NCBI RefSeq assembly: GCF_007858535.1
Contig: NZ_CP040174.1
Span: 2,852,001 to 2,916,000, forward strand
From: Arthrobacter sp. UKPF54-2
GTDB lineage: Bacteria; Actinomycetota; Actinomycetes; Actinomycetales; Micrococcaceae
Direction of reading: 5' to 3'
Length of the DNA stretch: 64,000 nt
The notes beneath the pieces are model-generated. The model saw only the letters and a list, made by a program, of their open reading frames with translations. It did not search any database and was not told the origin of the DNA. Numbering within the stretch: position 1 is the stretch's first letter; every line of letters begins with the position of its first letter. Of the stretch, positions 1-64,000 are shown piece by piece. The position numbers were made by a program, and so were the translations under genes.

Positions 1-476
1 TAGGAGATCATCGACATTTCGATCAACGACCGGGTGTCGGAGGACAGCCCGATCTTCATGACCCGGCTTGTCGAGGACAGCGGCTGCAACATCACCGGCG
101 GCGCCGCCCAGGTGGGCAGCGTCGGGATGACGGTGGCCATCCGCTCCGAAACCATCTGCCGGGCGTTCAGGACATCGGTCCCGGGCTTGAATTCGAGCAC
201 GATGGAGGAGAGCTGGGACACCGACTTGGACCGCATGTGGTCCAGGCCGTCGATCCCGTTGAACGCCTCCTCCATCGGGACAGAGACGAGTTCCTCGACC
301 TCCGACGCCGTCAGGCCCAGGCACGCGGTCTGCACCTCGACCTTGGGCGGCGCGAATTCGGGGAACACATCCACCGAGGCTGTGCTGAGCTGGGCACTGC
401 CTACGATCATCAAGGCAGCGGCCATCGCAACGATGATGGACCGGAACCTCAGGCTCGTCGCAATGATCCGGCGCAT
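1..476 (-). CDS. RND efflux permease, second copy (3' part cut by window edge)
   Basis: This is the N-terminal 158 residues of an RND-superfamily transporter that runs off the left edge. It opens with a basic stretch and one membrane helix (about residues 9-30), then the porter-domain start with VDVFPEFAPPKVEVQT, typical of the heavy-metal-efflux (CzcA-like) branch. It is clearly related to the neighbouring permease at 939-4106, with the same FPEFAPP/MPEFAPA and LQPLSSTSRVM/MQPMSSTSRVM blocks, but is not identical to it. The ATG at 476 lies one base after the stop of the adaptor-like gene, so the genes are co-transcribed. The substrate cannot be told from sequence. Confidence 0.85.
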   Translation of the reverse strand, partial: MRRIIATSLRFRSIIVAMAAALMIVGSAQLSTASVDVFPEFAPPKVEVQTACLGLTASEVEELVSVPMEEAFNGIDGLDHMRSKSVSQLSSIVLEFKPGTDVLNARQMVSERMATVIPTLPTWAAPPVMLQPLSSTSRVMKIGLSSDTRSLIEMSMIS

Positions 477-477
477 G

Positions 478-942
478 TCAGTGCGCCGTATCGAACTCTG
501 CGCCGAACAATTCTGCCGCGCCGACGGTGACGACCGCGGTGCCCGCCGGAGGGCCGGCGGTGGCGGTCACGACGCCGGCCTCGACCTTGGCGACGGTGAC
601 CGCCTGGCGCTGGTAGACGCGATCCTCCGGGTTCGTGTAGACCCAGGTCTTGCCGTTCGCGTCGTAGAGCAGGGACGCGTACGGAAGCAGCACCTCGGTG
701 CCGGTGGCTCCCGGCTTGACCGTGTCCGTCTTCAGCTCGAGCCGCTGCACGGCGCGGGCGTTGAGGGTGATCTTGGCGATGCCCGTGGTGGCGTTTTTCT
801 CCACCTTGGCCGGGTCGTTGGCCAGTTGGACCGAGGAACTGCTGGACGCCGGAGTCGCCGCGCAGGCAGGCAGGGAACTCAGGAGTGCTGCACAGACAGC
901 GGCCGCCAGGGGCAGGCGCCGGAGGGGCTTTTGGCTGGTCAT
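478..942 (-). CDS. Short adaptor-like lipoprotein of the RND efflux cassette
   Basis: A 154-residue exported protein. A signal peptide ends in a lipobox-like LPAC, so the mature protein is probably lipid-anchored outside the membrane. The rest resembles only the C-terminal beta-barrel and membrane-proximal parts of periplasmic adaptor (HlyD/CusB-type) proteins, for example LLPYASLLYDANGKTWVYT and AGTAVVTVGAAELFGAEF. The long coiled-coil hairpin of Gram-negative adaptors is missing, which makes sense in a cell without an outer membrane. The start ATG at 942 overlaps the stop of the upstream permease (ATGA), and the next permease begins one base downstream. A longer in-frame start at 999 would lie inside the permease gene and is less likely. 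Confidence 0.75.
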   Translation of the reverse strand: MTSQKPLRRLPLAAAVCAALLSSLPACAATPASSSSSVQLANDPAKVEKNATTGIAKITLNARAVQRLELKTDTVKPGATGTEVLLPYASLLYDANGKTWVYTNPEDRVYQRQAVTVAKVEAGVVTATAGPPAGTAVVTVGAAELFGAEFDTAH

Positions 943-3900
943 TTTACTTCCACCTTTTCCTGCATTACCGGAACTTCGGATTCGTTGACGGATTCCCATT
1001 CCTCGGGCCCTTCCTTAGGGCCGAACCAGAACACCAGGAGCGGGAATACAAAGAGCGCGCAGAGGGTAGCGGTCACAATCCCGCCGACGATGATCAGCAG
1101 CATCGGACCAAGGACGGTCTGGCCGATGACTCCGCCGAAGACAGCCGGCGGGATCAGCACCAGAACGGTGATCAGGGCGGTCTTGAGGACCGGCGAGATC
1201 CGGTCGCGGGCCGCCGCCATGACGACCGTCGCCCGGGAGGCTGACGGTTCTTCACGCCACAGCTCGTCGCAGCGTGCCGAGAGCAGCGCCGCGTTCCGGG
1301 CCGTGATGGCCAGGACCGCCGCAAAGGCCGTCAGCACAATTTGCGAATTCACCGCCCCGGACAGCCAGGCCGCCAAGGTGCCGCCGGCCAAGGCCGCCGG
1401 CAGGGACAGGAACACCGCGAGCGCGAGCTTCCAGCTGCGCAGGGCCGTCTGCAGGAGGATCAGTACGGCCAGGAAGGCTGCGATCGCCAGGCCGACCACC
1501 AGGGTGTCGGCCGCCTGGTTCTCGCCGTACTTGGCCGGGATCTCGGCGTGGTATTCGAGCGGGAACTCGATCTTCCGGACGGCATCGTTGATGTCCCGCT
1601 GGATGTCCGCCAGGGGACGGCCGCTGACGTCCGCGATTACGTCGATCCGCCGCGAGGTGTCATCGTGCATGATCACCACCTCGTTGGGAACCAGCCGCAC
1701 CGCGGCGATATCGCCGAGCTTGACGTGCCCGCCGTCGGGGGTGTCCAGCAACAGGTCCCGCACGCTGGTCAGGTCGTCCCGGACGTCGACGGCGCCCCGG
1801 ACCACAACCTCGAACACCTTCTGCTGTTCAAAGAGGTTTCCAACGACGATTCCCTGCATCAGGGCCGCTGCGGCGCGCCGGGCGTCACCTGGTTTGATAC
1901 CGACCTTCTGGGCCGCCTCCAGGTTGACTTCGACCTCCACGATGGGTGTCTTGGGCGTCGAGTTGATCCGCGGGTTTCCGACGCCGCTGATGCCGGCGAT
2001 GGCCTTGCGGACTTCCTCGGCCTTCTGCTGCAGCACGGTCATGTCCGTGCCGTAGACGCGGACCGCGAAGCCCGGATCCAGGGTGCTGCGGAACTCGCCG
2101 ATCTGCTGCTGGGAGTAGTTGACGACGTTGTTCGCGATGCCCGGGTAGCCCTTGACGACTTCACGGACGGCGCTTTCGGTCGCCGCGTAGTCCGCGTCCG
2201 GGGCGATAGACACCCACAGTTCCGCGGAACTGTTGCCCACCACCTGGTCGGAGGCGATCGCCCGGCCCACGTGCCCGCCGACCCCTGAAACGCCAGGGAC
2301 CGTCCGGAGTTCGTCCGAGGCGCGGGCGGCGATGCGGGTGACCTCCTCGTTGGAGGTGCCCGCCATGGCGTCCCACTGGACCAGCAGGGTCCGGTCCGGG
2401 AGGGTCGGAACCACGGGGCGGTTGCCGACCAGCTGGGATGCCGCCGCCAGGCCAAGCACACCGACGACGGCGACGGCAGCGATGCCGAGGGCCGTGCGGG
2501 ACCGGGCCGCCGTCAGCGTGCGCTGGTACGAGGCGCGGGCCCGGTCGAAGCCCGCAGATTCCCGCCGGAATGAGGCATCGCGGGGCAGGAGCAGATGAAC
2601 CAGCACCGGTGTGACGGCCAGGCCCACAATGAGCGAGGCGAGCAGCGCCAGCACCAGCGTCCAGATCAGCGGACGGAAGAACGCTCCGCCGATCCCGGAG
2701 CTAAAGAGCAGCGGTACCAGGGGGATCAGCATGATCAGCGAGGCGTGGAACAACGGGGTGCGCACGCTGTGGACGGCGTGGCCGATCCGGGAGCGGAAGT
2801 CCGCGGCCGGGTCGGAACCGTCGCTGTCGGCGCGGCGCCGGCGCTGGGCCTGCACATCTTCGATGACGTCGCCCACAACCAGGGAGATGGCCAGGAAGAT
2901 GCCGACCAGGACCGCCACGTTCAAGGTGGCCCCCTGCAACTGCAGGACCACGGCCGCCGCCGTCACCGAGGTGGCCAGGGCAACCAGGCCGATCACGGCC
3001 ACCCGCCAGGAGCGGAACAACAGCCAGAACAGGGCGACGGCGATCAGCAGGCTGAACAGCAGCGCGAGCGCCAGGCCGTCCACGGAGTCCTGCAGTGCCG
3101 CCGCCGGGCGGAACACCGAAGTGTCCATCTGGACGCCGGCGAGGCCGGGTTCGAGGTCCTTCAGTGCCGCTTCAATGTCCTTGGTGACCTCGAGTGCGCT
3201 GGTCCCGGGGAACTTCTCGATGACCAGGAGCAGGCCTGGATCCTGTCCGACCACCGCGTCGCCGATCAGCGGCTGGTGGTCCTCGCGGACCTTGGCGATG
3301 TCCCCAAGGAGCAACCGCGGGTTGGTGTCCTCGACGCTGACCTTGGAGAGGTCCGCCGGGGTGCGGATCGGCAGCACGTGCTGGATGCCGAGCCGCTGGC
3401 TGGGGGACTCGACGAAACCGCCGGTGCCCGGCGTCGACGCTTCAAGGAAGCTCAGCGGTGAGACCCAAACGGCGTTGCCGGTGGACTTGATCACCTGCTC
3501 CAGCGTGATGCCCTTTTCCTGCAACTGGGTGGGGGTGACCTCCACCTGCAGCTGCTGTTCGCGCTGGCCCCAGATGGCCACGTTCGCCACCCCTGGGATG
3601 CCGATCAGTCGCGGCTTGATCTTCCACCGGGCCAGGACGGACATTTCAATCCCGGAGAGCTGCTTGGAGCTCATCCGTACCATCATCACGCGGCTCGTCG
3701 ATGACATCGGCTGCATGATCAAGGGCGGGGACGACACGTTCGGCAGGGCGTGCGCCTGGGTCATCCGTTCAGCCACCAGCTGGCGGGCACGGAGCAGGTC
3801 GGTGCCCGGCCGGAAGACAAGTTCGATGGAGGACAGGCCCGGAACTGACTTCGACCGGATTTCGTCCAGCCAGGCCACCCCGTTGAGGAGGTCGGCTTCC

Positions 3901-4106
3901 ATCGGTGAGGTGATGAGCTGTTCGACTTCGACAGCGGAGAGGCCCAGGGCCTCGGTCTGGATCTCGACCTGCGCGGGGGCGAACTCGGGCATGCTGTCCA
4001 CTGCCATGTGGGGCACGTTGACAACGCCGAAGGTGACGAGCCCGGCCGCGAGGGCCAGAACCAGGATGCGGAACTGCATACTGAACCGGGTAATCCAGCC
4101 GAACAT
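939..4106 (-). CDS. RND-superfamily efflux permease (CzcA/HME-like)
   Basis: A full-length 1055-residue inner-membrane RND transporter, expected to export a substrate by proton antiport. It has the usual plan: helix 1 near residues 11-30, a large porter domain, helices 2-6 around 345-500, a second porter domain, and helices 8-12 near the C-terminus. Family marks are MPEFAPAQVEIQTEALGLS near the N-terminus and SSTSRVMMVRMSS. The putative proton-relay helix reads ISLVVGDVIEDVQ, acidic but different from the DGAxxxVEN of classical CzcA. It is the first gene of a three-gene minus-strand operon with an adaptor-like lipoprotein and a second permease. Metal or drug substrate is unknown. Confidence 0.88.
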   Translation of the reverse strand: MFGWITRFSMQFRILVLALAAGLVTFGVVNVPHMAVDSMPEFAPAQVEIQTEALGLSAVEVEQLITSPMEADLLNGVAWLDEIRSKSVPGLSSIELVFRPGTDLLRARQLVAERMTQAHALPNVSSPPLIMQPMSSTSRVMMVRMSSKQLSGIEMSVLARWKIKPRLIGIPGVANVAIWGQREQQLQVEVTPTQLQEKGITLEQVIKSTGNAVWVSPLSFLEASTPGTGGFVESPSQRLGIQHVLPIRTPADLSKVSVEDTNPRLLLGDIAKVREDHQPLIGDAVVGQDPGLLLVIEKFPGTSALEVTKDIEAALKDLEPGLAGVQMDTSVFRPAAALQDSVDGLALALLFSLLIAVALFWLLFRSWRVAVIGLVALATSVTAAAVVLQLQGATLNVAVLVGIFLAISLVVGDVIEDVQAQRRRRADSDGSDPAADFRSRIGHAVHSVRTPLFHASLIMLIPLVPLLFSSGIGGAFFRPLIWTLVLALLASLIVGLAVTPVLVHLLLPRDASFRRESAGFDRARASYQRTLTAARSRTALGIAAVAVVGVLGLAAASQLVGNRPVVPTLPDRTLLVQWDAMAGTSNEEVTRIAARASDELRTVPGVSGVGGHVGRAIASDQVVGNSSAELWVSIAPDADYAATESAVREVVKGYPGIANNVVNYSQQQIGEFRSTLDPGFAVRVYGTDMTVLQQKAEEVRKAIAGISGVGNPRINSTPKTPIVEVEVNLEAAQKVGIKPGDARRAAAALMQGIVVGNLFEQQKVFEVVVRGAVDVRDDLTSVRDLLLDTPDGGHVKLGDIAAVRLVPNEVVIMHDDTSRRIDVIADVSGRPLADIQRDINDAVRKIEFPLEYHAEIPAKYGENQAADTLVVGLAIAAFLAVLILLQTALRSWKLALAVFLSLPAALAGGTLAAWLSGAVNSQIVLTAFAAVLAITARNAALLSARCDELWREEPSASRATVVMAAARDRISPVLKTALITVLVLIPPAVFGGVIGQTVLGPMLLIIVGGIVTATLCALFVFPLLVFWFGPKEGPEEWESVNESEVPVMQEKVEVK

Positions 4107-4598
4107 GGCTAGATCTTTTCCGGGCGGCTGCCGGCCGCGGGCGAGCGCGGTGGCAGTTTCGCGAATTGTGGCAGGGCGGACGCACGCAAACGATACATAT
4201 CAGGCTCCTCAACCCGAGACCATTTACGAATCCCCCCAGAGATCTTGAGTGCATAGTGTCCCTGTTCGAAACTTTTAGCAAGCTCTCAGGATTTCCTCCG
4301 CCCAGGCCCCAAAAACGCCGGTATCATGCCTCAGTGGCGGTAGCCGCGGGTAGGTTTCCCGACCGCCTAAAAACTACTTGCCGAGGGCTGGATAAATACC
4401 CATAAAGAGTCGGCAGGCTACTTGACTTTTGACTTGAATTACTCGTTGCCTATTTATTCCCTACGGGAGTCCGGGTCCCGATATCGGCGTAAGTACCACC
4501 GCCTATTCAGCAGGCAAATATAACAATTTGGTATCGGCCGCGGAGATTAAGCGGCCCGATTTCGAGCGGGCCTCGCCCCGGACGCCCTGCGAAGGCGC
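4107..4598. other. Gene-free, AT-richer intergenic region between the efflux operon and leuS
   Basis: About 490 bases without a convincing gene, visibly lower in GC than both flanks, especially 4381-4540. On the plus strand TTGACT (4429-4434) and TATTTA (4451-4456) are 16 nt apart and could form a promoter towards leuS, in addition to the leader promoter at 4599. A short direct repeat (TTGACTT twice, 4422-4435) overlaps the -35. The minus-strand promoter of the efflux operon must also lie here, but I cannot place it. No tRNA or riboswitch consensus was recognised. Confidence 0.5.
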
Positions 4599-4604
4599 TA
4601 AAGT
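4599..4604 (+). promoter_or_regulatory. -10 element of the leuS leader (leaderless)
   Basis: TAAAGT ends exactly 6 nt before the ATG of the leuS leader peptide, so transcription should start at or next to that ATG. No good -35 is visible. Confidence 0.55.
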
Positions 4605-4610
4605 AGTTCC

Positions 4611-4637
4611 ATGCGCGCGATCCTTCTGCTTAGCTAG
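4611..4637 (+). CDS. leuS leader peptide MRAILLLS
   Basis: An eight-codon ORF (ATG ... TAG) encoding MRAILLLS, with three consecutive leucine codons (CTT CTG CTT at 4623-4631) just before the stop. It lies about 210 nt upstream of leuS, is preceded by a -10 hexamer at the leaderless distance, and is followed at once by two hairpins. This is the architecture of ribosome-mediated attenuation: scarce charged tRNA-Leu would stall the ribosome on the Leu run and change downstream RNA folding. The similarity to the leader peptide before leuA in this same window (MRAELLLLS...) supports it. Translation has not been shown. Confidence 0.65.
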   Translation: MRAILLLS

Positions 4638-4703
4638 CCGCCCGGCATCCCGAACTCCATCTCGGATTGCCGAGCGGCAGCCCCTCCATGTCGAGGGGCT
4701 TTT
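4638..4703 (+). promoter_or_regulatory. Putative leucine attenuator hairpins upstream of leuS
   Basis: Two consecutive hairpins follow the leader-peptide stop codon. Hairpin 1 pairs CCGCCCGGCA (4638-4647) with TGCCGAGCGG (4668-4677), with one mismatch. Hairpin 2 is a perfect 8-bp stem AGCCCCTC (4679-4686) / GAGGGGCT (4693-4700) with a 6-nt loop and a short T-rich tail (4700-4703, then GTGTGT), which looks like an intrinsic terminator. A ribosome stalled on the Leu codons would cover the 5' arm of hairpin 1. I could not identify an unambiguous antiterminator pairing. Confidence 0.55.
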
Positions 4704-4847
4704 GTGTGTCTGGGGTTGCCCCGGGCCGGCGGCAGGAAGGCCGCGGAAGATCAGCTGCCGGGCACGGGGAACCTACCCCGGCGGGGCGGAAGCTTGACAG
4801 GACCAGCGCTTGGAAACACAAGCCTGAAAAGACAGAAGAGGCCAGCA

Positions 4848-7382
4848 GTGAGCGTTCAGCCGGAGACAGAAACCGGAACAGCAGCAGCCGCAGCGAACGA
4901 AGGCCCCGAGGAGGGCGCCTACAGCTTCGCCGCCATGGAGGCCAAGTGGCCGCAGGTCTGGGAAGACCTCAAGGTCTTCACGCCCCTGGATGACGGTTCG
5001 AAGGAACGCCGCTACGTGCTCGACATGTTCCCGTACCCGTCCGGCGACCTGCACATGGGCCACGCCGAAGCGTTCGCGATGGGCGACGTCGTCGCGCGTT
5101 ACCTGCGCCAGCAGGGCTATGACGTGCTGCACCCGATCGGCTGGGACTCCTTCGGCCTGCCCGCGGAAAACGCCGCGATCAAGCGCAACGCGCACCCCAG
5201 CGAGTGGACCTACGCGAATATCGACACGCAGGCTGCATCCTTCAAGCGCTACGCCATTTCCGCCGACTGGTCCCGCCGGCTGCACACCTCGGACCCCGGC
5301 TACTACCGCTGGACCCAGTGGCTGTTCAAGCGCTTCTACGAGCGCGGCCTGGCCTACCGCAAGGACTCGCCGGTCAACTGGTGCCCCAAGGACCAGACCG
5401 TGCTGGCCAACGAACAGGTGGTCAACGGCGCCTGTGAGCGCTGCGGCACCGCCGTGACCAAGAAGTCCCTGAACCAGTGGTACTTCAAGATCACCGACTA
5501 CGCCGACCGCCTGCTGGACGACATGGACGAACTGCGCGGGCACTGGCCCGAGCGGGTCCTGGCCATGCAGAAGAACTGGATCGGCCGCTCCGAGGGCGCC
5601 CACGTCACCTTTGTGGTCGAGGCCGACGGCGGCAAGCCCGCCAAGGACGTCACCGTCTTCACCACCCGCCCGGACACCCTGTACGGTGCGACGTTCTTTG
5701 TGGTGGCCGCGGACGCGCCGCTCGCCGTCGACCTGGTCACCGAGGAACACGCCGCTGCCCTGGACGCCTACCGAGAGCAGGTGAAAGCGCTCTCCGAGAT
5801 CGAACGGCAGTCCACCGAACGGGAAAAGACCGGCGTCTTCACCGGCCGCTATGCCATCAACCCGCTCAACGGCGAGAAGCTGCCCGTCTGGGCCGCCGAC
5901 TACGTCCTGGCGGACTACGGCACCGGCGCCATCATGGCCGTCCCCGCCCATGACCAGCGCGACCTGGACTTCGCCAAGACCTTTGACCTGCCGGTCCGCG
6001 CGGTGCTGGACACCGGCGAGGAAGACCCCGCGGTCTCCGGCACGGCCACGGCCGGCGAGGGAACGCTGATCAACTCCGGCGCACTGGATGGCCTGCCCAA
6101 GGCCGAGGCCATCCCGGCGGCCATCGCGATCCTGGAGCAGCAGGGCACCGGGGAGAAGTTCGTGAACTTCCGCCTGCGCGACTGGCTGCTGAGCCGACAG
6201 CGGTTCTGGGGTACCCCGATCCCGATCATCCACTGCCCCGCGTGCGGCGAGGTGCCCGTCCCGGACGATCAGCTGCCGGTCACCCTGCCGGAGAACCTGC
6301 GCGGCGAAGACCTGTCCCCGAAGGGCACGTCCCCGCTGGCCGCCGCAGAGGCGTGGGTCAACGTGGAGTGCCCCAGCTGCCACGGCCCGGCCAAGCGTGA
6401 CACGGACACCATGGACACCTTCGTGGACTCGTCCTGGTACTTCCTGCGCTTCGTCTCGCCGGAGTACACCGAGGGCCCGTTCGACCCGGCCAAGATCAAC
6501 GACTGGATGCCGGTGGGCCAGTACGTCGGCGGCGTCGAGCACGCCATCCTGCACCTGCTGTACGCCCGCTTCTTCACCAAGGTCATCCACGATTTGGGCC
6601 TGATCGAGGCGGACGAGCCGTTCCGGGCGCTGCTGAACCAGGGCCAGGTGCTCAACGGCGGCAAGGCCATGAGCAAGTCCCTGGGCAACGGCGTGGACCT
6701 GGGCGAGCAGCTGGACAAGTTCGGCGTCGACGCCGTGCGCCTGACCATGATCTTCGCATCCCCGCCGGAGGACGACGTCGACTGGGCGGACGTCTCGCCG
6801 TCGGGCTCCGCGAAGTTCCTGGCCCGCGCCTGGCGGCTGGGCCAGGACGTTACGAGCGAACCCGGCGTCGACTTCGCCACCGGCGACCGTGCGCTGCGCA
6901 CTGTTACGCACCGCACCATCGCGGACGCCGAGGCGCTGCTGGATGCCAACAAGTTCAACGTGGTCGTGGCCAAACTGATGGAGCTGGTCAACGCGACCCG
7001 CAAAACGATTGACGCAGCCGGCGGCGCCGGCGGCGCGGACCCGGCCGTCCGCGAAGCCGTGGAAGCCGTCGCGGTCATCCTGAGCCTGTTCGCCCCCTAC
7101 ACGGCGGAGGACCTGTGGAACGCGCTGGGACACCCGGCGTCGGTGGCCAACGCCGGCTGGCCTACACACGACGAGGCCCTCCTGGTGCAGGACACGGTCA
7201 CTGCCGTCGTCCAGGTCCAGGGCAAGGTGCGCGACCGCCTCGAGGTGTCCCCGGCCATCTCCGAGGACGAACTGCGCGAACTGGCACTGGCCTCCGGGAA
7301 CGTCCAGCGCGCCCTGGACGGCCGGGGCATCCGCACCGTGATTGTGCGGGCGCCTAAACTGGTCAACATCGTCCCGGCCTAG
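4848..7382 (+). CDS. leuS: Leucyl-tRNA synthetase
   Basis: Class I aminoacyl-tRNA synthetase that charges tRNA-Leu in the cytoplasm. The 844-residue product has the HIGH motif as HMGH (residues 69-72), a central CP1 editing domain with the threonine-rich TTRPDTLYG signature, zinc-type cysteine pairs (CPKD/CERC and CPAC/CPSC), and the KMSKS loop as AMSKSLGNG. The GTG at 4848 is chosen because GAAGAGG lies just upstream and the product then starts like other actinobacterial LeuRS; the in-frame extension back to 4704 would run through the attenuator and is rejected. Expression is probably controlled by the leader peptide at 4611. Confidence 0.97.
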
Positions 7383-7403
7383 CCGGGCAGGCCAGTGTTT
7401 GAA

Positions 7404-7431
7404 CCGGCCGCCGGCACTTGCCGGCGGCCGG
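7404..7431 (+). terminator. Hairpin between leuS and degV
   Basis: A 12-bp GC-only stem (7404-7415 with 7420-7431) with a 4-nt loop lies 22 nt after the leuS stop. It lacks a proper T-run, so it may be a weak terminator or an mRNA-stabilising hairpin. Confidence 0.4.
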
Positions 7432-7453
7432 AACCCTTTCCAGGAGGTGCCTC

Positions 7454-8515
7454 GTGCCGGACCGTGAGCCCCCCGGCTGGCCATGGCTGCGCGAGCGCCT
7501 CATCCGGCTCCGCCAGGCCACGCGGCCCGGCGCCGCTGCCGAAACCGTGCCCGCAGCGGCAGCGCGCACGGCCGTGGTCACCGACTCCGCGGCCGCCCTG
7601 CCGGCGGACTGGGTGCGCGACTTCACCGCCGACGGCCGCCTGAGCGTGGTGCCGATGCCGGTGATGGTGGGGGAGGAGATCTACGGCGAGGGCGAGGACG
7701 ACATCGCCGAGACCATCGCCGTCGCCCTGGCCAGCGGCGTTCCGGTCCGGACCTCCCGGCCCTCACCCGGCCAGTTTGAACAGGCGTACCTCGCCGCGGC
7801 GGCCCGCGGCTTCGAAGCCGTGGTCTCCATCCATATTTCCGGCGAACTCTCCGGCACGGCCGACTCGGCGCGCCTCGCCGCGGCCCGGGTGGGGATCCCG
7901 GTGGAGGTCCTGGATTCCCGCACCGTCGGGATGGCGCAGGGCATGGGCGTGCAGAGCGCCGTCGTGGCGGCCGCCGACGGCAGGAGCGCGGATGAGGTCA
8001 GGGCTTTCGCCGAGGAACGGCTGGCCCGCACCAAGGTTTACTTCTACGTCCCCAGCCTGGAGCAGCTGCGCCGCGGCGGCCGGATCGGCGCGGCCGCCTC
8101 GCTCTGGGGCACCATGTTCTCGATCAAGCCGATCCTCGCGGTCGACGGCGGCAAAGTCGTGCCGCTGGAAAAGGTCCGTTCCGCGGCCCGGGCCATTGCC
8201 CGGCTCGAGGAGATCGCCGCGGCGGATGCGCTGTCGCGGCCCGACGGGGAGGCCCGGATTGCGGTGCACCACTTCGGCAACCCGGCCGAGGCGGAGCAGG
8301 TGGCGTCACGGCTGGCGCGCCTGCTTCCGGAGTGCCCGCCGGCGCAGATCAGTTCCCTGCCCGCGGTGCTGGCGGCCCACGCCGGGCTCGGGGTGCTGGC
8401 CGTGATTGTGGGGGAGAGCAGCACCCCGCTGCCGGGGTCTGGCCCTACTTCCGGGGCAGCCGGCGGCGCCGGGGCGTCCACGGCACCCGGGGGCCTCGGG
8501 CAGCTTTCCACATAG
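7454..8515 (+). CDS. DegV family fatty-acid-binding protein
   Basis: A 353-residue DegV-family protein; the family binds a fatty acid, and some members (FakB) present it to the fatty acid kinase. Visible marks are VVTDSAAALPADWV at the start of the DegV domain, the RTSRPSPGQFEQAY loop that contacts the ligand, and SIHISGELSGTADSARLAA. A perfect AGGAGG (7441-7446) 7 nt before the GTG at 7454 fixes the start. The last 35 residues are a Gly/Ala/Ser-rich tail without a known domain. No FakA kinase gene is next to it. Confidence 0.9.
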   Translation: MPDREPPGWPWLRERLIRLRQATRPGAAAETVPAAAARTAVVTDSAAALPADWVRDFTADGRLSVVPMPVMVGEEIYGEGEDDIAETIAVALASGVPVRTSRPSPGQFEQAYLAAAARGFEAVVSIHISGELSGTADSARLAAARVGIPVEVLDSRTVGMAQGMGVQSAVVAAADGRSADEVRAFAEERLARTKVYFYVPSLEQLRRGGRIGAAASLWGTMFSIKPILAVDGGKVVPLEKVRSAARAIARLEEIAAADALSRPDGEARIAVHHFGNPAEAEQVASRLARLLPECPPAQISSLPAVLAAHAGLGVLAVIVGESSTPLPGSGPTSGAAGGAGASTAPGGLGQLST

Positions 8516-8551
8516 CCGATCCGGCGCCTGCCGCGGGTGCGTTGCCGTGCC

Positions 8552-8557
8552 TAGGCT
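8552..8557 (+). promoter_or_regulatory. -10 element for comEA
   Basis: TAGGCT is 7 nt upstream of the comEA ATG and no Shine-Dalgarno sequence is present, so a leaderless comEA mRNA is expected. Confidence 0.5.
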
Positions 8558-8564
8558 GGGTTCC

Positions 8565-9482
8565 ATGTCGCGCCGTTACCCGGAAGCCGGGCCCCGTAGC
8601 GCAGTCCACCCGGGCACGGGCCCGGCCCGGCACCGCTGGGCCGCCAGCCTGGGCCCGGCACGGCAGGAGGCCCTGCTCGACGCCACACCGGCCGTGCCGG
8701 CACCGGCCGTGCCGGTACCGGCCGAAGCAGTGGCTGCTGCCCCCGCCTGGGCAGGCCCCGCGGACCCCGCTTCGGGGTTCCCGGCGGCGAGGTTCAGGTG
8801 GCGCACCGGCCGCGCTGCCGCGGCGTTGCTCGCGGCGATTTCGGTGCTGCTGGGAGGCTGGTTCTGGTGGCAGGCCGCCGTCGGCGCACCCCGGTCCCAG
8901 CCACTGGGGGAACCCTCCAACGCAGGTACGGAGGACCGTGCGGGTCCTGCCGGTGCCGGGGCTGGTGAGCCGCGTTCCGGCGGCCAGGACGGCTCTGGCC
9001 CGGCCGGAGCCGAGCCCTCCGGCGCCGCGACCGGGGGCACGATCGTAATCCACGTTGCCGGCGCCGTGGCGCGCCCCGGGATTGTGCAGCTCCCGGCCGG
9101 AAGCCGGCTCCACGAGGCCATCACGGCCGCCGGCGGAAGCACGGGAACCGCCGACCTGGACCGGCTCAATCTCGCCGCCATCCTTGAGGACGGCCAAAAG
9201 ATCCTCGTCCCGGAGCGCGGCAGCACCGACGCCGCCGACGTCGGAGCCGGAGCCGACGGGTCGGGTGCTCCCGGCGGCACAGGGCCCCCGGCCAAGGTCA
9301 ACCTCAACACCGCCGGGGTCGAAGAATTGGCGACGCTGCCGCGGGTCGGGCCGGTCCTGGCCCAGCGGATCGTGGACTGGCGCAAGCAGCACGGCCGGTT
9401 CGGCCGCGTGGAGGAACTCGACGCCGTCGAAGGGGTGGGCCCCAAACTGCTGGAGGCCCTGCTGCCGCTGGTGAGGGTCTGA
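8565..9482 (+). CDS. comEA: ComEA-type helix-hairpin-helix DNA-binding protein
   Basis: A 305-residue single-pass membrane protein. One transmembrane helix lies near residues 86-106 (ALLAAISVLLGGWFWW), followed by a low-complexity Gly/Ala linker, a SLBB domain (VIHVAGAVARPGIVQLPAGS) and a C-terminal helix-hairpin-helix domain (KVNLNTAGVEELATLPRVGP). In transformable bacteria ComEA binds incoming DNA outside the membrane and hands it to ComEC, whose gene follows one base after the stop. The N-terminal 80 residues are Ala/Pro-rich, including a 15-nt tandem repeat near 8694-8725. Whether this organism is transformable is not known from the window. Confidence 0.9.
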   Translation: MSRRYPEAGPRSAVHPGTGPARHRWAASLGPARQEALLDATPAVPAPAVPVPAEAVAAAPAWAGPADPASGFPAARFRWRTGRAAAALLAAISVLLGGWFWWQAAVGAPRSQPLGEPSNAGTEDRAGPAGAGAGEPRSGGQDGSGPAGAEPSGAATGGTIVIHVAGAVARPGIVQLPAGSRLHEAITAAGGSTGTADLDRLNLAAILEDGQKILVPERGSTDAADVGAGADGSGAPGGTGPPAKVNLNTAGVEELATLPRVGPVLAQRIVDWRKQHGRFGRVEELDAVEGVGPKLLEALLPLVRV

Positions 9483-9483
9483 C

Positions 9484-11460
9484 ATGGCCGCAGGGCAAGA
9501 ACGCCGCTGGCAATTCTTCCGTGACGCCGCCGCAGGAACCATGGCCCGGGCCGCCGCGACGGAAGAGCGGGCGCCTGCCGCAGCAGTGTTGCCAGTGGGG
9601 GTCCGGGCTGCCGGATCCGCACGGGCCGCCCTGAGCTGGATCCATCACCGCGTCAGGGCCGCGCTGCAGGAACGGGTCACTGCAGCCGTCGGGCCGGAGC
9701 GGCGGCGCCGCACCGATCTCCGGCTGGTGCCCGCAGCGCTGCTGGTCTGGGGGACGGCCCTTGCCGCCGGACGGCTGGAACCACCGGCCATAGTGGGCCT
9801 CTGCGCCGGCCTCGCGGCGGCTGCCCTGGCGCTGCTGGCACCCTGGCGCCGGCACTCACACGGACGCCGGCGCCGCAGACCTGCCCCGCGCAGCCTGCGG
9901 GCCACCGTGGCCGCGGCGCTGCTGCTCTCCTGCGCCGCGGCGGCCCACGCGGGCGTGGCGTCCGTTCAGCGGCATGAGGGCGCCGTCGCTGAGGCCGTCG
10001 CCGGTGGCGCCTCCGTGGTGGCCGAACTGGAAGTCGCAGGGGTGCCGAGGCGGCTTGGGGGAGCAGCGGCCCCTGGCCTCGCCGAACGCTGGGCAGTCCC
10101 CGCCACGGCCCTGGTGCTGGTGTTTGAGGGCCGCCGGGTGGAGTCCGGCACGCCGCTGCTGGTGCTGGGCGGCGACGACTGGGCAGTCGCCGAACCGGGC
10201 CAGCGGATCAGGACCACGGGCCGGCTCAAGCCGGCCGGCCCCGGCGAAGCGGAGGCCGGAATGCTGTCCGCCTCGTCCGCCCCGGTCCGCCTGGCGACGC
10301 CCGCCGGCTGGCAACGAGCCCCGGCCGGCCTGCGGAGCGGCTTCAGCGCCGCGGCGGCCAGACTACCGGGCGACGCCCGCGGGCTGCTGCCCGGCATGGT
10401 GACCGGCGACACTTCGGCACTGGACCCGCAACTCGCCGCGGCCATGAAGAACGTGGGGATGACCCACCTGACGGCGGTGAGCGGAGCCAACTGCAGTCTG
10501 GTCCTGGGGGTGCTGTTGCTGGCGGCGCGCAGTTTCCGGCTGCCGCGGCCAGCGGCAGCCGGCGGGGCCCTCGCCGGGCTCGGCCTGTTCGTCCTGATGG
10601 TGGGCCCGGAGGCGAGTGTACTGCGGGCCGCGGTGATGGGCGCGGTCGGACTCTCGGCACTGGCGTTCGGCCGGGCCGGCCGCGGCCTCAGCCTGCTCTG
10701 TGTGGCCTCCACCGGACTGCTGCTCGCCGACCCGGCGTTGGCGGCTGACTTCGGGTTTGTGTTGTCCGTGCTCGCCACTCTCGGCATTGTGCTTGCGGGC
10801 CGGCCGTTGATGGCCTGGCTGCCCGCCGTAGTGCCGCGCTGGTGCGCCGCCGGAATCGCGGTTCCGTTATCCGCCCAGCTGTTCTGCGGCCCCGTCATCG
10901 TGCTGCTGCAGCCGCAGTTCTCCAGCTACGCCCTGCCCGCGAACCTCGCCGCCGCCGCGCTGGTGCCCCCGGTCACCGTGGTGGGCACGGCTGCCGTACC
11001 GCTCGTCGCCCTCGTCCCCGGCCTGGCGGGGATTCCCCTCGCCGTCGCCGGTGCCTTCGCGGCCGCCGTGGCGGGCATCGCCCGGTACTTCGCGGCCCTG
11101 CCCGGCGCAGCCCTGCCCTGGCCGGAGGGTCCACTCGGTGCGTCCACGATGGCGTTGCTTTCCGTGCTGTCCCTGGCCGCCATCTGGGTCGTGACCCACC
11201 CTTCCGCCACCCTCGGCCGGGTCCGGATGCTCCAGGAACGGACGGCGTTCTTCCTGGCCGCCGGGCTGGACCGTCGAGCAGTTCCCGGGGTCGCCGGGCG
11301 CGTACCCCACGCGCCCGGCCGCCGCGGCTTGGTGGACCGTCCCCGCCGTGGCAGGCTTAGAGTCTGCAAACCAACTTCCCGGAGGAACCACCAGTGGCTG
11401 CTGCCCAGACCCAACGCACCCGGACCGCGGCCGCGAACACCGCCACCTGGCGCGACGTGA
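9484..11460 (+). CDS. comEC: ComEC/Rec2-type DNA channel protein without the C-terminal metallo-beta-lactamase domain
   Basis: A polytopic membrane protein of 658 residues. The competence domain is clear: GLLPGMVTGDTSALDPQ and MTHLTAVSGANCSLVLG precede a series of hydrophobic helices. Many ComEC proteins continue with a metallo-beta-lactamase-like domain; here no HxHxDH motif or related sequence is present, and the reading frame ends in a basic, low-quality tail that overlaps holA by 67 nt. A frameshift near 11270 into the +2 frame would give a stop at 11360, ahead of the holA ribosome binding site, but would not restore the missing domain. In the family the protein moves single-stranded DNA across the membrane. 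Confidence 0.85.
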   Translation: MAAGQERRWQFFRDAAAGTMARAAATEERAPAAAVLPVGVRAAGSARAALSWIHHRVRAALQERVTAAVGPERRRRTDLRLVPAALLVWGTALAAGRLEPPAIVGLCAGLAAAALALLAPWRRHSHGRRRRRPAPRSLRATVAAALLLSCAAAAHAGVASVQRHEGAVAEAVAGGASVVAELEVAGVPRRLGGAAAPGLAERWAVPATALVLVFEGRRVESGTPLLVLGGDDWAVAEPGQRIRTTGRLKPAGPGEAEAGMLSASSAPVRLATPAGWQRAPAGLRSGFSAAAARLPGDARGLLPGMVTGDTSALDPQLAAAMKNVGMTHLTAVSGANCSLVLGVLLLAARSFRLPRPAAAGGALAGLGLFVLMVGPEASVLRAAVMGAVGLSALAFGRAGRGLSLLCVASTGLLLADPALAADFGFVLSVLATLGIVLAGRPLMAWLPAVVPRWCAAGIAVPLSAQLFCGPVIVLLQPQFSSYALPANLAAAALVPPVTVVGTAAVPLVALVPGLAGIPLAVAGAFAAAVAGIARYFAALPGAALPWPEGPLGASTMALLSVLSLAAIWVVTHPSATLGRVRMLQERTAFFLAAGLDRRAVPGVAGRVPHAPGRRGLVDRPRRGRLRVCKPTSRRNHQWLLPRPNAPGPRPRTPPPGAT

Positions 11461-12407
11461 CTCCGGCGCCGGTGGTCCTGGTCGGCGGCCCCGAGGACTA
11501 CCTTGGGTCCCGCGCCATGGACCGGATCCGCTCCCAGGTCCGGGCGGCCGCGCCCGACGTCGAGGTCACCCGGCTGAACGCGGGCAGCTACGAGCCCGGC
11601 ACCCTGGCCATGAACGTCAGCCCGTCCCTCTTCGGCGAGCAGAAGCTGATCGAGGTTGAGGGCCTGGAGGCCATGAATGACGCCTTTCTCGCCGACGCCC
11701 TGAAATACCTGGCCCAGCCCGAGCCCGACGCCGTGCTGGTGCTCCGCCATGGCGGGGGAGTGCGGGGCAAGAAACTCCTGGACGCGATCAAGGCCGGCGG
11801 CTGGCCGGTGGTTGACTGCCAGCCTTTGAAGAAGGACGTGGACAAAGCCTCTTTCGTCACGTCCGAGTTCAAGGCGGCCGCCCGCCGGATTGAGCCCGAC
11901 GCCGTGCATGCCCTGGTCAACGCCGTCGGCGCGCAGCTGGCCGAGCTCGCAGCCGCCTGCAGCCAGCTGATCGCTGACGCCACCACAGCCGTCGACACCG
12001 ACATGGTGGACCGTTACTACGGCGGCCGGGTCGAAGCGTCAGCGTTCAAGGTCGCCGACGCCGCCATGGCCGGCAATGCACCGCTGGCCCTCTCCACGCT
12101 CCGCCACGCCCTGGACACCGGAGCGGACCCGGTGCCGATCGTCGCGGCCCTGGCGTCTAAGCTGCGCTCCCTGGCCAAGGTCGCGGGAGCCTCGGGCTCA
12201 TCCGCGCAGATCGCCAAGCAGCTGGGCATGCAGCCCTGGCTGGTGGAGCAGGCGCAGCGCGAGGTCAGGCGCTGGACGCCGGAAGGCCTGGTCCGGTCCA
12301 TCCAGGTCACTGCCGAGGCGGACGCGCAGGTCAAGGGGCTCTCGCGCGACCCGGTTTACGCCGTCGAACACGCCGTGACGGTGATTGCCGGATCGGTGCG
12401 CCGCTAA
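11394..12407 (+). CDS. holA: DNA polymerase III subunit delta
   Basis: A 337-residue protein of the HolA family, the clamp-loader subunit that opens the sliding clamp during replication. It is recognised by its N-terminal AAA-like part (VVLVGGPEDYLGSRAMDRIR), the SLFGEQKLIEVEGLE block and the C-terminal helical domain (LRHALDTGADPVPIVAALASKLRSL). GTG at 11394 is preceded by GGAGGAA (11381-11387), which fixes the start. Position between comEC and rpsT is the usual one in actinobacteria. The 3' end is closed by the hairpin at 12455. Confidence 0.94.
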   Translation: MAAAQTQRTRTAAANTATWRDVTPAPVVLVGGPEDYLGSRAMDRIRSQVRAAAPDVEVTRLNAGSYEPGTLAMNVSPSLFGEQKLIEVEGLEAMNDAFLADALKYLAQPEPDAVLVLRHGGGVRGKKLLDAIKAGGWPVVDCQPLKKDVDKASFVTSEFKAAARRIEPDAVHALVNAVGAQLAELAAACSQLIADATTAVDTDMVDRYYGGRVEASAFKVADAAMAGNAPLALSTLRHALDTGADPVPIVAALASKLRSLAKVAGASGSSAQIAKQLGMQPWLVEQAQREVRRWTPEGLVRSIQVTAEADAQVKGLSRDPVYAVEHAVTVIAGSVRR

Positions 12408-12454
12408 CCCCGAGGGCGGCGGCTCGCCTGGGTCGGTATTCCGCATTAACTGGC

Positions 12455-12485
12455 TGTGGCCGGCACCCAGGGGGTGCCGGCCACA
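12455..12485. terminator. Bidirectional terminator between holA and rpsT
   Basis: A perfect 14-bp stem (12455-12468 with 12472-12485) and 3-nt loop sits between the convergent holA and rpsT genes, so it can end transcripts from both sides. Confidence 0.8.
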
Positions 12486-12513
12486 ATCATCAGTTCAGTT
12501 GAACTGGAAAACC

Positions 12514-12774
12514 TTAGAGTGCGTTGACCTTCTTGGAGATCGCGGACTTGCGGTTTGCAGCGTTGTTCTTGTGAAGAACACCCTTGCTGACAGCCTTGTC
12601 GAGCTTCCGGCTGGCAGAAACCAATGCAGCAGTAGCGGCATCCTTGTCGGTGGACTCAACGGCGGTGTTGACGGCGCGGATGGCCGTCTTCAGCTCGGAC
12701 TTGACTGCGTTGTTGCGCAGGCGAGCCTTTTCGTTGGTCAGGATGCGCTTCTTCTGGGACTTGATATTAGCCAC
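12514..12774 (-). CDS. rpsT: 30S ribosomal protein S20
   Basis: An 86-residue, lysine-rich protein beginning [20 protein letters not shown], the signature of bacterial S20, which binds 16S rRNA in the body of the small subunit. Length is normal. The start is a GTG at 12774, with only a weak purine stretch upstream. S20 is a monocistronic gene here. Its upstream region to about 12900 would be a long 5' leader if the -10 at 12907 is used. Confidence 0.97.
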
Positions 12775-12906
12775 GTGTGAACTCTCTTTTTCAATGCGGA
12801 AAATGGTCTAGAGGGCTTTCAGATTGGCCATTGACTGAGCGGCGTGGGGATACCTATGGCGACCAACCATCTGTGGCCGTCGACCTGCACGGACACACAG
12901 CTGTCA

Positions 12907-12912
12907 ATACTA
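12907..12912 (-). promoter_or_regulatory. Candidate -10 element for rpsT
   Basis: On the minus strand TAGTAT lies about 133 nt upstream of the rpsT start in the short gene-free stretch 12775-12997. It would give a leader of roughly 125 nt. A TTGACA follows on the same strand but has no matching -10 at normal spacing. Confidence 0.35.
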
Positions 12913-12997
12913 GCAGAGACGCGCGCCCGGTGGCGATTTCCGGCGGCCGCCGCGGGTCGCGGGCGTCCCTGTATGCCGGGGTCCCCGGACGCGTGAG

Positions 12998-13582
12998 TCA
13001 GGACCAGCCGTGCCGGTCGCGCAGCGCCGCGGAGATGGCGCGGAACCGTCCGGCATCGAGAATGGCACCCTCGCGCCGCACGTCCCGGGGGCTGATCTGC
13101 AGGACGCGGTCCAGTCTCGCCTCACTCGGTCGCCACTGCCGGTCCCAGGGCCCGGTGCCGATGTCGACGTAGTCGTCGGCGCGGCGGCCGTCGCCGTCGT
13201 GGTCCTTGCTGGTGAGCATCAGGCCGAGCAGGTAGCGGCCCTTGCTCCCCACCAGCAGCACCGGGCGGTCCTTGCCCCGGGTGTGGTCCTCCTCGAACGG
13301 CACCCAGGTCCAGACGATCTCGCCGGGTTCAGGCCGGCCGTTGGCGGCGGGGCTGTACTGCACCGTGGCCTTGCCGCGGAAATCGCCCGGGTAGGTGCCG
13401 GTGAGTCCGCCGGAAGTGCCCGGGGACGTACCGCCGGCGGGGCGGCCGGGGGTGCGGCCGGGGGTACGGCCGGGCTTGCCGCCGGGGCGCCGCGTTTGAG
13501 CCGGCGCACCGCCGCCGAGCCGGTCGAGGAAGCGCAGGGCGCCGCGGACGGCGTTGCCGAGGGAACGGAGATTCATGGCCAT
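12998..13582 (-). CDS. PemK/MazF-like protein, no partner antitoxin nearby
   Basis: A 194-residue protein whose C-terminal 110 residues fit the PemK/MazF fold: RPEPGEIVWTWVPFEEDHT, then GKDRPVLLVGSKGRYLLGLMLTS and a final LDRVLQISPRDVRREGAILD. In the family these are endoribonuclease toxins. The N-terminal part is a Pro/Gly/Thr-rich linker with a short GRTPGRTPGRPAGG repeat. No antitoxin-sized gene adjoins it, and this large, solitary form may not act as a toxin. The ATG at 13582 is preferred over 13576 because TAGGGT lies 6 nt upstream. Confidence 0.75.
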   Translation of the reverse strand: MAMNLRSLGNAVRGALRFLDRLGGGAPAQTRRPGGKPGRTPGRTPGRPAGGTSPGTSGGLTGTYPGDFRGKATVQYSPAANGRPEPGEIVWTWVPFEEDHTRGKDRPVLLVGSKGRYLLGLMLTSKDHDGDGRRADDYVDIGTGPWDRQWRPSEARLDRVLQISPRDVRREGAILDAGRFRAISAALRDRHGWS

Positions 13583-13588
13583 GGGGAA

Positions 13589-13594
13589 ACCCTA
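13589..13594 (-). promoter_or_regulatory. -10 element for the PemK-like gene
   Basis: TAGGGT (minus strand) ends 6 nt before the ATG at 13582, the leaderless arrangement. Confidence 0.5.
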
Positions 13595-13810
13595 CCGGCC
13601 GGCTACCGGCCATCGTCCGGCCAACACCCGGCCGGCGCACGTGCAGACTGATGCAGGGCCACGCTCCGGGACGTGGGAGACTATAAGGAACGAGAAATGC
13701 GGCGTGCCGCAGCGCGGTGGAACAGGCAACAATGGAACACCGGCTGCGTTCGTCCGTGGAACAGCCAGCCAGTACAGCTCCCAGGTATTGCCAAACAGTA
13801 AGGACCCTGC

Positions 13811-15664
13811 GTGTCTCCCATGGCCCGCACCGCCCCGGTGCCTGCCGCAACAGATCCGGCCCTCATCCGGAACTTCTGCATCATTGCGCATATTGACCAC
13901 GGCAAGTCCACGCTGGCCGACCGGATGCTCCAGTACACCGGCGTCGTGCAGTCCCGCGACATGAAGGCCCAGTACCTGGACCGGATGGACATCGAGCGCG
14001 AACGCGGCATCACCATCAAGTCGCAGGCCGTCCGGATGCCGTGGGAACTCGACGGCACCAGCTACGCGCTGAACATGATCGACACCCCCGGCCACGTCGA
14101 CTTCACCTACGAGGTGTCCCGCTCGCTGGCCGCATGTGAGGGCGCCGTGCTGCTCGTGGACGCGGCCCAGGGCATTGAGGCGCAGACGCTCGCCAACCTC
14201 TACCTGGCGATGGAGAACAACCTCACGATCATCCCGGTCCTGAACAAGATCGATCTGCCCGCGGCGCAGCCGGAGAAGTACGCGGAAGAACTCGCCAACC
14301 TGATCGGCGGCGTCCCGGACGAGGTGCTGCGCGTTTCCGGGAAGACCGGCGCCGGCGTCGAAGTCCTGCTGGACAAGATCGTCCGCGACCTCCCCGCCCC
14401 GGTCGGCGATCCGAACGCGCCCGCCCGGGCCATGATCTTCGACTCCGTCTACGACACCTACCGCGGCGTCGTCACCTACGTCCGCGTCGTCGACGGCATG
14501 CTCCACCCGCGCGAACGCATCCAGATGATGTCCACCCGCGCCACCCACGAACTCCTCGAAATCGGTGTCAGCTCCCCGGAGCCCACCCCGTCCAAGGGCC
14601 TGGGCGTCGGCGAGGTCGGCTACCTGATCACCGGCGTGAAGGACGTGCGCCAGTCCAAGGTCGGCGACACCGTCACCAACCTGGCCAAGCCGGCCAGTGA
14701 CTCGCTGCCCGGCTACGCCGACGCCAAGCCGATGGTCTTCTCCGGCCTGTACCCGCTCGACGGCACCGACTACCCGGTGCTGCGCGACGCGCTGGAAAAG
14801 CTGATGCTCAACGACGCCGCGCTGGTCTACGAGCCGGAAACATCGGCCGCGCTGGGCTTCGGCTTCCGCGTCGGTTTCCTGGGGCTGCTGCACCTGGAAA
14901 TCACCCGCGAGCGGCTCGAACGCGAGTACAAGCTGGACCTCATCTCCACCGCCCCCAACGTGGAGTACGAGGTGACGCTGGAGGACAAGAGGGTCGTCCA
15001 CGTCACCAACCCCAGCGAATACCCCACCGGCAAGGTCTCCGAAGTCCGCGAGCCGATGGTGGCGGCCACCATCCTGGCCCCGAACGAGTTCGTCGGCGCC
15101 ATCATGGAGCTGTGCCAGAGCCGCCGCGGCGTGATGGGCGGCATGGACTACCTCTCCGAGGACCGGGTGGAAATCCGCTACCGCCTCCCGCTGGCCGAAA
15201 TCGTCTTCGACTTCTTCGACATCCTCAAATCCAAGACCCGCGGCTACGGCTCGCTGGACTGGAAGGCCGACGGGGACCAGGTGGCCGACCTCGTCAAGGT
15301 GGACATCATGCTCCAGGGCGAGCAGGTGGACGCCTTCAGCGCCATCACCCACCGGGACAAGGCCTACGCCTACGGCGTGATGATGACCGGCAAGCTGCGC
15401 GAACTCATCCCGCGCCAGCAGTTCGAGGTGCCGATCCAGGCCGCGATTGGCTCCCGGATCATTGCCCGCGAAAGCATCCGGGCGATCCGCAAGGACGTCC
15501 TGGCCAAGTGCTACGGCGGTGACATCACCCGAAAGCGCAAACTGCTGGAGAAGCAGAAGGAAGGCAAAAAGCGCATGAAGATGGTGGGCCGCGTCGAGGT
15601 CCCGCAGGAGGCCTTCATCGCCGCCCTGACCACGGAAGAGTCCAAGGACAAGGCCAAGAAGTAG
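13811..15664 (+). CDS. lepA: Elongation factor 4 (LepA)
   Basis: A 617-residue translational GTPase that acts on ribosomes (back-translocation or initiation roles have been proposed). G1 is [14 protein letters not shown]3 DTPGHVDF, G4 NKID. The C-terminal LepA-specific domain is complete, ending in [20 protein letters not shown]. The GTG at 13811 with AAGGA about 7 nt upstream is the best start; an in-frame ATG at 13820 is possible. hemW starts 2 nt after the stop, so the two are co-transcribed. Confidence 0.97.
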
Positions 15665-15666
15665 CC

Positions 15667-16905
15667 ATGCCAAGCGCGCTTCCCCTCGGTGACCCCGCGC
15701 CGCCGGACGGGCTCCTGCCCGGCCAGGCGCTGGAGGGCGCCGCGGAGCGGGCCTTCGGGCTCTACGTGCACATTCCGTTCTGCGCCGTACGCTGCGGCTA
15801 CTGTGACTTCAACACCTACACCGCCACCGAGCTCGGCGGCGGTGCCTCGCAGGACGCCTACGCCGGCACCGCCGTCGCCGAGGTGGAGTTCGCCGGCCGG
15901 GTGCTCGCAGCAACAGGTCTGCCGGAGCGCCGGCTCAGCACCGTCTTCTTTGGCGGCGGCACGCCGACGCTCTTGCCGGCGGCGGATCTGGCCAGCATCC
16001 TGGCGGCCGCCATCAGGACCTGGGGCCTGGAGCCCGGCGCCGAGGTCAGCACCGAGGCCAACCCGGACTCCGTCACCCCCGAATCCCTGCAGCTGCTCGC
16101 CGACGCCGGCTTCACCCGGGTTTCGTTCGGCATGCAGTCCGCCGTGCCGCACGTCCTGAAGGTCCTGGACCGCACCCACACGCCCAGCCGCGTGCCGCAG
16201 GTGGTCCAATGGGCCCGCGAGGCCGGCCTCGCCGTCAGCCTGGACCTGATCTACGGCACCCCCGGCGAGTCGCTGGAGGACTGGCGGTATTCGCTGGAGA
16301 CGGCGCTCTCCTACGGCCCGGACCACATCAGCGCCTACGCGCTGATTGTCGAGGACGGTACCAAGCTCGCCGCCCAGATCCGCCGCGGCGAGGTTCCCGG
16401 AATCGACGACGACGACCACGCCGCCAAGTACGAACTCGCCGACGAACTGATCACCGCCGCCGGGCTGGGCTGGTACGAGGTCAGCAACTGGGCGCGCACC
16501 CCTGAGCAGGCCTGCCGCCACAATCTGGCCTACTGGCGCGGGGACGACTGGTGGGGGATCGGACCGGGCGCCCACTCACATGTCGGCGGGGTCCGCTGGT
16601 GGAACGTCAAGCATCCCACGGCCTACGCGTCCCGGCTGGGCTCGGGCGTATCGCCGGCCGCCGGCCGGGAGACCCTCGATTCGGAAACCCGCCACGTCGA
16701 GCGCGTGATGCTCGAGGCCCGGCTGGTGACCGGACTGGACATCCCGGGCCTGGGCGGACTGGGGGACACCGGACGGCACGCCGTGGCCGGCCTGATTGCA
16801 GACGGGCTTGTGGATCCGGTCAAGGCCTTCAAGGGCCGCCTGGTGCTCACGCTCAAGGGGCGGCTGCTGGCGGACGCGGTGGTCCGCAGGATCCTGCCCG
16901 ACTAG
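15667..16905 (+). CDS. hemW: Radical SAM heme chaperone HemW (coproporphyrinogen-dehydrogenase-like)
   Basis: A 412-residue radical SAM enzyme with the 4Fe-4S cluster motif CAVRCGYC (Cys39, Cys43, Cys46) followed by DFNTYT, the mark of HemW rather than true HemN. The next conserved blocks are FFGGGTPTLL and VSTEANPDSV. HemW is thought to deliver heme to membrane respiratory enzymes; members were formerly called oxygen-independent coproporphyrinogen oxidase. The ATG follows the lepA stop by two bases, the usual actinobacterial order. Confidence 0.93.
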   Translation: MPSALPLGDPAPPDGLLPGQALEGAAERAFGLYVHIPFCAVRCGYCDFNTYTATELGGGASQDAYAGTAVAEVEFAGRVLAATGLPERRLSTVFFGGGTPTLLPAADLASILAAAIRTWGLEPGAEVSTEANPDSVTPESLQLLADAGFTRVSFGMQSAVPHVLKVLDRTHTPSRVPQVVQWAREAGLAVSLDLIYGTPGESLEDWRYSLETALSYGPDHISAYALIVEDGTKLAAQIRRGEVPGIDDDDHAAKYELADELITAAGLGWYEVSNWARTPEQACRHNLAYWRGDDWWGIGPGAHSHVGGVRWWNVKHPTAYASRLGSGVSPAAGRETLDSETRHVERVMLEARLVTGLDIPGLGGLGDTGRHAVAGLIADGLVDPVKAFKGRLVLTLKGRLLADAVVRRILPD

Positions 16906-16941
16906 GAGCAGCCCCCCGCGGGCCTCAAGTGTCCGTTCGCG

Positions 16942-17361
16942 CTACTTGATCCAGCGGAGGTTGTACTCGTAGCGGTGCGGCTGGCCGCGGTTGACGTGGA
17001 TGCCCGCGGCCACGGAGAAGCACGCGAGGGCAAGCCAGATGGCGGTCGCCAGGACAGCGAACAGGTTTCCGACCACCGGGACGAACACCAGCAGGTTGGC
17101 GAGGACGGCGGCGATCGTAGGCGGCAGCGTGAAGTTGAGGGCTTCCTTCGACTCCTGCGCGGTGAACGGGCCGCGGTCCTTGAAGATCAGGTAGATCAGC
17201 AGCGCGGGGATGCAGCCGAGGATGCCGCCAAAGTGCGCCAGGGTGGCCCACTGCCGGTCCTCGCTCGCCGTCAGCGGCAGGGCATTAGCGGGCACGCCGT
17301 GATACTGCGACTCGCCATGGCCTGCCTGGTGGTCCGTGTGTTCGCGTGCATCTTCTGCCAC
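16942..17361 (-). CDS. DUF4870 membrane protein
   Basis: A 139-residue protein with a polar N-terminus and three hydrophobic segments (about residues 41-60, 78-97, 100-121). The core ATLAHFGGILGCIPALLIYL...KEALNF is the DUF4870 (Tic20-like) pattern. Function is unknown. The GTG at 17361 has AAAGGACG 4 nt upstream. It is convergent with hemW, 36 nt away, and I saw no clear terminator between them. Confidence 0.85.
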   Translation of the reverse strand: MAEDAREHTDHQAGHGESQYHGVPANALPLTASEDRQWATLAHFGGILGCIPALLIYLIFKDRGPFTAQESKEALNFTLPPTIAAVLANLLVFVPVVGNLFAVLATAIWLALACFSVAAGIHVNRGQPHRYEYNLRWIK

Positions 17362-17481
17362 GTTTCGTCCTTTGGATTGCGGTGGAGCATTGGTACTTGT
17401 GGGGCCGCGGCCGCAACAAACGTTGCGGGCGCCGTTCCAAGAATACGTGCTCGGGCACCGAACCGGCGCACCGCAGGGCGG

Positions 17482-18330
17482 TTACGGCACCGTAAGGAAG
17501 TCGATGACTTCTTCCACCCGGCCCAGCAGGGACGGTTCCAGGTCCGCGTAGCTGCGGACGGCGCCGAGGAGTTTCTGCCAGCCCAGGCCGATGTCCTCCT
17601 TGCTGCCGCGCGGCCAGCCGAAGGCCGTGAGGATCCCGGTCTTCCAGTCCACCCCGCGCGGGATCACGGGCCACTGCTCAATGCCCAGCACGGCCGGGCG
17701 GATGGCCTGCCAGACGTCCACGTACGGGTGACCCACTATCAGCACGTTGCCGGCGGCCCCCGGGGACGCCATCACGGCGTCGGCGATCCGGGACTCCTTC
17801 GAATCCGGAACGAGGTGGTCCACCAGCACACCGAGACGCCGTGCCGGGCCGGGCCCGAACTCCTTCACGGCGGCAGCGAGGTCGTCGATGCCGTGCAGCG
17901 GCTCGACGACGATGCCCTCGACCCGCAGGTCATCGCCCCAGACCTTCTCGACGAGCTCGGCGTCGTGCTTGCCTTCCACCCAGATCCGGCTGGCCTTGGC
18001 CACCTGGGCGCGCTGTCCGGCCACCCGCACCGAGCCGGAGGCCGTGCGCGCCCCGGCCCCCGCAGCGGGGGCCCGGGGGGCGGGCGGCATGAGCCGGATG
18101 GGCTGGCCTTCCAGCAGGAAGCCGAAGCCCAGCCGGAAGGAACGGGACTTGCCGCGCCGGTCTTCGAGGGCCACGACGTGCATGCCGCCGGACTTCTCCA
18201 CCCGGGTCACGGCGCCCACCCAGCCGGACTGTACGTCCTCCAGCACCATGCCGCGCTCCACCGGGATTTCAGGGAGCTGGGCCTTGGCGGGGGCGGACAG
18301 GTCCTGCGGTCCCCAGTTCTGGTACGTCAT
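17482..18330 (-). CDS. DUF3097 protein with a Toprim-like core
   Basis: A 282-residue actinobacterial protein of unknown function. The N-terminal 90 residues form a small beta-rich module (PVERGMVLEDVQSGWVGAVT). After a Pro/Ala linker the second part has RIWVEGKHDAELVEKVW, a following GVLVDHLVPDSKE and a VGHPYVDVWQAI block; a Glu on the first strand and an acidic pair after the third match the Toprim plan of RNase M5/OLD-type enzymes. That suggests nucleic-acid cleavage or nucleotidyl transfer, but this is inference. It lies divergent from hrcA. Confidence 0.8.
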   Translation of the reverse strand: MTYQNWGPQDLSAPAKAQLPEIPVERGMVLEDVQSGWVGAVTRVEKSGGMHVVALEDRRGKSRSFRLGFGFLLEGQPIRLMPPAPRAPAAGAGARTASGSVRVAGQRAQVAKASRIWVEGKHDAELVEKVWGDDLRVEGIVVEPLHGIDDLAAAVKEFGPGPARRLGVLVDHLVPDSKESRIADAVMASPGAAGNVLIVGHPYVDVWQAIRPAVLGIEQWPVIPRGVDWKTGILTAFGWPRGSKEDIGLGWQKLLGAVRSYADLEPSLLGRVEEVIDFLTVP

Positions 18331-18460
18331 CTGCTACACACTGCTTTGCGCTCGGAAATTTCGGGGGAGGGAACGGCCCCTCGGCCTGCGGTGTGCCCGG
18401 AAACACCTCTTCCGGCGGTCACGCCCGCAGCGAATCCAATGCTAACAACGGCCCGAGTCA

Positions 18461-18469
18461 TATTAGACT
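18461..18469 (+). promoter_or_regulatory. Candidate -10 region of hrcA
   Basis: TATTAGACT contains TAGACT (18464-18469) directly before the CIRCE element, placing the start point inside the operator. Confidence 0.5.
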
Positions 18470-18471
18470 GG

Positions 18472-18498
18472 TTAGCACTTAGGCATGTCGAGTGCTAA
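18472..18498 (+). promoter_or_regulatory. CIRCE operator of hrcA-dnaJ
   Basis: TTAGCACTT, nine bases, GAGTGCTAA: one mismatch from the CIRCE consensus (TTAGCACTC-N9-GAGTGCTAA), the binding site of HrcA. It sits between the -10 and the hrcA start, so HrcA should repress its own operon. A further half-like TGCTAAC (18440-18446) lies upstream of the -10. Confidence 0.9.
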
Positions 18499-18574
18499 CC
18501 ACGGGTTCCCGGGCGCGTCCCGTCACGCCCGGCGGCACCCGGCTCAGTGAAAACAGGTCGATTGGAGGTGGGGC

Positions 18575-19588
18575 GTGAGCGAGCCACGCAAACTTGAAGT
18601 GCTGCGCGCCATCGTGGAGGACTACGTCCATTCCCGTGAACCGGTCGGATCCAAGGCGCTGGTGGAGCGGCACCACCTGGGCGTCTCCAGCGCCACGATC
18701 CGCAACGACATGGCAGCCCTGGAGGACGAGGGCCTGATCACGGCGCCGCACACCAGCGCCGGGCGGATCCCCACCGACAAGGGCTACCGCCTGTTCGTGG
18801 ACCAGATTTCGGCCGTGAAGCCGCTGTCCCCGGCGGAACGCCGAGCCATCCAGGCGCTGCTGGAGGGCTCCGACGACCTCGACGACGTCCTCGACCGGAC
18901 CGTGCGGCTGCTCTCGCAGCTGACGAACCAGGTCGCCGTCGTGCAGTATCCGCTGCTGAGCAGGGCCCGGGTCCGGCACATCGAATTTGTGCTGCTGGCA
19001 CCGCGCAAGGTGCTGACCGTGCTGATCGCGGACACCGGCAAGGTCGAACAGCGGGTGATCGACGTCGGCCAGGACCTCGGCGACGAGACCCTCGCGGAAC
19101 TGCGCACCCTGTTCCTGGCCAAACTGTCGGGCACCCCGTTGAACCTGCTGCCACAATCGCTGCAGGCAGTCGCGGACAGCTGCCCGCCGGCGCGGCGCGG
19201 CGCGGCGCAGGCCCTCGCCCGCGGGCTTGAGTCGCTGGCGGCGAGCAGCCGCGAGGAACGGATGGTCATGGCCGGCACGGCCAACTTGGCACGGTCCAAC
19301 GTGGACTTCCCGCTCAGCATCGGGCCTGTGCTCGAGGCCCTCGAGGAGCAGGTGGTGATGCTGCGCCTGCTCAGCGACATGGCGCAGGACCCCCGTGGCG
19401 TCACCGTCAGTATCGGGCGGGAGAACCCCTACGACGGCCTCTCCGAGGCCTCCGTGGTGGCCACCGGCTACGGCCCGGACGCCACCGCCAAGGTCGGGGT
19501 GCTCGGACCCACGCGGATGGACTATCCCACCACCATGGCCGCCGTCCGTGCGGTGGCCCGTTACCTTTCACGGATCCTCGGGCCCTGA
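18575..19588 (+). CDS. hrcA: Heat-inducible transcription repressor HrcA
   Basis: A 337-residue repressor with an N-terminal winged helix (KLEVLRAIVEDYVHSREPVG, VSSATIRNDMAALEDEGLI, TSAGRIPTDKGYRLFVD) and the C-terminal GAF-like dimer domain (ISIGRENPYD-like VSIGRENPYDGLSE). It binds CIRCE and is released on heat shock when GroE is occupied. Its own operator is at 18472. GTG at 18575 has GGAGGT (18564-18569) upstream. dnaJ and rsmE follow. Confidence 0.97.
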   Translation: MSEPRKLEVLRAIVEDYVHSREPVGSKALVERHHLGVSSATIRNDMAALEDEGLITAPHTSAGRIPTDKGYRLFVDQISAVKPLSPAERRAIQALLEGSDDLDDVLDRTVRLLSQLTNQVAVVQYPLLSRARVRHIEFVLLAPRKVLTVLIADTGKVEQRVIDVGQDLGDETLAELRTLFLAKLSGTPLNLLPQSLQAVADSCPPARRGAAQALARGLESLAASSREERMVMAGTANLARSNVDFPLSIGPVLEALEEQVVMLRLLSDMAQDPRGVTVSIGRENPYDGLSEASVVATGYGPDATAKVGVLGPTRMDYPTTMAAVRAVARYLSRILGP

Positions 19589-19668
19589 CGGCCCGGCTCC
19601 GGCACCAGACGTCTTGCCCGTAACAGGCAGTGCCCCACCGGCAATACAACCAGGAAGAGATACACACT

Positions 19669-20796
19669 TTGAGCAGCCACTACGACGTTCTTGGAGTCTC
19701 CCGCGAAGCGACGGGGGAAGAAATCAAGAAGGCCTACCGCAAACTCGCGCGGACCCTGCACCCCGACGTGAACCCCGGTAACGACGCCTCGGACCGGTTC
19801 AAGGCGGTTACGCACGCCTACGAGGTGCTCTCCGATCCGCAGAAACGCCGGGTCTACGACACCACGGGCAACGAGAACGGCACCGACAACGGCTTCGGCG
19901 GCGGCTACGCCGGGCAGGGCTTCGCCTTCCAGGACATCTTCGAGACCTTCTTCGGCGGCGCCGGCGGCCAGGGCGGCCCCGCGTCCAGGGTCCGGCGCGG
20001 GCAGGACGCCCTGATCAGCGTCCGGATTGACCTTCGCGACGCCGTCTTCGGCGTCAACAAGAAGCTCGAGGTGGACACCGCCGTCACGTGCCCCACCTGC
20101 GAGGGCTCCTGCTGCCGCGAGGGCAGCCACCCCGAACGCTGCGACATCTGCGGCGGCAGCGGCCAGGTCCAGCGCGCGGTGCGCTCCATCCTCGGCCAGG
20201 TCATGACCACCGCCCCGTGCGGCAGCTGCGAAGGCTTCGGTACCGTGATCAAGGACCCGTGTAATGAGTGCGCCGGCCAGGGCCGGATCCGCAGCCGCCG
20301 CTCGCTCACCGTCAAGGTCCCGGCCGGCGTCGCCACCGGAACCCGCATCCAGCTCTCCGGCCAGGGTGAAGCCGGCCCGGCCGGCGGTCCCTCCGGCGAT
20401 CTGTACGTCGAGATCCGGGTCAACAGCGACCCGACCTTCGACCGTGAGGGTGACGACCTGCACGCGACCCTGCACATTCCGATGACCGCGGCCGCCCTGG
20501 GCACGGAAGTGACCTTCGAGACCTTCGACGGCGCGCAGGAGATTGACGTCAAGGCAGGCACCCAGTCGGGCGAGGTCATCACGCTTCGCGGCATGGGTGT
20601 GACCCACCTGCGCGGCTACGGCCGCGGCGACCTCAAGGTACACCTCCAGGTGGACACCCCGGCCAAGCTCGACCCCGCCCAGGAGGACCTTCTCCGCCAG
20701 CTCGCCAAACTCCGCGGCGAGCAGTTCACCGAGGGCAAGCTGGCCGCCGGCGGCGGCGTCTTCGCCAAACTGCGGGACCGGCTCGGTAACCTGTAG
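19669..20796 (+). CDS. dnaJ: Chaperone DnaJ (DnaJ2 type, linked to hrcA)
   Basis: A 375-residue type I J-protein, co-chaperone of DnaK. The J domain starts SSHYDVLGVSREATGEEIKK and contains HPD in LHPDVNP. A short Gly/Phe region follows, then four zinc-binding repeats: CPTCEGSC, CDICGGSG, CGSCEGFG, CNECAGQG; the first has Cys instead of the last Gly. The TTG at 19669 is chosen because AGGAAGAG lies 7-14 nt upstream and the J domain starts at once; the in-frame ATG at 19618-19630 region would add an unlikely extension. CIRCE-controlled with hrcA. Confidence 0.93.
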   Translation: MSSHYDVLGVSREATGEEIKKAYRKLARTLHPDVNPGNDASDRFKAVTHAYEVLSDPQKRRVYDTTGNENGTDNGFGGGYAGQGFAFQDIFETFFGGAGGQGGPASRVRRGQDALISVRIDLRDAVFGVNKKLEVDTAVTCPTCEGSCCREGSHPERCDICGGSGQVQRAVRSILGQVMTTAPCGSCEGFGTVIKDPCNECAGQGRIRSRRSLTVKVPAGVATGTRIQLSGQGEAGPAGGPSGDLYVEIRVNSDPTFDREGDDLHATLHIPMTAAALGTEVTFETFDGAQEIDVKAGTQSGEVITLRGMGVTHLRGYGRGDLKVHLQVDTPAKLDPAQEDLLRQLAKLRGEQFTEGKLAAGGGVFAKLRDRLGNL

Positions 20797-20798
20797 CG

Positions 20799-21581
20799 GT
20801 GAGTAACCCGGTCTTCTTCACGCCGGCAGGGACCCTGGACGACCAGGCCCCCGGTACAACGTTCGTCCTCACGGGCGCCGAGGCGCGCCACGCGGTGACC
20901 GTCAAGCGGCTGGCCGTGGGGGAGGCGGTCGACCTTGCCGACGGCGCGGGCACCCGCATCACCGGCACCGTCACGGCCGTCGCGCCCCAGGAGTTGACGG
21001 TGGAATGCGTCGAGGCCAGCACCGAGGCGCGGCCGGACATCAGGCTGGTCCTGGTGCAGGCGCTGGCCAAGGGCGACCGCGACGAACTCGCCGCCGAAAC
21101 CGCCACCGAACTGGGCATCGACGCCGTCGTGCCCTGGCAGGCGGAGCGGTCGATCGTCCGTTGGAAGCCCGAGCGCGCCGCGAAGGCGCACGCCAAGTGG
21201 CAGTCCGTGGTGACGGCCGCCGCAAAGCAGGCGCGCCGCGCCTGGATCCCGGAAGTCCGGTACGCCGTCGACGGCGGCGGCCTGCAGGCAGCCGTGGCGG
21301 CCGCGGATCTCGCCGTTATCCTGCACGAGGACGCGGTGCGTCCGCTTCGCCAGGTGCTGGAAACCTGGCGCGGCGAGGCCCAAGGGCAGGGGAACGACGG
21401 CGGCGAACCGCGCGAGGTGCTCCTGATTGTCGGTCCCGAGGGCGGGATCAGCCCCCGCGAGGTCACCCGGCTGTGCGACGCCGGTGCGGTGACCGCCCTG
21501 CTGGGCCATCATGTGCTGCGCTCGTCCACCGCGGGCCCCGCTGCCACCGTGCTGGCCAGCGACGTGCTCGGCCGCTGGTAG
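20799..21581 (+). CDS. rsmE: 16S rRNA (uracil1498-N3)-methyltransferase
   Basis: A 260-residue SPOUT-class methyltransferase that modifies U1498 of 16S rRNA. The N-terminal PUA-like domain has LTGAEARHAVTVKRL; the SPOUT knot is seen in LLIVGPEGGISPREV and LLGHHVLRSSTAGPAATV. It starts with a GTG 2 nt after the dnaJ stop and ends the heat-shock operon, the typical actinobacterial order. Confidence 0.94.
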   Translation: MSNPVFFTPAGTLDDQAPGTTFVLTGAEARHAVTVKRLAVGEAVDLADGAGTRITGTVTAVAPQELTVECVEASTEARPDIRLVLVQALAKGDRDELAAETATELGIDAVVPWQAERSIVRWKPERAAKAHAKWQSVVTAAAKQARRAWIPEVRYAVDGGGLQAAVAAADLAVILHEDAVRPLRQVLETWRGEAQGQGNDGGEPREVLLIVGPEGGISPREVTRLCDAGAVTALLGHHVLRSSTAGPAATVLASDVLGRW

Positions 21582-21621
21582 CCGGAGGGCTGGAGGGCGG
21601 CGCCGCTGCCCGGCGCCCTGC

Positions 21622-22506
21622 CTAGCGGACGGTGAAGCCGCGGGTGTCCACGTTCAGGTCCTGCACCGAGCTGGCCGGGTCCACCTGCGACACCCGGGCC
21701 TCATAGCTGCCGGGACCGAGGTTCAGCGAGAAGTTGAACAGGCCGGCCTGCGCGCCGTCGGGGGATGCGGTGATGTTGCCGTTCAGGTAGGGGGTCTTGG
21801 TGGTGCCGTCGACGCGCTGGATTTCCCAGCGCAGCTTGCCGCCCGGGACGGTGCTCCGGCCGGAAAACTTCACGGCCCCGTCGGCTGCCTGGGTGCCCTC
21901 CTGCGGATCGACGATCCACACCGGTGCCACCATGCCGGCGCTGCGCGAGGTCGGCGAACCGAGCCGGACGCGGTTGAACGCGACGTAGTCGGTGTGCCCG
22001 TCCACCAGGATGACCACCTGGATCTGCTGCCCGGCGTCGGTCAAGCCCGCGCTGGCACCGGCGGCGGTGGCGGTGTAGACCAGCTGCTGGATCGCGCGTT
22101 CGGCCATGTCGGCGTCGAGGTTGCTGTTGAACGCGTCCGCCGACACGTCGACTGTGATCACGTTCTTGCCGGAAATCGAGGTGGCCAGCTTTTTCGGGTT
22201 CTGCCACGGGGTGAAGAAGTCGGGATCCAGCGGTTTCTCGGACATCATCACCCGCAGGGCCCGCGTGATCGGGTTGTCCTGCTCGGAGACGTCCCGGAAC
22301 TCCCGGTAGAGGAAGACGTTGTTGTTGCTGCGTCCGATCCAGTAGACCGGGGCCTTGTTGGACGCCTGCGTGGACTCCAGCGGCGCGCTGGTGGTGGCGG
22401 CGCCCGCGGCCGGGCCGGGGACCGTCTGGGTGGGAGTGCCCGAGTCGGTGATCCCCGGCTGGGGTGTGGCCACGCAGCCGGACAGGGCCAGGGCGGCGGG
22501 CAGCAC
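21622..22506 (-). CDS. GerMN-domain lipoprotein with C-terminal Gmad2 domain
   Basis: A secreted lipoprotein of about 295 residues. After the lipobox LSGC a Thr/Pro-rich spacer leads to a GerMN domain (VYWIGRSNNNVFLYREFRDV to VVILVDGHTDYVAFNRVRLG) and a final immunoglobulin-like Gmad2 domain (VWIVDPQEGTQAADGAVKFSGRS). The GTG at 22506 gives only 10 residues before the lipobox Cys. In the same frame just upstream, codons for AGRRARRGALLLV would complete a normal signal peptide, but no ATG, GTG or TTG is found there back to the stop at 22717. The start is therefore uncertain. Role unknown; the family often sits in cell-envelope contexts. Confidence 0.75.
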   Translation of the reverse strand: MLPAALALSGCVATPQPGITDSGTPTQTVPGPAAGAATTSAPLESTQASNKAPVYWIGRSNNNVFLYREFRDVSEQDNPITRALRVMMSEKPLDPDFFTPWQNPKKLATSISGKNVITVDVSADAFNSNLDADMAERAIQQLVYTATAAGASAGLTDAGQQIQVVILVDGHTDYVAFNRVRLGSPTSRSAGMVAPVWIVDPQEGTQAADGAVKFSGRSTVPGGKLRWEIQRVDGTTKTPYLNGNITASPDGAQAGLFNFSLNLGPGSYEARVSQVDPASSVQDLNVDTRGFTVR

Positions 22507-22855
22507 CAGGAGCAGGGCGCCGCGGCGCGCACGCCGGCCTGCTGCCTTGACTACTCCACGCTGGCTGATGGCCGCCGTCCCTTCGCTGTGTGCACTGATT
22601 CGTGCACTGCTCCGTGCCTGCCGGGTTTGTTCCGCATGCAGGGTGTCCGCCGCGCCGGGGTGGCCGTGCTCCGTCAGGGAAGGGCGGCGCCGGGCCCGGC
22701 AGGGCCGAATCCAGCATTACACAGCGCCCGGGCGCTCCGGGCGGGTTTCCCGGCCGGCCGGCGAACTGCAACGGGAACGATATGAGGACGATATGAAGTT
22801 GATACCTAATGTCGCTGCCCCGGGCCCCGGGCGCCGGTCCCGGGCCGGGCTGGCG

Positions 22856-22861
22856 TAAGAT
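22856..22861 (+). promoter_or_regulatory. Candidate -10 element of the phoH operon
   Basis: TAAGAT lies 109 nt upstream of the phoH ATG in the gene-free stretch 22507-22969. It would give a leader of about 100 nt. The rest of this stretch shows no gene I can support. Confidence 0.4.
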
Positions 22862-22969
22862 AAAGGGACCCGCCGGAACCCGGCGCCGACGGCCCGGACC
22901 GGCGTCGGCCGGCAACGGCGGGCGACCATTTCCGAACTGGAGGGGACCAGAGGCCCACGGGCCAACACC

Positions 22970-24054
<1,085 letters not shown>

Positions 24055-24058
<4 letters not shown>

Positions 24059-24528
24059 GCATCGAGGTCAACAACGAATCAGGCGTGAGCGTCGACGAAG
24101 CGGAACTGGTGGCCCTGGCCCGGTTTGTCTTCGAACGGCTCTTCATCCACCCGCAGGCGGAACTCTCCATCCTGCTGGTCGACGAGCCCGCCATGGAGAA
24201 GCTGCACATCGAACTCATGGACGAGCCGGGGTCCACGGACGTGCTCTCCGTGCCGATGGACGAGCTCACCCCCGGCACGCCGGACAAGCCGACACCGCAG
24301 GGCATGCTGGGCGACATCGCGATCTGCCCCCAGGTGGCCGAGGTGCAGGCCAAGAACGCCGGGCACTCGACCCAGGACGAGATGCTTCTGCTCACCACCC
24401 ACGGCATCCTGCACCTGCTCGGCTTTGACCACGCGGAACCGGAGGAGAAGGAAGAGATGTTCGGCCTGCAGCGCGAGCTGCTCTCCGGCTTCACCGGCAG
24501 GGACGCCCCGGCAGAGACGATGCAGTGA
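24055..24528 (+). CDS. ybeY: Endoribonuclease YbeY
   Basis: A 157-residue metal-dependent RNase that acts in 16S rRNA 3' maturation and ribosome quality control. The zinc site HGILHLLGFDH is complete. Its ATG overlaps the phoH stop by 4 nt and its own stop overlaps the next GTG, so phoH-ybeY-corC-era is translationally coupled. Confidence 0.95.
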
Positions 24529-25856
24529 CCCCACTGATCCTGGCCGGCATGGCGCTGGTCTTCCTCAGCTTTGCCGCCGTCCTCACCGCGGCCGAGGCGG
24601 CCTTCAACTACCTTCCCCGGCACGACGCCGAACACGCAATCCTGCACAGCCGCGGCACCGCGCTGAAACGGATCATGGGCCAGCCGGTCGCGCACATGCG
24701 CGCGCTGCGGTTCTGGCGTGTGTGGTTCGAGATGGCCTCCGCGGTGGCCGTGACCGTGCTGCTCCACAGCCTGCTGGACAACGTCTGGCTCGCGGGCCTG
24801 GCCGCCACGGGCATCATGGCCCTGGTGGGCTTTGTGATCGTCGGTGTGTCCCCGCGCCAGCTGGGCCGGGTGCACTCGGCCGGACTGGTCCGGTTCTCGG
24901 CGCCGCTGATCCGCTGGCTCTGCTGGGTGCTCGGCCCCATCCCGGGCTGGCTGGTCACCGTCGGCAGCGCCGTCGCCCCCGGCGCGCCGGCGGACAACGA
25001 GGCCTTCTTCAGCGAAGAGGAGTTCCGCGAACTGGTTGAACGCGCCAGCGAATCCGACGTGATCGAGGATAACGAGGCCGAGCTGATCCAGTCGGTCTTC
25101 GACTTCGGCGACACGCTGGTCCGCTCCGTTATGGTGCCCCGGACCGACATCCTCTGCATCGACTCGGGCTCCAGCCTGCACCGGGCGATGTCGCTGTTCC
25201 TGCGCTCCGGGTACTCGCGGATCCCGGTCATCGGGGAAAACACGGACCAGATCCTCGGCATCGTGTACCTCAAGGACGTCGCCGCAGTGGTCCACAACCT
25301 GGCCCCGGGCCAAGAGCCGCCGCTCGTCGACGAACTGGCCCGCGAGGTCCGCTACGTCCCCGATTCGAAGCCGGTGAGCGAGCTGCTCCGCGAGCTGCAA
25401 AAGGAATCGACGCACGTCGCGATCGTGATCGACGAGTACGGCGGGACCGCCGGGCTGGTCACGCTGGAGGACCTGATCGAGGAACTCGTCGGCGAGATCG
25501 TGGATGAATACGACACGGAGGCCGCCGAAGCCGTGGAACTGGGCGACGGCAGCTACCGGGTCAGTGCCAAGATGAGCATCGACGACCTCGGCGAGCTCTT
25601 TGACCTCGAACTCGACGACGACGAGGTGGACACCGTGGGCGGGCTGCTCGCGAAGGCCCTCGGCCGGGTGCCGATCGTCGGGAGCACCGTCGCTGTCGAC
25701 GGCGTCACCCTCCGTGCCGACCGGCTCGAGGGACGCCGGAACCGTGTCAGCCACATCATTGCGGCCGCAGTTCCAAAGGAAGAAACTGACCTTGAAGACC
25801 TTCTCGACGAGGCCGAACCAACGCAACAGGGAGTTCCACGTGAGCAAGCAGAATAA
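24525..25856 (+). CDS. CNNM/CorC-type membrane protein with CBS pair
   Basis: A 443-residue membrane protein: an N-terminal DUF21/CNNM-type region with hydrophobic segments up to about residue 160 (GMALVFLSFAAVLTAAEAAF first), two CBS domains (MVPRTDILCIDSGSS, VAIVIDEYGGTAGLVTLEDL), and a C-terminal CorC_HlyC domain (VDTVGGLLAKALGRVPIVGS). Relatives transport or regulate Mg2+ and Co2+; haemolysin naming is historical. Its GTG overlaps the ybeY stop, and its 3' end overlaps the era start by 17 nt. Confidence 0.9.
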   Translation: MTPLILAGMALVFLSFAAVLTAAEAAFNYLPRHDAEHAILHSRGTALKRIMGQPVAHMRALRFWRVWFEMASAVAVTVLLHSLLDNVWLAGLAATGIMALVGFVIVGVSPRQLGRVHSAGLVRFSAPLIRWLCWVLGPIPGWLVTVGSAVAPGAPADNEAFFSEEEFRELVERASESDVIEDNEAELIQSVFDFGDTLVRSVMVPRTDILCIDSGSSLHRAMSLFLRSGYSRIPVIGENTDQILGIVYLKDVAAVVHNLAPGQEPPLVDELAREVRYVPDSKPVSELLRELQKESTHVAIVIDEYGGTAGLVTLEDLIEELVGEIVDEYDTEAAEAVELGDGSYRVSAKMSIDDLGELFDLELDDDEVDTVGGLLAKALGRVPIVGSTVAVDGVTLRADRLEGRRNRVSHIIAAAVPKEETDLEDLLDEAEPTQQGVPREQAE

Positions 25857-26799
25857 GTCCGACGGCGAAGCGCCCTTCGGCGGTTACCGGGCCGGTTTCG
25901 CGGTGCTGGTGGGACGGCCCAACGCGGGCAAATCCACGCTCACCAACGCCCTGGTCGGGCAGAAGGTCGCCATCACCTCGGCCAAGCCGCAGACCACCCG
26001 CCACACCATCCGCGGCATCGTGCACCGCGAGGACTCCCAGCTGATCCTCGTCGACACCCCCGGACTGCACCGGCCGCGCACCCTGCTCGGCAAGCGCCTG
26101 AACGAACTCGTCGCCGATACCCTCGCCGAGGTCGACGCGATCGGTTTCTGCCTGCCCGCCAACGAAAAGATCGGCCCCGGGGACAAGTTCATCGCCGCAC
26201 AGCTCGCCGCCCTCGGAAACAAGCCGGTCATCGCGGTCGTGACGAAGGCCGACACCGTGGACCGCCAGGGGCTGACCGAGCAGCTGCTCGCCGTCGCCGC
26301 CCTGGGCCGCGAGGTGCTGGGCGGGGAGGGCTGGAAGGACATCGTGCCGGTCTCCGCCACGGACGGCTTCCAGGTCGGCACCGTCGCGGACGTACTTATC
26401 AGCCACATGCCGCCGTCGCCGCCGCTCTACCCGGACGGGCACCTGACCGACGAGCCCGAAGCGGTGATGATCGCCGAACTGATCCGCGAGGCCGCCCTCG
26501 AAGGCGTGCGTGACGAACTTCCACACTCCCTCGCGGTGGTGGTCGACGAGATCGTTCCGCGCGAGGGACGCCCCGAGGACCGCCCCTTCCTGGACGTGCG
26601 GGTAAACCTCTACGTGGAGCGGCCCTCGCAGAAGGCCATCATTATCGGTAAGGGCGGCGCCCGGCTCCGGGAGGTCGGCACCACGGCCCGCAAGGCCATC
26701 GAGGCGCTGCTCGGGGCCCGGATCTACCTTGACCTGCACGTTAAAGTCGCCAAGGACTGGCAGCGCGACCCGAAGCAGTTGGTGAAACTGGGCTTCTAA
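25840..26799 (+). CDS. era: GTPase Era
   Basis: A 319-residue GTPase needed for 30S assembly. G1 is GRPNAGKST, G3 DTPGLH, G4 TKAD; the C-terminal KH domain has KAIIIGKGGARLREVGTTA and binds the 3' end of 16S rRNA. The GTG at 25840 with GGGAG upstream is the start; it overlaps the corC-like gene. The operon with YbeY makes functional sense, since both act on 16S rRNA 3' ends. Confidence 0.96.
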   Translation: MSKQNKSDGEAPFGGYRAGFAVLVGRPNAGKSTLTNALVGQKVAITSAKPQTTRHTIRGIVHREDSQLILVDTPGLHRPRTLLGKRLNELVADTLAEVDAIGFCLPANEKIGPGDKFIAAQLAALGNKPVIAVVTKADTVDRQGLTEQLLAVAALGREVLGGEGWKDIVPVSATDGFQVGTVADVLISHMPPSPPLYPDGHLTDEPEAVMIAELIREAALEGVRDELPHSLAVVVDEIVPREGRPEDRPFLDVRVNLYVERPSQKAIIIGKGGARLREVGTTARKAIEALLGARIYLDLHVKVAKDWQRDPKQLVKLGF

Positions 26800-26976
26800 C
26801 CCCCGACGACGACAGCGGGACGGCCGGCGGGCCACGCGCCCGCCGCTCAGCTTCCCGCACCGCCGGCCCGGACCGCGGAATGGCGCCGCGGCCCCGGCCC
26901 GGCACGCCCATCGGGATTTTCCCAGTTTCGGCCACTAAAATGGTCAGACTCCCGCTCGCTAAGGAAGGCACCACCC

Positions 26977-28551
26977 GTGGTTCGACCCCGTGACAACCGT
27001 GCAGACGGAACCGGTTCCCCGGTTCGGTCAAACGCCGCTGCCCGGCACACGGAAGACACTTCCGTCGGCCCCGCCCGCCATCTGGGGGCCGCGCCGCGGA
27101 CCCCGGTGTGGCTGAAGGCCACCACCCTCATCATTTCGGTTTTGCTCGTGGGCGTGGTCGCCTTCGGCGCGTACTGGTTCATCCGGCTGCAGGGAAATAT
27201 CACCAAGCAGGCGCTCGGCGCGGGGAACAGCCGGACCGAGGACGCCGTGGACGAAGCAAAGGACCGGATGCAGATCCTGATCCTCGGCTCGGACACCCGC
27301 GACGGCAAGAACTCGCAGTACGGCAGCGCGGCCGAATCCACCGGCTACGGCCACTCGGACGTGATGATGCTGATGGACATCTCCGCGGACAACAAACGCG
27401 TGAGCGTGGTCAGCTTCCCGCGCGATTTGCTGGTGGACATTCCCAAGTGCGTGGACCAGAAAACGAAGCGCGAGTTCCCTGCCCAGAAGAACGTCATGAT
27501 CAACGCCGCCATGTCCGAGGCCGGCATCGGCTGCGCCGTGGACACGGTCAACAAGATTACCGGCCTGGAGGTCGACCACTTTATGATGGCCGATTTCAAC
27601 TCGGTCAAGGAGCTGTCCAACACTGTCGGCGGCGTCGACGTCTGTGTCAGTGACGCCATCTACGACCCCGACTCCGGGCTCCGGCTGCCCAAGGGCACCT
27701 CCAAGGTCCAGGGCGAGCAGGCGCTGTCCTTCGTCCGGACGCGGCACGCCTTCGGGGACGGCAGCGACCTCGGCCGGATCAAGGCCCAGCAGGGTTTCCT
27801 GTCCTCCCTGGTCCGCAAAATCAAGGACGACGGCACCTTTTCGAACCCCGGCCGGATGCTCGGCATTGCGGACGCGATCACCAAGAACCTGACCATCGAC
27901 GATGGGCTCGCCTCTGTTCCGACGCTGTTGACGGTCGGAAACCGGCTCAAGGATATTGATGTCAGCAAGGTTGCCTTCGTCGCGGCCCCGACCGAGCCTG
28001 CTGTGTCCGACCAGAACCGGTTGCAGCTGGCCGAACCGGCGGCTTCGCAGCTGTTCGCGGCCATGCGCAAGGACATCGACCTGACCGACCCGGCCGCGAA
28101 GCCGGATGCCTCGGCCAGTGCTTCCGCCAGTGCGGAACCCTCCGCCAGCCAGAGCCCCGCCGCCCCGGCCTACAACAAGGCCCTGCAGCCGGTGACCGTG
28201 GCCAACGGCTCCGGCGACCCGGCCCGGGCCAAGGAACTGGTGGCCGCGCTGACCGCGGGCGGCTTCACCCAGACGGGGCAGCTGACCGCGAAGGCGGTGG
28301 CGAAGACGGCCGTGTACTACGGGGCGGACTTTGCTGACGTCGCCGCCGACGTCGCCGCGCTGCTCGGGATCCCGGCCTCCCAGGTGCTCCCGGCGGCCGG
28401 CGTCAGCGGCGTGCAGGTCTATGTGGGCCGCGACTACGCCGGCGCCACCCAGCAACCGGACGCCCCGGCGACACTGCCGCCGGACATCGTCAACCAGACC
28501 GCCGGGGACACCGTCTGCCAGCAGGCCAACCCCGCGCTGATTACACGCTAG
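26977..28551 (+). CDS. LytR-CpsA-Psr (LCP) family cell-wall glycopolymer ligase
   Basis: A 524-residue type II membrane protein. One transmembrane helix covers about residues 48-69. The extracellular LCP domain follows, with ILGSDTRDG, MLMDISADNKRVSVVSFPRD and RTRHAFGDGSDLGRIKAQQ, including the conserved Arg/Asp positions that hold the polyprenyl phosphate. A Ser/Ala-rich linker (SASASASAEPSASQ) leads to a LytR_C domain. LCP enzymes attach teichoic acid-like or arabinogalactan polymers to peptidoglycan. The GTG at 26977 has AAGGAAGG 8 nt upstream. The 3' end overlaps the convergent gene by 11 nt. The gap 26800-26976 holds its promoter, not located. Confidence 0.92.
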   Translation: MVRPRDNRADGTGSPVRSNAAARHTEDTSVGPARHLGAAPRTPVWLKATTLIISVLLVGVVAFGAYWFIRLQGNITKQALGAGNSRTEDAVDEAKDRMQILILGSDTRDGKNSQYGSAAESTGYGHSDVMMLMDISADNKRVSVVSFPRDLLVDIPKCVDQKTKREFPAQKNVMINAAMSEAGIGCAVDTVNKITGLEVDHFMMADFNSVKELSNTVGGVDVCVSDAIYDPDSGLRLPKGTSKVQGEQALSFVRTRHAFGDGSDLGRIKAQQGFLSSLVRKIKDDGTFSNPGRMLGIADAITKNLTIDDGLASVPTLLTVGNRLKDIDVSKVAFVAAPTEPAVSDQNRLQLAEPAASQLFAAMRKDIDLTDPAAKPDASASASASAEPSASQSPAAPAYNKALQPVTVANGSGDPARAKELVAALTAGGFTQTGQLTAKAVAKTAVYYGADFADVAADVAALLGIPASQVLPAAGVSGVQVYVGRDYAGATQQPDAPATLPPDIVNQTAGDTVCQQANPALITR

Positions 28552-28990
28552 GAAGCGCCGGGTTGCCGGCGAGGAATGCCAGCGTTCCCAGTGTGATGAG
28601 CGCGGTGAACCCTGCGGCGAGGAGCCCCAGCATCACCCCCGGGGGTGTGTGGCCCAAGCGGTTGAGCGCCACGAAAGCGGCGACTACCAGCGCGACGAAG
28701 GCGGCGAGGCAACCGCCCGCCGCGGCGAGCAGCTTGCCCGGCGCGATGCCGCTGCGGCCGTCACGGCGGCGCCGGAGAAGCTGCACGGCAATGACGGCGA
28801 TGGCCTGCCAGCAGGCGATCGAGCAGACACCCCAGACGATGGCCGGGACCGTGAGGGGCCGGACCTCAGGGAAAAGGGTCACCGCCCGCTCCACCGCTGC
28901 CGGCAGGACCCAGGCTTGCACCACCACGGACAGGAGCACGAGGAGAAGGAGCGCGGCGAGCGCCGCGGATGCGGATCTGCGTCCCAGCAT
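28541..28990 (-). CDS. Four-helix membrane protein, DUF2975-like
   Basis: A 149-residue integral membrane protein with four hydrophobic segments (about residues 8-28, 45-69, 84-107, 116-140) and an Arg-rich cytoplasmic loop RRRRDGRSG after the second, matching the DUF2975 plan. Function unknown. The ATG at 28990 follows a GGAGACGGGGGA stretch; an in-frame TTG eight codons upstream is less likely. The gene converges on, and overlaps, the LCP gene. Confidence 0.7.
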   Translation of the reverse strand: MLGRRSASAALAALLLLVLLSVVVQAWVLPAAVERAVTLFPEVRPLTVPAIVWGVCSIACWQAIAVIAVQLLRRRRDGRSGIAPGKLLAAAGGCLAAFVALVVAAFVALNRLGHTPPGVMLGLLAAGFTALITLGTLAFLAGNPALPSV

Positions 28991-29054
28991 TGTTCCCCCG
29001 TCTCCTGATGCCAAGCGTCCGGACGAGGGCGACCCTACCAGCGGCGGCTGCCCG

Positions 29055-31007
29055 CTACCAGATACTCACCCGCTCCTCCGGCGCGAGCCACATCCCGTCC
29101 TGCTCCGCGGTTTCGAAGGCCGCGTGGAAGGCATCGAGGTTCTTGGCGATGTTGTTGGTGCGGAACTCGTTGGGGGAGTGCGGATCCGTGGCCAGCCTGC
29201 GGACGGCCTCCTCGCCGCGGATCACCTGCCGCCAGCTCGCGGCCCAGGACGCGAAGAACCGCTGCGCGCCGGTAAGCCCGTCCAGCACCGGCGGCTCCTG
29301 ACCGCCGAGGCTGATCTGGTACGCCTTGTATGCAATGGTGAGGCCGCCAAGGTCGCCGATGTTCTCACCGAGTGTCAGCTTGCCGTTGACGTGATGGCCC
29401 GCGGCTTCGGCAGGGGAGAGGGCATCGAACTGGGCCACGAGCTTGGAGGTCAGGGCCTCGAACGCGGTCCGGTCCGCCTCGGTCCACCAGTTGCGGAGCA
29501 GGCCGCTGCCGTCGTACTGGGAGCCCTGGTCATCAAAACCGTGACCGATCTCATGGCCGATCACGGCCCCGATGCCGCCGTAGTTGACGGCGTCGTCGGC
29601 GTCGGCGGTGAAGAACGGCGGCTGCAGGATCGCGGCCGGGAACACGATCTCGTTCAGCAGCGGGTGGTAGTAGGCGTTGACGGTCTGCGGCGTCATGAGC
29701 CACTTCTCCCGGTCCACCGGTTTGCCCACCTCGTCCAGGTGCCGGTCGACGTCGGCGCTGTGGGCACGCTCCACGTTGCCGAGCAGGTCCGCCGCGTCAA
29801 TGACCACGGCGGAGTAGTCGATCCACTTGTCCGGGTAGCCGATCTTGGCCCGGAACGAATCGAGCTTTTTCAGCGCCTCCACCTTGGTCTCTTCGCCCAT
29901 CCAGGCCAGGTCCGTGATCGACCCGCGGTACGCCTCGATCAGGTTGGCGACCAGGGCGCGCATGTGGTCCTTGTGGCTTTCCGGGAAGTGCCGGGCCACG
30001 TAGATCTGCCCGACCGCCTCGCCCAGGGCGGCCTCGACGACGGCGACGCCCCGCTTCCAGCGGTCCCGGTTGCGCGGCGTGCCGCTCAGCGTGGTGCCGT
30101 AGAACGCGAAGTTCGCGTCCACGAAGGCGGCCGACAGGTACGGCGCGGCCGCGCTGATGACTCGCAGTGCCAGCCATTCCTGCCAGACGGACAGCGGCAC
30201 CGTTCCCAGCAGCGCGGCCGTGCCCGCGAAGAAGTCCGGGGTGCTGACCACAAGCTCGGCGCGTTTCTCCGGGGCGATGCCGGCGGCGTCGAACCAGTCC
30301 GGGAGCAGCGGGAACAGCTGCGCAACCTCCCCGGCCGACTTCAGGTTGTAGGTTTTCTGCGGGTTGCGCAGCGTGACCTTGTCCCAGTGGTGCGCCGCCA
30401 GGGACGTCTCCAGCTCCACCACGCGGGCCGCAGCGCCCTCGGCGTCGGGGATGCCGGCGAGCCCGAACATGGTGCGGACGTGGTCGCGGTACGCCTGGAC
30501 CATCGGCGCGAATTTCTCGTCGCGGTAATAGGATTCGTCCGGCAGCCCCAGTCCGCCCTGGCCGGTGTAGAGCAGGATCCGGTCCGGGTTGCCCGCGTCC
30601 GGGGCAGGATAGATGTAGAACAGTCCGGAGACGTCGGCGCGGAACAGCCGCCCGGCGAGCCGGACCAGCTCGGCCACGGACGCGGTGGCGAAAACCTCGG
30701 CGAGCCGGGCGCGGATCGGTTCCGCCCCCTTGGCCTCCACCGTGTCCTCGTCCATAAAGCTGTTGTACAGGTCCCCGATCTTGCGTTCGATGCCGGTCGC
30801 GTCCGCGCCGCGGCCGGCCGCGTCCAGGATGATCTCCTTGACCGCCAGCTCCGACCCGTCGCGCAGCGCCGTGAAGGTCCCCTCGAGCGGCCGGTCGTCC
30901 GGGATCGGGGTGTTCTTCAGCCACCTGCCGTTGAAGTGCCGGTAAAGGTCGTCCTGGGGGCGGACGCCGGCGTCGATGGTGGACTGGTCAATCCCGGAAA
31001 GCGGCAC
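29055..31007 (-). CDS. M13 family metallopeptidase (neprilysin/PepO-like)
   Basis: A 650-residue zinc endopeptidase. Substrate-binding VNAYYHPLLNEIVFPAAIL, zinc motif HEIGH within VIGHEIGHGFDDQGSQYDG, and GENIGDLGGLTIAY with the third zinc ligand are all intact. There is no signal peptide or membrane anchor, so it is probably cytoplasmic, unlike mammalian neprilysin. The start is a GTG at 31007 with GAAGGAG upstream. It is divergent from the leuA leader; the 116 bp between them carry both promoters. Confidence 0.94.
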   Translation of the reverse strand: MPLSGIDQSTIDAGVRPQDDLYRHFNGRWLKNTPIPDDRPLEGTFTALRDGSELAVKEIILDAAGRGADATGIERKIGDLYNSFMDEDTVEAKGAEPIRARLAEVFATASVAELVRLAGRLFRADVSGLFYIYPAPDAGNPDRILLYTGQGGLGLPDESYYRDEKFAPMVQAYRDHVRTMFGLAGIPDAEGAAARVVELETSLAAHHWDKVTLRNPQKTYNLKSAGEVAQLFPLLPDWFDAAGIAPEKRAELVVSTPDFFAGTAALLGTVPLSVWQEWLALRVISAAAPYLSAAFVDANFAFYGTTLSGTPRNRDRWKRGVAVVEAALGEAVGQIYVARHFPESHKDHMRALVANLIEAYRGSITDLAWMGEETKVEALKKLDSFRAKIGYPDKWIDYSAVVIDAADLLGNVERAHSADVDRHLDEVGKPVDREKWLMTPQTVNAYYHPLLNEIVFPAAILQPPFFTADADDAVNYGGIGAVIGHEIGHGFDDQGSQYDGSGLLRNWWTEADRTAFEALTSKLVAQFDALSPAEAAGHHVNGKLTLGENIGDLGGLTIAYKAYQISLGGQEPPVLDGLTGAQRFFASWAASWRQVIRGEEAVRRLATDPHSPNEFRTNNIAKNLDAFHAAFETAEQDGMWLAPEERVSIW

Positions 31008-31111
31008 TGCTGGCTCCTTCGAAGGGGACGCTGCGCCGGGCCTGGCACCGGTGCGGCGTCTGCATGGTGGACGTTGCGGAGGTATGGCTCCTTCATCTTA
31101 CGCACCCGTGT

Positions 31112-31117
31112 TAGTGT
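31112..31117 (+). promoter_or_regulatory. -10 element of the leuA leader
   Basis: TAGTGT ends exactly 6 nt before the GTG of the leuA leader peptide, the same geometry as in front of the leuS leader. Confidence 0.55.
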
Positions 31118-31123
31118 GAAAAT

Positions 31124-33000
<1,877 letters not shown>

Positions 33001-33108
33001 CAGCCCGCCGCGCCGCGCCGCCGGATCCTCCAGCGGCGCGGTGCCGCGTGCCGGCAGGGCCGCATTTCCAATGGCAGTGTTTCCCCGAACTCAGTGCGAA
33101 GATTAACT

Positions 33109-33864
33109 GTGGCCCAACCCTCTTCCTTTGCTGCGCGCGCCTATCGCGACGACGCCGTGGTGCTGCGCACCCACAAACTCGGCGAAGCGGACCGCATCAT
33201 CACCCTGCTGACCAAGCACCACGGGCAGGTCCGGGCGGTCGCCAAGGGTGTCCGCCGGACCAGCAGCCGCTTCGGCGCCAGGCTGGAACCGTTTATGGTC
33301 GCGGACCTGCAGCTGATCTCCGGGCGTACCCTGGACGTGGTCACGCAGGCCGTCGCCAAGGGCGCCTACGGCTCCAGCATCGCCGCCGACTATGGCCGCT
33401 ACACCGTGGCGGCCGCGATGACCGAGACGGCGGAGAAGCTCACCGACGTCGACGGCGAGGCCGGCACCGCCCAATACAACCTGCTGGTCGGCGCGCTGGC
33501 GTCGCTGAGCCGCGGCGACCACGCCCCCGAGCTGATCTTGGATTCCTACCTGCTCCGCGCCCTGTCCACCGGCGGCTGGGCGCCCAGCTTTACCGACTGC
33601 GCCCGCTGCGGTGCGAGGGGGCCGCACACCGCGTTTTCCGCCGCGCTGGGGGGCATGGTCTGCGGGGAGTGCCGGCCGCCGGGTTCCCCCGCGCCTGCCT
33701 CGGAGACGGTGCTGCTGCTGGGGGCGCTGCTGACCGGCAACTGGACGGCGGCGGACGCCTCCGCGCCGGTCCACCGCCGGGAAGCCGCCGGCCTGGTGGC
33801 AAGCTACCTGCAGTGGCATCTGGAACGCGTCCTGAAATCCCTCAAACATGTGGAGCGAACATAA
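33109..33864 (+). CDS. recO: DNA repair protein RecO
   Basis: A 251-residue RecO, which with RecF/RecR loads RecA on SSB-coated gaps. It begins [20 protein letters not shown] (OB fold) and has the zinc cysteines CARCGA...GMVCGEC. GTG at 33109 fits the family length; a GTG five codons upstream (33094) is possible. The uppS start lies 2 nt after the stop. Confidence 0.92.
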
Positions 33865-33866
33865 CC

Positions 33867-34709
33867 GTGGCCCTCGGCAAAAAAAGTCCAGGAAAGACGA
33901 ATCCGGTCCGCCGGCCCACCGCCGACGTGGTGGCCCCCTACCCGCACCCCTCCGGTGCCCGGCCGCCCGCCATCCCGGCGGAGTTCATTCCCAAGCACGT
34001 CGCGATCGTGATGGACGGCAACGGGCGGTGGGCCAACCAGCGCGGCCTGCCCCGGATCGAGGGCCACAAGGCCGGGGAGCCTGCCTTGCTGGACGTTATG
34101 GCCGGGGCCATCGAACTGGGCATCGAGCACGTCAGCGTTTACGCGTTCTCTACCGAGAACTGGCGCCGCTCGCCCGAGGAGGTGCGCTTCCTGATGGGAT
34201 TTAACAAGGACGTGCTGCGCCGGCAGCGGAACCAGCTTCACGAGTGGGGCGTGCGGATCCGCTGGTCCGGGCGCCGGCCCAAGCTCTGGGGCTCGGTGAT
34301 CCGGGAACTCGAGGAGGCCGAGGAGTACACCCGGGGCAACAGCACCTGCACCCTGAACATGTGTGTTAACTACGGCGGCCGGGCGGAAATCGCCGACGCC
34401 GTCTCCGCCATCGCCGCGGAAGTCGCCGCCGGCCGGCTCAAGCCCGGCGCCATCACCGAACGGACCATCCAGAAATACCTGGACGAACCCGACCTGCCCG
34501 ACGTCGACCTGTTCCTGCGCAGCTCCGGCGAACAGCGCCTCTCCAACTTCATGCTCTGGCAATCCGCCTACGCCGAGTTCGTCTTCCTCGACACCCTATG
34601 GCCGGACGTGGATCGGCGGACCCTGTGGGACGCCGTCGAAATCTACGCCCAGCGGGACCGCCGCTACGGAGGGGCGGTCGACGCGGCCGCCCCGGTGCGC
34701 CCCGCCTGA
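33867..34709 (+). CDS. uppS: Isoprenyl transferase (cis-prenyl/undecaprenyl or decaprenyl diphosphate synthase)
   Basis: A 280-residue cis-prenyltransferase making the polyprenyl carrier used in cell-wall synthesis. [17 protein letters not shown] carries the catalytic Asp and the Asn/Gly/Arg loop; FSTENWRRS and [19 protein letters not shown] complete the substrate site. GTG at 33867 has GGAG 13 nt upstream. The first 45 residues are a basic, Pro-rich extension. Chain length cannot be read from the sequence. Confidence 0.95.
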
Positions 34710-34715
34710 CCCGCC

Positions 34716-35702
34716 CTAGGTACCGGCGGCGTCGTCCGTGACGTAGGCACGGATCCAGCGGGCGAGCCGGGCATAGGCATCGGCCCGGACCCGCGGCGCC
34801 GAGAGGAACACGTCGTGCAGTGCACCGTCGATCCGCTCCAGGGTCACCGTGCGGCCCAGGCTGAGGGCGCGCAGGGCGATGGTGTTCACGTCCAGGACCG
34901 CGTCGGTGCGCCGCATCGACTCCTTCCAAAACATTCCGTTGGCGCTGGCACCGGAAATCAGCACCAGGATCGGCACGTCAATGTTCAGCCCCCGGGCCAC
35001 CCGTGACTGGCCGGCCAGCACCGCGCTGAGCCAGCCGGCCCGTACCGGGAAAGCCCGGGGCGGCCGGTAGTTGTCATCCAGGACCCATTCCCCCTCCGCA
35101 GCGCTGCTGATGCTGCGCCAGTAGAAGGCCCGCTCGGGAAGCCTGATCACGGACTCGGGCCGGAAGCGGGCCAGCGGCTCCACCATGGTCCGGGCGGCGC
35201 GGCGCACCGCAGGGCTCCCGTGCATTTCAAGCCAGGGGCTGTCGAGGACCAGTTGGGCGGCGCGCCCCGGGTGCCGGCTGGTCCAGAGCGCCGCGATCAG
35301 CCCGCCGGTGGAGTGCCCCATCAGGGTCACCGGCGGGGGAGCTGCGCCCTTGGGCGCGAGCGAGCCGATAATGTCGATCGCCGCGGTGATCTCGGCGTCG
35401 TAGTCGGCCAGGTCCGCGACGTAGCCGCCATGGGCGCCGGGGCGCAGGCTCCGGCCGTGGTTGTGCATGTCCAGCGCGAAGAACGCGAAGCCCTGGCCGG
35501 TCCAGAACTCCGCGAGTTCCTCGTTGAAGAAGTAGTCGCTCCAGCCGTGCAGGAACAGCACCGCCCGGTGCGGGGCGCTGCCGGCCCCGGAGGCAGGGAT
35601 GTGCCGGATCAGGGTGGCGGTGCGCTCCACCCCGTCCGGGCCCACCGACTGGAAGGGGCACGCCGCGAAGTCCTCGCCCAGGATGTCGGTCTGCCAGTCC
35701 AC
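34716..35702 (-). CDS. Alpha/beta hydrolase (monoacylglycerol lipase-like)
   Basis: A 328-residue serine hydrolase. The oxyanion strand FLHGWSDYFF, the nucleophile elbow MGHSTGG (Ser), and a late His in IDGALHDVFLS are visible; the fold and the LDMHNHGRSLRPG segment resemble lysophospholipase-type (Hydrolase_4) enzymes. Substrate unknown. Its 5' end is 21 nt from the stop of the FAD dehydrogenase gene on the same strand, so they probably form an operon. It is convergent with uppS, 6 nt apart, with no terminator between. Confidence 0.88.
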   Translation of the reverse strand: MDWQTDILGEDFAACPFQSVGPDGVERTATLIRHIPASGAGSAPHRAVLFLHGWSDYFFNEELAEFWTGQGFAFFALDMHNHGRSLRPGAHGGYVADLADYDAEITAAIDIIGSLAPKGAAPPPVTLMGHSTGGLIAALWTSRHPGRAAQLVLDSPWLEMHGSPAVRRAARTMVEPLARFRPESVIRLPERAFYWRSISSAAEGEWVLDDNYRPPRAFPVRAGWLSAVLAGQSRVARGLNIDVPILVLISGASANGMFWKESMRRTDAVLDVNTIALRALSLGRTVTLERIDGALHDVFLSAPRVRADAYARLARWIRAYVTDDAAGT

Positions 35703-35723
35703 CTGATCCTCCCGGTCTGCAGG

Positions 35724-37421
35724 CTAGAGGGCGGACGCCGCGGCGCGGCCCGCCGCGCGGCCGGAGAACAGGCACCCGCCCAGGAAGGTGCCTTCCAGGG
35801 CGCGGTAGCCGTGGATTCCGCCGCCGCCAAAGCCGGCCGCCTCGCCGGCGGCGTAGAGCCCGGCCACCGGCCGGCCGTCGCCGTCCAGGACCCGCGAGTG
35901 CAGATCCGTCTGGATCCCGCCGAGGCTCTTGCGGGTCAGGACGGAGAGCCGGACCGCCAGCAGGGGCCCGTGCCGGGGATCGAGCATCCGGTGCGGCGGC
36001 GCCACCCGCATGATCTTGTCCGTGGTGAAGCGGCGGGCGGCGCGGATCGCCGCGAGCTGCGGATCCTTGCCCAGCCCGCTCGTGAACTGCCGGTCCCGGG
36101 ACCGGAAAAGCCGGTCCAGTTCCGCGGCGTCTATCAGCGGCGCGCCGGTGAGGGTGTTCATTTTCGCGGCAAGCTCCGTAGGGCTGCCGGCCTGAAGGAA
36201 ATCCACACCCCGGTCCAGGAAGCGCTGCAGCGGGCTGTCGCCGGCCGGTTTGAGGCGGGCGGCTAGCAGGCGGAGGTCCTTGCCGGTCAGGTCCGGGTTC
36301 TGTTCGGAGCCGGAGAGCGCGAACTCCTTCAGGGCGATGGTCTTGTTCAGCACGAACCAGGAATGGGTGTGGCCGGTGCCGAGGATATGCCGGAGCGCGC
36401 CGAGCGAGTCGAAGCCCGGGAACAGCGGGGCAGGGAGCATCCGGCCCGTGGCGTCGAGCCAGAGGGCGGAGGGGCCGGGCAGGATCCGGATCCCGTGCTG
36501 CGGCCAGACCGGGGAATGGTTGAGGATGCCTTCCGGGTAGTGCCACATCCGGTCGCCGTTGATCAGCCGGCCGCCGGTGCGGTCCACTGCGGCGAGGAAC
36601 TCGCCGTCCACCGAGGCCGGCACTCCACTGAGCATCGACGCCGGCGCGCCGCCGCCGGGCCATTGCCGCCGGACCGCGCCGTGGTTCCCGCCGATGCCGC
36701 CGCTGGTGACGACGACGGCGCCGGCGACGGCCTCGAAGGCCCCGGTGACCGTGCGGGAGGACTGTTCTCCACGGGCAGCGGTGCTGGGTGCCAGGACCTC
36801 GCCGCGAACCCCGATGAGCCGGCCCGCCGTCGTCGTCAGTTCGGTGGCGCGGTGCCGGAAGTGGAAGGACACCCGTCCGGCGGCCACCCCCTCGCGGAGC
36901 TTGGCGAGGAAGGGCGCGACCAGCGCCGGGCCGGTGCCCCAGGCGACGTGGAAGCGCGGCACGGTGTTGCCATGGCCGTCCGGGCCGTAGCCCCCGCGCT
37001 CGGCCCACTGCACGAGCGGGAACAGCCCGACGCCCAGGGAGGCGAGCCAGGCTCGCTTCTCGCCGGCCGCGAAGTCCACGTACGCCTCCGCCCACTGCCG
37101 GGCCAGGGCGTCCTCGGGCCGGTCGAAGGCGGCGGAGGCGAGCCAGTCGGCCAGGGCCAGCTCGGCGCTGTCGCGGACGCCCAGCCGCCGCTGCTCCGGA
37201 GTGTTGACCAGAAAGAGGCCGCCAAAGGACCAGTGGGCCTGGCCGCCCGCCGAGGCCTCGGGTTCCTGGTCCAGGACCGCCACCCGCCGGCCGGCCGCGT
37301 AGGCTTCGGCCGCGGCCACCAGGCCGGCGAGTCCGGCGCCGACCACCACCACGTCGGCGTCGATCCGTGCCGCGGGGGAGTGCGCCGGGCCGTGGCGGTG
37401 GACTGCATCATCGCTGGTCAT
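35724..37421 (-). CDS. FAD-binding dehydrogenase (fumarate reductase/KstD-type flavoprotein)
   Basis: A 565-residue flavoprotein with an N-terminal Rossmann motif VVVVGAGLAGLVAAAEAYA, an internal SGGIGGNHGAVRRQWPG block and a C-terminal FAD site GLYAAGEAAGFGGGGIHGYRA followed by LEGTFLGGCLFSG. This matches the family annotated as FAD-binding dehydrogenase related to 3-ketosteroid-1-dehydrogenase and fumarate reductase. The substrate is unknown; no steroid genes are near. It is the first gene of a likely two-gene operon with the hydrolase. Confidence 0.88.
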   Translation of the reverse strand: MTSDDAVHRHGPAHSPAARIDADVVVVGAGLAGLVAAAEAYAAGRRVAVLDQEPEASAGGQAHWSFGGLFLVNTPEQRRLGVRDSAELALADWLASAAFDRPEDALARQWAEAYVDFAAGEKRAWLASLGVGLFPLVQWAERGGYGPDGHGNTVPRFHVAWGTGPALVAPFLAKLREGVAAGRVSFHFRHRATELTTTAGRLIGVRGEVLAPSTAARGEQSSRTVTGAFEAVAGAVVVTSGGIGGNHGAVRRQWPGGGAPASMLSGVPASVDGEFLAAVDRTGGRLINGDRMWHYPEGILNHSPVWPQHGIRILPGPSALWLDATGRMLPAPLFPGFDSLGALRHILGTGHTHSWFVLNKTIALKEFALSGSEQNPDLTGKDLRLLAARLKPAGDSPLQRFLDRGVDFLQAGSPTELAAKMNTLTGAPLIDAAELDRLFRSRDRQFTSGLGKDPQLAAIRAARRFTTDKIMRVAPPHRMLDPRHGPLLAVRLSVLTRKSLGGIQTDLHSRVLDGDGRPVAGLYAAGEAAGFGGGGIHGYRALEGTFLGGCLFSGRAAGRAAASAL

Positions 37422-37535
37422 GGCTTCATGCTAGCGCCCGGCGGTCCGAGGTTTTGGCTGCTTGCGGTCCGGGTTTGGCCTGGCCCGGGTGCCGGCATTT
37501 TGGTTTGCGCGGCCGGAACCGGAAAACTAGGGGGC

Positions 37536-38609
37536 ATGCGCGTATATCCCACCTTCTTCCGGCTCGCCTTCTCCTGGATGGACGCCGAGCGCGCCCACAA
37601 GATCGGTTTCCGGGGCATCCGGCTGGCCAACCGCTGCGGCGCCGGCCGGGTTTTGCAGCGGATCACCGCCCCGGCAGCGTCGCTGCGGACCGAGGCTTTC
37701 GGCCTAACCTTCCCCTCGCCGTTCGGGCTGGCCGCGGGCTTTGACAAGGAAGGCCACGGCATCGAGGCGCTGACCGACCTGGGCTTCGGCCACGTCGAGG
37801 TCGGCACCATCACGGGTCAGGCGCAGCCCGGCAACCCGGCCCCGCGGCTGTTCCGCCTCATCGAGGACCGGGCCGTGATCAACCGGATGGGGTTCAACAA
37901 CGACGGCGCCGCCGCCGTGGCACCCCGGCTGCGCTCCGCCCGCGCCGCGCTGCAGCGCCGCTACCCCGGCGTCCGCCCGGTAATCGGCGTCAACATCGGC
38001 AAGAGCAAGGTCGTGGAGCTTGAGGACGCGGTGGCCGACTACCTGGTCAGCGCCCGCAGCCTGGCCCCCGCCGCGGACTATCTGGTGGTCAACGTGAGTT
38101 CGCCGAATACCCCGGGGCTGCGCCTGCTGCAGGACGTTGACACCCTACGGCCGCTGCTGACCGCGGTGGGGGAGGCCGCCGACACCGCCGCCGGCCGCCA
38201 CGTGCCGCTGCTGGTGAAGATCGCACCGGACCTCAGCGACGAAGACATCGACGACGTCGCCCGGCTGGCGCTCGATCTCAAGCTGGACGGCATCATCGCC
38301 ACCAACACCACGATCGGACGGACCGGGCTGGTCTCCAGTCCGGAACAGATTGAGGCGTGCGGCGCCGGCGGACTCTCCGGCGCGCCGCTGAAGCAGCGCT
38401 CCCTCGAGGTGCTGTCCCGGCTCAAGGCCGCCACCGGCGGCGCCGTCACCCTCGTCTCGGTGGGTGGCGTCGAGACGGCGCAGGACGTCCAGCAGCGCCT
38501 CGACGCCGGTGCCACCCTGGTGCAGGGCTACACGGCGTTCCTTTACGAGGGCCCGTTCTGGGCGGCCCGGATCAACCGGCTGCTCGCCAAGCACCCGTCC
38601 CGGCGTTAG
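37536..38609 (+). CDS. pyrD: Quinone-dependent dihydroorotate dehydrogenase (class 2)
   Basis: A 357-residue membrane-associated flavoenzyme oxidising dihydroorotate to orotate in pyrimidine synthesis. The N-terminal helical extension (FRLAFSWMDAERAHKI) and the Ser-based VNVSSPNTPGLRLLQ identify class 2, which passes electrons to quinone. Other marks are GFNNDGAAAVAPRL, GVNIGKSK and NTTIGRTGL. The ATG at 37536 is well inside a longer open frame, but the protein aligns from here. A strong terminator follows at 38666. Confidence 0.95.
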   Translation: MRVYPTFFRLAFSWMDAERAHKIGFRGIRLANRCGAGRVLQRITAPAASLRTEAFGLTFPSPFGLAAGFDKEGHGIEALTDLGFGHVEVGTITGQAQPGNPAPRLFRLIEDRAVINRMGFNNDGAAAVAPRLRSARAALQRRYPGVRPVIGVNIGKSKVVELEDAVADYLVSARSLAPAADYLVVNVSSPNTPGLRLLQDVDTLRPLLTAVGEAADTAAGRHVPLLVKIAPDLSDEDIDDVARLALDLKLDGIIATNTTIGRTGLVSSPEQIEACGAGGLSGAPLKQRSLEVLSRLKAATGGAVTLVSVGGVETAQDVQQRLDAGATLVQGYTAFLYEGPFWAARINRLLAKHPSRR

Positions 38610-38665
38610 GCCGCGCGGCGGCGCAGGCGCCCTTCGGGGCCGCAGCACTTCGCCCCGCGAACGGA

Positions 38666-38698
38666 AGAGCCCCCGGCAGTCCAGCTGCCGGGGGCTCT
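38666..38698. terminator. Bidirectional terminator between pyrD and the DUF3043 gene
   Basis: A perfect 14-bp stem (38666-38679 with 38685-38698), 5-nt loop, between convergent genes. Confidence 0.85.
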
Positions 38699-38716
38699 CC
38701 TTGTTGAAGGCGTGAA

Positions 38717-39316
38717 TCAGGCGGGGAAGTCGCCGCGCTTGACCTGGGGCTTGGGCAGCCGCAGGCGGCGGAACTGCAGGGAGCGCATGGAGCCGTACCA
38801 GACGGTGCCGCGTTCGACGTCGCCGAACTTCTCGGCGAGGCGCTTCTTTAGCTTGCGGGACAGGATGAAGACGTCGACGAAGACGGCCAGGAACATCACC
38901 CAGAAGCCGCCGAGGACATAGATCATCTGTTCGCTGCTCGCCGGGACCAGCAGGGAGATGATCACAAAGACGAGGGCGCCGAACATCAGGTACTCGCCGA
39001 GGCTGAAACGGGCATCCACGTAGTCGCGGGCGAAGCGCTTCTGCGGTCCCTTGTCGCGCAGCGGCAGGAACTTCTCGTCGCCGGTGTCCATGGCCTGGCG
39101 CATCTTGAGGCGCTGCTCCGCGATGGCGGTGCGCTCGGCGGCGCGGGAGGCCTTGCGGTCCTCCGGAACCAGCGGCCGCTTCCGGGCGGCCACCTGGGCG
39201 CTGCGCTTGGGCGTGGGTGCCCCCTTGCCGATGGCGGCGTCCCGGGCTGCTGCCTCGGCTACCTGCTGGTCAACTACGTCCTGCGCCGAGGGCGCTTCTT
39301 TTCTACGTCCAAACAC
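38717..39316 (-). CDS. DUF3043 membrane protein
   Basis: A 199-residue protein of the actinobacterial DUF3043 family. The N-terminal 100 residues are charged and soluble (GKGAPTPKRSAQVAARKRP). Two transmembrane helices lie near residues 108-126 and 132-150, and the C-terminus is basic with VWYGSMRSLQFRRLRLPKP. Function unknown. It is divergent from the M20 dipeptidase gene, 95 bp apart. Confidence 0.85.
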   Translation of the reverse strand: MFGRRKEAPSAQDVVDQQVAEAAARDAAIGKGAPTPKRSAQVAARKRPLVPEDRKASRAAERTAIAEQRLKMRQAMDTGDEKFLPLRDKGPQKRFARDYVDARFSLGEYLMFGALVFVIISLLVPASSEQMIYVLGGFWVMFLAVFVDVFILSRKLKKRLAEKFGDVERGTVWYGSMRSLQFRRLRLPKPQVKRGDFPA

Positions 39317-39398
39317 CCCTACAGAATACCCTGCCGAACACCGCGCCAGACCCAGTCCACGGGCCCGTGGCGCTGTTTGTGGTGATGCCGGACACGGG

Positions 39399-39404
39399 TA
39401 GTGT
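39399..39404 (+). promoter_or_regulatory. -10 element for the M20 dipeptidase
   Basis: TAGTGT is 7 nt upstream of the ATG at 39412, with no Shine-Dalgarno sequence, consistent with a leaderless mRNA. Confidence 0.5.
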
Positions 39405-39411
39405 TTTGGCC

Positions 39412-40836
39412 ATGACTTCAGAATCCGCGGGGATCCCGCAGCCCTCAGCCGGCGGCTCCATCGATGCCGCCGCCCTCCGCCAGGCCGTCACCGAATCCTT
39501 CGACGCCACCGTCGAACAGTTGAAGGAGCTCGTGGCGATCCCGGGCATCGCCTGGCCCAGTTTCGACCCCGCCCCGCTGAACGCCAGCGCCGAGGCCGTC
39601 GCTGGCCTGGTCCGCGCCAGCGGCTTCGAGGACGTGCAGATCCTGCGCTGCGACAAGGAGGACGGCACCCCCGGCGGCCCCGCCGTCGTCGCGAGCCGGC
39701 CCGCCGCCGCCGGCAAGCCCACCATTCTGCTCTACGCCCACCACGACGTGCAGCCCACCGGCGACCTGGCTCTCTGGGAGACCGAGCCGTTCACCGCCGT
39801 CGAACGCGACGGCCGCCTTTACGGCCGCGGCGCCGCGGATGACAAGGCCGGCATCCTGGCCCATGTCGCCGCCTACTCCGCCGTGACCCGGGTGCTCGGG
39901 GACGAGCTGGGCCTCGGCGTGACCTTCTTCTTCGAAGGCGAAGAGGAAGCCGGCTCACCCACCTTCCGGGCCTTCCTGGAAACCCACAAGGAACTGCTGC
40001 GCTCCGACGTGATTGTCGTGGCTGACTCCTCCAACTGGAAGGTCGGCATCCCTGCGCTCACCACCAGCCTGCGCGGCCTGGTGGACGGCACCATCGAGGT
40101 CAAGGTCCTCGACCACGCCGTCCACTCCGGCATGTTCGGCGGCCCCGTCCTGGACGCCCCGACGCTGCTGGCCCGGCTGATTGCCACCCTGCACGACGAC
40201 GAGGGCAGCGTGGCCATCGACGGACTCGTCAGCCGCGACGACGCCGCCGTCGACCTCACCGAGGAGGAATACCGCAACGACGCCTCCGTGCTCGACGGCG
40301 TCAAGCTCGCCGGCACCGGTTCGATCGCCTCGCGCATGTGGACCAAGCCGGCGTTGTCCATCATCGGCTTCGATGCCCCCGCGGTGGACGTCGCCTCCAA
40401 CAGCCTGCTGCCGCGCGCCCGCGCCAAGTTCAGCCTGCGCCTTGCCCCGGGCCAGGACCCGGCCGAAGCCATGGAGGCCGTTCGGCGGCACGTTGAAGCG
40501 AACGCGCCGTTCGGCGCCGAGGTGGTGTTCACCCCGGGGGAGAGCGGCAACGCCTTCCTCACCGACACCAGCTCCACCGCCGCCAGCATGGCGATGTGGG
40601 CGCTCGGCGAGGCCTGGGGCGTGCCCGCGGTGGAGACCGGGATCGGCGGCTCGATTCCGTTCATCGCCGATCTCACCGAGCTGTACCCGGACGTGCAGAT
40701 CCTGGTGACCGGTGTGGAGGATCCCGATTCGCGGGCGCACAGCGCCAACGAGTCGCTGCACCTGGGCGACTTCCGGAACGCGATCATTGCCGAGGCGCTC
40801 CTGCTGGCCCGGCTGAACGCCGAAGGCCTGGCCTGA
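39412..40836 (+). CDS. M20 family dipeptidase
   Basis: A 474-residue cytoplasmic metallopeptidase of the M20 family (dipeptidase/CNDP-like). Metal ligands and catalytic residues are seen in ILLYAHHDVQP, GRGAADDKAG (bridging Asp) and FFEGEEEAGSP (catalytic Glu pair), and the late His in DPDSRAHSANESLH. The dimerisation lid domain is in the middle. The ATG at 39412 is preferred to upstream starts because of the -10 at 39399. Confidence 0.92.
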   Translation: MTSESAGIPQPSAGGSIDAAALRQAVTESFDATVEQLKELVAIPGIAWPSFDPAPLNASAEAVAGLVRASGFEDVQILRCDKEDGTPGGPAVVASRPAAAGKPTILLYAHHDVQPTGDLALWETEPFTAVERDGRLYGRGAADDKAGILAHVAAYSAVTRVLGDELGLGVTFFFEGEEEAGSPTFRAFLETHKELLRSDVIVVADSSNWKVGIPALTTSLRGLVDGTIEVKVLDHAVHSGMFGGPVLDAPTLLARLIATLHDDEGSVAIDGLVSRDDAAVDLTEEEYRNDASVLDGVKLAGTGSIASRMWTKPALSIIGFDAPAVDVASNSLLPRARAKFSLRLAPGQDPAEAMEAVRRHVEANAPFGAEVVFTPGESGNAFLTDTSSTAASMAMWALGEAWGVPAVETGIGGSIPFIADLTELYPDVQILVTGVEDPDSRAHSANESLHLGDFRNAIIAEALLLARLNAEGLA

Positions 40837-41020
40837 GGTCCTGTCCGGACGGGCCCGCAGTCCAGCGCTTCCGGGGAACATCCGGCCGGCTCTGAGGGTT
40901 ACGTCAGGAGTTAGAGCTACACGTCTGATCGACGTAGCATGTAGCTATAGCCCATACCGTTTAAGTAGGGGCGGGCACCGCGCAGGCGGAGCCGCCACGA
41001 CCGTCGTAAGAAGGTAGGCC

Positions 41021-41410
41021 ATGAGCACTACAACCAATGAAAACAGCGCCGACACCACCGTCCAGGCGGACCAGGAACTGGCCAGCCACGAGGTCCAGCT
41101 GACCGACGTCGCCGCCGGCAAGGTCCGCAGCCTGCTGGAACAGGAAGGCCGCACCGACCTTCGCCTCCGTGTTGCCGTGCAGCCGGGCGGTTGCTCCGGG
41201 CTGATCTACCAGCTCTACTTCGACGAGCGGCTCCTCGAGGGTGACGCCGTTCGCGACTACGACGGCGTCGAGGTCGTTGTCGACAAGATGAGCGTCCCGT
41301 ACCTGAGCGGCGCCAGCATCGACTTCGAGGACACGATCTCGAAGCAGGGCTTCACGATCGACAACCCGAATGCGGGCGGATCCTGCGCCTGCGGGGACTC
41401 CTTCCACTAA
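41021..41410 (+). CDS. IscA/ErpA-type iron-sulfur cluster carrier
   Basis: A 129-residue A-type Fe-S carrier with the three conserved cysteines (Cys58 in QPGGCSGLIY, Cys122 and Cys124 in SCACGDSF). Such proteins pass clusters to apo-proteins. It lies 205 bp before the cytochrome oxidase operon; a role in maturing the Rieske protein of the same region is possible but unproved. The N-terminal 20 residues are a polar extension. The 184-bp gap upstream holds no gene. Confidence 0.92.
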   Translation: MSTTTNENSADTTVQADQELASHEVQLTDVAAGKVRSLLEQEGRTDLRLRVAVQPGGCSGLIYQLYFDERLLEGDAVRDYDGVEVVVDKMSVPYLSGASIDFEDTISKQGFTIDNPNAGGSCACGDSFH

Positions 41411-41413
41411 GGG

Positions 41414-41442
41414 CTAAGGCCGGGCATTGAGCCCGGCCTTAG
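41414..41442 (+). terminator. Terminator after the Fe-S carrier gene
   Basis: A perfect 12-bp stem (41414-41425 with 41431-41442) with a 5-nt loop starts 3 nt after the stop codon. Confidence 0.85.
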
Positions 41443-41528
41443 TGCCGTCCGGGGAGCGGTCGGCGGAAGCGCTCTAAACGCCTCCGACGCACGGTGCGGA
41501 CATGTGGGCGAAAACTCGCGGGGAGCGG

Positions 41529-41562
41529 TAAGCTCTACACCGAGTAGTAAAACTTTTAGTGT
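41529..41562 (+). promoter_or_regulatory. Candidate -10 elements of the ctaCDF operon
   Basis: Two -10-like hexamers, TAAGCT (41529-41534) and TAGTGT (41557-41562), lie 54-87 nt upstream of ctaC in the AT-richer 5' region. Neither has a clear -35. Confidence 0.4.
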
Positions 41563-41615
41563 GCCCGGAACGCCATCGGCGGCCGGGCGACAGCAACAAG
41601 TAGGAAGGGCCGTCT

Positions 41616-42488
41616 GTGAGTTCGCAGAACCGAACCGGCAGCCGACGCAAACAGATCACTACGATCACTGGCTTGGCACTAGCCGGCGCGTTGGCTTTGA
41701 CTGGATGTTCACCAGAGGTACAGAAAGGGTGGCTGCCCACTGAGCGTGGCACCACCAACCACACTGACCGCATCATGGACCTCTGGGTCAACTCATGGAT
41801 TGCCGCGCTGGTCGTCGGCATCATTACCTGGGGTTTGATGATCTGGTGCATCGTCGCTTACCGGCGTCGCAAGGGCACCGTGGGTTTCCCCCGCCAGAAC
41901 AGCTTCAACCTCCCGCTTGAGGTCTTCTACCTGACGATCCCGCTCTTTATGGTCCTGGTGTTCTTCTATTTCACCGACCGCGACCAGCAGGCGATCGACA
42001 ACCGGGACCAGCCGGCCGACGTCGTCGTCGACGTCCGCGCCAAGCAGTGGGCCTGGGACTTCAACTACAAGAAGGGCGACGTCGTCACCGACGACGTCCA
42101 CGAGGCCGGCGTCCAGGCGCACCTCACCGGCAACGAGGTGGACAAGGAAAAGCTGCCCACCCTGTACCTGCCGGTCAACAAGTCGGTTGACCTCGAGCTC
42201 AACGCCCGCGACGTCATCCACTCCTTCTGGGTTCCCGCCTTCCTGCAGAAGCGCGACATGATCCCGGGCAAGACCAACTACATCCGGTTCACCCCCACAA
42301 AAGAGGGAACCTACGATGGCAAGTGCGCCGAACTCTGTGGCGAGTACCACTCCGAAATGCTGTTCCGTGTGAAGGTCGTCTCCGACTCGGAGTTCAAGGC
42401 CCACCTGGACAAGCTCCGCCAGGACGGCAACACCGGACTGCTCGGCGAAGAGTACGACCGCACCCCGGCCCCGACCGAGAACAAGTAA
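41616..42488 (+). CDS. ctaC: Cytochrome c oxidase subunit II (aa3 type)
   Basis: A 290-residue membrane-anchored subunit that takes electrons from the cytochrome c domain into the CuA centre. A lipoprotein signal ending LALTGC precedes two transmembrane helices (about residues 57-80 and 99-121). The CuA site is complete: VIHSFWVPAF (His) and CAELCGEYHSEM. Insertions between the helices and the cupredoxin domain are typical of actinobacterial ctaC. GTG start with GGAAGG upstream; 12 nt before ctaD. Confidence 0.96.
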   Translation: MSSQNRTGSRRKQITTITGLALAGALALTGCSPEVQKGWLPTERGTTNHTDRIMDLWVNSWIAALVVGIITWGLMIWCIVAYRRRKGTVGFPRQNSFNLPLEVFYLTIPLFMVLVFFYFTDRDQQAIDNRDQPADVVVDVRAKQWAWDFNYKKGDVVTDDVHEAGVQAHLTGNEVDKEKLPTLYLPVNKSVDLELNARDVIHSFWVPAFLQKRDMIPGKTNYIRFTPTKEGTYDGKCAELCGEYHSEMLFRVKVVSDSEFKAHLDKLRQDGNTGLLGEEYDRTPAPTENK

Positions 42489-42500
42489 GGGGAGCGCGAA

Positions 42501-44225
42501 GTGGCAACGACCTACTCTCAGCCCTCAGGGATCCTTGAGGCTCCCGTAGTACCGAAATCCAAGGGACGCATCGTCGTCAACTGGATCACCTCCACCGACC
42601 ACAAGACCATCGGGTACATGTACCTGATCGCGTCCTTCGTGTTCTTCTGCTTCGGCGGCGTGATGGCGCTGCTGATCCGCGCCGAACTCTTCGAGCCCGG
42701 CATGCAGATCCTGCAGACCAAAGAGCAGTACAACCAGCTCTTCACCATGCACGGCACCGTGATGCTCCTGATGTTCGCGACGCCGCTGTTCGCCGGCTTC
42801 ACGAACGTCATCATGCCGCTGCAGATTGGCGCCCCCGACGTCGCGTTCCCGCGGCTGAACGCGCTGGCCTTCTGGTTCTTCCTGTTCGGCTCCACCATCG
42901 CGGTCTCCGGCTTCATCACCCCGCAGGGTGCCGCGTCCTTCGGCTGGTTCGCCTACGCGCCGCTGTCCAACACGACGTTCAGCCCCGGCGTGGGCGGTGA
43001 CCTCTGGGTCTTCGGCCTGGCTCTCTCCGGCTTCGGCACCATCCTTGGTGGGGTCAACTTCATCACCACCATCATCTGCATGCGCGCCCCGGGCATGACC
43101 ATGTGGCGGATGCCGATCTTCACCTGGAACGCCCTTGTGACGTCCATCCTGGTCCTGATGGCCTTCCCGCCGCTCGCCGCCGCCCTCTTCGCCCTCGGCG
43201 CGGACCGCCGCTTCGGCGCCCACATCTTCGACCCGGAAAACGGCGGTGCCGTCCTCTGGCAGCACCTGTTCTGGTTCTTCGGCCACCCCGAGGTGTACAT
43301 CATCGCGCTGCCGTTCTTCGGCATCGTTTCCGAGATCTTCCCGGTCTTCAGCCGCAAGCCGATCTTCGGCTACAAGGGCCTGGTCTACGCCACAATCTCC
43401 ATCGCCGCGCTGTCCGTCACCGTGTGGGCCCACCACATGTACGTCACCGGCTCGGTCCTGCTGCCGTTCTTCTCCTTCATGACGATGCTGATCGCGGTTC
43501 CCACCGGCGTGAAGTTCTTCAACTGGATCGGCACCATGTGGCGGGGTTCCATCACCTTCGAAACCCCCATGCTCTGGAGCATCGGCTTCCTGGCGACCTT
43601 CCTCTTCGGCGGCCTGACCGGCATCATCCTGGCCTCCCCGCCGCTGGACTTCCACGTCTCCGACTCCTACTTCGTGGTGGCGCACTTCCACTACGTGGTC
43701 TTCGGCACCGTGGTGTTCGCAATGTTCGCCGGCTTCTACTTCTGGTGGCCGAAGTGGACCGGCAAGATGCTCAACGAGCGCCTCGGCAAGATCCACTTCT
43801 GGATGCTCTTCCTGGGCTTCCACGGCACGTTCCTCATCCAGCACTGGCTCGGCGTCGAGGGCATGCCCCGCCGCTACGCCGATTACATGCCGCAGGACAA
43901 CTTCACCTGGATGAACCAGTTCTCGACTTACGCCTCCTTCCTCCTGGGCGCCTCGCTGATCCCGTTCTTCTGGAACGTCTACATCACCTGGCGCAGCAAC
44001 GAGAAGGTCATGGTCGATGACCCCTGGGGCTTCGGCGCCTCGCTCGAATGGGCGACGTCCTGCCCGCCGCCGCGGCACAACTTCACCTCGCTGCCGCGGA
44101 TCCGCTCGGAGCGTCCTGCCCTGGACCTGCACCACCCGGAACTCTCCCAGTCATACACCGTCGACTCTCCTGCCCCGGCAGCGGCAGCGCTCGGTAACGC
44201 CGACCAGAAGGATCAAGCCCAGTGA
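42501..44225 (+). CDS. ctaD: Cytochrome c oxidase subunit I
   Basis: The 574-residue catalytic subunit with 12 membrane helices. Heme and CuB ligands are present: HGTVMLLMF (heme a His), [13 protein letters not shown] (CuB His and the cross-linked Tyr), WAHHMYVTG (CuB His pair) and HFHYVVFG (heme a3 and heme a His). It reduces O2 to water and pumps protons. The GTG at 42501 has GGGGAGCG upstream; the stop overlaps the ctaF start. Confidence 0.97.
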
Positions 44226-44623
44226 AAATCGAATCAAGGATTTTTGGATTCGGAGTCTTCTTCTTCATCCCGGTCTCGGTGGTCTACGGCTTCCTGACCG
44301 GCTGGACGGAGTGGGTCGGCATCCTCGGTGTCCTGCTGCTGGGCGGCCTCGCCGGCATGATCGGCGCCTACCTCGGCTTCACCGGCAAGCGCGTCGGCCT
44401 GCGCCCGGAGGACCGCAGCGACGCCGAGATCCACGAAGGCGCCGGCGAGCAGGGCCACTTCAGCCCCTGGAGCTGGTGGCCGCTGGTCCTCGGCCTGGCC
44501 TGCGCCGGCGGATTCCTCGGACTGGCCGTGGGCTTCTGGATCACCTTCATCGCCGGCGGCCTCGCCGTCGTCGCACTGATCGGCTGGGTCTACGAATACA
44601 GCCGCGGTGACCACGCGCACTAG
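44222..44623 (+). CDS. ctaF: Cytochrome c oxidase subunit IV (actinobacterial)
   Basis: A 133-residue membrane subunit of actinobacterial aa3 oxidase, beginning [20 protein letters not shown], with four hydrophobic helices and the [25 protein letters not shown] segment typical of the family. It is the small fourth subunit of the bc1-aa3 supercomplex. Its GTG overlaps the ctaD stop by 4 nt. Confidence 0.94.
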
Positions 44624-44640
44624 CGTCTACCGCTGATACA

Positions 44641-44680
44641 ACGACGTCGGGCCCCACCTTGTGGTGGGGCCCGACGTCGT
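44641..44680. terminator. Terminator after ctaF
   Basis: A perfect 18-bp stem (44641-44658 with 44663-44680), 4-nt loop, then TTTGCGTT. It separates ctaF from the convergent HPr gene and can serve both. Confidence 0.9.
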
Positions 44681-44710
44681 TTGCGTTGGGGCAGGGCGTG
44701 CAGCCGCCGG

Positions 44711-45001
44711 TCAGCCTGCCTGGGATTCCAGCAGGATGCAGAGCTCCGCCAGGGTACGCTCGGCGTCGTCGAGGCTGGATCCGTCGGGGACCCCCTCGGC
44801 CCGGACCGCCAGCTCCACCTCGCAGCCGCAGGGGAAGTCCTCGGTCATAACCTCCAGGAGCGAGCGGGCGTCGACGCCGGGCCGGCCGTCCCGGCTGATC
44901 GTGACCGGCAAACCGCTCTGCGTCACGGCGCGGACAAAGACCGCTGCCGGGCGGGCGTGCAATCCGATCGAGGCCTGGACAACAGCCTTGCGTGCGGGCA
45001 A
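44711..45001 (-). CDS. HPr family phosphocarrier protein
   Basis: A 96-residue HPr-like protein with the active-site histidine in ASIGLHARPAAVF and a serine in ARSLLEVMT at the regulatory position. In the phosphotransferase system HPr carries phosphate from enzyme I to sugar-specific EII proteins. A TTG at 45001 with AAGGAG 6 nt upstream gives the normal N-terminus; the longer in-frame reading to 45196 would overlap gntR. No other PTS gene is close. Confidence 0.88.
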   Translation of the reverse strand: MPARKAVVQASIGLHARPAAVFVRAVTQSGLPVTISRDGRPGVDARSLLEVMTEDFPCGCEVELAVRAEGVPDGSSLDDAERTLAELCILLESQAG

Positions 45002-45100
45002 CGGAAACTCCTTCAACTGGGAACATGTCCAGCGTAGCCGGGGGAGAGGGCCCCGGCGAACCGGGTCACGCGGTGGTCTAGACCTGACCGGAAAGTGCCC

Positions 45101-45106
45101 TAGGCT
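45101..45106 (+). promoter_or_regulatory. -10 element of the gntR transcript
   Basis: TAGGCT ends 6 nt before the ATG of an 11-codon ORF that overlaps the gntR start. Confidence 0.5.
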
Positions 45107-45112
45107 TGAGGT

Positions 45113-45148
45113 ATGAACGTTTTCAGCAGGGTGCGCTGTGGGGTCTAA
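45113..45148 (+). CDS. Leaderless 11-codon upstream ORF overlapping gntR
   Basis: ATG...TAA encoding MNVFSRVRCGV. It starts at the predicted transcript 5' end and its stop lies 8 nt inside gntR (GTG at 45138), in another frame. It may couple translation to gntR. No amino-acid run suggests sensing. Translation is not shown. Confidence 0.4.
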   Translation: MNVFSRVRCGV

Positions 45149-45926
45149 CGCGGCCCGGATGGCCGGCGAGATCGACCGGCACAGCGGCGTCCCCATCTAC
45201 GTCCAGCTCCGTGAGATCCTCCGCGCGCACATTGCCAGCTCCTGCCCGCCGGGCTCCGCCCTTCCCTCCGAACGGGACCTCTCCGAACGGTTCGGCCTCG
45301 CCCGGATGACGGTGCGCCAGGCAATCGACGCCCTGGTGGGTGAGGAAGTGATCGAACGCGTCGTCGGCCTCGGCACGTTTGTGCGCAAACCCAAACTCGA
45401 CCTGCAGGTCAAACTCACCTCCTACAGCGAGGAAATGCAGCGCCGCGGCATGGTCCCGGCCGCCAAGGTGCTCAGCTTTGAACAGATCAACGCCAGCGCC
45501 TTCCTGGCCCGCGAGCTGCAGCTCGAGGAGGGGACGCCGCTGGTCCGCTTCCGGCGCCTCCTGCTCGCGGACAACGAGCCGATGAGCGTGGACGAGAACT
45601 TCATCCCCGCGCACCGCGTGCCGGGCCTGCTCGACGAGGAGCCGCCGACGTCGCTTTATAACGTGCTGAGCGAGCGCTACGGGCTGGTGATGGAATGGGG
45701 CGAGGACATGATCGAGGCGACGGCGGCGTCGCCGTCGACGGCCCGGCTGCTCAACGTCGAAGTCGGCTCCCCGCTGCTGAAGATCCAGCGGCACGCCTTC
45801 GTCGCCAGGGCCATGGTCGACTACTCGGTCTCCTACTACCGGGCCGACCGGTACAAGCTTTGGGTGCCCCTGCAGCGGCCCGGCGTCAGGCCCACCCGCA
45901 ACTACGCCACCGGCTACCGCGCCTGA
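45138..45926 (+). CDS. GntR family regulator with UTRA ligand domain (HutC/DasR-like)
   Basis: A 262-residue repressor. The N-terminal winged helix is GVPIYVQLREILRAHI...LPSERDLSERFGLARMTVRQAIDAL; the C-terminal UTRA domain starts near residue 90 (VKLTSYSEEMQRRGMVPAAK) and ends SVSYYRADRYKLWVPLQRP. Members such as DasR sense amino-sugar phosphates. The HPr gene is divergent from it with overlapping 5' regions, so it may control HPr or PTS genes; this is inference. Start GTG 45138 with AGCAGGG upstream; an in-frame ATG at 45159 is the alternative. Confidence 0.88.
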   Translation: MGSNAARMAGEIDRHSGVPIYVQLREILRAHIASSCPPGSALPSERDLSERFGLARMTVRQAIDALVGEEVIERVVGLGTFVRKPKLDLQVKLTSYSEEMQRRGMVPAAKVLSFEQINASAFLARELQLEEGTPLVRFRRLLLADNEPMSVDENFIPAHRVPGLLDEEPPTSLYNVLSERYGLVMEWGEDMIEATAASPSTARLLNVEVGSPLLKIQRHAFVARAMVDYSVSYYRADRYKLWVPLQRPGVRPTRNYATGYRA

Positions 45927-45962
45927 CCACGCGCTGCTTTCCGCCAAGAATCCCGGGGGACG

Positions 45963-45998
45963 CAGAAAGGCCCGGTCCGATTGGACCGGGCCTTTCTG
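45963..45998. terminator. Bidirectional terminator between gntR and qcrB
   Basis: A perfect 16-bp stem (45963-45978 with 45983-45998), 4-nt loop, between convergent genes. Its arms begin with AGAAA and end with TTTCT, giving T-runs on both strands. Confidence 0.9.
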
Positions 45999-46015
45999 TT
46001 GGCGCGTGCCGGATG

Positions 46016-47701
46016 CTAGTGGCTCAGGCTCTTCTGCTCTGCAGCCGGAGCAACAGCCTCGTGCTCACCGTGGTGGCCGTGGGCCGCCGCGAGCTCGGCC
46101 GGGGTTGCCGGGGCAACCCGGTCCTCGAAGAACCACTTGGAGAGCAGCGCGCGGCGCTTTTCCTTACGGTCCACGATGCCGTGGCTGTTGGGCTCGGCCG
46201 GGAGCGGCGACGGGGATTCGAAGCCGACCAGCTTGTAGCGCTTGTACTCGTCCAGCGGCGCGTGGACCTCGATGAACTCGCCGTGCGGCAGGCGCACGAT
46301 GCGGCCGGTTTCGCGGCCGTGGAGGGCGATTTCGCGGTCCTTGCGCTGCAGGGCCAGGGCGACGCGCTTCGTGACGATGAAGGCGATGACCGGGCCGATG
46401 AAGAACAGTGCGCGCAGCCAGTAGGTGACGTCGTTCAGGGCCACGTGGAAGTGCGTGGCGATGAGGTCGGAACCTGCCGCTGCCCACATCACGCAGTACC
46501 AGACGAAGCCGGCCATGCCGATCGCCGTGCGGGTCGGCGCGTTGCGGGGACGGTCCAGGACGTGGTGCTCGCGGTCGTCCTTGGTAATCCAGCGTTCGAT
46601 CCACGGGTACGTGAACATCACGGTGAACAGGATGCCCGCGGGGACCAGGGCCGGCAGCAGCACGTTGAAGGTGAAGACGTGGCCGAACCAGACCTGCTCG
46701 ACGTGCCAGTCACCGAAGGTGCCCGGCATCAGGCGCAGGGCGCCGTCAACGAAACCGATGTACCAGTCAGGCTGGGTGCCGGCGGAGACGGGGGAGGGGT
46801 CGTACGGACCGTAGTTCCAGATCGGGTTGATCGTGAAGAAACCGGCCATCAGGGCGATGACACCGAAGACGATGAAGAAGAAGCCGCCGGCCTTCGCCGC
46901 GTAAACCGGGCCGAGGGGGTAGCCGACGACGTTGCCGTCGTTGCGTCCCGGGCCGGGGTACTGGGTGTGCTTGTGCACGACCACCATAAAGAGGTGCACG
47001 GCGATCATCAGCAGGATCAGCGCCGGAACCAGCAGGATGTGGAGCATGTACAAGCGGCCGATGATGGCGGTGCCCGGGAATTCTCCGCCGAAGAGGAAGA
47101 ACGAGATGTACGTGCCGATCACCGGGATGGACTTGATGACACCGTCGATGATGCGCAGGCCGTTGCCGGAGAGCAGGTCATCGGGGAGGGAGTAGCCGGT
47201 GAAGCCGGCGGCCATGGCCAGGATAAGCAGGACGCTGCCCACCACCCAGTTCATTTCGCGCGGCTTGCGGAAGGCACCGGTGAAGAAGACGCGCAGCATG
47301 TGCACGGACACCGAGGCCACGAACAGCAGGGCCGACCAGTGATGGACCTGGCGCATGAACAGACCGCCGCGGACATCGAAGGAGATGTTCAGCGAGGAGT
47401 TGTAGGCCACCGACATTTCGACGTTCTTCAGCGGCAGGTAGGAACCCTGGTAGTGGGTTTCCGCCATCGACGGGTCGAAGAAAAAGGTCAGGAACGTGCC
47501 GGAGAGCAGCAGGATGACGAAGGAGTACAGCGCCACTTCGCCGAACATAAAGGACCAGTGGTCCGGGAAGACCTTGCGGCCGAATTCCCGGAGCATGCCG
47601 GAACCGCCCACACGCTGGTCAACAAAATCGGTAATGCGGCCGCCCTTGGTCTTGGCGACAAAGGTGGGGGTGTCAGCTGTTGATGTTGCGCTCATGCTCA
47701 T
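46016..47701 (-). CDS. qcrB: Cytochrome bc1 complex cytochrome b subunit
   Basis: A 561-residue membrane subunit that binds hemes bL and bH and oxidises menaquinol. Cytochrome b is recognised by FTGYSLPDDLLSGNGLRI and two His pairs on helices B and D (HHWSALLFVASVSVHMLRVF; IHLFMVVVHKHTQ). A long C-terminal extension of about 120 residues, typical of actinobacteria, follows. The start ATG at 47701 overlaps the end of qcrA by 29 nt; a second ATG at 47695 is possible. Confidence 0.95.
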   Translation of the reverse strand: MSMSATSTADTPTFVAKTKGGRITDFVDQRVGGSGMLREFGRKVFPDHWSFMFGEVALYSFVILLLSGTFLTFFFDPSMAETHYQGSYLPLKNVEMSVAYNSSLNISFDVRGGLFMRQVHHWSALLFVASVSVHMLRVFFTGAFRKPREMNWVVGSVLLILAMAAGFTGYSLPDDLLSGNGLRIIDGVIKSIPVIGTYISFFLFGGEFPGTAIIGRLYMLHILLVPALILLMIAVHLFMVVVHKHTQYPGPGRNDGNVVGYPLGPVYAAKAGGFFFIVFGVIALMAGFFTINPIWNYGPYDPSPVSAGTQPDWYIGFVDGALRLMPGTFGDWHVEQVWFGHVFTFNVLLPALVPAGILFTVMFTYPWIERWITKDDREHHVLDRPRNAPTRTAIGMAGFVWYCVMWAAAGSDLIATHFHVALNDVTYWLRALFFIGPVIAFIVTKRVALALQRKDREIALHGRETGRIVRLPHGEFIEVHAPLDEYKRYKLVGFESPSPLPAEPNSHGIVDRKEKRRALLSKWFFEDRVAPATPAELAAAHGHHGEHEAVAPAAEQKSLSH

Positions 47702-48743
47702 CACGCTCCCAGTAGCTAGGTCCAACAGGTTCTTTGAAGTCGCTCGTGGCGTAGAGGTAACCCTCGTCGTCGACGGCGATGGGCAGCTGCGGGAGCGGCC
47801 GGCTGGCCGGGCCAAAGATAACCTTGCATTCCTGGGTCAGGTCGAAGGTGGACTGGTGGCACGGGCAGAGCAGGTGGTGGGTCTGCTGCTCGTACAGGGC
47901 AACAGGGCAACCAACGTGGGTGCAGATCTTGGAGTACGCAACGATGCCGTTGTAGCTCCAGTCCTCACGGCCCGGGGAGGGCTTGAGGGATTCCGGGTTG
48001 AGGCGCATCAGCAGGACGACGGACTTCGCCTTCTCGTTCAGCTTGCCCTCGTGGAGTTCGTTCAGGCCTTCCGGAATGACGTGGAACGCCGAGCCGATGG
48101 TGACGTCCGAGGCCTTGATTGGGGTGCCATCCGGGTCGCGGGTCAGGCGCTTGGTCTTACCGTCCACCGGGGCCCACATGGTGTGCGCCAGTTTGTTGTC
48201 CGGACGCGGACCCAGGTCGCCAAAGATGGCCAGGGCCGGAAGCGGAGCCAGTGCGACGGCGCCCAGCAGGGTGTTGCGGATCAGCGGGCGGCGCTTGATG
48301 CCGGTTTCCTCGACGATGTCGTCGACGATCCGGACGGCGGCTTGCCGGTCCTCTTCGGTGCGGATAGCGTGGCGCTCCTCCGACACTTCGTGGTCCGGCA
48401 TCAGGGCCTTGGCCCAGTGCACGATGCCGGTGCCGATACCGAGCATGGCAAAGGCGGTGCCGATGCCCAGCAGGGTGTTCTGCAGCCGGATGGTGGCGAT
48501 CGAGGAGTCAGCTCCAAGATCGATGGCGAAGTACGCCACCAGGAATATCAGGGTGCCCACGACCGAGGCGCCGAACAGGATGGCCACCTGCCGTTCCGCT
48601 CGCTTGGCGGCCCTCGGGTCCGTGTCAGCCAGGCGCAAACGATGCGGGGGAATTCCAGGATCCTGGAACTTCTCCACCTCATTCTGACCAGCCGTAGCTA
48701 CGGTGCCCGAGTGGCTCGGACTGCCGTCACTATGGTTGCCCAT
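47673..48743 (-). CDS. qcrA: Cytochrome bc1 complex Rieske iron-sulfur subunit
   Basis: A 356-residue Rieske protein with three N-terminal membrane helices (about residues 56-75, 92-113, 158-176), as in other actinobacteria. The 2Fe-2S ligands are CTHVGC and CPCHQSTF. It moves electrons from menaquinol to the QcrC hemes. ATG at 48743 with GAGG 6 nt upstream is preferred to the ATG four codons earlier, which has no spacing to the purine tract. Confidence 0.95.
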   Translation of the reverse strand: MGNHSDGSPSHSGTVATAGQNEVEKFQDPGIPPHRLRLADTDPRAAKRAERQVAILFGASVVGTLIFLVAYFAIDLGADSSIATIRLQNTLLGIGTAFAMLGIGTGIVHWAKALMPDHEVSEERHAIRTEEDRQAAVRIVDDIVEETGIKRRPLIRNTLLGAVALAPLPALAIFGDLGPRPDNKLAHTMWAPVDGKTKRLTRDPDGTPIKASDVTIGSAFHVIPEGLNELHEGKLNEKAKSVVLLMRLNPESLKPSPGREDWSYNGIVAYSKICTHVGCPVALYEQQTHHLLCPCHQSTFDLTQECKVIFGPASRPLPQLPIAVDDEGYLYATSDFKEPVGPSYWERDEHERNINS

Positions 48744-48844
48744 AATTCGCCTCATCCTTCTCTCGTCTCGGCCAATGCCGAGTTAGTTTTCAATTCCAAC
48801 TGCTGAGTGATCAGCAGAAAATTCTTACGGGTGCCGCGGGGCGC

Positions 48845-49633
48845 CTAGGACGTCCGCGAAGTCAGCCAGATCGTGAAGGCGATTATGACGCCCAGCCCGG
48901 CGATCCAAACAAACAGGCCTTCGGAGACCGGGCCGAGTGCGCCCAGGTCGTTGCCGCCGGGGGAGCCGTTGGCTTCGATCTGCTTGAGGAAGGTGATGAT
49001 GTCGCGCTTGCCTTCGGGGGTGACGTTGGCGTCGGAGAAGACGGGCATGTTCTGCGGGCCGGTGACCATGGCTTCGTAGATGTGCTTGCCGGAAACGTCG
49101 GCGAGGGCCGGGGCGAACTTGCCCCGGGTCAGCGCGCCGCCGGCGGCAGCAGCGTTGTGGCACATGGCGCAGTTGGTGCGGAACAGCTCGCCACCCTTGG
49201 CGGCGTCGCCCTTCTCATCGAGCACACCGGCCTCGGGGATCGACGGGCCGGGGCCGAGCGAAGCGACGTAGGCCGCGAGCTGGTGGGTCTGTTCCTCGTT
49301 GAACTGGGCGGGCTTCTTGTAAGCCTGCGGGCCGTTCATCTGCATGGGCATACGGCCGGTGCCAACCTGGAAGTCAACGGCGGCGGCGCCGACGCCGACG
49401 AGCGACGGTCCTGCCTGCGAGCCACTGGCACCCATGCCATGGCAGGTGGCGCAGTTGGCGGCGAACAGCTTGCCGCCCTCCTCTGCGTCGCTTGCGCTGA
49501 AGCTCGTGGTGTCGGCCTTGGCCTGGTTGACGGTGGTGGCAACGGCGTACAGCCCACCAGTGATGAGGAGGCCCATCAGCAACAGTGCAACTGCTGCCAG
49601 TGGGTGACGTCGCTTCTGCGAGAGTGCCTTCAC
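48845..49633 (-). CDS. qcrC: Di-heme cytochrome c subunit of the bc1 complex
   Basis: A 262-residue membrane-anchored di-heme cytochrome c. An N-terminal helix (about residues 12-34) exports the protein; two CxxCH heme sites follow, CATCHG and CAMCHN, with probable Met ligands in GRMPMQ and NMPVFS, and a C-terminal helix anchors it. It links the bc1 complex directly to aa3 oxidase, replacing a soluble cytochrome c. 86 nt from ctaE; start GTG 49633. Confidence 0.95.
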   Translation of the reverse strand: MKALSQKRRHPLAAVALLLMGLLITGGLYAVATTVNQAKADTTSFSASDAEEGGKLFAANCATCHGMGASGSQAGPSLVGVGAAAVDFQVGTGRMPMQMNGPQAYKKPAQFNEEQTHQLAAYVASLGPGPSIPEAGVLDEKGDAAKGGELFRTNCAMCHNAAAAGGALTRGKFAPALADVSGKHIYEAMVTGPQNMPVFSDANVTPEGKRDIITFLKQIEANGSPGGNDLGALGPVSEGLFVWIAGLGVIIAFTIWLTSRTS

Positions 49634-49719
49634 GTGGTGGTTCCTTTATTCGATGCTGCGTTGGCTCCGGGAGCCGCTTCTTGAAATTCTATCTCTTGTA
49701 GAAAGAGAGACAAGTGGGG

Positions 49720-50358
49720 CTACTTGAGGACGTAGATGACCAGGAAGAGGCCAATCCACACGACGTCGACGAAGTGCCAGTAGTACGAGGTGACGATCGC
49801 GGAGGTTGCCTCGAAGTGCCCGAACTTCTTTGCCGCGAACGAGCGTCCGATGATGAGCAGGAAGGCAACGAGGCCGCCGATAACGTGCAGGCCGTGGAAC
49901 CCGGTGGTCATGTAGAACGCGGAGCCGTAGGCGTTGGAAGAGAGCGAGACGTGCTCGGAGACGAGCATGGCGTACTCGGTCGCCTGGCCGGCCACGAAGA
50001 ACGAACCCATGATGAATGTGAGTGTGAACCACTCGTTCATTCCCCAGCGGGTAAAGCTCAGGGGACCGCCGAGCCGGCGCGGCTGGAGCCGTTCGGCGGC
50101 GAAGACGCCCATCTGGCAAGTGAAGGAACTGGCCACGAGGACGATCGTGTTTACGAGCGCAAAGGGGAAGTTGAGCTTGGCTGTCTCTTCGGCCCACATC
50201 TGTCCGGAAGTCGAACGGAGTGTGAAGTACATGGCAAAGAGACCGGCGAAGAACATCAACTCACTGGACAGCCAGACAACGGTTCCAACGGAAACCATGT
50301 TCGGGCGATTCAGCGTCGGGTGCGCCGGGGTACTGGGGGCATGGGTCGCAGATGTCAC
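49720..50358 (-). CDS. ctaE: Cytochrome c oxidase subunit III
   Basis: A 212-residue membrane subunit with five helices; [33 protein letters not shown] and [12 protein letters not shown] are the family marks. It is the first gene of the ctaE-qcrC-qcrA-qcrB operon. The GTG at 50358 is chosen because CATAAT lies exactly 6 nt upstream, giving a leaderless mRNA; the in-frame extension to 50394 would cover the promoter. Confidence 0.95.
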
Positions 50359-50375
50359 ATAGACATTATGTCTAT
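50359..50375 (-). promoter_or_regulatory. Near-perfect palindrome over the -10 of ctaE-qcrCAB
   Basis: ATAGACATTATGTCTAT on the plus strand: two 8-bp arms around one central base. On the minus strand it contains the -10 CATAAT (50365-50370) and abuts the GTG start. A dimeric repressor bound here would block RNA polymerase. No regulator can be named. Confidence 0.6.
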
Positions 50376-50494
50376 AAAAGTCCGTCCTGCCCAACGCAAA
50401 CCGCGTTTCGGGAGGACTTTTTCTACAAAGCCGCGAAATCGCGCGGAAAAGTTCCCGGCCCCCTTCGCATTGGGCATTGCGGGCCGCGGCTCGA

Positions 50495-50500
50495 TAGCAT
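50495..50500 (+). promoter_or_regulatory. -10 element of trpD
   Basis: TAGCAT, 6 nt before the GTG at 50507; leaderless. Confidence 0.55.
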
Positions 50501-50506
50501 CAGAAC

Positions 50507-51565
50507 GTGACTTCTCAGGCATCAGCACAGGCGGCAGGCAAGACGTGGCCGCGCCTCATCGGCGCCCTCATCAACGGCAGCAACCTCACCGCCGGGGACA
50601 CCGAGTGGGCCATGAACTCGATCATGTCCGGCGAGGCGACCCCTGCCCAGGTTGCCGGCTTCCTGGTGGCGCTGCGCGCCAAGGGCGAGACCGTGGAGGA
50701 GCTCACCGGCCTGGTTGAGGCAATGATCGACTCCGCCAACCCGATCGAGATCGCGGGCGAGAAGCTGGACATCGTGGGGACCGGCGGTGACCAGCTGAAC
50801 ACCGTCAACATCTCCACCATGGCGGCCCTCGTCTCGGCCGGGGCCGGCGCCAAGGTGGTCAAGCACGGCGGCCGCGCGTCGTCGTCGACGTCGGGATCCG
50901 CCGACGTCCTCGAAGCCCTGGGCGTCCGGCTGGACCTGCCCATTCCGCGGGTGGCCAGGAACGCCGAAGAAGCCGGCATCACCTTCTGCTTTGCCCAGGT
51001 ATTCCACCCGTCGATGCGGCACGCCGCCGTCGCGCGCCGGGAGCTGGGCGTCCCCACGGCCTTCAACTTCCTGGGGCCGATGACCAACCCGGCGCACGTT
51101 CAGGCGTCCGCCGTCGGCGTCGCGAACGAACGGATGGCTCCGCTGGTGGCCGGCGTGCTCGCCCAGCGCGGCAGCCGCGGACTCGTCTTCCGGGGTAACG
51201 ACGGGCTGGATGAGCTGACCACCACCGGGCCCTCCCGGATCTGGGAGATCCGCGGTGGCCAGGTTGCTGAGGAAGTTTTCGACCCGCGCGAGTTGGGGAT
51301 CCGCCAGGCGACCGTCGAGGAATTGCGCGGCGGAGACGCCGAGGCCAACGCCGCAGTCGTCCGTTCCGTGCTGGCCGGCAAGCCCGGCCCCGCCAGGGAC
51401 GCCACGCTGCTCAACGCCGCGGCCGGCCTGGTTTCCTTCGACCTGGATGCAACTGCTCCGCTCACCGAACGGATGGCCGCCGCGATGAAGCGGGCCGAGG
51501 AATCGGTGGAGTCCGGCGCCGCGGCCGCGGTCCTGGACCGCTGGGTCGCGCTGTCCCGCGACTAA
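50507..51565 (+). CDS. trpD: Anthranilate phosphoribosyltransferase
   Basis: A 352-residue enzyme that joins anthranilate to PRPP in tryptophan synthesis. The PRPP loop [15 protein letters not shown] and [21 protein letters not shown] are complete, as are the [12 protein letters not shown] and the acidic GNDGLDELT block. It stands alone here, away from other trp genes, divergent from ctaE by 148 bp. Its stop is 6 nt from the convergent Lrp-type gene. Confidence 0.96.
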
Positions 51566-51571
51566 CGTTTC

Positions 51572-51853
51572 CTACTGTTCGAAGCCCAGGGCAAACGCCG
51601 CGTCGAGGTCGTGCTGTGAGTACGCACGGAACGCGATGTGCGTGGTGGTGTGCACCACCGCAGGGACCTTGGAGAGCTTGTCCGCGATGACGTCGGCGAG
51701 CTCCTCGTGCTTGGCTACTCGCGCAATCGCGATCAGGTCCCATTCGCCGGTTACCGAATAGACCTCGCTGATGCCGGGAATCGCGGAGATTTTTTCTGCA
51801 GTTTCCGGAATGGCGGAAGCGTCAGTCTTGATCAGGACGAAAGCGGTGATCAC
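51572..51853 (-). CDS. Stand-alone Lrp/AsnC ligand-binding (RAM) domain protein
   Basis: A 93-residue protein consisting only of the RAM effector domain of Lrp/AsnC regulators (ITAFVLIKTDASAIPETAEK; ISEVYSVTGEWDLIAIAR), with no helix-turn-helix. Such proteins form rings and may sense amino acids or pair with full regulators. GTG at 51853 with AAAGG upstream. The adjacency to trpD is conserved in related actinobacteria as far as I recall, but no functional link is shown. Confidence 0.88.
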   Translation of the reverse strand: MITAFVLIKTDASAIPETAEKISAIPGISEVYSVTGEWDLIAIARVAKHEELADVIADKLSKVPAVVHTTTHIAFRAYSQHDLDAAFALGFEQ

Positions 51854-51939
51854 GTGGGGACCTTTCGGATCTGGTGCGCCGTTGCCGGCGCCGTGAGTGG
51901 CCCGTGAGGGCAGTGCCGTGTACTTGCAAGCCTAGTCCA

Positions 51940-52356
51940 TCAGCCCCGCCCGCGGCGGCCCCCGAACCGCGGGACCGCCGCTGCCAGCAGCCGGTACCCG
52001 AGCAGGAAAACCGCCAGGCTGAGCAGCGCCACGATCACAAACGGCAGGACCACGGTCTGCCCGGTGAGCGCCCGGAGCAGCATGCCGACGGCCACCGTTC
52101 CGAGCCAGACGGCGACGCCGGCCGGCCACAGTGCGAGCGGGGCGCGCCACAGGCGCAGGGCCAGCCAGGCCACGGCGGCGCCGGCCAGGAACGGCCACGC
52201 CGTCGCGAGCACCCCGGTAATGATCTCGCCGCGCTGGTGGGCGTCCCGTCCGATTGCGGCGAAGAGCAGGATCAGGAGGGCGTCGGCGGCCGCGGCGAGG
52301 ACCGCTGTGCGGGTGCTCGACGGCGGATGGGGCGGCGGGGGAGCGGTGGCTGGCAT
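51940..52356 (-). CDS. DUF3054 membrane protein
   Basis: A 138-residue protein with four hydrophobic helices and the DUF3054 core DALLILLFAAIGRDAHQRGEIITGVLATAWPF (key residues in positions 27-58). Function unknown. ATG at 52356 has TAGGCT 6 nt upstream, so it is probably leaderless. Confidence 0.85.
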   Translation of the reverse strand: MPATAPPPPHPPSSTRTAVLAAAADALLILLFAAIGRDAHQRGEIITGVLATAWPFLAGAAVAWLALRLWRAPLALWPAGVAVWLGTVAVGMLLRALTGQTVVLPFVIVALLSLAVFLLGYRLLAAAVPRFGGRRGRG

Positions 52357-52362
52357 GCTTCC

Positions 52363-52368
52363 AGCCTA
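52363..52368 (-). promoter_or_regulatory. -10 element of the DUF3054 gene
   Basis: TAGGCT on the minus strand, 6 nt before the ATG at 52356. Confidence 0.5.
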
Positions 52369-52451
52369 GCTTCCGCAAGGCATGGAGCCGGGCAGCGCTG
52401 CGGTCTACCATGGGCGCGGAACAGACAAGCAGCGAGCCTGAGGAGATGCCC

Positions 52452-53006
52452 ATGACAACGTTGTCCGGTCGACCCAACACCGCTTTGATGGTGATCGATG
52501 TGCAGAACGGTGTGGTGGCAGGCGCCCACCGGCGCGATGCCGTGATTGCGAACATCGCGCAGCTGGTGGACAGGGCCCGCGACGCCGCGGTGCCGGTTGT
52601 CTGGGTCCAGCATTCAGACGCCCAGTTGGAACAGGGGAGTGAGGCCTGGGAGTACGTCCCGGAGCTGGCGCGGCAGGAACCGGAACCGCTGGTGCACAAG
52701 TCCTACGGCGACTCCTTTGAGGGTACCGACCTGGAAGAGGTCCTTGCCGGCGCCGGGGTGGGGCGCCTGGTGGTGGCGGGGGCGCAGACGGACGAATGCA
52801 TCCGGTCCACGATCCACGGCGCGTTCGTCCGCGGCTATGACGTCACCCTCGTAGCCGACGCGCACAGCACCGAGGACCTCACGGCTTGGGGTGCTCCGCC
52901 GCCGGAGCTGGTGATTGCGCACACCAACCTCTACTGGGAGAACCAGGCGGCGCCCGGGCGGACCGCGGAGGTCGCCAAGACGTCAGAGGTGGCGTTCGAC
53001 GGGTAG
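52452..53006 (+). CDS. Isochorismatase-like cysteine hydrolase
   Basis: A 184-residue hydrolase of the isochorismatase superfamily. The triad is Asp in LMVIDVQNGVV, Lys in LVHKSYGDSF and Cys in GAQTDECIRSTIHGAF. Substrates in the family range from isochorismate to nicotinamide; none is indicated here. ATG at 52452 with AGGAG 6 nt upstream. The 3' end overlaps the convergent DUF1905 gene by 24 nt. Confidence 0.9.
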   Translation: MTTLSGRPNTALMVIDVQNGVVAGAHRRDAVIANIAQLVDRARDAAVPVVWVQHSDAQLEQGSEAWEYVPELARQEPEPLVHKSYGDSFEGTDLEEVLAGAGVGRLVVAGAQTDECIRSTIHGAFVRGYDVTLVADAHSTEDLTAWGAPPPELVIAHTNLYWENQAAPGRTAEVAKTSEVAFDG

Positions 53007-53342
53007 GGAAACGGTCGGGCCGGCGCCGTTGGCCGCCCGGCCGCCGCGGGGCGCCACGCTGAGGGCGACCTTCACCGTGTCGCCGTCGCCGAACCGCTCC
53101 CGCGTGCGGACGTCCTTCTTGACAGGCAGTACGTACTCTCCGTTGCGCGGCAGCAAGGAGTTTTCCCACTCGGTGCCGCCGATGCGTACGGCGACCGGGA
53201 TGGCGCCCCAGCCATAGCTGGCTGCCGCGGCCTCGGCGCGGACGTAGTCACCGACGTCCGCGGGCAGCGTCAACCAGTAGAACGGCGCAGGGCCACGCCA
53301 CTCGAACAACTCCGCACTGAAGGTCGTGTCCACGTCACGCAA
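52983..53342 (-). CDS. DUF1905 protein
   Basis: A 119-residue cytoplasmic protein of the DUF1905 family, a small beta-barrel: FSAELFEWRGPAPFYWLTLP, WGAIPVAVRIGGTEWENSL, and VLPVKKDVR. Function unknown. The start is uncertain: TTG at 53342 or GTG at 53333. It overlaps the isochorismatase gene tail to tail. Confidence 0.82.
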   Translation of the reverse strand: MRDVDTTFSAELFEWRGPAPFYWLTLPADVGDYVRAEAAAASYGWGAIPVAVRIGGTEWENSLLPRNGEYVLPVKKDVRTRERFGDGDTVKVALSVAPRGGRAANGAGPTVSLPVERHL

Positions 53343-53474
53343 CGGTAGTGGTGGAGCGCCGCGCCATCAAGCGGGAATCCTGAGCGCTTCCCAAACTACT
53401 ACTTGACATAATGTTGATTATCGGCGTTAAGTAGGAAGGCTCGATAGGGCCCGTGTTGTCACGAATCAACAACC

Positions 53475-53774
53475 TCAGAACCACAGTCGGAGGCGGAAAC
53501 GATACTTGTTTCCCAGAACTTCCTCGAGGGCGTCTCGGAGACGGACGCCCTCCACGTCAAAATGCTGGCGCAGGCTTTCGCTGCCATACATCCCGGTTTC
53601 TGAATTCGCATGATCGTTAAAGAACTTTGCCCAGGCCCTTAGATCTTCGTTGAGCTGCGCCGGAAGCTCACGTTCCCAGTCCGGGACATCCTTGGGATCC
53701 CAAAAGATCATGGACAGCGGCCACGAGTACCCGTAGTCGACGTCGAGAAGAATCTCGGGCCTCGGGACTGACAA
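53475..53774 (-). CDS. Hypothetical protein, in-frame with the HIT remnant
   Basis: About 99 residues, starting at a TTG (53774) in the same frame as the HIT remnant, with no stop between them. The sequence is acidic and aromatic: ILLDVDYGYSWPLSMIFW, LRAWAKFFNDHANSETGMYG, and ends KYRFRLRLWF. I do not assign a function. It may be an independent small gene fused to the remnant by decay, or translated by read-through. The surrounding DNA (53343-54120) is less GC-rich than its neighbours. Confidence 0.55.
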   Translation of the reverse strand: MSVPRPEILLDVDYGYSWPLSMIFWDPKDVPDWERELPAQLNEDLRAWAKFFNDHANSETGMYGSESLRQHFDVEGVRLRDALEEVLGNKYRFRLRLWF

Positions 53775-54108
53775 CTTCTGGATCTGCGCCGTGATGGCGG
53801 CCCGGTAGGGATCGTGTGCGGGGCTCAGCGCGGTACCCGGGTCGGACCAGTTGGCTCCCGGGTACAGCCACACCGGTTTGGTCCGCAATTCGGGTTCTTC
53901 CCATTGGTACCGCGGCCAGATATGCGTGTGCAGGAATGGGTCCTTGTTGCCGAGAAGTTCGATGTTGACCCGGAGGAATGCCGGATCCAACTCCGCGCAG
54001 GCAATCTCGACCGACGATGACCGCAAAGCCGCCGTCGAGCCGGGCCATCACGGTGTGGTTCTCCCCCGCAATCGCCGAACCCACCCGGTCGGTCTTCCAT
54101 GACTCCAT
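53775..54108 (-). pseudogene. Decayed HIT-family (Ap4A hydrolase-like) gene
   Basis: The frame from the ATG at 54108 reads MESWKTDRVGSAIAGENHTV and DGGFAVIVG, the start of a HIT-type protein, then shifts. In another frame from about 54010 the sequence resumes with VEIACAELDPAFLRVNIELL and LHTHIWPRYQWEEPELRTKP, the rest of the family. Compared with intact members as I recall them, roughly 40-45 residues (the FLPGY...SDLP part) are missing and the two halves are out of frame. GTCGGTCG at the junction (about 54009-54020) suggests deletion between short repeats. Family members hydrolyse dinucleoside polyphosphates; this copy should be dead. Confidence 0.7.
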
Positions 54109-54174
54109 TACTGACCTATCATCAGGATGAACCGGCCGCGGCGTGCTCGCCTACCGGTGCTGTGCGGCCGGCCC

Positions 54175-56574
54175 TCACTCCCCCACATACGCCGCCAAAT
54201 GTTCCCCCGTTAGGGTGGACCGCGCGGCGACCAGCTCGGCGGGCGTGCCCTCGAAGACGATGCGGCCGCCGTCGTGTCCGGCCCCGGGGCCGAGGTCGAT
54301 GATCCAATCGGCATGGGCCATGACCGCCTGGTGGTGCTCGATGACGATCACCGATTTGCCGGAGGCGACCAGCCGGTCCAGCAGCCCGAGCAGGTTTGCG
54401 ACGTCGGCCAGGTGCAGGCCCGTCGTCGGTTCGTCGAGGACGTATACGTCCCCCTTCTCGGCCATCTGGGTGGCCAGCTTGAGCCGCTGCCGCTCGCCAC
54501 CGGAGAGGGTGGTCAGCGGCTGCCCCAGGCTGAGGTAGCCGAGGCCGACGTCCACCAGCCGGTCGAGAATTTTGTGCGCGGCCGGCGTCTTCGCCTCGCC
54601 GGCGCCGAAGAACTGCTCTGCCTCGGTCATGGACATCGCCAGCACTTCAGCGATATTGCGGCCCGCCAGCCTGTACTCCAGCACCGACGCCAGGAACCTG
54701 CGGCCCTCACAGTCCTCGCAGGTGGATTCGACGGTGGCCATCACGCCCAGTTCGGTGAAGATGACTCCGGCGCCGTTGCAGGTGGGACAGGCGCCTTCGG
54801 AATTGGAGCTGAACAGCGCTGGCTTCACGCCGTTGGCCTTCGCGAACGCCTTCCGGATCGGCTCAAGCAGGCCGGTGTACGTGGCCGGGTTGCTGCGCCG
54901 TGAACCCTTGATGGCGCCCTGGTCGATCAGCACCACACCGTCCCGGCCGGCCACGGAGCCCTGGATCAACGAGCTCTTCCCGGATCCGGCCACGCCCGTC
55001 AGCACACACAGCACGCCCAGCGGGATGTCGACGTCGACGTCCCGGAGGTTGTTCGTCGTCGCGCCGCGCACCTCAAGGGCGCCCGACGGCGTGCGCACCG
55101 TCTCCTTGACCGCCGCCCGGTCGTCCAGGTGGTGGCCGGTGATGGTGTCGCTGGACCGCAGACCCGCCACGGTTCCCTCGAAGCAGACACTGCCGCCCGC
55201 GGTGCCCGCGCCGGGACCCAGGTCAACAACGTGGTCGGCGATGACAATGGTCTCCGGCTTGTGCTCGACGACGAGCACCGTGTTGCCCTTGTCCCGGAGT
55301 TGCAGCAGCAGCTGGTTCATCCGCTCGATGTCATGAGGGTGCAGGCCGATCGTCGGCTCGTCAAAAACATAGGTGATGTCGGTCAGGGATGAGCCCAGGT
55401 GCCGGATCATCTTGGTGCGCTGCGCCTCTCCCCCGGACAAGGTCCCCGCCGGCCGGTCCAGCGAGAGGTACCCCAGTCCGATTTCGGCGAACGAATCGAG
55501 CAGGTGCCGCAGCCCCTTGAGGAGCGGCTCCACCGAGGGCTCATTGAGCCCACGGATCCACGTGGCCAAGTCGCTGATCTGCATCTGGCACAGTTCGGCG
55601 ATGTTCTTTCCCTGGATCTTCGAGGACCGCGCCTCCTTGCTGAGCCTGGTGCCCTCGCACTCGGGACAAGCCTGGAAGGTGATGGCCCGTTCCACGAAGG
55701 CCCGGATGTGGGGCTGCATCGCCTCCACGTCCTTGGAAAGCATCGATTTCTGGATCTTCGGAATCAGGCCCTCATAGGTGAGGTTGATGCCCTCGACCTT
55801 GATCTTGGTCGGCTCCTTGTAGAGCAAGTCGTGCATTTCCTTTTTGGTGTACTTCGCGATCGGCTTGTCCATGTCGAAGCCGGCGCCGCTGAAGATGCGC
55901 CCGTACCAGCCGTCCATGCTGTAGCCCGGGACCGTCAGGGCACCTGCAGCCAGCGACTTGCTCTCGTCATAGAGCGCCGTGAGGTCGAAGTCGGAGACAG
56001 ACCCCATTCCCTCGCACCGCGGGCACATTCCGCCCAGGTAGACGGCGTTCTGGACCACGCTCTTCTCCACCCTGCCGCCGGCCTTCTCGGTGCTCATCAC
56101 GCCGCTGGCTTTCCGGGTGGGGACGTTGAAGGAGAAAGCCGTGGGCGGCCCCACATGCGGCGTGCCGAGCCGGCTGAAGAGGATGCGCAGCATGGCGTTG
56201 GCGTCGGTGGCGGTGCCGACCGTGGAGCGGGGGTTCGCGCCCATCCGCTCCTGGTCGACGATGATCGCCGTCGTGAGCCCCTCCAGGAGGTCGACGTCGG
56301 GACGCGCCAGGTTGGGCATAAAGCCCTGCACGAAGGCGCTGTAGGTTTCGTTGATCATCCGCTGCGACTCGGCCGCGATCGTGGCGAACACCAGCGAGCT
56401 CTTCCCCGAGCCGGAGACGCCGGTGAATACCGTCAGGCGGCGCTTCGGAATCTCGATGCTGACGTTCTTGAGATTGTTTTCCCGCGCGCCCTGCACCCGG
56501 ATCAAATCGTGGGTGTCGGCAACGTGCACCGCAGCCGGCTGCGCGTCCGTGCCGGTGCTCGTGGCCGTGCTCAT
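54175..56574 (-). CDS. UvrA2-type ABC ATPase (UvrA-like, drug-resistance subclass)
   Basis: A 799-residue double ABC ATPase like UvrA. Walker A motifs are GVSGSGKSS and GVAGSGKSS, signatures LSGGEAQRTKM and LSGGERQRLKL, and zinc modules CPRCEGMG, CPECEGTR, CPTCNGAG. It is about 150 residues shorter than housekeeping UvrA and lacks most of the UvrB-interaction region, as in class II UvrA (UvrA2/DrrC), some of which protect producers from DNA-binding drugs. It is divergent from a type III PKS operon; a self-protection role is possible but unproved. Confidence 0.9.
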   Translation of the reverse strand: MSTATSTGTDAQPAAVHVADTHDLIRVQGARENNLKNVSIEIPKRRLTVFTGVSGSGKSSLVFATIAAESQRMINETYSAFVQGFMPNLARPDVDLLEGLTTAIIVDQERMGANPRSTVGTATDANAMLRILFSRLGTPHVGPPTAFSFNVPTRKASGVMSTEKAGGRVEKSVVQNAVYLGGMCPRCEGMGSVSDFDLTALYDESKSLAAGALTVPGYSMDGWYGRIFSGAGFDMDKPIAKYTKKEMHDLLYKEPTKIKVEGINLTYEGLIPKIQKSMLSKDVEAMQPHIRAFVERAITFQACPECEGTRLSKEARSSKIQGKNIAELCQMQISDLATWIRGLNEPSVEPLLKGLRHLLDSFAEIGLGYLSLDRPAGTLSGGEAQRTKMIRHLGSSLTDITYVFDEPTIGLHPHDIERMNQLLLQLRDKGNTVLVVEHKPETIVIADHVVDLGPGAGTAGGSVCFEGTVAGLRSSDTITGHHLDDRAAVKETVRTPSGALEVRGATTNNLRDVDVDIPLGVLCVLTGVAGSGKSSLIQGSVAGRDGVVLIDQGAIKGSRRSNPATYTGLLEPIRKAFAKANGVKPALFSSNSEGACPTCNGAGVIFTELGVMATVESTCEDCEGRRFLASVLEYRLAGRNIAEVLAMSMTEAEQFFGAGEAKTPAAHKILDRLVDVGLGYLSLGQPLTTLSGGERQRLKLATQMAEKGDVYVLDEPTTGLHLADVANLLGLLDRLVASGKSVIVIEHHQAVMAHADWIIDLGPGAGHDGGRIVFEGTPAELVAARSTLTGEHLAAYVGE

Positions 56575-56744
56575 CGTGTCTCCCTCTGTCAGGCGGGCCC
56601 TCGCCGCCGTGGCGGCGGCGCCGGCTGGCTCAATGGGAACAGCTTAGAACAGTCGGTGGGCTAATCCTCCGGCAGTCGCGCCGGCCGCCGGGGACGGCGT
56701 CGAAAATCCATTGTCATATCCGGCGGGCTAACTGAGAATGAACC

Positions 56745-57962
56745 ATGACGGTCTACCTGAGGTCCCTGGAAACTGCAGTCCCGCCCACCATACTGATCCA
56801 GTCCGAGGCCCGCGACGTGTTCGCCGCCCAGCCCGGGCTCAGCCGCCTCGGCTCCCGGCTGGTCAGCACCTGCTTCGACTCCGCCGCCATCGACACCCGC
56901 TACACGGCCGTCGGGGAACTGACCACCCGCAGCCGGGCGGAGAATCCGCAGTTCTTCGACCCCGCCGCCGGCCTGCTGCTCAGCCCCAGCACCAAGGTCC
57001 GGAACGACATCTTCGCCACCGAAGCGACCAAGCTCTTCATCGAAGCCGCGGAAAAGGCGGTGGACGCCTTCCCGGGCCTCGACCGCAGTGACATCACGCA
57101 CCTGGTGACGGTCTCCTGCACCGGCTTCTTCAATCCCGGACCGGACTACAAGATTGTCCGGGCGCTCGGGCTGAATCCCGCGGTGCAGCGCTACCACCTC
57201 GGGTTCATGGGCTGCTACGCCGCCTTCCCGGCGCTGCGGGCCGCGAAATCCTTCTGCGACGCGGACCCGGACGCCGTGGTGCTGGTGGTCTGCGCCGAAC
57301 TCTGCTCCCTCCACGTCCGGACATCCAACGACCCGGACACCATCATGGGATCCGCCCTGTTCGCCGACGGCGCGGCGGCCGCCGTCATCAGCGCCCGCGA
57401 GCTGCCGGACCAGCCCGCCCTGATGACCCTGGACCACTTCGAAACGGTCCTGACGCCGGTGGGCGAGGAGGCAATGGCGTGGAACATCGGCGACGAAGGC
57501 TTCGAGATGGTCCTGGGCACCTACGTCCCGCACATCATCGAGGACCACATCATCCGCGCTCTGGAACCGCTGTTGTCACGGGATGCGTCCCTGATCGGGA
57601 TCCCGTACCGGGACATCCGGCACTGGGCCATCCACCCGGGCGGCCGCAGCATCCTGGACAAAGTGCAGTCCCGGCTGGAGCTCAGCGACGAACAGCTGGT
57701 GCCGGCTCGGGAAACCCTCCGGAACTACGGGAACATGAGCAGCGCCACGGTCCTGTTCGTGATCCGGCATATCCTCGACCTCGACGGCGCCGACGGCGAC
57801 GCCGGCGAGGTCGGCGGTGAACGCATCTGTTCGATGGCGTTCGGTCCGGGACTGACGGTGGAAACGGCACTTTTCACCAAGATCACGACCCCGCGGGCTC
57901 CGGAACCCGACGCCGGCCCGGAGCGGGCCGGTGTTCCGCGGGCGGAACAGGCCCTCGCCTGA
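56745..57962 (+). CDS. Type III polyketide synthase
   Basis: A 405-residue chalcone-synthase-superfamily homodimer that extends a CoA starter with malonyl-CoA. The catalytic triad is Cys157 (GFMGCYAAFPALR), His297 (WAIHPGGRSILD) and Asn330 (NYGNMSSATV). The VTVSCTGFFNPGPD block before it and the missing plant-type motifs place it among bacterial enzymes that make phenolic lipids, alkylpyrones or related products. A methyltransferase and an FAD monooxygenase follow in the same operon, as in the Streptomyces srsABC phenolic-lipid genes. Product unknown. ATG at 56745. Confidence 0.93.
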   Translation: MTVYLRSLETAVPPTILIQSEARDVFAAQPGLSRLGSRLVSTCFDSAAIDTRYTAVGELTTRSRAENPQFFDPAAGLLLSPSTKVRNDIFATEATKLFIEAAEKAVDAFPGLDRSDITHLVTVSCTGFFNPGPDYKIVRALGLNPAVQRYHLGFMGCYAAFPALRAAKSFCDADPDAVVLVVCAELCSLHVRTSNDPDTIMGSALFADGAAAAVISARELPDQPALMTLDHFETVLTPVGEEAMAWNIGDEGFEMVLGTYVPHIIEDHIIRALEPLLSRDASLIGIPYRDIRHWAIHPGGRSILDKVQSRLELSDEQLVPARETLRNYGNMSSATVLFVIRHILDLDGADGDAGEVGGERICSMAFGPGLTVETALFTKITTPRAPEPDAGPERAGVPRAEQALA

Positions 57963-57973
57963 GTCCCGGAGCC

Positions 57974-58687
57974 ATGGTCCCGCTGCGAACGCGTGCCCTG
58001 GACGCTGTTGAGGAGATGGACCGGCCCGACTGTGATCCGGCGCGGCTGGACCGGACCTACGCCCAGTTTGCCCTGGTCAACCGGGCGGTGTCCGGCTGGC
58101 GGGGCATCTACCGGCGGGAGCTCCGGCCGTTGCTCTCCAGGGAGATCGCCACGACGCTGCTGGACATCGGCTGCGGCGGCGGCGACGTCCCGATCATGCT
58201 CTCGAAGTGGGCGGCCCGGGACGGGCTGCGGCTTCAGATCACGGCGATCGACCCGGACGAGCGCGCCGCCGCCTTCGCCGGGCGCCGGCGGAGCCGCGAC
58301 GGCGTGATATTCCGGCGCCGGAACACGGCGGAGCTGCTCGGCGAAGGTGCGCGTTTCGACGTCGTCGTGTCCAACCACGTGCTGCATCACCTGGACTCCG
58401 GGGAACTGGCCGGCTTCCTCGCCGAATCGGCCGCGCTGAGCGCCGGAACGGTGATCCACAACGATCTCCGCCGCAGCGCGGCCGCCTACGCACTCTTCTG
58501 GGCCGCCGCCCTGCCGTTCCGCGGGTCCTACATCAGACAGGACGGCCTGACCTCGATCCGGCGCAGCTACACCGCCGCCGAACTGCGCGCCGCCGCTCCC
58601 CCGGGCTGGACCGTGCAGCCCCGCTCCCCCTTCCGAAATCTGCTCATCCTGGCGAAGGCCCTGCCACCAGAGCGGAGCGCCCTGTGA
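57974..58687 (+). CDS. Class I SAM-dependent methyltransferase of the type III PKS operon
   Basis: A 237-residue soluble methyltransferase. Motif I is LLDIGCGGGD (residues 62-71), followed by ITAIDPDERA and FDVVVSNHVLHHL. It starts 11 nt after the PKS stop and its stop overlaps the monooxygenase GTG, so it should act on the same intermediate, probably as an O- or C-methyltransferase. It is not of the membrane isoprenylcysteine-type found in some other type III PKS operons. Confidence 0.9.
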   Translation: MVPLRTRALDAVEEMDRPDCDPARLDRTYAQFALVNRAVSGWRGIYRRELRPLLSREIATTLLDIGCGGGDVPIMLSKWAARDGLRLQITAIDPDERAAAFAGRRRSRDGVIFRRRNTAELLGEGARFDVVVSNHVLHHLDSGELAGFLAESAALSAGTVIHNDLRRSAAAYALFWAAALPFRGSYIRQDGLTSIRRSYTAAELRAAAPPGWTVQPRSPFRNLLILAKALPPERSAL

Positions 58688-59850
58688 GCGACGTCGTTAT
58701 TATCGGCGGAGGTCCGGTGGGCCTCTTTATGGCGGCCTTGCTGCTGCAGCGGGGCGTCGCGGTGACGGTGCTCGAACAGCGGGCCACGCCGGAACCGCAC
58801 TCCCGCGCCATTGGCATCCACCCGCCGGCACTGGAGGCGCTCGGCCGGATCGGGGTGGACCAGGAGCTCGTCCGCCGGGGCGTCCCGATCCGGCGCGGCC
58901 TGGCTCTCAGCCGCGGCTCCACCCTTGCCGAAATGTCCTTCGCCGGCGTGTCCGAGCGGTTCCCGTTTGTGCTGTCGCTGCCGCAGAATGCCACCGAAGC
59001 CGTGCTCGAGGAACGGGTGCGCGGGCTCAATCCGGAGACCCTGCGCCGCGGTGTCCGTGTGACAGGGCTGCACGACGACGGCGCCCACGTCACGGTTGAG
59101 GCCTGCGTCGACGGGGCGGAGGAGTGGATTTCCGCGCCCGTCGTGATCGCCGCCGACGGGGTCCGGTCCGCAGCCCGGGCAAATCTCGGGGTGCCGCTGC
59201 GGTGCCGGGACTATCCGGACCGCTACCTTATGGGCGACTTCGCCGACGGCACCGCGTTCGGTCCCGATGCCGCGCTGTTCCTGGCCGGGGACGGGATTGT
59301 GGAGTCGTTTCCGCTGCCGGGCCAGCGGCGGCGCTGGGTGGTCCGGCTAGGTGCAGACGACGGCGTGCACATTGGCGGGTACGACGGCGCTAATAGGGCC
59401 GCCGGTCCCGACGCCGGCTGGCTTGCCCGGGAAGTCCGGCGGCGGACCGGCATCAACGTCGACGCCGGCAGCCAAAGCATGCTCAGCGGCTTCGGTGTGC
59501 GTGCCCGGCTGGCCCGGCGCATGGTGTCCGGGCGTGTCATCCTGATCGGAGATGCGGCACACGAAATCAGCCCAATCGGGGGCCAGGGCATGAGCCTGGG
59601 CTGGCTCGACGCGCTTGCCCTGGCAGTCCTGGTGCCGGGGCTACTTGCCGGCAACCGCAACGGACTGGCGGCCTTCGAACGGAACCGGATGCGCCAGGCG
59701 GCGCGCGCTGCCCTGCAGTCGGAGATCAACATGACCCTGGGCCGGCCACTGCCGGGAGGTCTGCTGGCGGCCCGCAACGGCGCCATTGCCGCCGTGGCCG
59801 CGGTCCCGGCCGCGAACCGGTTTGTGGCCCGCCGCTTCACCATGCAGTAG
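58684..59850 (+). CDS. FAD-dependent aromatic monooxygenase of the type III PKS operon
   Basis: A 388-residue group A flavin monooxygenase. The FAD motifs are VVIIGGGPVGLFMAALLL (GxGxxG), IAADGVRSAARANLG (DG) and ILIGDAAHEISPIGGQGMSLG (GD). Its GTG overlaps the methyltransferase stop. Such enzymes hydroxylate phenolic rings, which fits oxidation of a PKS-made aromatic to a quinone or quinol. It ends the operon; the start at 58684 is used although the frame is open further upstream. Confidence 0.92.
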   Translation: MSDVVIIGGGPVGLFMAALLLQRGVAVTVLEQRATPEPHSRAIGIHPPALEALGRIGVDQELVRRGVPIRRGLALSRGSTLAEMSFAGVSERFPFVLSLPQNATEAVLEERVRGLNPETLRRGVRVTGLHDDGAHVTVEACVDGAEEWISAPVVIAADGVRSAARANLGVPLRCRDYPDRYLMGDFADGTAFGPDAALFLAGDGIVESFPLPGQRRRWVVRLGADDGVHIGGYDGANRAAGPDAGWLAREVRRRTGINVDAGSQSMLSGFGVRARLARRMVSGRVILIGDAAHEISPIGGQGMSLGWLDALALAVLVPGLLAGNRNGLAAFERNRMRQAARAALQSEINMTLGRPLPGGLLAARNGAIAAVAAVPAANRFVARRFTMQ

Positions 59851-59891
59851 CCGCAATAAAGGAACCGCAACCGGCGGAGGCGCTCCACGCG

Positions 59892-60296
59892 TTAGCGCGG
59901 TGTGTAGTAGCAGTCGTAGCTGTGCTGGCTGTTGATCCGGCCGTCCCGGACCTCGAACACCGAGGCGGTCCGGGCCCGGATCTCATCGCCTTTGTCCCAG
60001 TGCGGCAGGTCCATCAGCACGGTCGCGGACCAGTCGGCCTCCACCACCACGCGGCCTCCCTCACAGGTGCTGCGCCGCACCTCGAAGTGCTGCCCGGAGA
60101 CGATCTCGCCGCTGTGTTCGGCGCCGTCCAGGACCTGGGCACGGGTGCGGGTCGACCCCTCCGGCGCCAGCAGATGGGGCGCCTCGGTCAGGACGTAGTC
60201 TTCGGCCAGGAACGGAGCAATCGCCTCGGCGCCGCCGCCGGCCTCGATGGTGCGCAACAGGCCCAGCACAACGTCCACAGGTTTCGGTGAAGTCAT
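59892..60296 (-). CDS. NTF2/SnoaL-like protein
   Basis: A 134-residue protein with the NTF2-like cone fold: VLGLLRTIEAGGGAEAIAPF, a late ARTASVFEVRDGRINSQHSYD. Members are small enzymes or binding proteins (SnoaL cyclases, limonene epoxide hydrolases); no catalytic residue can be fixed. It is convergent with the PKS operon. Leaderless: TAGTCT 6 nt before the ATG. Confidence 0.85.
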   Translation of the reverse strand: MTSPKPVDVVLGLLRTIEAGGGAEAIAPFLAEDYVLTEAPHLLAPEGSTRTRAQVLDGAEHSGEIVSGQHFEVRRSTCEGGRVVVEADWSATVLMDLPHWDKGDEIRARTASVFEVRDGRINSQHSYDCYYTPR

Positions 60297-60302
60297 GGAC
60301 TG

Positions 60303-60308
60303 AGACTA
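60303..60308 (-). promoter_or_regulatory. -10 element of the NTF2-like gene
   Basis: TAGTCT on the minus strand, 6 nt before the ATG at 60296. Confidence 0.55.
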
Positions 60309-60369
60309 CCCTTCAAGGCACAGCCGGCCGCTCGGGGCACACTCCCCTGCCCGCCGCCGCGGCACCGCC

Positions 60370-60375
60370 TAGACT
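60370..60375 (+). promoter_or_regulatory. -10 element of the lipoprotein gene at 60382
   Basis: TAGACT, 6 nt before the ATG; leaderless. Confidence 0.55.
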
Positions 60376-60381
60376 GACCGC

Positions 60382-61329
60382 ATGGTCAGCCTTCCTGCGC
60401 ACCTCCGGTGGCCCGCCGTCGTGCTGGTCCTGATGGCGGCGGCGTCCTGCAGCACGCCGCCGGGAGGTCCCGGGATCGGAACGGCGCCGTCGACGTCGCT
60501 GTCTAATCCGTCGACGTCGCCCGGCGCCGGGCCGCTGACGGCGCAAATCAGCCAGTTCCGTGACAACTACAGCCGGCAGATTATCGAGATCCAGCTGACC
60601 AACACCACCGGCGAGCCGATCACCGTGCTCGCGGCCGGGCTGCAGAGTCAGCTCTTTGCGTCCGAAATCGGCTGGAACGCGGCGGACGCCGGGACGGAAC
60701 TGCCACCGGGCCAGACGAAGAGCCTGCCCGCCCGGCTTCCGGCCGCGTCCTGCCCCGACCCGGCCGCCGCGCAGGGCCGGGCCGCAGACCCGCCGGCCGC
60801 CGACGTCGAGGTGGTGCTTGCGCCGGCCGCTGGCGCTCCGGGACGGACGGTGACGACCGTGGCCACCGACCCCTTTGGTGTGCTGCCACGGAACAATAGC
60901 GAAATGTGCGTGGCGCAGGCGGCCGCCGACGTCGCCGAATTCCGGTTCGGTCCCGCGCTGGAACTGTCCCCGGATGCCAGGACCGCCGTGCTGCACCTGG
61001 TCATCGCCCCGCGTCACCCGGCCGGCGACCCCTCGGACAGGGAACTGACGATCAACAGCATCGGCGCAACCACACTCCTGGAGGAGGACGGCAGCGCGCC
61101 CTGGCCCACTGGGCTGCGGGTCGACGCGGCCGGGCCGGTCCGCGAGCTGCGGCTCGGCATCCGCCCGGCCCGGTGCGACCCGCACGCCGTGGCTGAGGAC
61201 AAGGTGGGCACGCTGATCCCGCTGCACGTCACCGTCGCCGGGCGGGAGGGCGCGCTGAAGGTCGACGCGGGTGCGCAACTGCGGGGCAGGATCTACGATT
61301 TCGTCACTTCTGCGTGCGGACGCCAGTAG
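60382..61329 (+). CDS. Putative secreted lipoprotein of unknown function
   Basis: A 315-residue protein with a signal peptide and lipobox AASC (Cys23), a Ser/Pro/Gly-rich linker to about residue 50, then beta-rich sequence (IIEIQLTNTTGEPITVLAAG; LHLVIAPRH; GTLIPLHVTVAG). It has scattered cysteines that could form disulfides. I do not recognise the family. def follows after 9 nt but has its own -10. Confidence 0.75.
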   Translation: MVSLPAHLRWPAVVLVLMAAASCSTPPGGPGIGTAPSTSLSNPSTSPGAGPLTAQISQFRDNYSRQIIEIQLTNTTGEPITVLAAGLQSQLFASEIGWNAADAGTELPPGQTKSLPARLPAASCPDPAAAQGRAADPPAADVEVVLAPAAGAPGRTVTTVATDPFGVLPRNNSEMCVAQAAADVAEFRFGPALELSPDARTAVLHLVIAPRHPAGDPSDRELTINSIGATTLLEEDGSAPWPTGLRVDAAGPVRELRLGIRPARCDPHAVAEDKVGTLIPLHVTVAGREGALKVDAGAQLRGRIYDFVTSACGRQ

Positions 61330-61332
61330 TCT
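61327..61332 (+). promoter_or_regulatory. -10 element of def
   Basis: TAGTCT, 6 nt before the ATG at 61339; it includes the stop codon of the preceding gene. Confidence 0.55.
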
Positions 61333-61338
61333 GGTGCC

Positions 61339-62034
61339 ATGTGTCCAGACGCCACGAATGATGCCAGCTACACCGCCCCCACCGCCGAGGCCAGCAAAGA
61401 AGCCATCCGGGCGGCAGTCGAGCAGATCCTGAACGCCGGGGTGCTTCCGCCCATCGTCCAGGTGGGGCATCCGGTCCTCCGGCAGCAGGCGGTCCCGTTC
61501 ACCGGCCAGCTCGACGACGCCGAGCTTGGCCGGCTGGTCGACCTGATGCGCCGGGTCATGCACAAGGCGCCCGGCGTCGGACTCGCCGCCCCGCAGCTGG
61601 GAATCCCGCTGCAGCTGGCCGTCCTGGAGGACAGGTTCGACGTCGACCCCGACGTCGCGGCGGCGCGCGGCCGGGAGCGTCTGCCGTTCTTCGCCATGCT
61701 GAATCCGCGCTACGAGCCGCTGGGCATGGCCAAGAAGGCGTTTTACGAGGGCTGCCTGTCCCTGAACGGCCTGCAGGCCGCCGTGTTGCGGCCCGAATCG
61801 GTGCGGCTGGACTTTACCGCGGTGGACGGGACCGCGCAGCAGCGGGATTTCACCGGCTGGCAGGCCCGCATCGTGCAGCACGAGACGGACCATGTGCACG
61901 GCGTCTTGTACCTGGACCGGGCCGAGCTGCGATCGCTGAGCAACAACGCCGAATACTCCGCCCGCTGGGCCCAGCCGGACATCGGCCACGCCCGGCAGGA
62001 ACTGGGGTTCCTGCCGGACGACCCCGGCAGCTAG
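61339..62034 (+). CDS. def: Peptide deformylase
   Basis: A 231-residue metalloenzyme that removes the formyl group from nascent proteins. All three motifs are present: GVGLAAPQ, EGCLS (metal Cys) and QHETDH (metal His pair with Glu). The N-terminal 45 residues are an extension beyond typical PDFs, and the C-terminus has a short tail. This may be one of several def genes in the genome. Confidence 0.94.
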   Translation: MCPDATNDASYTAPTAEASKEAIRAAVEQILNAGVLPPIVQVGHPVLRQQAVPFTGQLDDAELGRLVDLMRRVMHKAPGVGLAAPQLGIPLQLAVLEDRFDVDPDVAAARGRERLPFFAMLNPRYEPLGMAKKAFYEGCLSLNGLQAAVLRPESVRLDFTAVDGTAQQRDFTGWQARIVQHETDHVHGVLYLDRAELRSLSNNAEYSARWAQPDIGHARQELGFLPDDPGS

Positions 62035-62047
62035 CCGACACCCCCGG

Positions 62048-64000
62048 CTAGCCGGCGGCGGGCGCCGCGGCCGCCGCGCCGTCCTGTGGTGCCGGGTTGG
62101 CCGCCGACGGAAGATGCCGCGACCACCACTGAAGGATCTGGTCGAAACGCTGCCGGCGGTGGTGCGGGGTGCCGGAGCGGGAAAGCTCATGGTTCTCGCC
62201 CGGGAACACCAGGAACGCGGCCTCCACACCGAGCTGCTTGAGGGCGGTGAAATAGCGCTGGCCCTGCTCCACCGGGCAGCGCAGGTCCTCCTCGCTGTGG
62301 ATGACCAGGGTGGGCGTGCGCACGTGCTCCACCCGGGCCATCGGGCTCTGCGCCGCCATCTGCTCGGCCGAGCGGCCGGTGTACTCGCCGCCAAAGAACC
62401 AGCCGATGTCCGAGGACCCCGTGAAGCTCACCGGATCGAGGTAGCCGCGCTCCACGATCGCGGCCTTGAAGCGGTGGTCATGGCTGATGGTCCAGGCCGT
62501 CAGGTAGCCCCCGTAGGAACCGCCCATGATGCCGAGCGCGCCGGCGTCGAGGTCCTCGAACTTCTCCAGCGCCCCGTCCAGGAACGCCAGGACGTCCTGC
62601 ATGTCCACGGTTCCCATGCGCTCCTTGATGGCGCGGCCGTGGGCCTGGCCGTACCCGGCGGAGCCGCGCGGATTGCACATCAGCACGGCATATCCGGCGG
62701 CGGCGTACACCTGGGCCTCGTCGAAGAGCGCCCCGCTGTACTGGGCGAACGGGCCGCCGTGGATGTTGAGCAGCACCGGGTGCGGCCCCTCCCCCGCGGG
62801 CGCGACGAGCCAGCCGTGCACCGGATAGCCGTCGGGCGAAGCGAACGTGAGCTCCTGCGGGGGCAGGATGCCGGCGTCGGCCCGCAGCGGCGCCGAGAAG
62901 TCGGTCAACACCCGGAGGCCGCCGGCGTCGAGGACGGCGACGTCGCCGGCGGTCGCCGCGTCGCTGAAGCTCAGCAGCACCGTTCCGGCGCGTTCGGCCG
63001 CGCCCGTGACCACCCGGTCGCCGTCCAGCAGGGTGCTCCGCCGCCCGTCGGGGCCGAACTCCAGCAGCTCCATGGTGCCGCGCGCGTTGTTCAGGACCAG
63101 GACCCCGTCGGAGCCGGCCGGCTCCAGGCCGCCGACCAGGTCCAGGGTCTCCACGTCGCTGAGCGCGACGGCGTCCCCGCCCCCGGCCGGCATAACGAAG
63201 AGCGCCGTGTTGCGGGCGACGAAGTCCTGGCCCGTGGGGCCGAGGTCCTGCGCCGTGAAGTACAGCCACCGGCCGTCCCGGCTCTGGCGGACGGCGGAGG
63301 CGGAGAGCCGGGCGGTGCCGGCGAGGGGCACCTCTTCCGGGGCGGCTTCTCCGGAGTCTGCGTTGGCGTCTGCCGCGGCGGCGTCGCCAGCGGGCAGCGG
63401 CAGCCGGTAGACCCCGCTGACCAGGTCGTTGTCGCTGCCCTCGTGCAGGGCGGCGGTGAAGTACAGGGCGCCGCCGTCCGCGCTGAAGCTGGCGCCGTTG
63501 TGGTCCGTCGCGGCCGTGGTCAGCTGGCGTGCCGCCGGCAGGCTCCGGGTCCCCTTGCGGCCCTCCGTTTCGCCGCCGTCGGCGGACGTGGCCGCTTTCA
63601 GGGCACGGCCGGCCGGGGCGACGGCGGGCTCCTCGTCCAAGGACGGGACCTCGACGACGAACAGCTGCAGCGGTTTGTCCGCCGTGTAGCCGACGCCGTT
63701 CATCCGGTACTGGTAATCCGTGATCAGGCGGGCGTCCTCGCCGCCGGCGGAGACCCCGTCGACCGTGCCATAGCGTCCGTCCTCAGGCGTCCGGGCGCTG
63801 AAGACGATGCTGCGGGAGTCAGGGGACCAGGTGAAGGCGCCCACTCCGAGCGGCGCGTCCGTCACCGCTACAGGCTCCCCGCCGCCGGCCTCGACGACGT
63901 GGAGCTGCGGTTTGCCACCGGGCGCTGCGCGGAGGAACGCCAGCACCTCGCCGTCCGGGGAAAAGTCCGGGGCGGTGTCGCGGAAGCCGCGGGTGATCCG
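62048..64000 (-). CDS. S9 family prolyl oligopeptidase (acylaminoacyl-peptidase type), 5' end cut
   Basis: The C-terminal 650 residues of an S9 serine peptidase; the open frame continues past the right edge (GFRDTAPDFSPDGEVLAFLR at the window end). A beta-propeller with repeats such as FTWSPDSRSIVFSAR precedes the catalytic alpha/beta domain: nucleophile GIMGGSYGGYLTAW, Asp in DLRCPVEQGQRYF, His in FPGENHELSRSG. The S9C type cleaves short peptides in the cytoplasm. Stop at 62048, convergent with def. Confidence 0.93.
   Translation of the reverse strand, partial: RITRGFRDTAPDFSPDGEVLAFLRAAPGGKPQLHVVEAGGGEPVAVTDAPLGVGAFTWSPDSRSIVFSARTPEDGRYGTVDGVSAGGEDARLITDYQYRMNGVGYTADKPLQLFVVEVPSLDEEPAVAPAGRALKAATSADGGETEGRKGTRSLPAARQLTTAATDHNGASFSADGGALYFTAALHEGSDNDLVSGVYRLPLPAGDAAAADANADSGEAAPEEVPLAGTARLSASAVRQSRDGRWLYFTAQDLGPTGQDFVARNTALFVMPAGGGDAVALSDVETLDLVGGLEPAGSDGVLVLNNARGTMELLEFGPDGRRSTLLDGDRVVTGAAERAGTVLLSFSDAATAGDVAVLDAGGLRVLTDFSAPLRADAGILPPQELTFASPDGYPVHGWLVAPAGEGPHPVLLNIHGGPFAQYSGALFDEAQVYAAAGYAVLMCNPRGSAGYGQAHGRAIKERMGTVDMQDVLAFLDGALEKFEDLDAGALGIMGGSYGGYLTAWTISHDHRFKAAIVERGYLDPVSFTGSSDIGWFFGGEYTGRSAEQMAAQSPMARVEHVRTPTLVIHSEEDLRCPVEQGQRYFTALKQLGVEAAFLVFPGENHELSRSGTPHHRRQRFDQILQWWSRHLPSAANPAPQDGAAAAAPAAG

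Follow-up and report, generated by a model that had tools for sequence, protein, structure and literature searches.

Classical attenuation requires an antiterminator that pairs with the 5' arm of the terminator. The E. coli trp, thr, leu, his and ilv attenuators, whose leaders are not leaderless, combine such pairing with runs of codons for the sensed amino acid, a logic of ribosome footprints and an intrinsic terminator. Seliverstov et al. (2005; PMC1262725) predicted attenuators of this classical kind for the leuS genes of S. avermitilis and S. coelicolor, and in S. lividans TK24 the leuS leader peptide LeuL2 (MRAVRLLLSEPR) is described as leaderless and as followed by a hairpin and uridines/terminator (PMC8079986). 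The M. tuberculosis ilvB1 leader resembles these leuS leaders in being an actinobacterial branched-chain leader, with regulatory codons that have been tested experimentally, but it senses Leu/Val/Ile for biosynthesis and has hairpins that are reported to exclude one another (PMC13236596). The actinobacterial LEU element of leuA is likewise a Leu-rich leader before a leucine gene; unlike a leuS attenuator, it is described as a pseudoknot that pairs with the Shine-Dalgarno site and has no obvious terminator, and the same source presents the element itself as disputed (PMC1262725). Finally, the mycobacterial polycysteine ORFs (Canestrari 2020) share with the leuS leaders a short leaderless ORF carrying consecutive codons for the amino acid that is sensed, but they sense cysteine and are reported to attenuate translation of downstream genes (PMC9031893, PMC13236596).

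Here we analyze a leuS leader in a 64,000-nucleotide stretch of DNA from Arthrobacter sp. UKPF54-2 (hereafter, the window), which belongs to a 3.5-Mb genome and whose closest named leuS relatives are Arthrobacter. A preliminary description had pointed to three successive Leu codons in a short ORF, a -10 hexamer at leaderless spacing, a mismatch-bearing stem and then a terminator-like stem ahead of leuS, together with a similar leader peptide at leuA; all of these are present (Table 1), the leuA leader having the same promoter spacing. Indeed, the pattern of TAnnnT, 6 nt, (A/G)TG and a short Leu-clustered ORF occurs at just two places in the 64-kb window, namely these two leaders. We infer that the leuS mRNA starts at the ATG of the leader ORF and is leaderless. 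The first base of hairpin A is the last base of the leader stop codon, the gap between hairpin A and the terminator is 0 nt, and the terminator (stem A GCCCCTC, loop CATGTC, stem GAGGGGC T) lies outside the ORF, 41 nt from its stop codon. The Rfam curated covariance models, the T-box included, gave 0 matches at gathering score across the whole window, and a T-box or other known RNA family was rejected for the leuS leader on this ground. The distance from the leader ATG to leuS is 237 nt in the window, compared with 134-218 nt in most related loci (L006 and L032 are longer still).

Table 1. Features of the leuS leader locus in the window and of the leucine and ilvB leaders compared with it (window positions unless stated).
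Feature	Position	Strand	Details and basis
-10 hexamer TAAAGT	4599-4604	+	read from sequence; 6 nt gap to ATG (leaderless spacing)
leader ORF MRAILLLS	4611-4637	+	ATG 4611; stop TAG 4635-4637
leader Leu codons CTT CTG CTT	4623-4631	+	sequence
hairpin A, GCCGC...GCGGC with inner mismatches	4637-4678	+	fold and covariation; proposed ribosome-gated antiterminator
intrinsic terminator	4679-4703	+	stem 4679-4700, T-run 4700-4703 (TTTT); sequence and fold
leuS, leucyl-tRNA synthetase	4848-7382	+	GTG start; ORF and homology
leuA leader, GTG 31124	31124-31180	+	-10 TAGTGT 31112-31117, leaderless spacing; separate from the leuS leader
ilvB leader (L232), MTAIVTTGRVACESAAGVSVVLTKRVAP	own genome, C1:2520052-2521746 and upstream		same tandem hairpins

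Judged by homology, the window locus is a Micrococcaceae member of the known actinobacterial leuS leader (leuL2) element, since a single covariance model matches both the window and nine elements that encode exactly the S. lividans LeuL2 peptide. The defining features of leuL2 are found here, with a Leu-rich ORF at leaderless spacing from a -10, a hairpin and terminator before leuS, and homology to the Streptomyces element. The two also differ: the Streptomyces peptide has 12 codons and ends inside hairpin A, whereas that of the window has 8 codons with its TAG at the base of hairpin A, and the Streptomyces element was published with an antiterminator, of which our fold test of leuS elements finds none. 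The interpretation in the preliminary description stands in part. As regards novelty, such a leader is not new, being known in Streptomyces (PMC1262725, PMC8079986), although no report of one in Micrococcaceae was found in the open-access literature, most subscription papers lying outside the search. What looks new here is the question of mechanism and not the type of element.

The model was built from 49 elements (alignment A1) and applied with a match threshold of E 0.01 for the genome counts. It matched 77 of 149 genomes of the family and 181 of 394 genomes of the class (own genome included), leaving 72 and 213, respectively, without a match; the genome scans used stricter filters and can be expected to have missed some elements, and not every match need be a leuS leader. 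This presence in 181 of the 394 class genomes argues that the leuS leader element is probably old in Actinomycetes. LeuS lies downstream on the same strand in 113 of the 121 matches examined in their loci, a set drawn from two locus scans (100 + 21) in which the two window matches are not re-counted. Among the eight matches without LeuS, one is at a contig end (L178), one was judged a chance match (L220), one was judged a leuA leader by its peptide (L221), and five were judged ilv-type from peptide or motif alone (L204, L205, L216, L219 and L222). There are also 21 leuS loci of other Actinobacteria that gave no model match at E 1 or better (one of them, L045, has almost no upstream DNA), and the no-match leuS loci include Kocuria, Yaniella, Thermobifida, Nocardiopsis, Agromyces and Leifsonia.

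Across relatives, the leaderless spacing is conserved, and so are the Leu codons and covarying stems, whose lack of conservation had been named in advance as refuting the leader. Of 45 rows, taken from loci whose LeuS is at least 80% identical (the window and L001 being one place), 35 encode exactly MRAILLLS, and the variants found across elements, besides MRAILLLS, are MRRTLLLT, MRTGLLLTGPR and the LeuL2 peptide. The letters CT-CTT are invariant in A1, though not in every one of the 121 matches examined, and in 153 of 163 elements the Leu run ends in CTT. The same codon is absent from the 71 Leu codons of leuS and the 51 of leuA, and accounts for 6 of 240 Leu codons in a set of four window ORFs and for 5 of 127 in one further ORF. 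A rare CTT suits a charging sensor; a constraint on the RNA could also keep it. Given these sequence features, the leuS element is very probably a leucine-responsive transcription attenuator. This points to control of leuS by leucine charging in Micrococcaceae, exerted by way of the leader element.

No -35 region is conserved upstream of TAnnnT in the leuS leaders, and their promoter is likely an extended -10. The start codon follows TAnnnT after 6 nt in 137 of 163 elements and after 7 nt in the other 26, counts that arise partly by construction, as the covariance model and the regular expressions were anchored on TAnnnT. A TGCGC-like block stands ahead of the hexamer, with G at -2 in 142 of 154 elements; the window reads GGCGC.

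The element exceeds chance expectation, hairpin A having support from covariation and both hairpins from folding. In A1 (49 sequences, with L006, L032, L063 and L096 left out, and L108 never included), 97.5% of the stem cells pair. Of 14 pairs, 5 are changed on both sides, a count attained by 2 of 500 shuffles, whose mean is 2.3. Counted by cell, 25 are changed on both sides, against a shuffle mean of 4.2, and the covariation score of 0.151 exceeds a shuffle mean of 0.064, being reached by 0 of 500 shuffles; with the partners slid, the score is at most 0.044. The fold tests drew on 164 sequences, 113 of them LeuS-linked matches and 51 from another locus set from which the exact duplicates L031, L033 and L035 had been dropped; the 164 became 163 after one with a truncated 5' end (L209) was lost. 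This fold set is not independent, since near relatives dominate it, the window's genome appears as both L001 and L111, and genome G002 as both L028 and L112; L041 and L151 also look identical over the element.

The two hairpins co-fold in all 163 parsed elements. Exactly two tandem domains follow the last Leu codon in 154 of these, while in the remaining 9 a weak closing stem encloses both hairpins, and these 9 are left out of the geometry counts. Among the 154 two-domain elements, hairpin A begins 4-5 nt past the last Leu codon in 149 and ends 0-1 nt before the terminator in 150, with a hairpin A length of anywhere from 20 to 59 nt. This full geometry is found in 146 of 154 elements, whereas dinucleotide shuffling of the linkers reproduces it in 140 of 3080 cases. 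A flush junction by itself is less telling, as it arises in 1264 of these 3080 shuffles. The universal co-folding would also fit a tandem terminator that lowers leuS transcription constantly, with the short ORF translated but non-regulatory, and hairpin clusters have been proposed as terminators (PMC8355165). However, such an arrangement leaves unexplained the Leu run, the rare last codon (153/163) and the fixed spacing between the Leu run and hairpin A (149/154), making it an improbable account of the element.

Ribosome footprints were computed under the rule that the leading edge lies at P site +16. When the A site holds the first codon of a three-Leu run, the distance between this edge and hairpin A is 0-1 nt in 123 of 126 elements. 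A ribosome with the last Leu codon in its A site overlaps hairpin A by 5-6 nt in 149 of 154 elements, and one with the stop codon there overlaps it by 11 nt or more in 154 of 154. The stop codon is at least 20 nt from the terminator in 142 of 154 elements, in agreement with the >20 bp reported for amino-acid attenuators (PMC4824070).

The terminator likewise bears on whether the element acts on translation, as has been proposed for the leuA LEU element, with the Leu codons pairing to the leuS Shine-Dalgarno sequence and a stalled ribosome freeing the site. By eye, CTCCTT resembles an anti-Shine-Dalgarno sequence, a base stem of such kind has been proposed for leuA (PMC1262725), and one Actinophytocola leader (L108) has a second hairpin without a T-run. 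Nonetheless, we regard translational control as highly improbable, as the U-rich terminator that follows most aligned elements would then be pointless. The L108 leader itself, found at 1247-1345 in a MAG, encodes MTTVVGLLLTRPR and retains hairpin A, with no T-run after the next hairpin; it is possibly a translational variant.

A transcription attenuator of the trp type makes a testable demand on the RNA, namely that a ribosome stall lets an antiterminator pair with the 5' arm of the terminator and exclude the terminator. We therefore folded the RNA from P site +16 to the terminator loop and calculated the ensemble free energy gained by engaging the terminator 5' arm, using pseudoknot-free folds without folding kinetics and, as controls, E. 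coli trpL, thrL, leuL, hisL and ilvL. The controls gained a median of 8.3-12.2 kcal/mol at their regulatory stalls and 0.0-0.2 at the stop codon (hisL, 3.7). In contrast, the 163 leuS elements gained a median of 0.35 kcal/mol at the first Leu codon, 2.0 at the last Leu codon and 2.7 at the stop; the element of the window gained 0.05 kcal/mol at Leu 1, 0.4 at Leu 2, 1.9 at Leu 3 and 1.7 at the stop. Median engagement of the arm is 0.40 at the stop codon compared with 0.13 at the first Leu codon, the reverse of a switch, and mean engagement exceeds 0.5 in 2 of 163 elements at the first Leu codon and in 41 of 161 at the stop. Given this low engagement relative to the controls, no base-paired antiterminator that excludes the terminator was found in the 163 leuS elements by the pseudoknot-free fold test with its five E. 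coli controls, and a textbook switch between two base-paired alternatives is unsupported.

The leuS elements thus share with the E. coli attenuators the run of regulatory codons, the footprint logic and the intrinsic terminator, but not an antiterminator that takes the 5' arm of the terminator, with the 14 partial exceptions among 163 that gain at least 4 kcal/mol at the last Leu codon in these pseudoknot-free folds. Engagement of the arm exceeds one half at one or another Leu stall in 25 of 163 elements, and at Leu 3 in 22 of the 134 three-Leu elements. Such cases lend something to the trp-type account, which is also the published prediction for Streptomyces leuS (PMC1262725); set against the medians above and against engagement that is greater at the stop than at the first Leu codon, we consider it unlikely. 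Three further pairings noticed by eye were examined in this connection. Pairing of the Leu codons with the 3' arm of the terminator (CUCCUU/GAGGGG) was set aside because it would make a stall promote termination and because the neighbouring 5' arm should outcompete the Leu codons, while CUUAGC/GCUGAG, seen in some relatives, and pairing of a post-terminator CCGG with ACCGGG were dropped, neither being kept in other lineages.

Hairpin A and the terminator adjoin and have no sequence in common. It follows that any exclusion of one by the other cannot rest on common bases, leaving two physical routes, a steric one and one of ribosome proximity, of which we favour the steric route. With leucyl-tRNA plentiful, the ribosome would reach the stop codon and cover at least 11 nt of the 5' arm of hairpin A, or depart, and the terminator would fold. 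With leucyl-tRNA scarce, a ribosome stalled on the Leu run would hold its leading edge immediately upstream of hairpin A, which could then form and, being flush with the terminator, would block it sterically, acting as the antiterminator. The final pairs of the terminator would close at or inside the RNA polymerase exit channel, and a flush upstream duplex would leave them no single-stranded slack; closure of the final 2-3 bp of a terminator hairpin is described as essential, and RNA polymerase as protecting 4-5 nt past the hybrid (PMC4824070). The footprint logic would remain that of trp attenuation, in which hairpin A forms at a stall and cannot form at the stop codon, with an exclusion that does not work through shared bases.

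The leucine response, the direction of control and the steric step are all inferred. The direction is supported by M. tuberculosis ilvB1, in which replacement of the LVVI regulatory codons is reported to leave reporter expression low and dose-independent (PMC13236596). For the steric step, our literature search found no precedent of a terminator excluded by an abutting upstream hairpin, and the treatment of clusters of adjacent hairpins as terminators (PMC8355165) speaks against the idea. Furthermore, with the footprint at the last Leu codon already on 5-6 nt of hairpin A (149/154), a ribosome stalled at that codon would leave hairpin A only partly free to form. Provided that the element is a leucine attenuator, we see the proposed flush-hairpin step as having a nearly even chance of being correct. 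The account as a whole, of a leucine attenuator homologous to Streptomyces leuL2 that works by steric exclusion through hairpin A, is offered tentatively, as somewhat short of an even prospect.

The second physical route would resemble E. coli pyrBI, where the position of a ribosome near the terminator decides termination. Here hairpin A would take up the intervening RNA, so that a Leu-stalled ribosome adjoins the terminator and itself prevents its folding. With hairpin A folded, the last Leu codon is indeed 4-7 nt from the terminator in 150 of 154 elements (SD 0.9), as opposed to 26-64 nt along the linear RNA (SD 8.1). Ribosomes at such distances repress termination in E. coli, where a stop codon placed 5 bp before tR2 is reported to reduce termination from ~90% to <10% (PMC4824070), and ribosomes are described as suppressing the pyrBI terminator (PMC5021804). 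The pyrBI terminator, however, lies inside the leader ORF and its signal is UTP (PMC4824070, PMC5021804). Computed from the footprint edge, the distance to the terminator is 2.0 nt at Leu 1, 6.9 nt at Leu 3 and 7.6 nt at the stop. The stop value is the larger one in 118 of 124 elements when set against Leu 1, but in only 76 of 124 when set against Leu 3. So small a difference between Leu 3 and the stop weakens the proximity model, which we hold to be somewhat unlikely, and we return to steric exclusion by hairpin A as the preferred reading.

The accepted account of leuS leaders therefore shows a gap, in that the hairpins adjoin yet do not compete for base pairs in the folds. Perhaps actinobacterial leuS leaders form a distinct class of attenuator, with non-overlapping, abutting hairpins that are exclusive by space and not by sequence, a proposal that we advance with some doubt. 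If it were true, the label of classical attenuator would be wrong for leuS leaders, and ilvB-type leaders might share the class. It may also bear on the Streptomyces ilvB and leuA codon mutants whose behaviour is reported as non-classical (PMC1262725).

In four ilv-type leaders (L204, L205, L216 and L222) and in the ilvB leader of the window's own genome (L232), a hairpin stands 0-1 nt before the terminator in 5 of 5. Energies come from L204, L205 and L216 only, where engagement of the arm yields 1.1-4.1 kcal/mol at the stalls and 4.0-4.1 at the stop; for L222 and L232 the parse took in only the inner part of the terminator, and L219 was left out of folding. Branched-chain sensing in these bacteria may generally use such a flush tandem-hairpin design, although five sequences make a small sample. 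In L232, UUACCA/UGGUAA and GCGCGUG/CACGCGC are interleaved by eye, and these pairings are a possible pseudoknot. The leuA leader of the window, which matches the LEU element in being a Leu-rich leader ahead of leuA, gave a weak match to the leuS covariance model (31112-31211, E 0.04), and has CTTAGC...GCCGC in common with the leuS leader.

Downstream of the leuS terminators, a CCGG motif recurs in related loci, mostly 8-9 nt past the terminator hairpin, where the window (4704-4715) has TCTGG. CCGG lies within 26 nt past the terminator in 94 of 154 elements, compared with a mean of 20 and a maximum of 30 in 200 mononucleotide shuffles.
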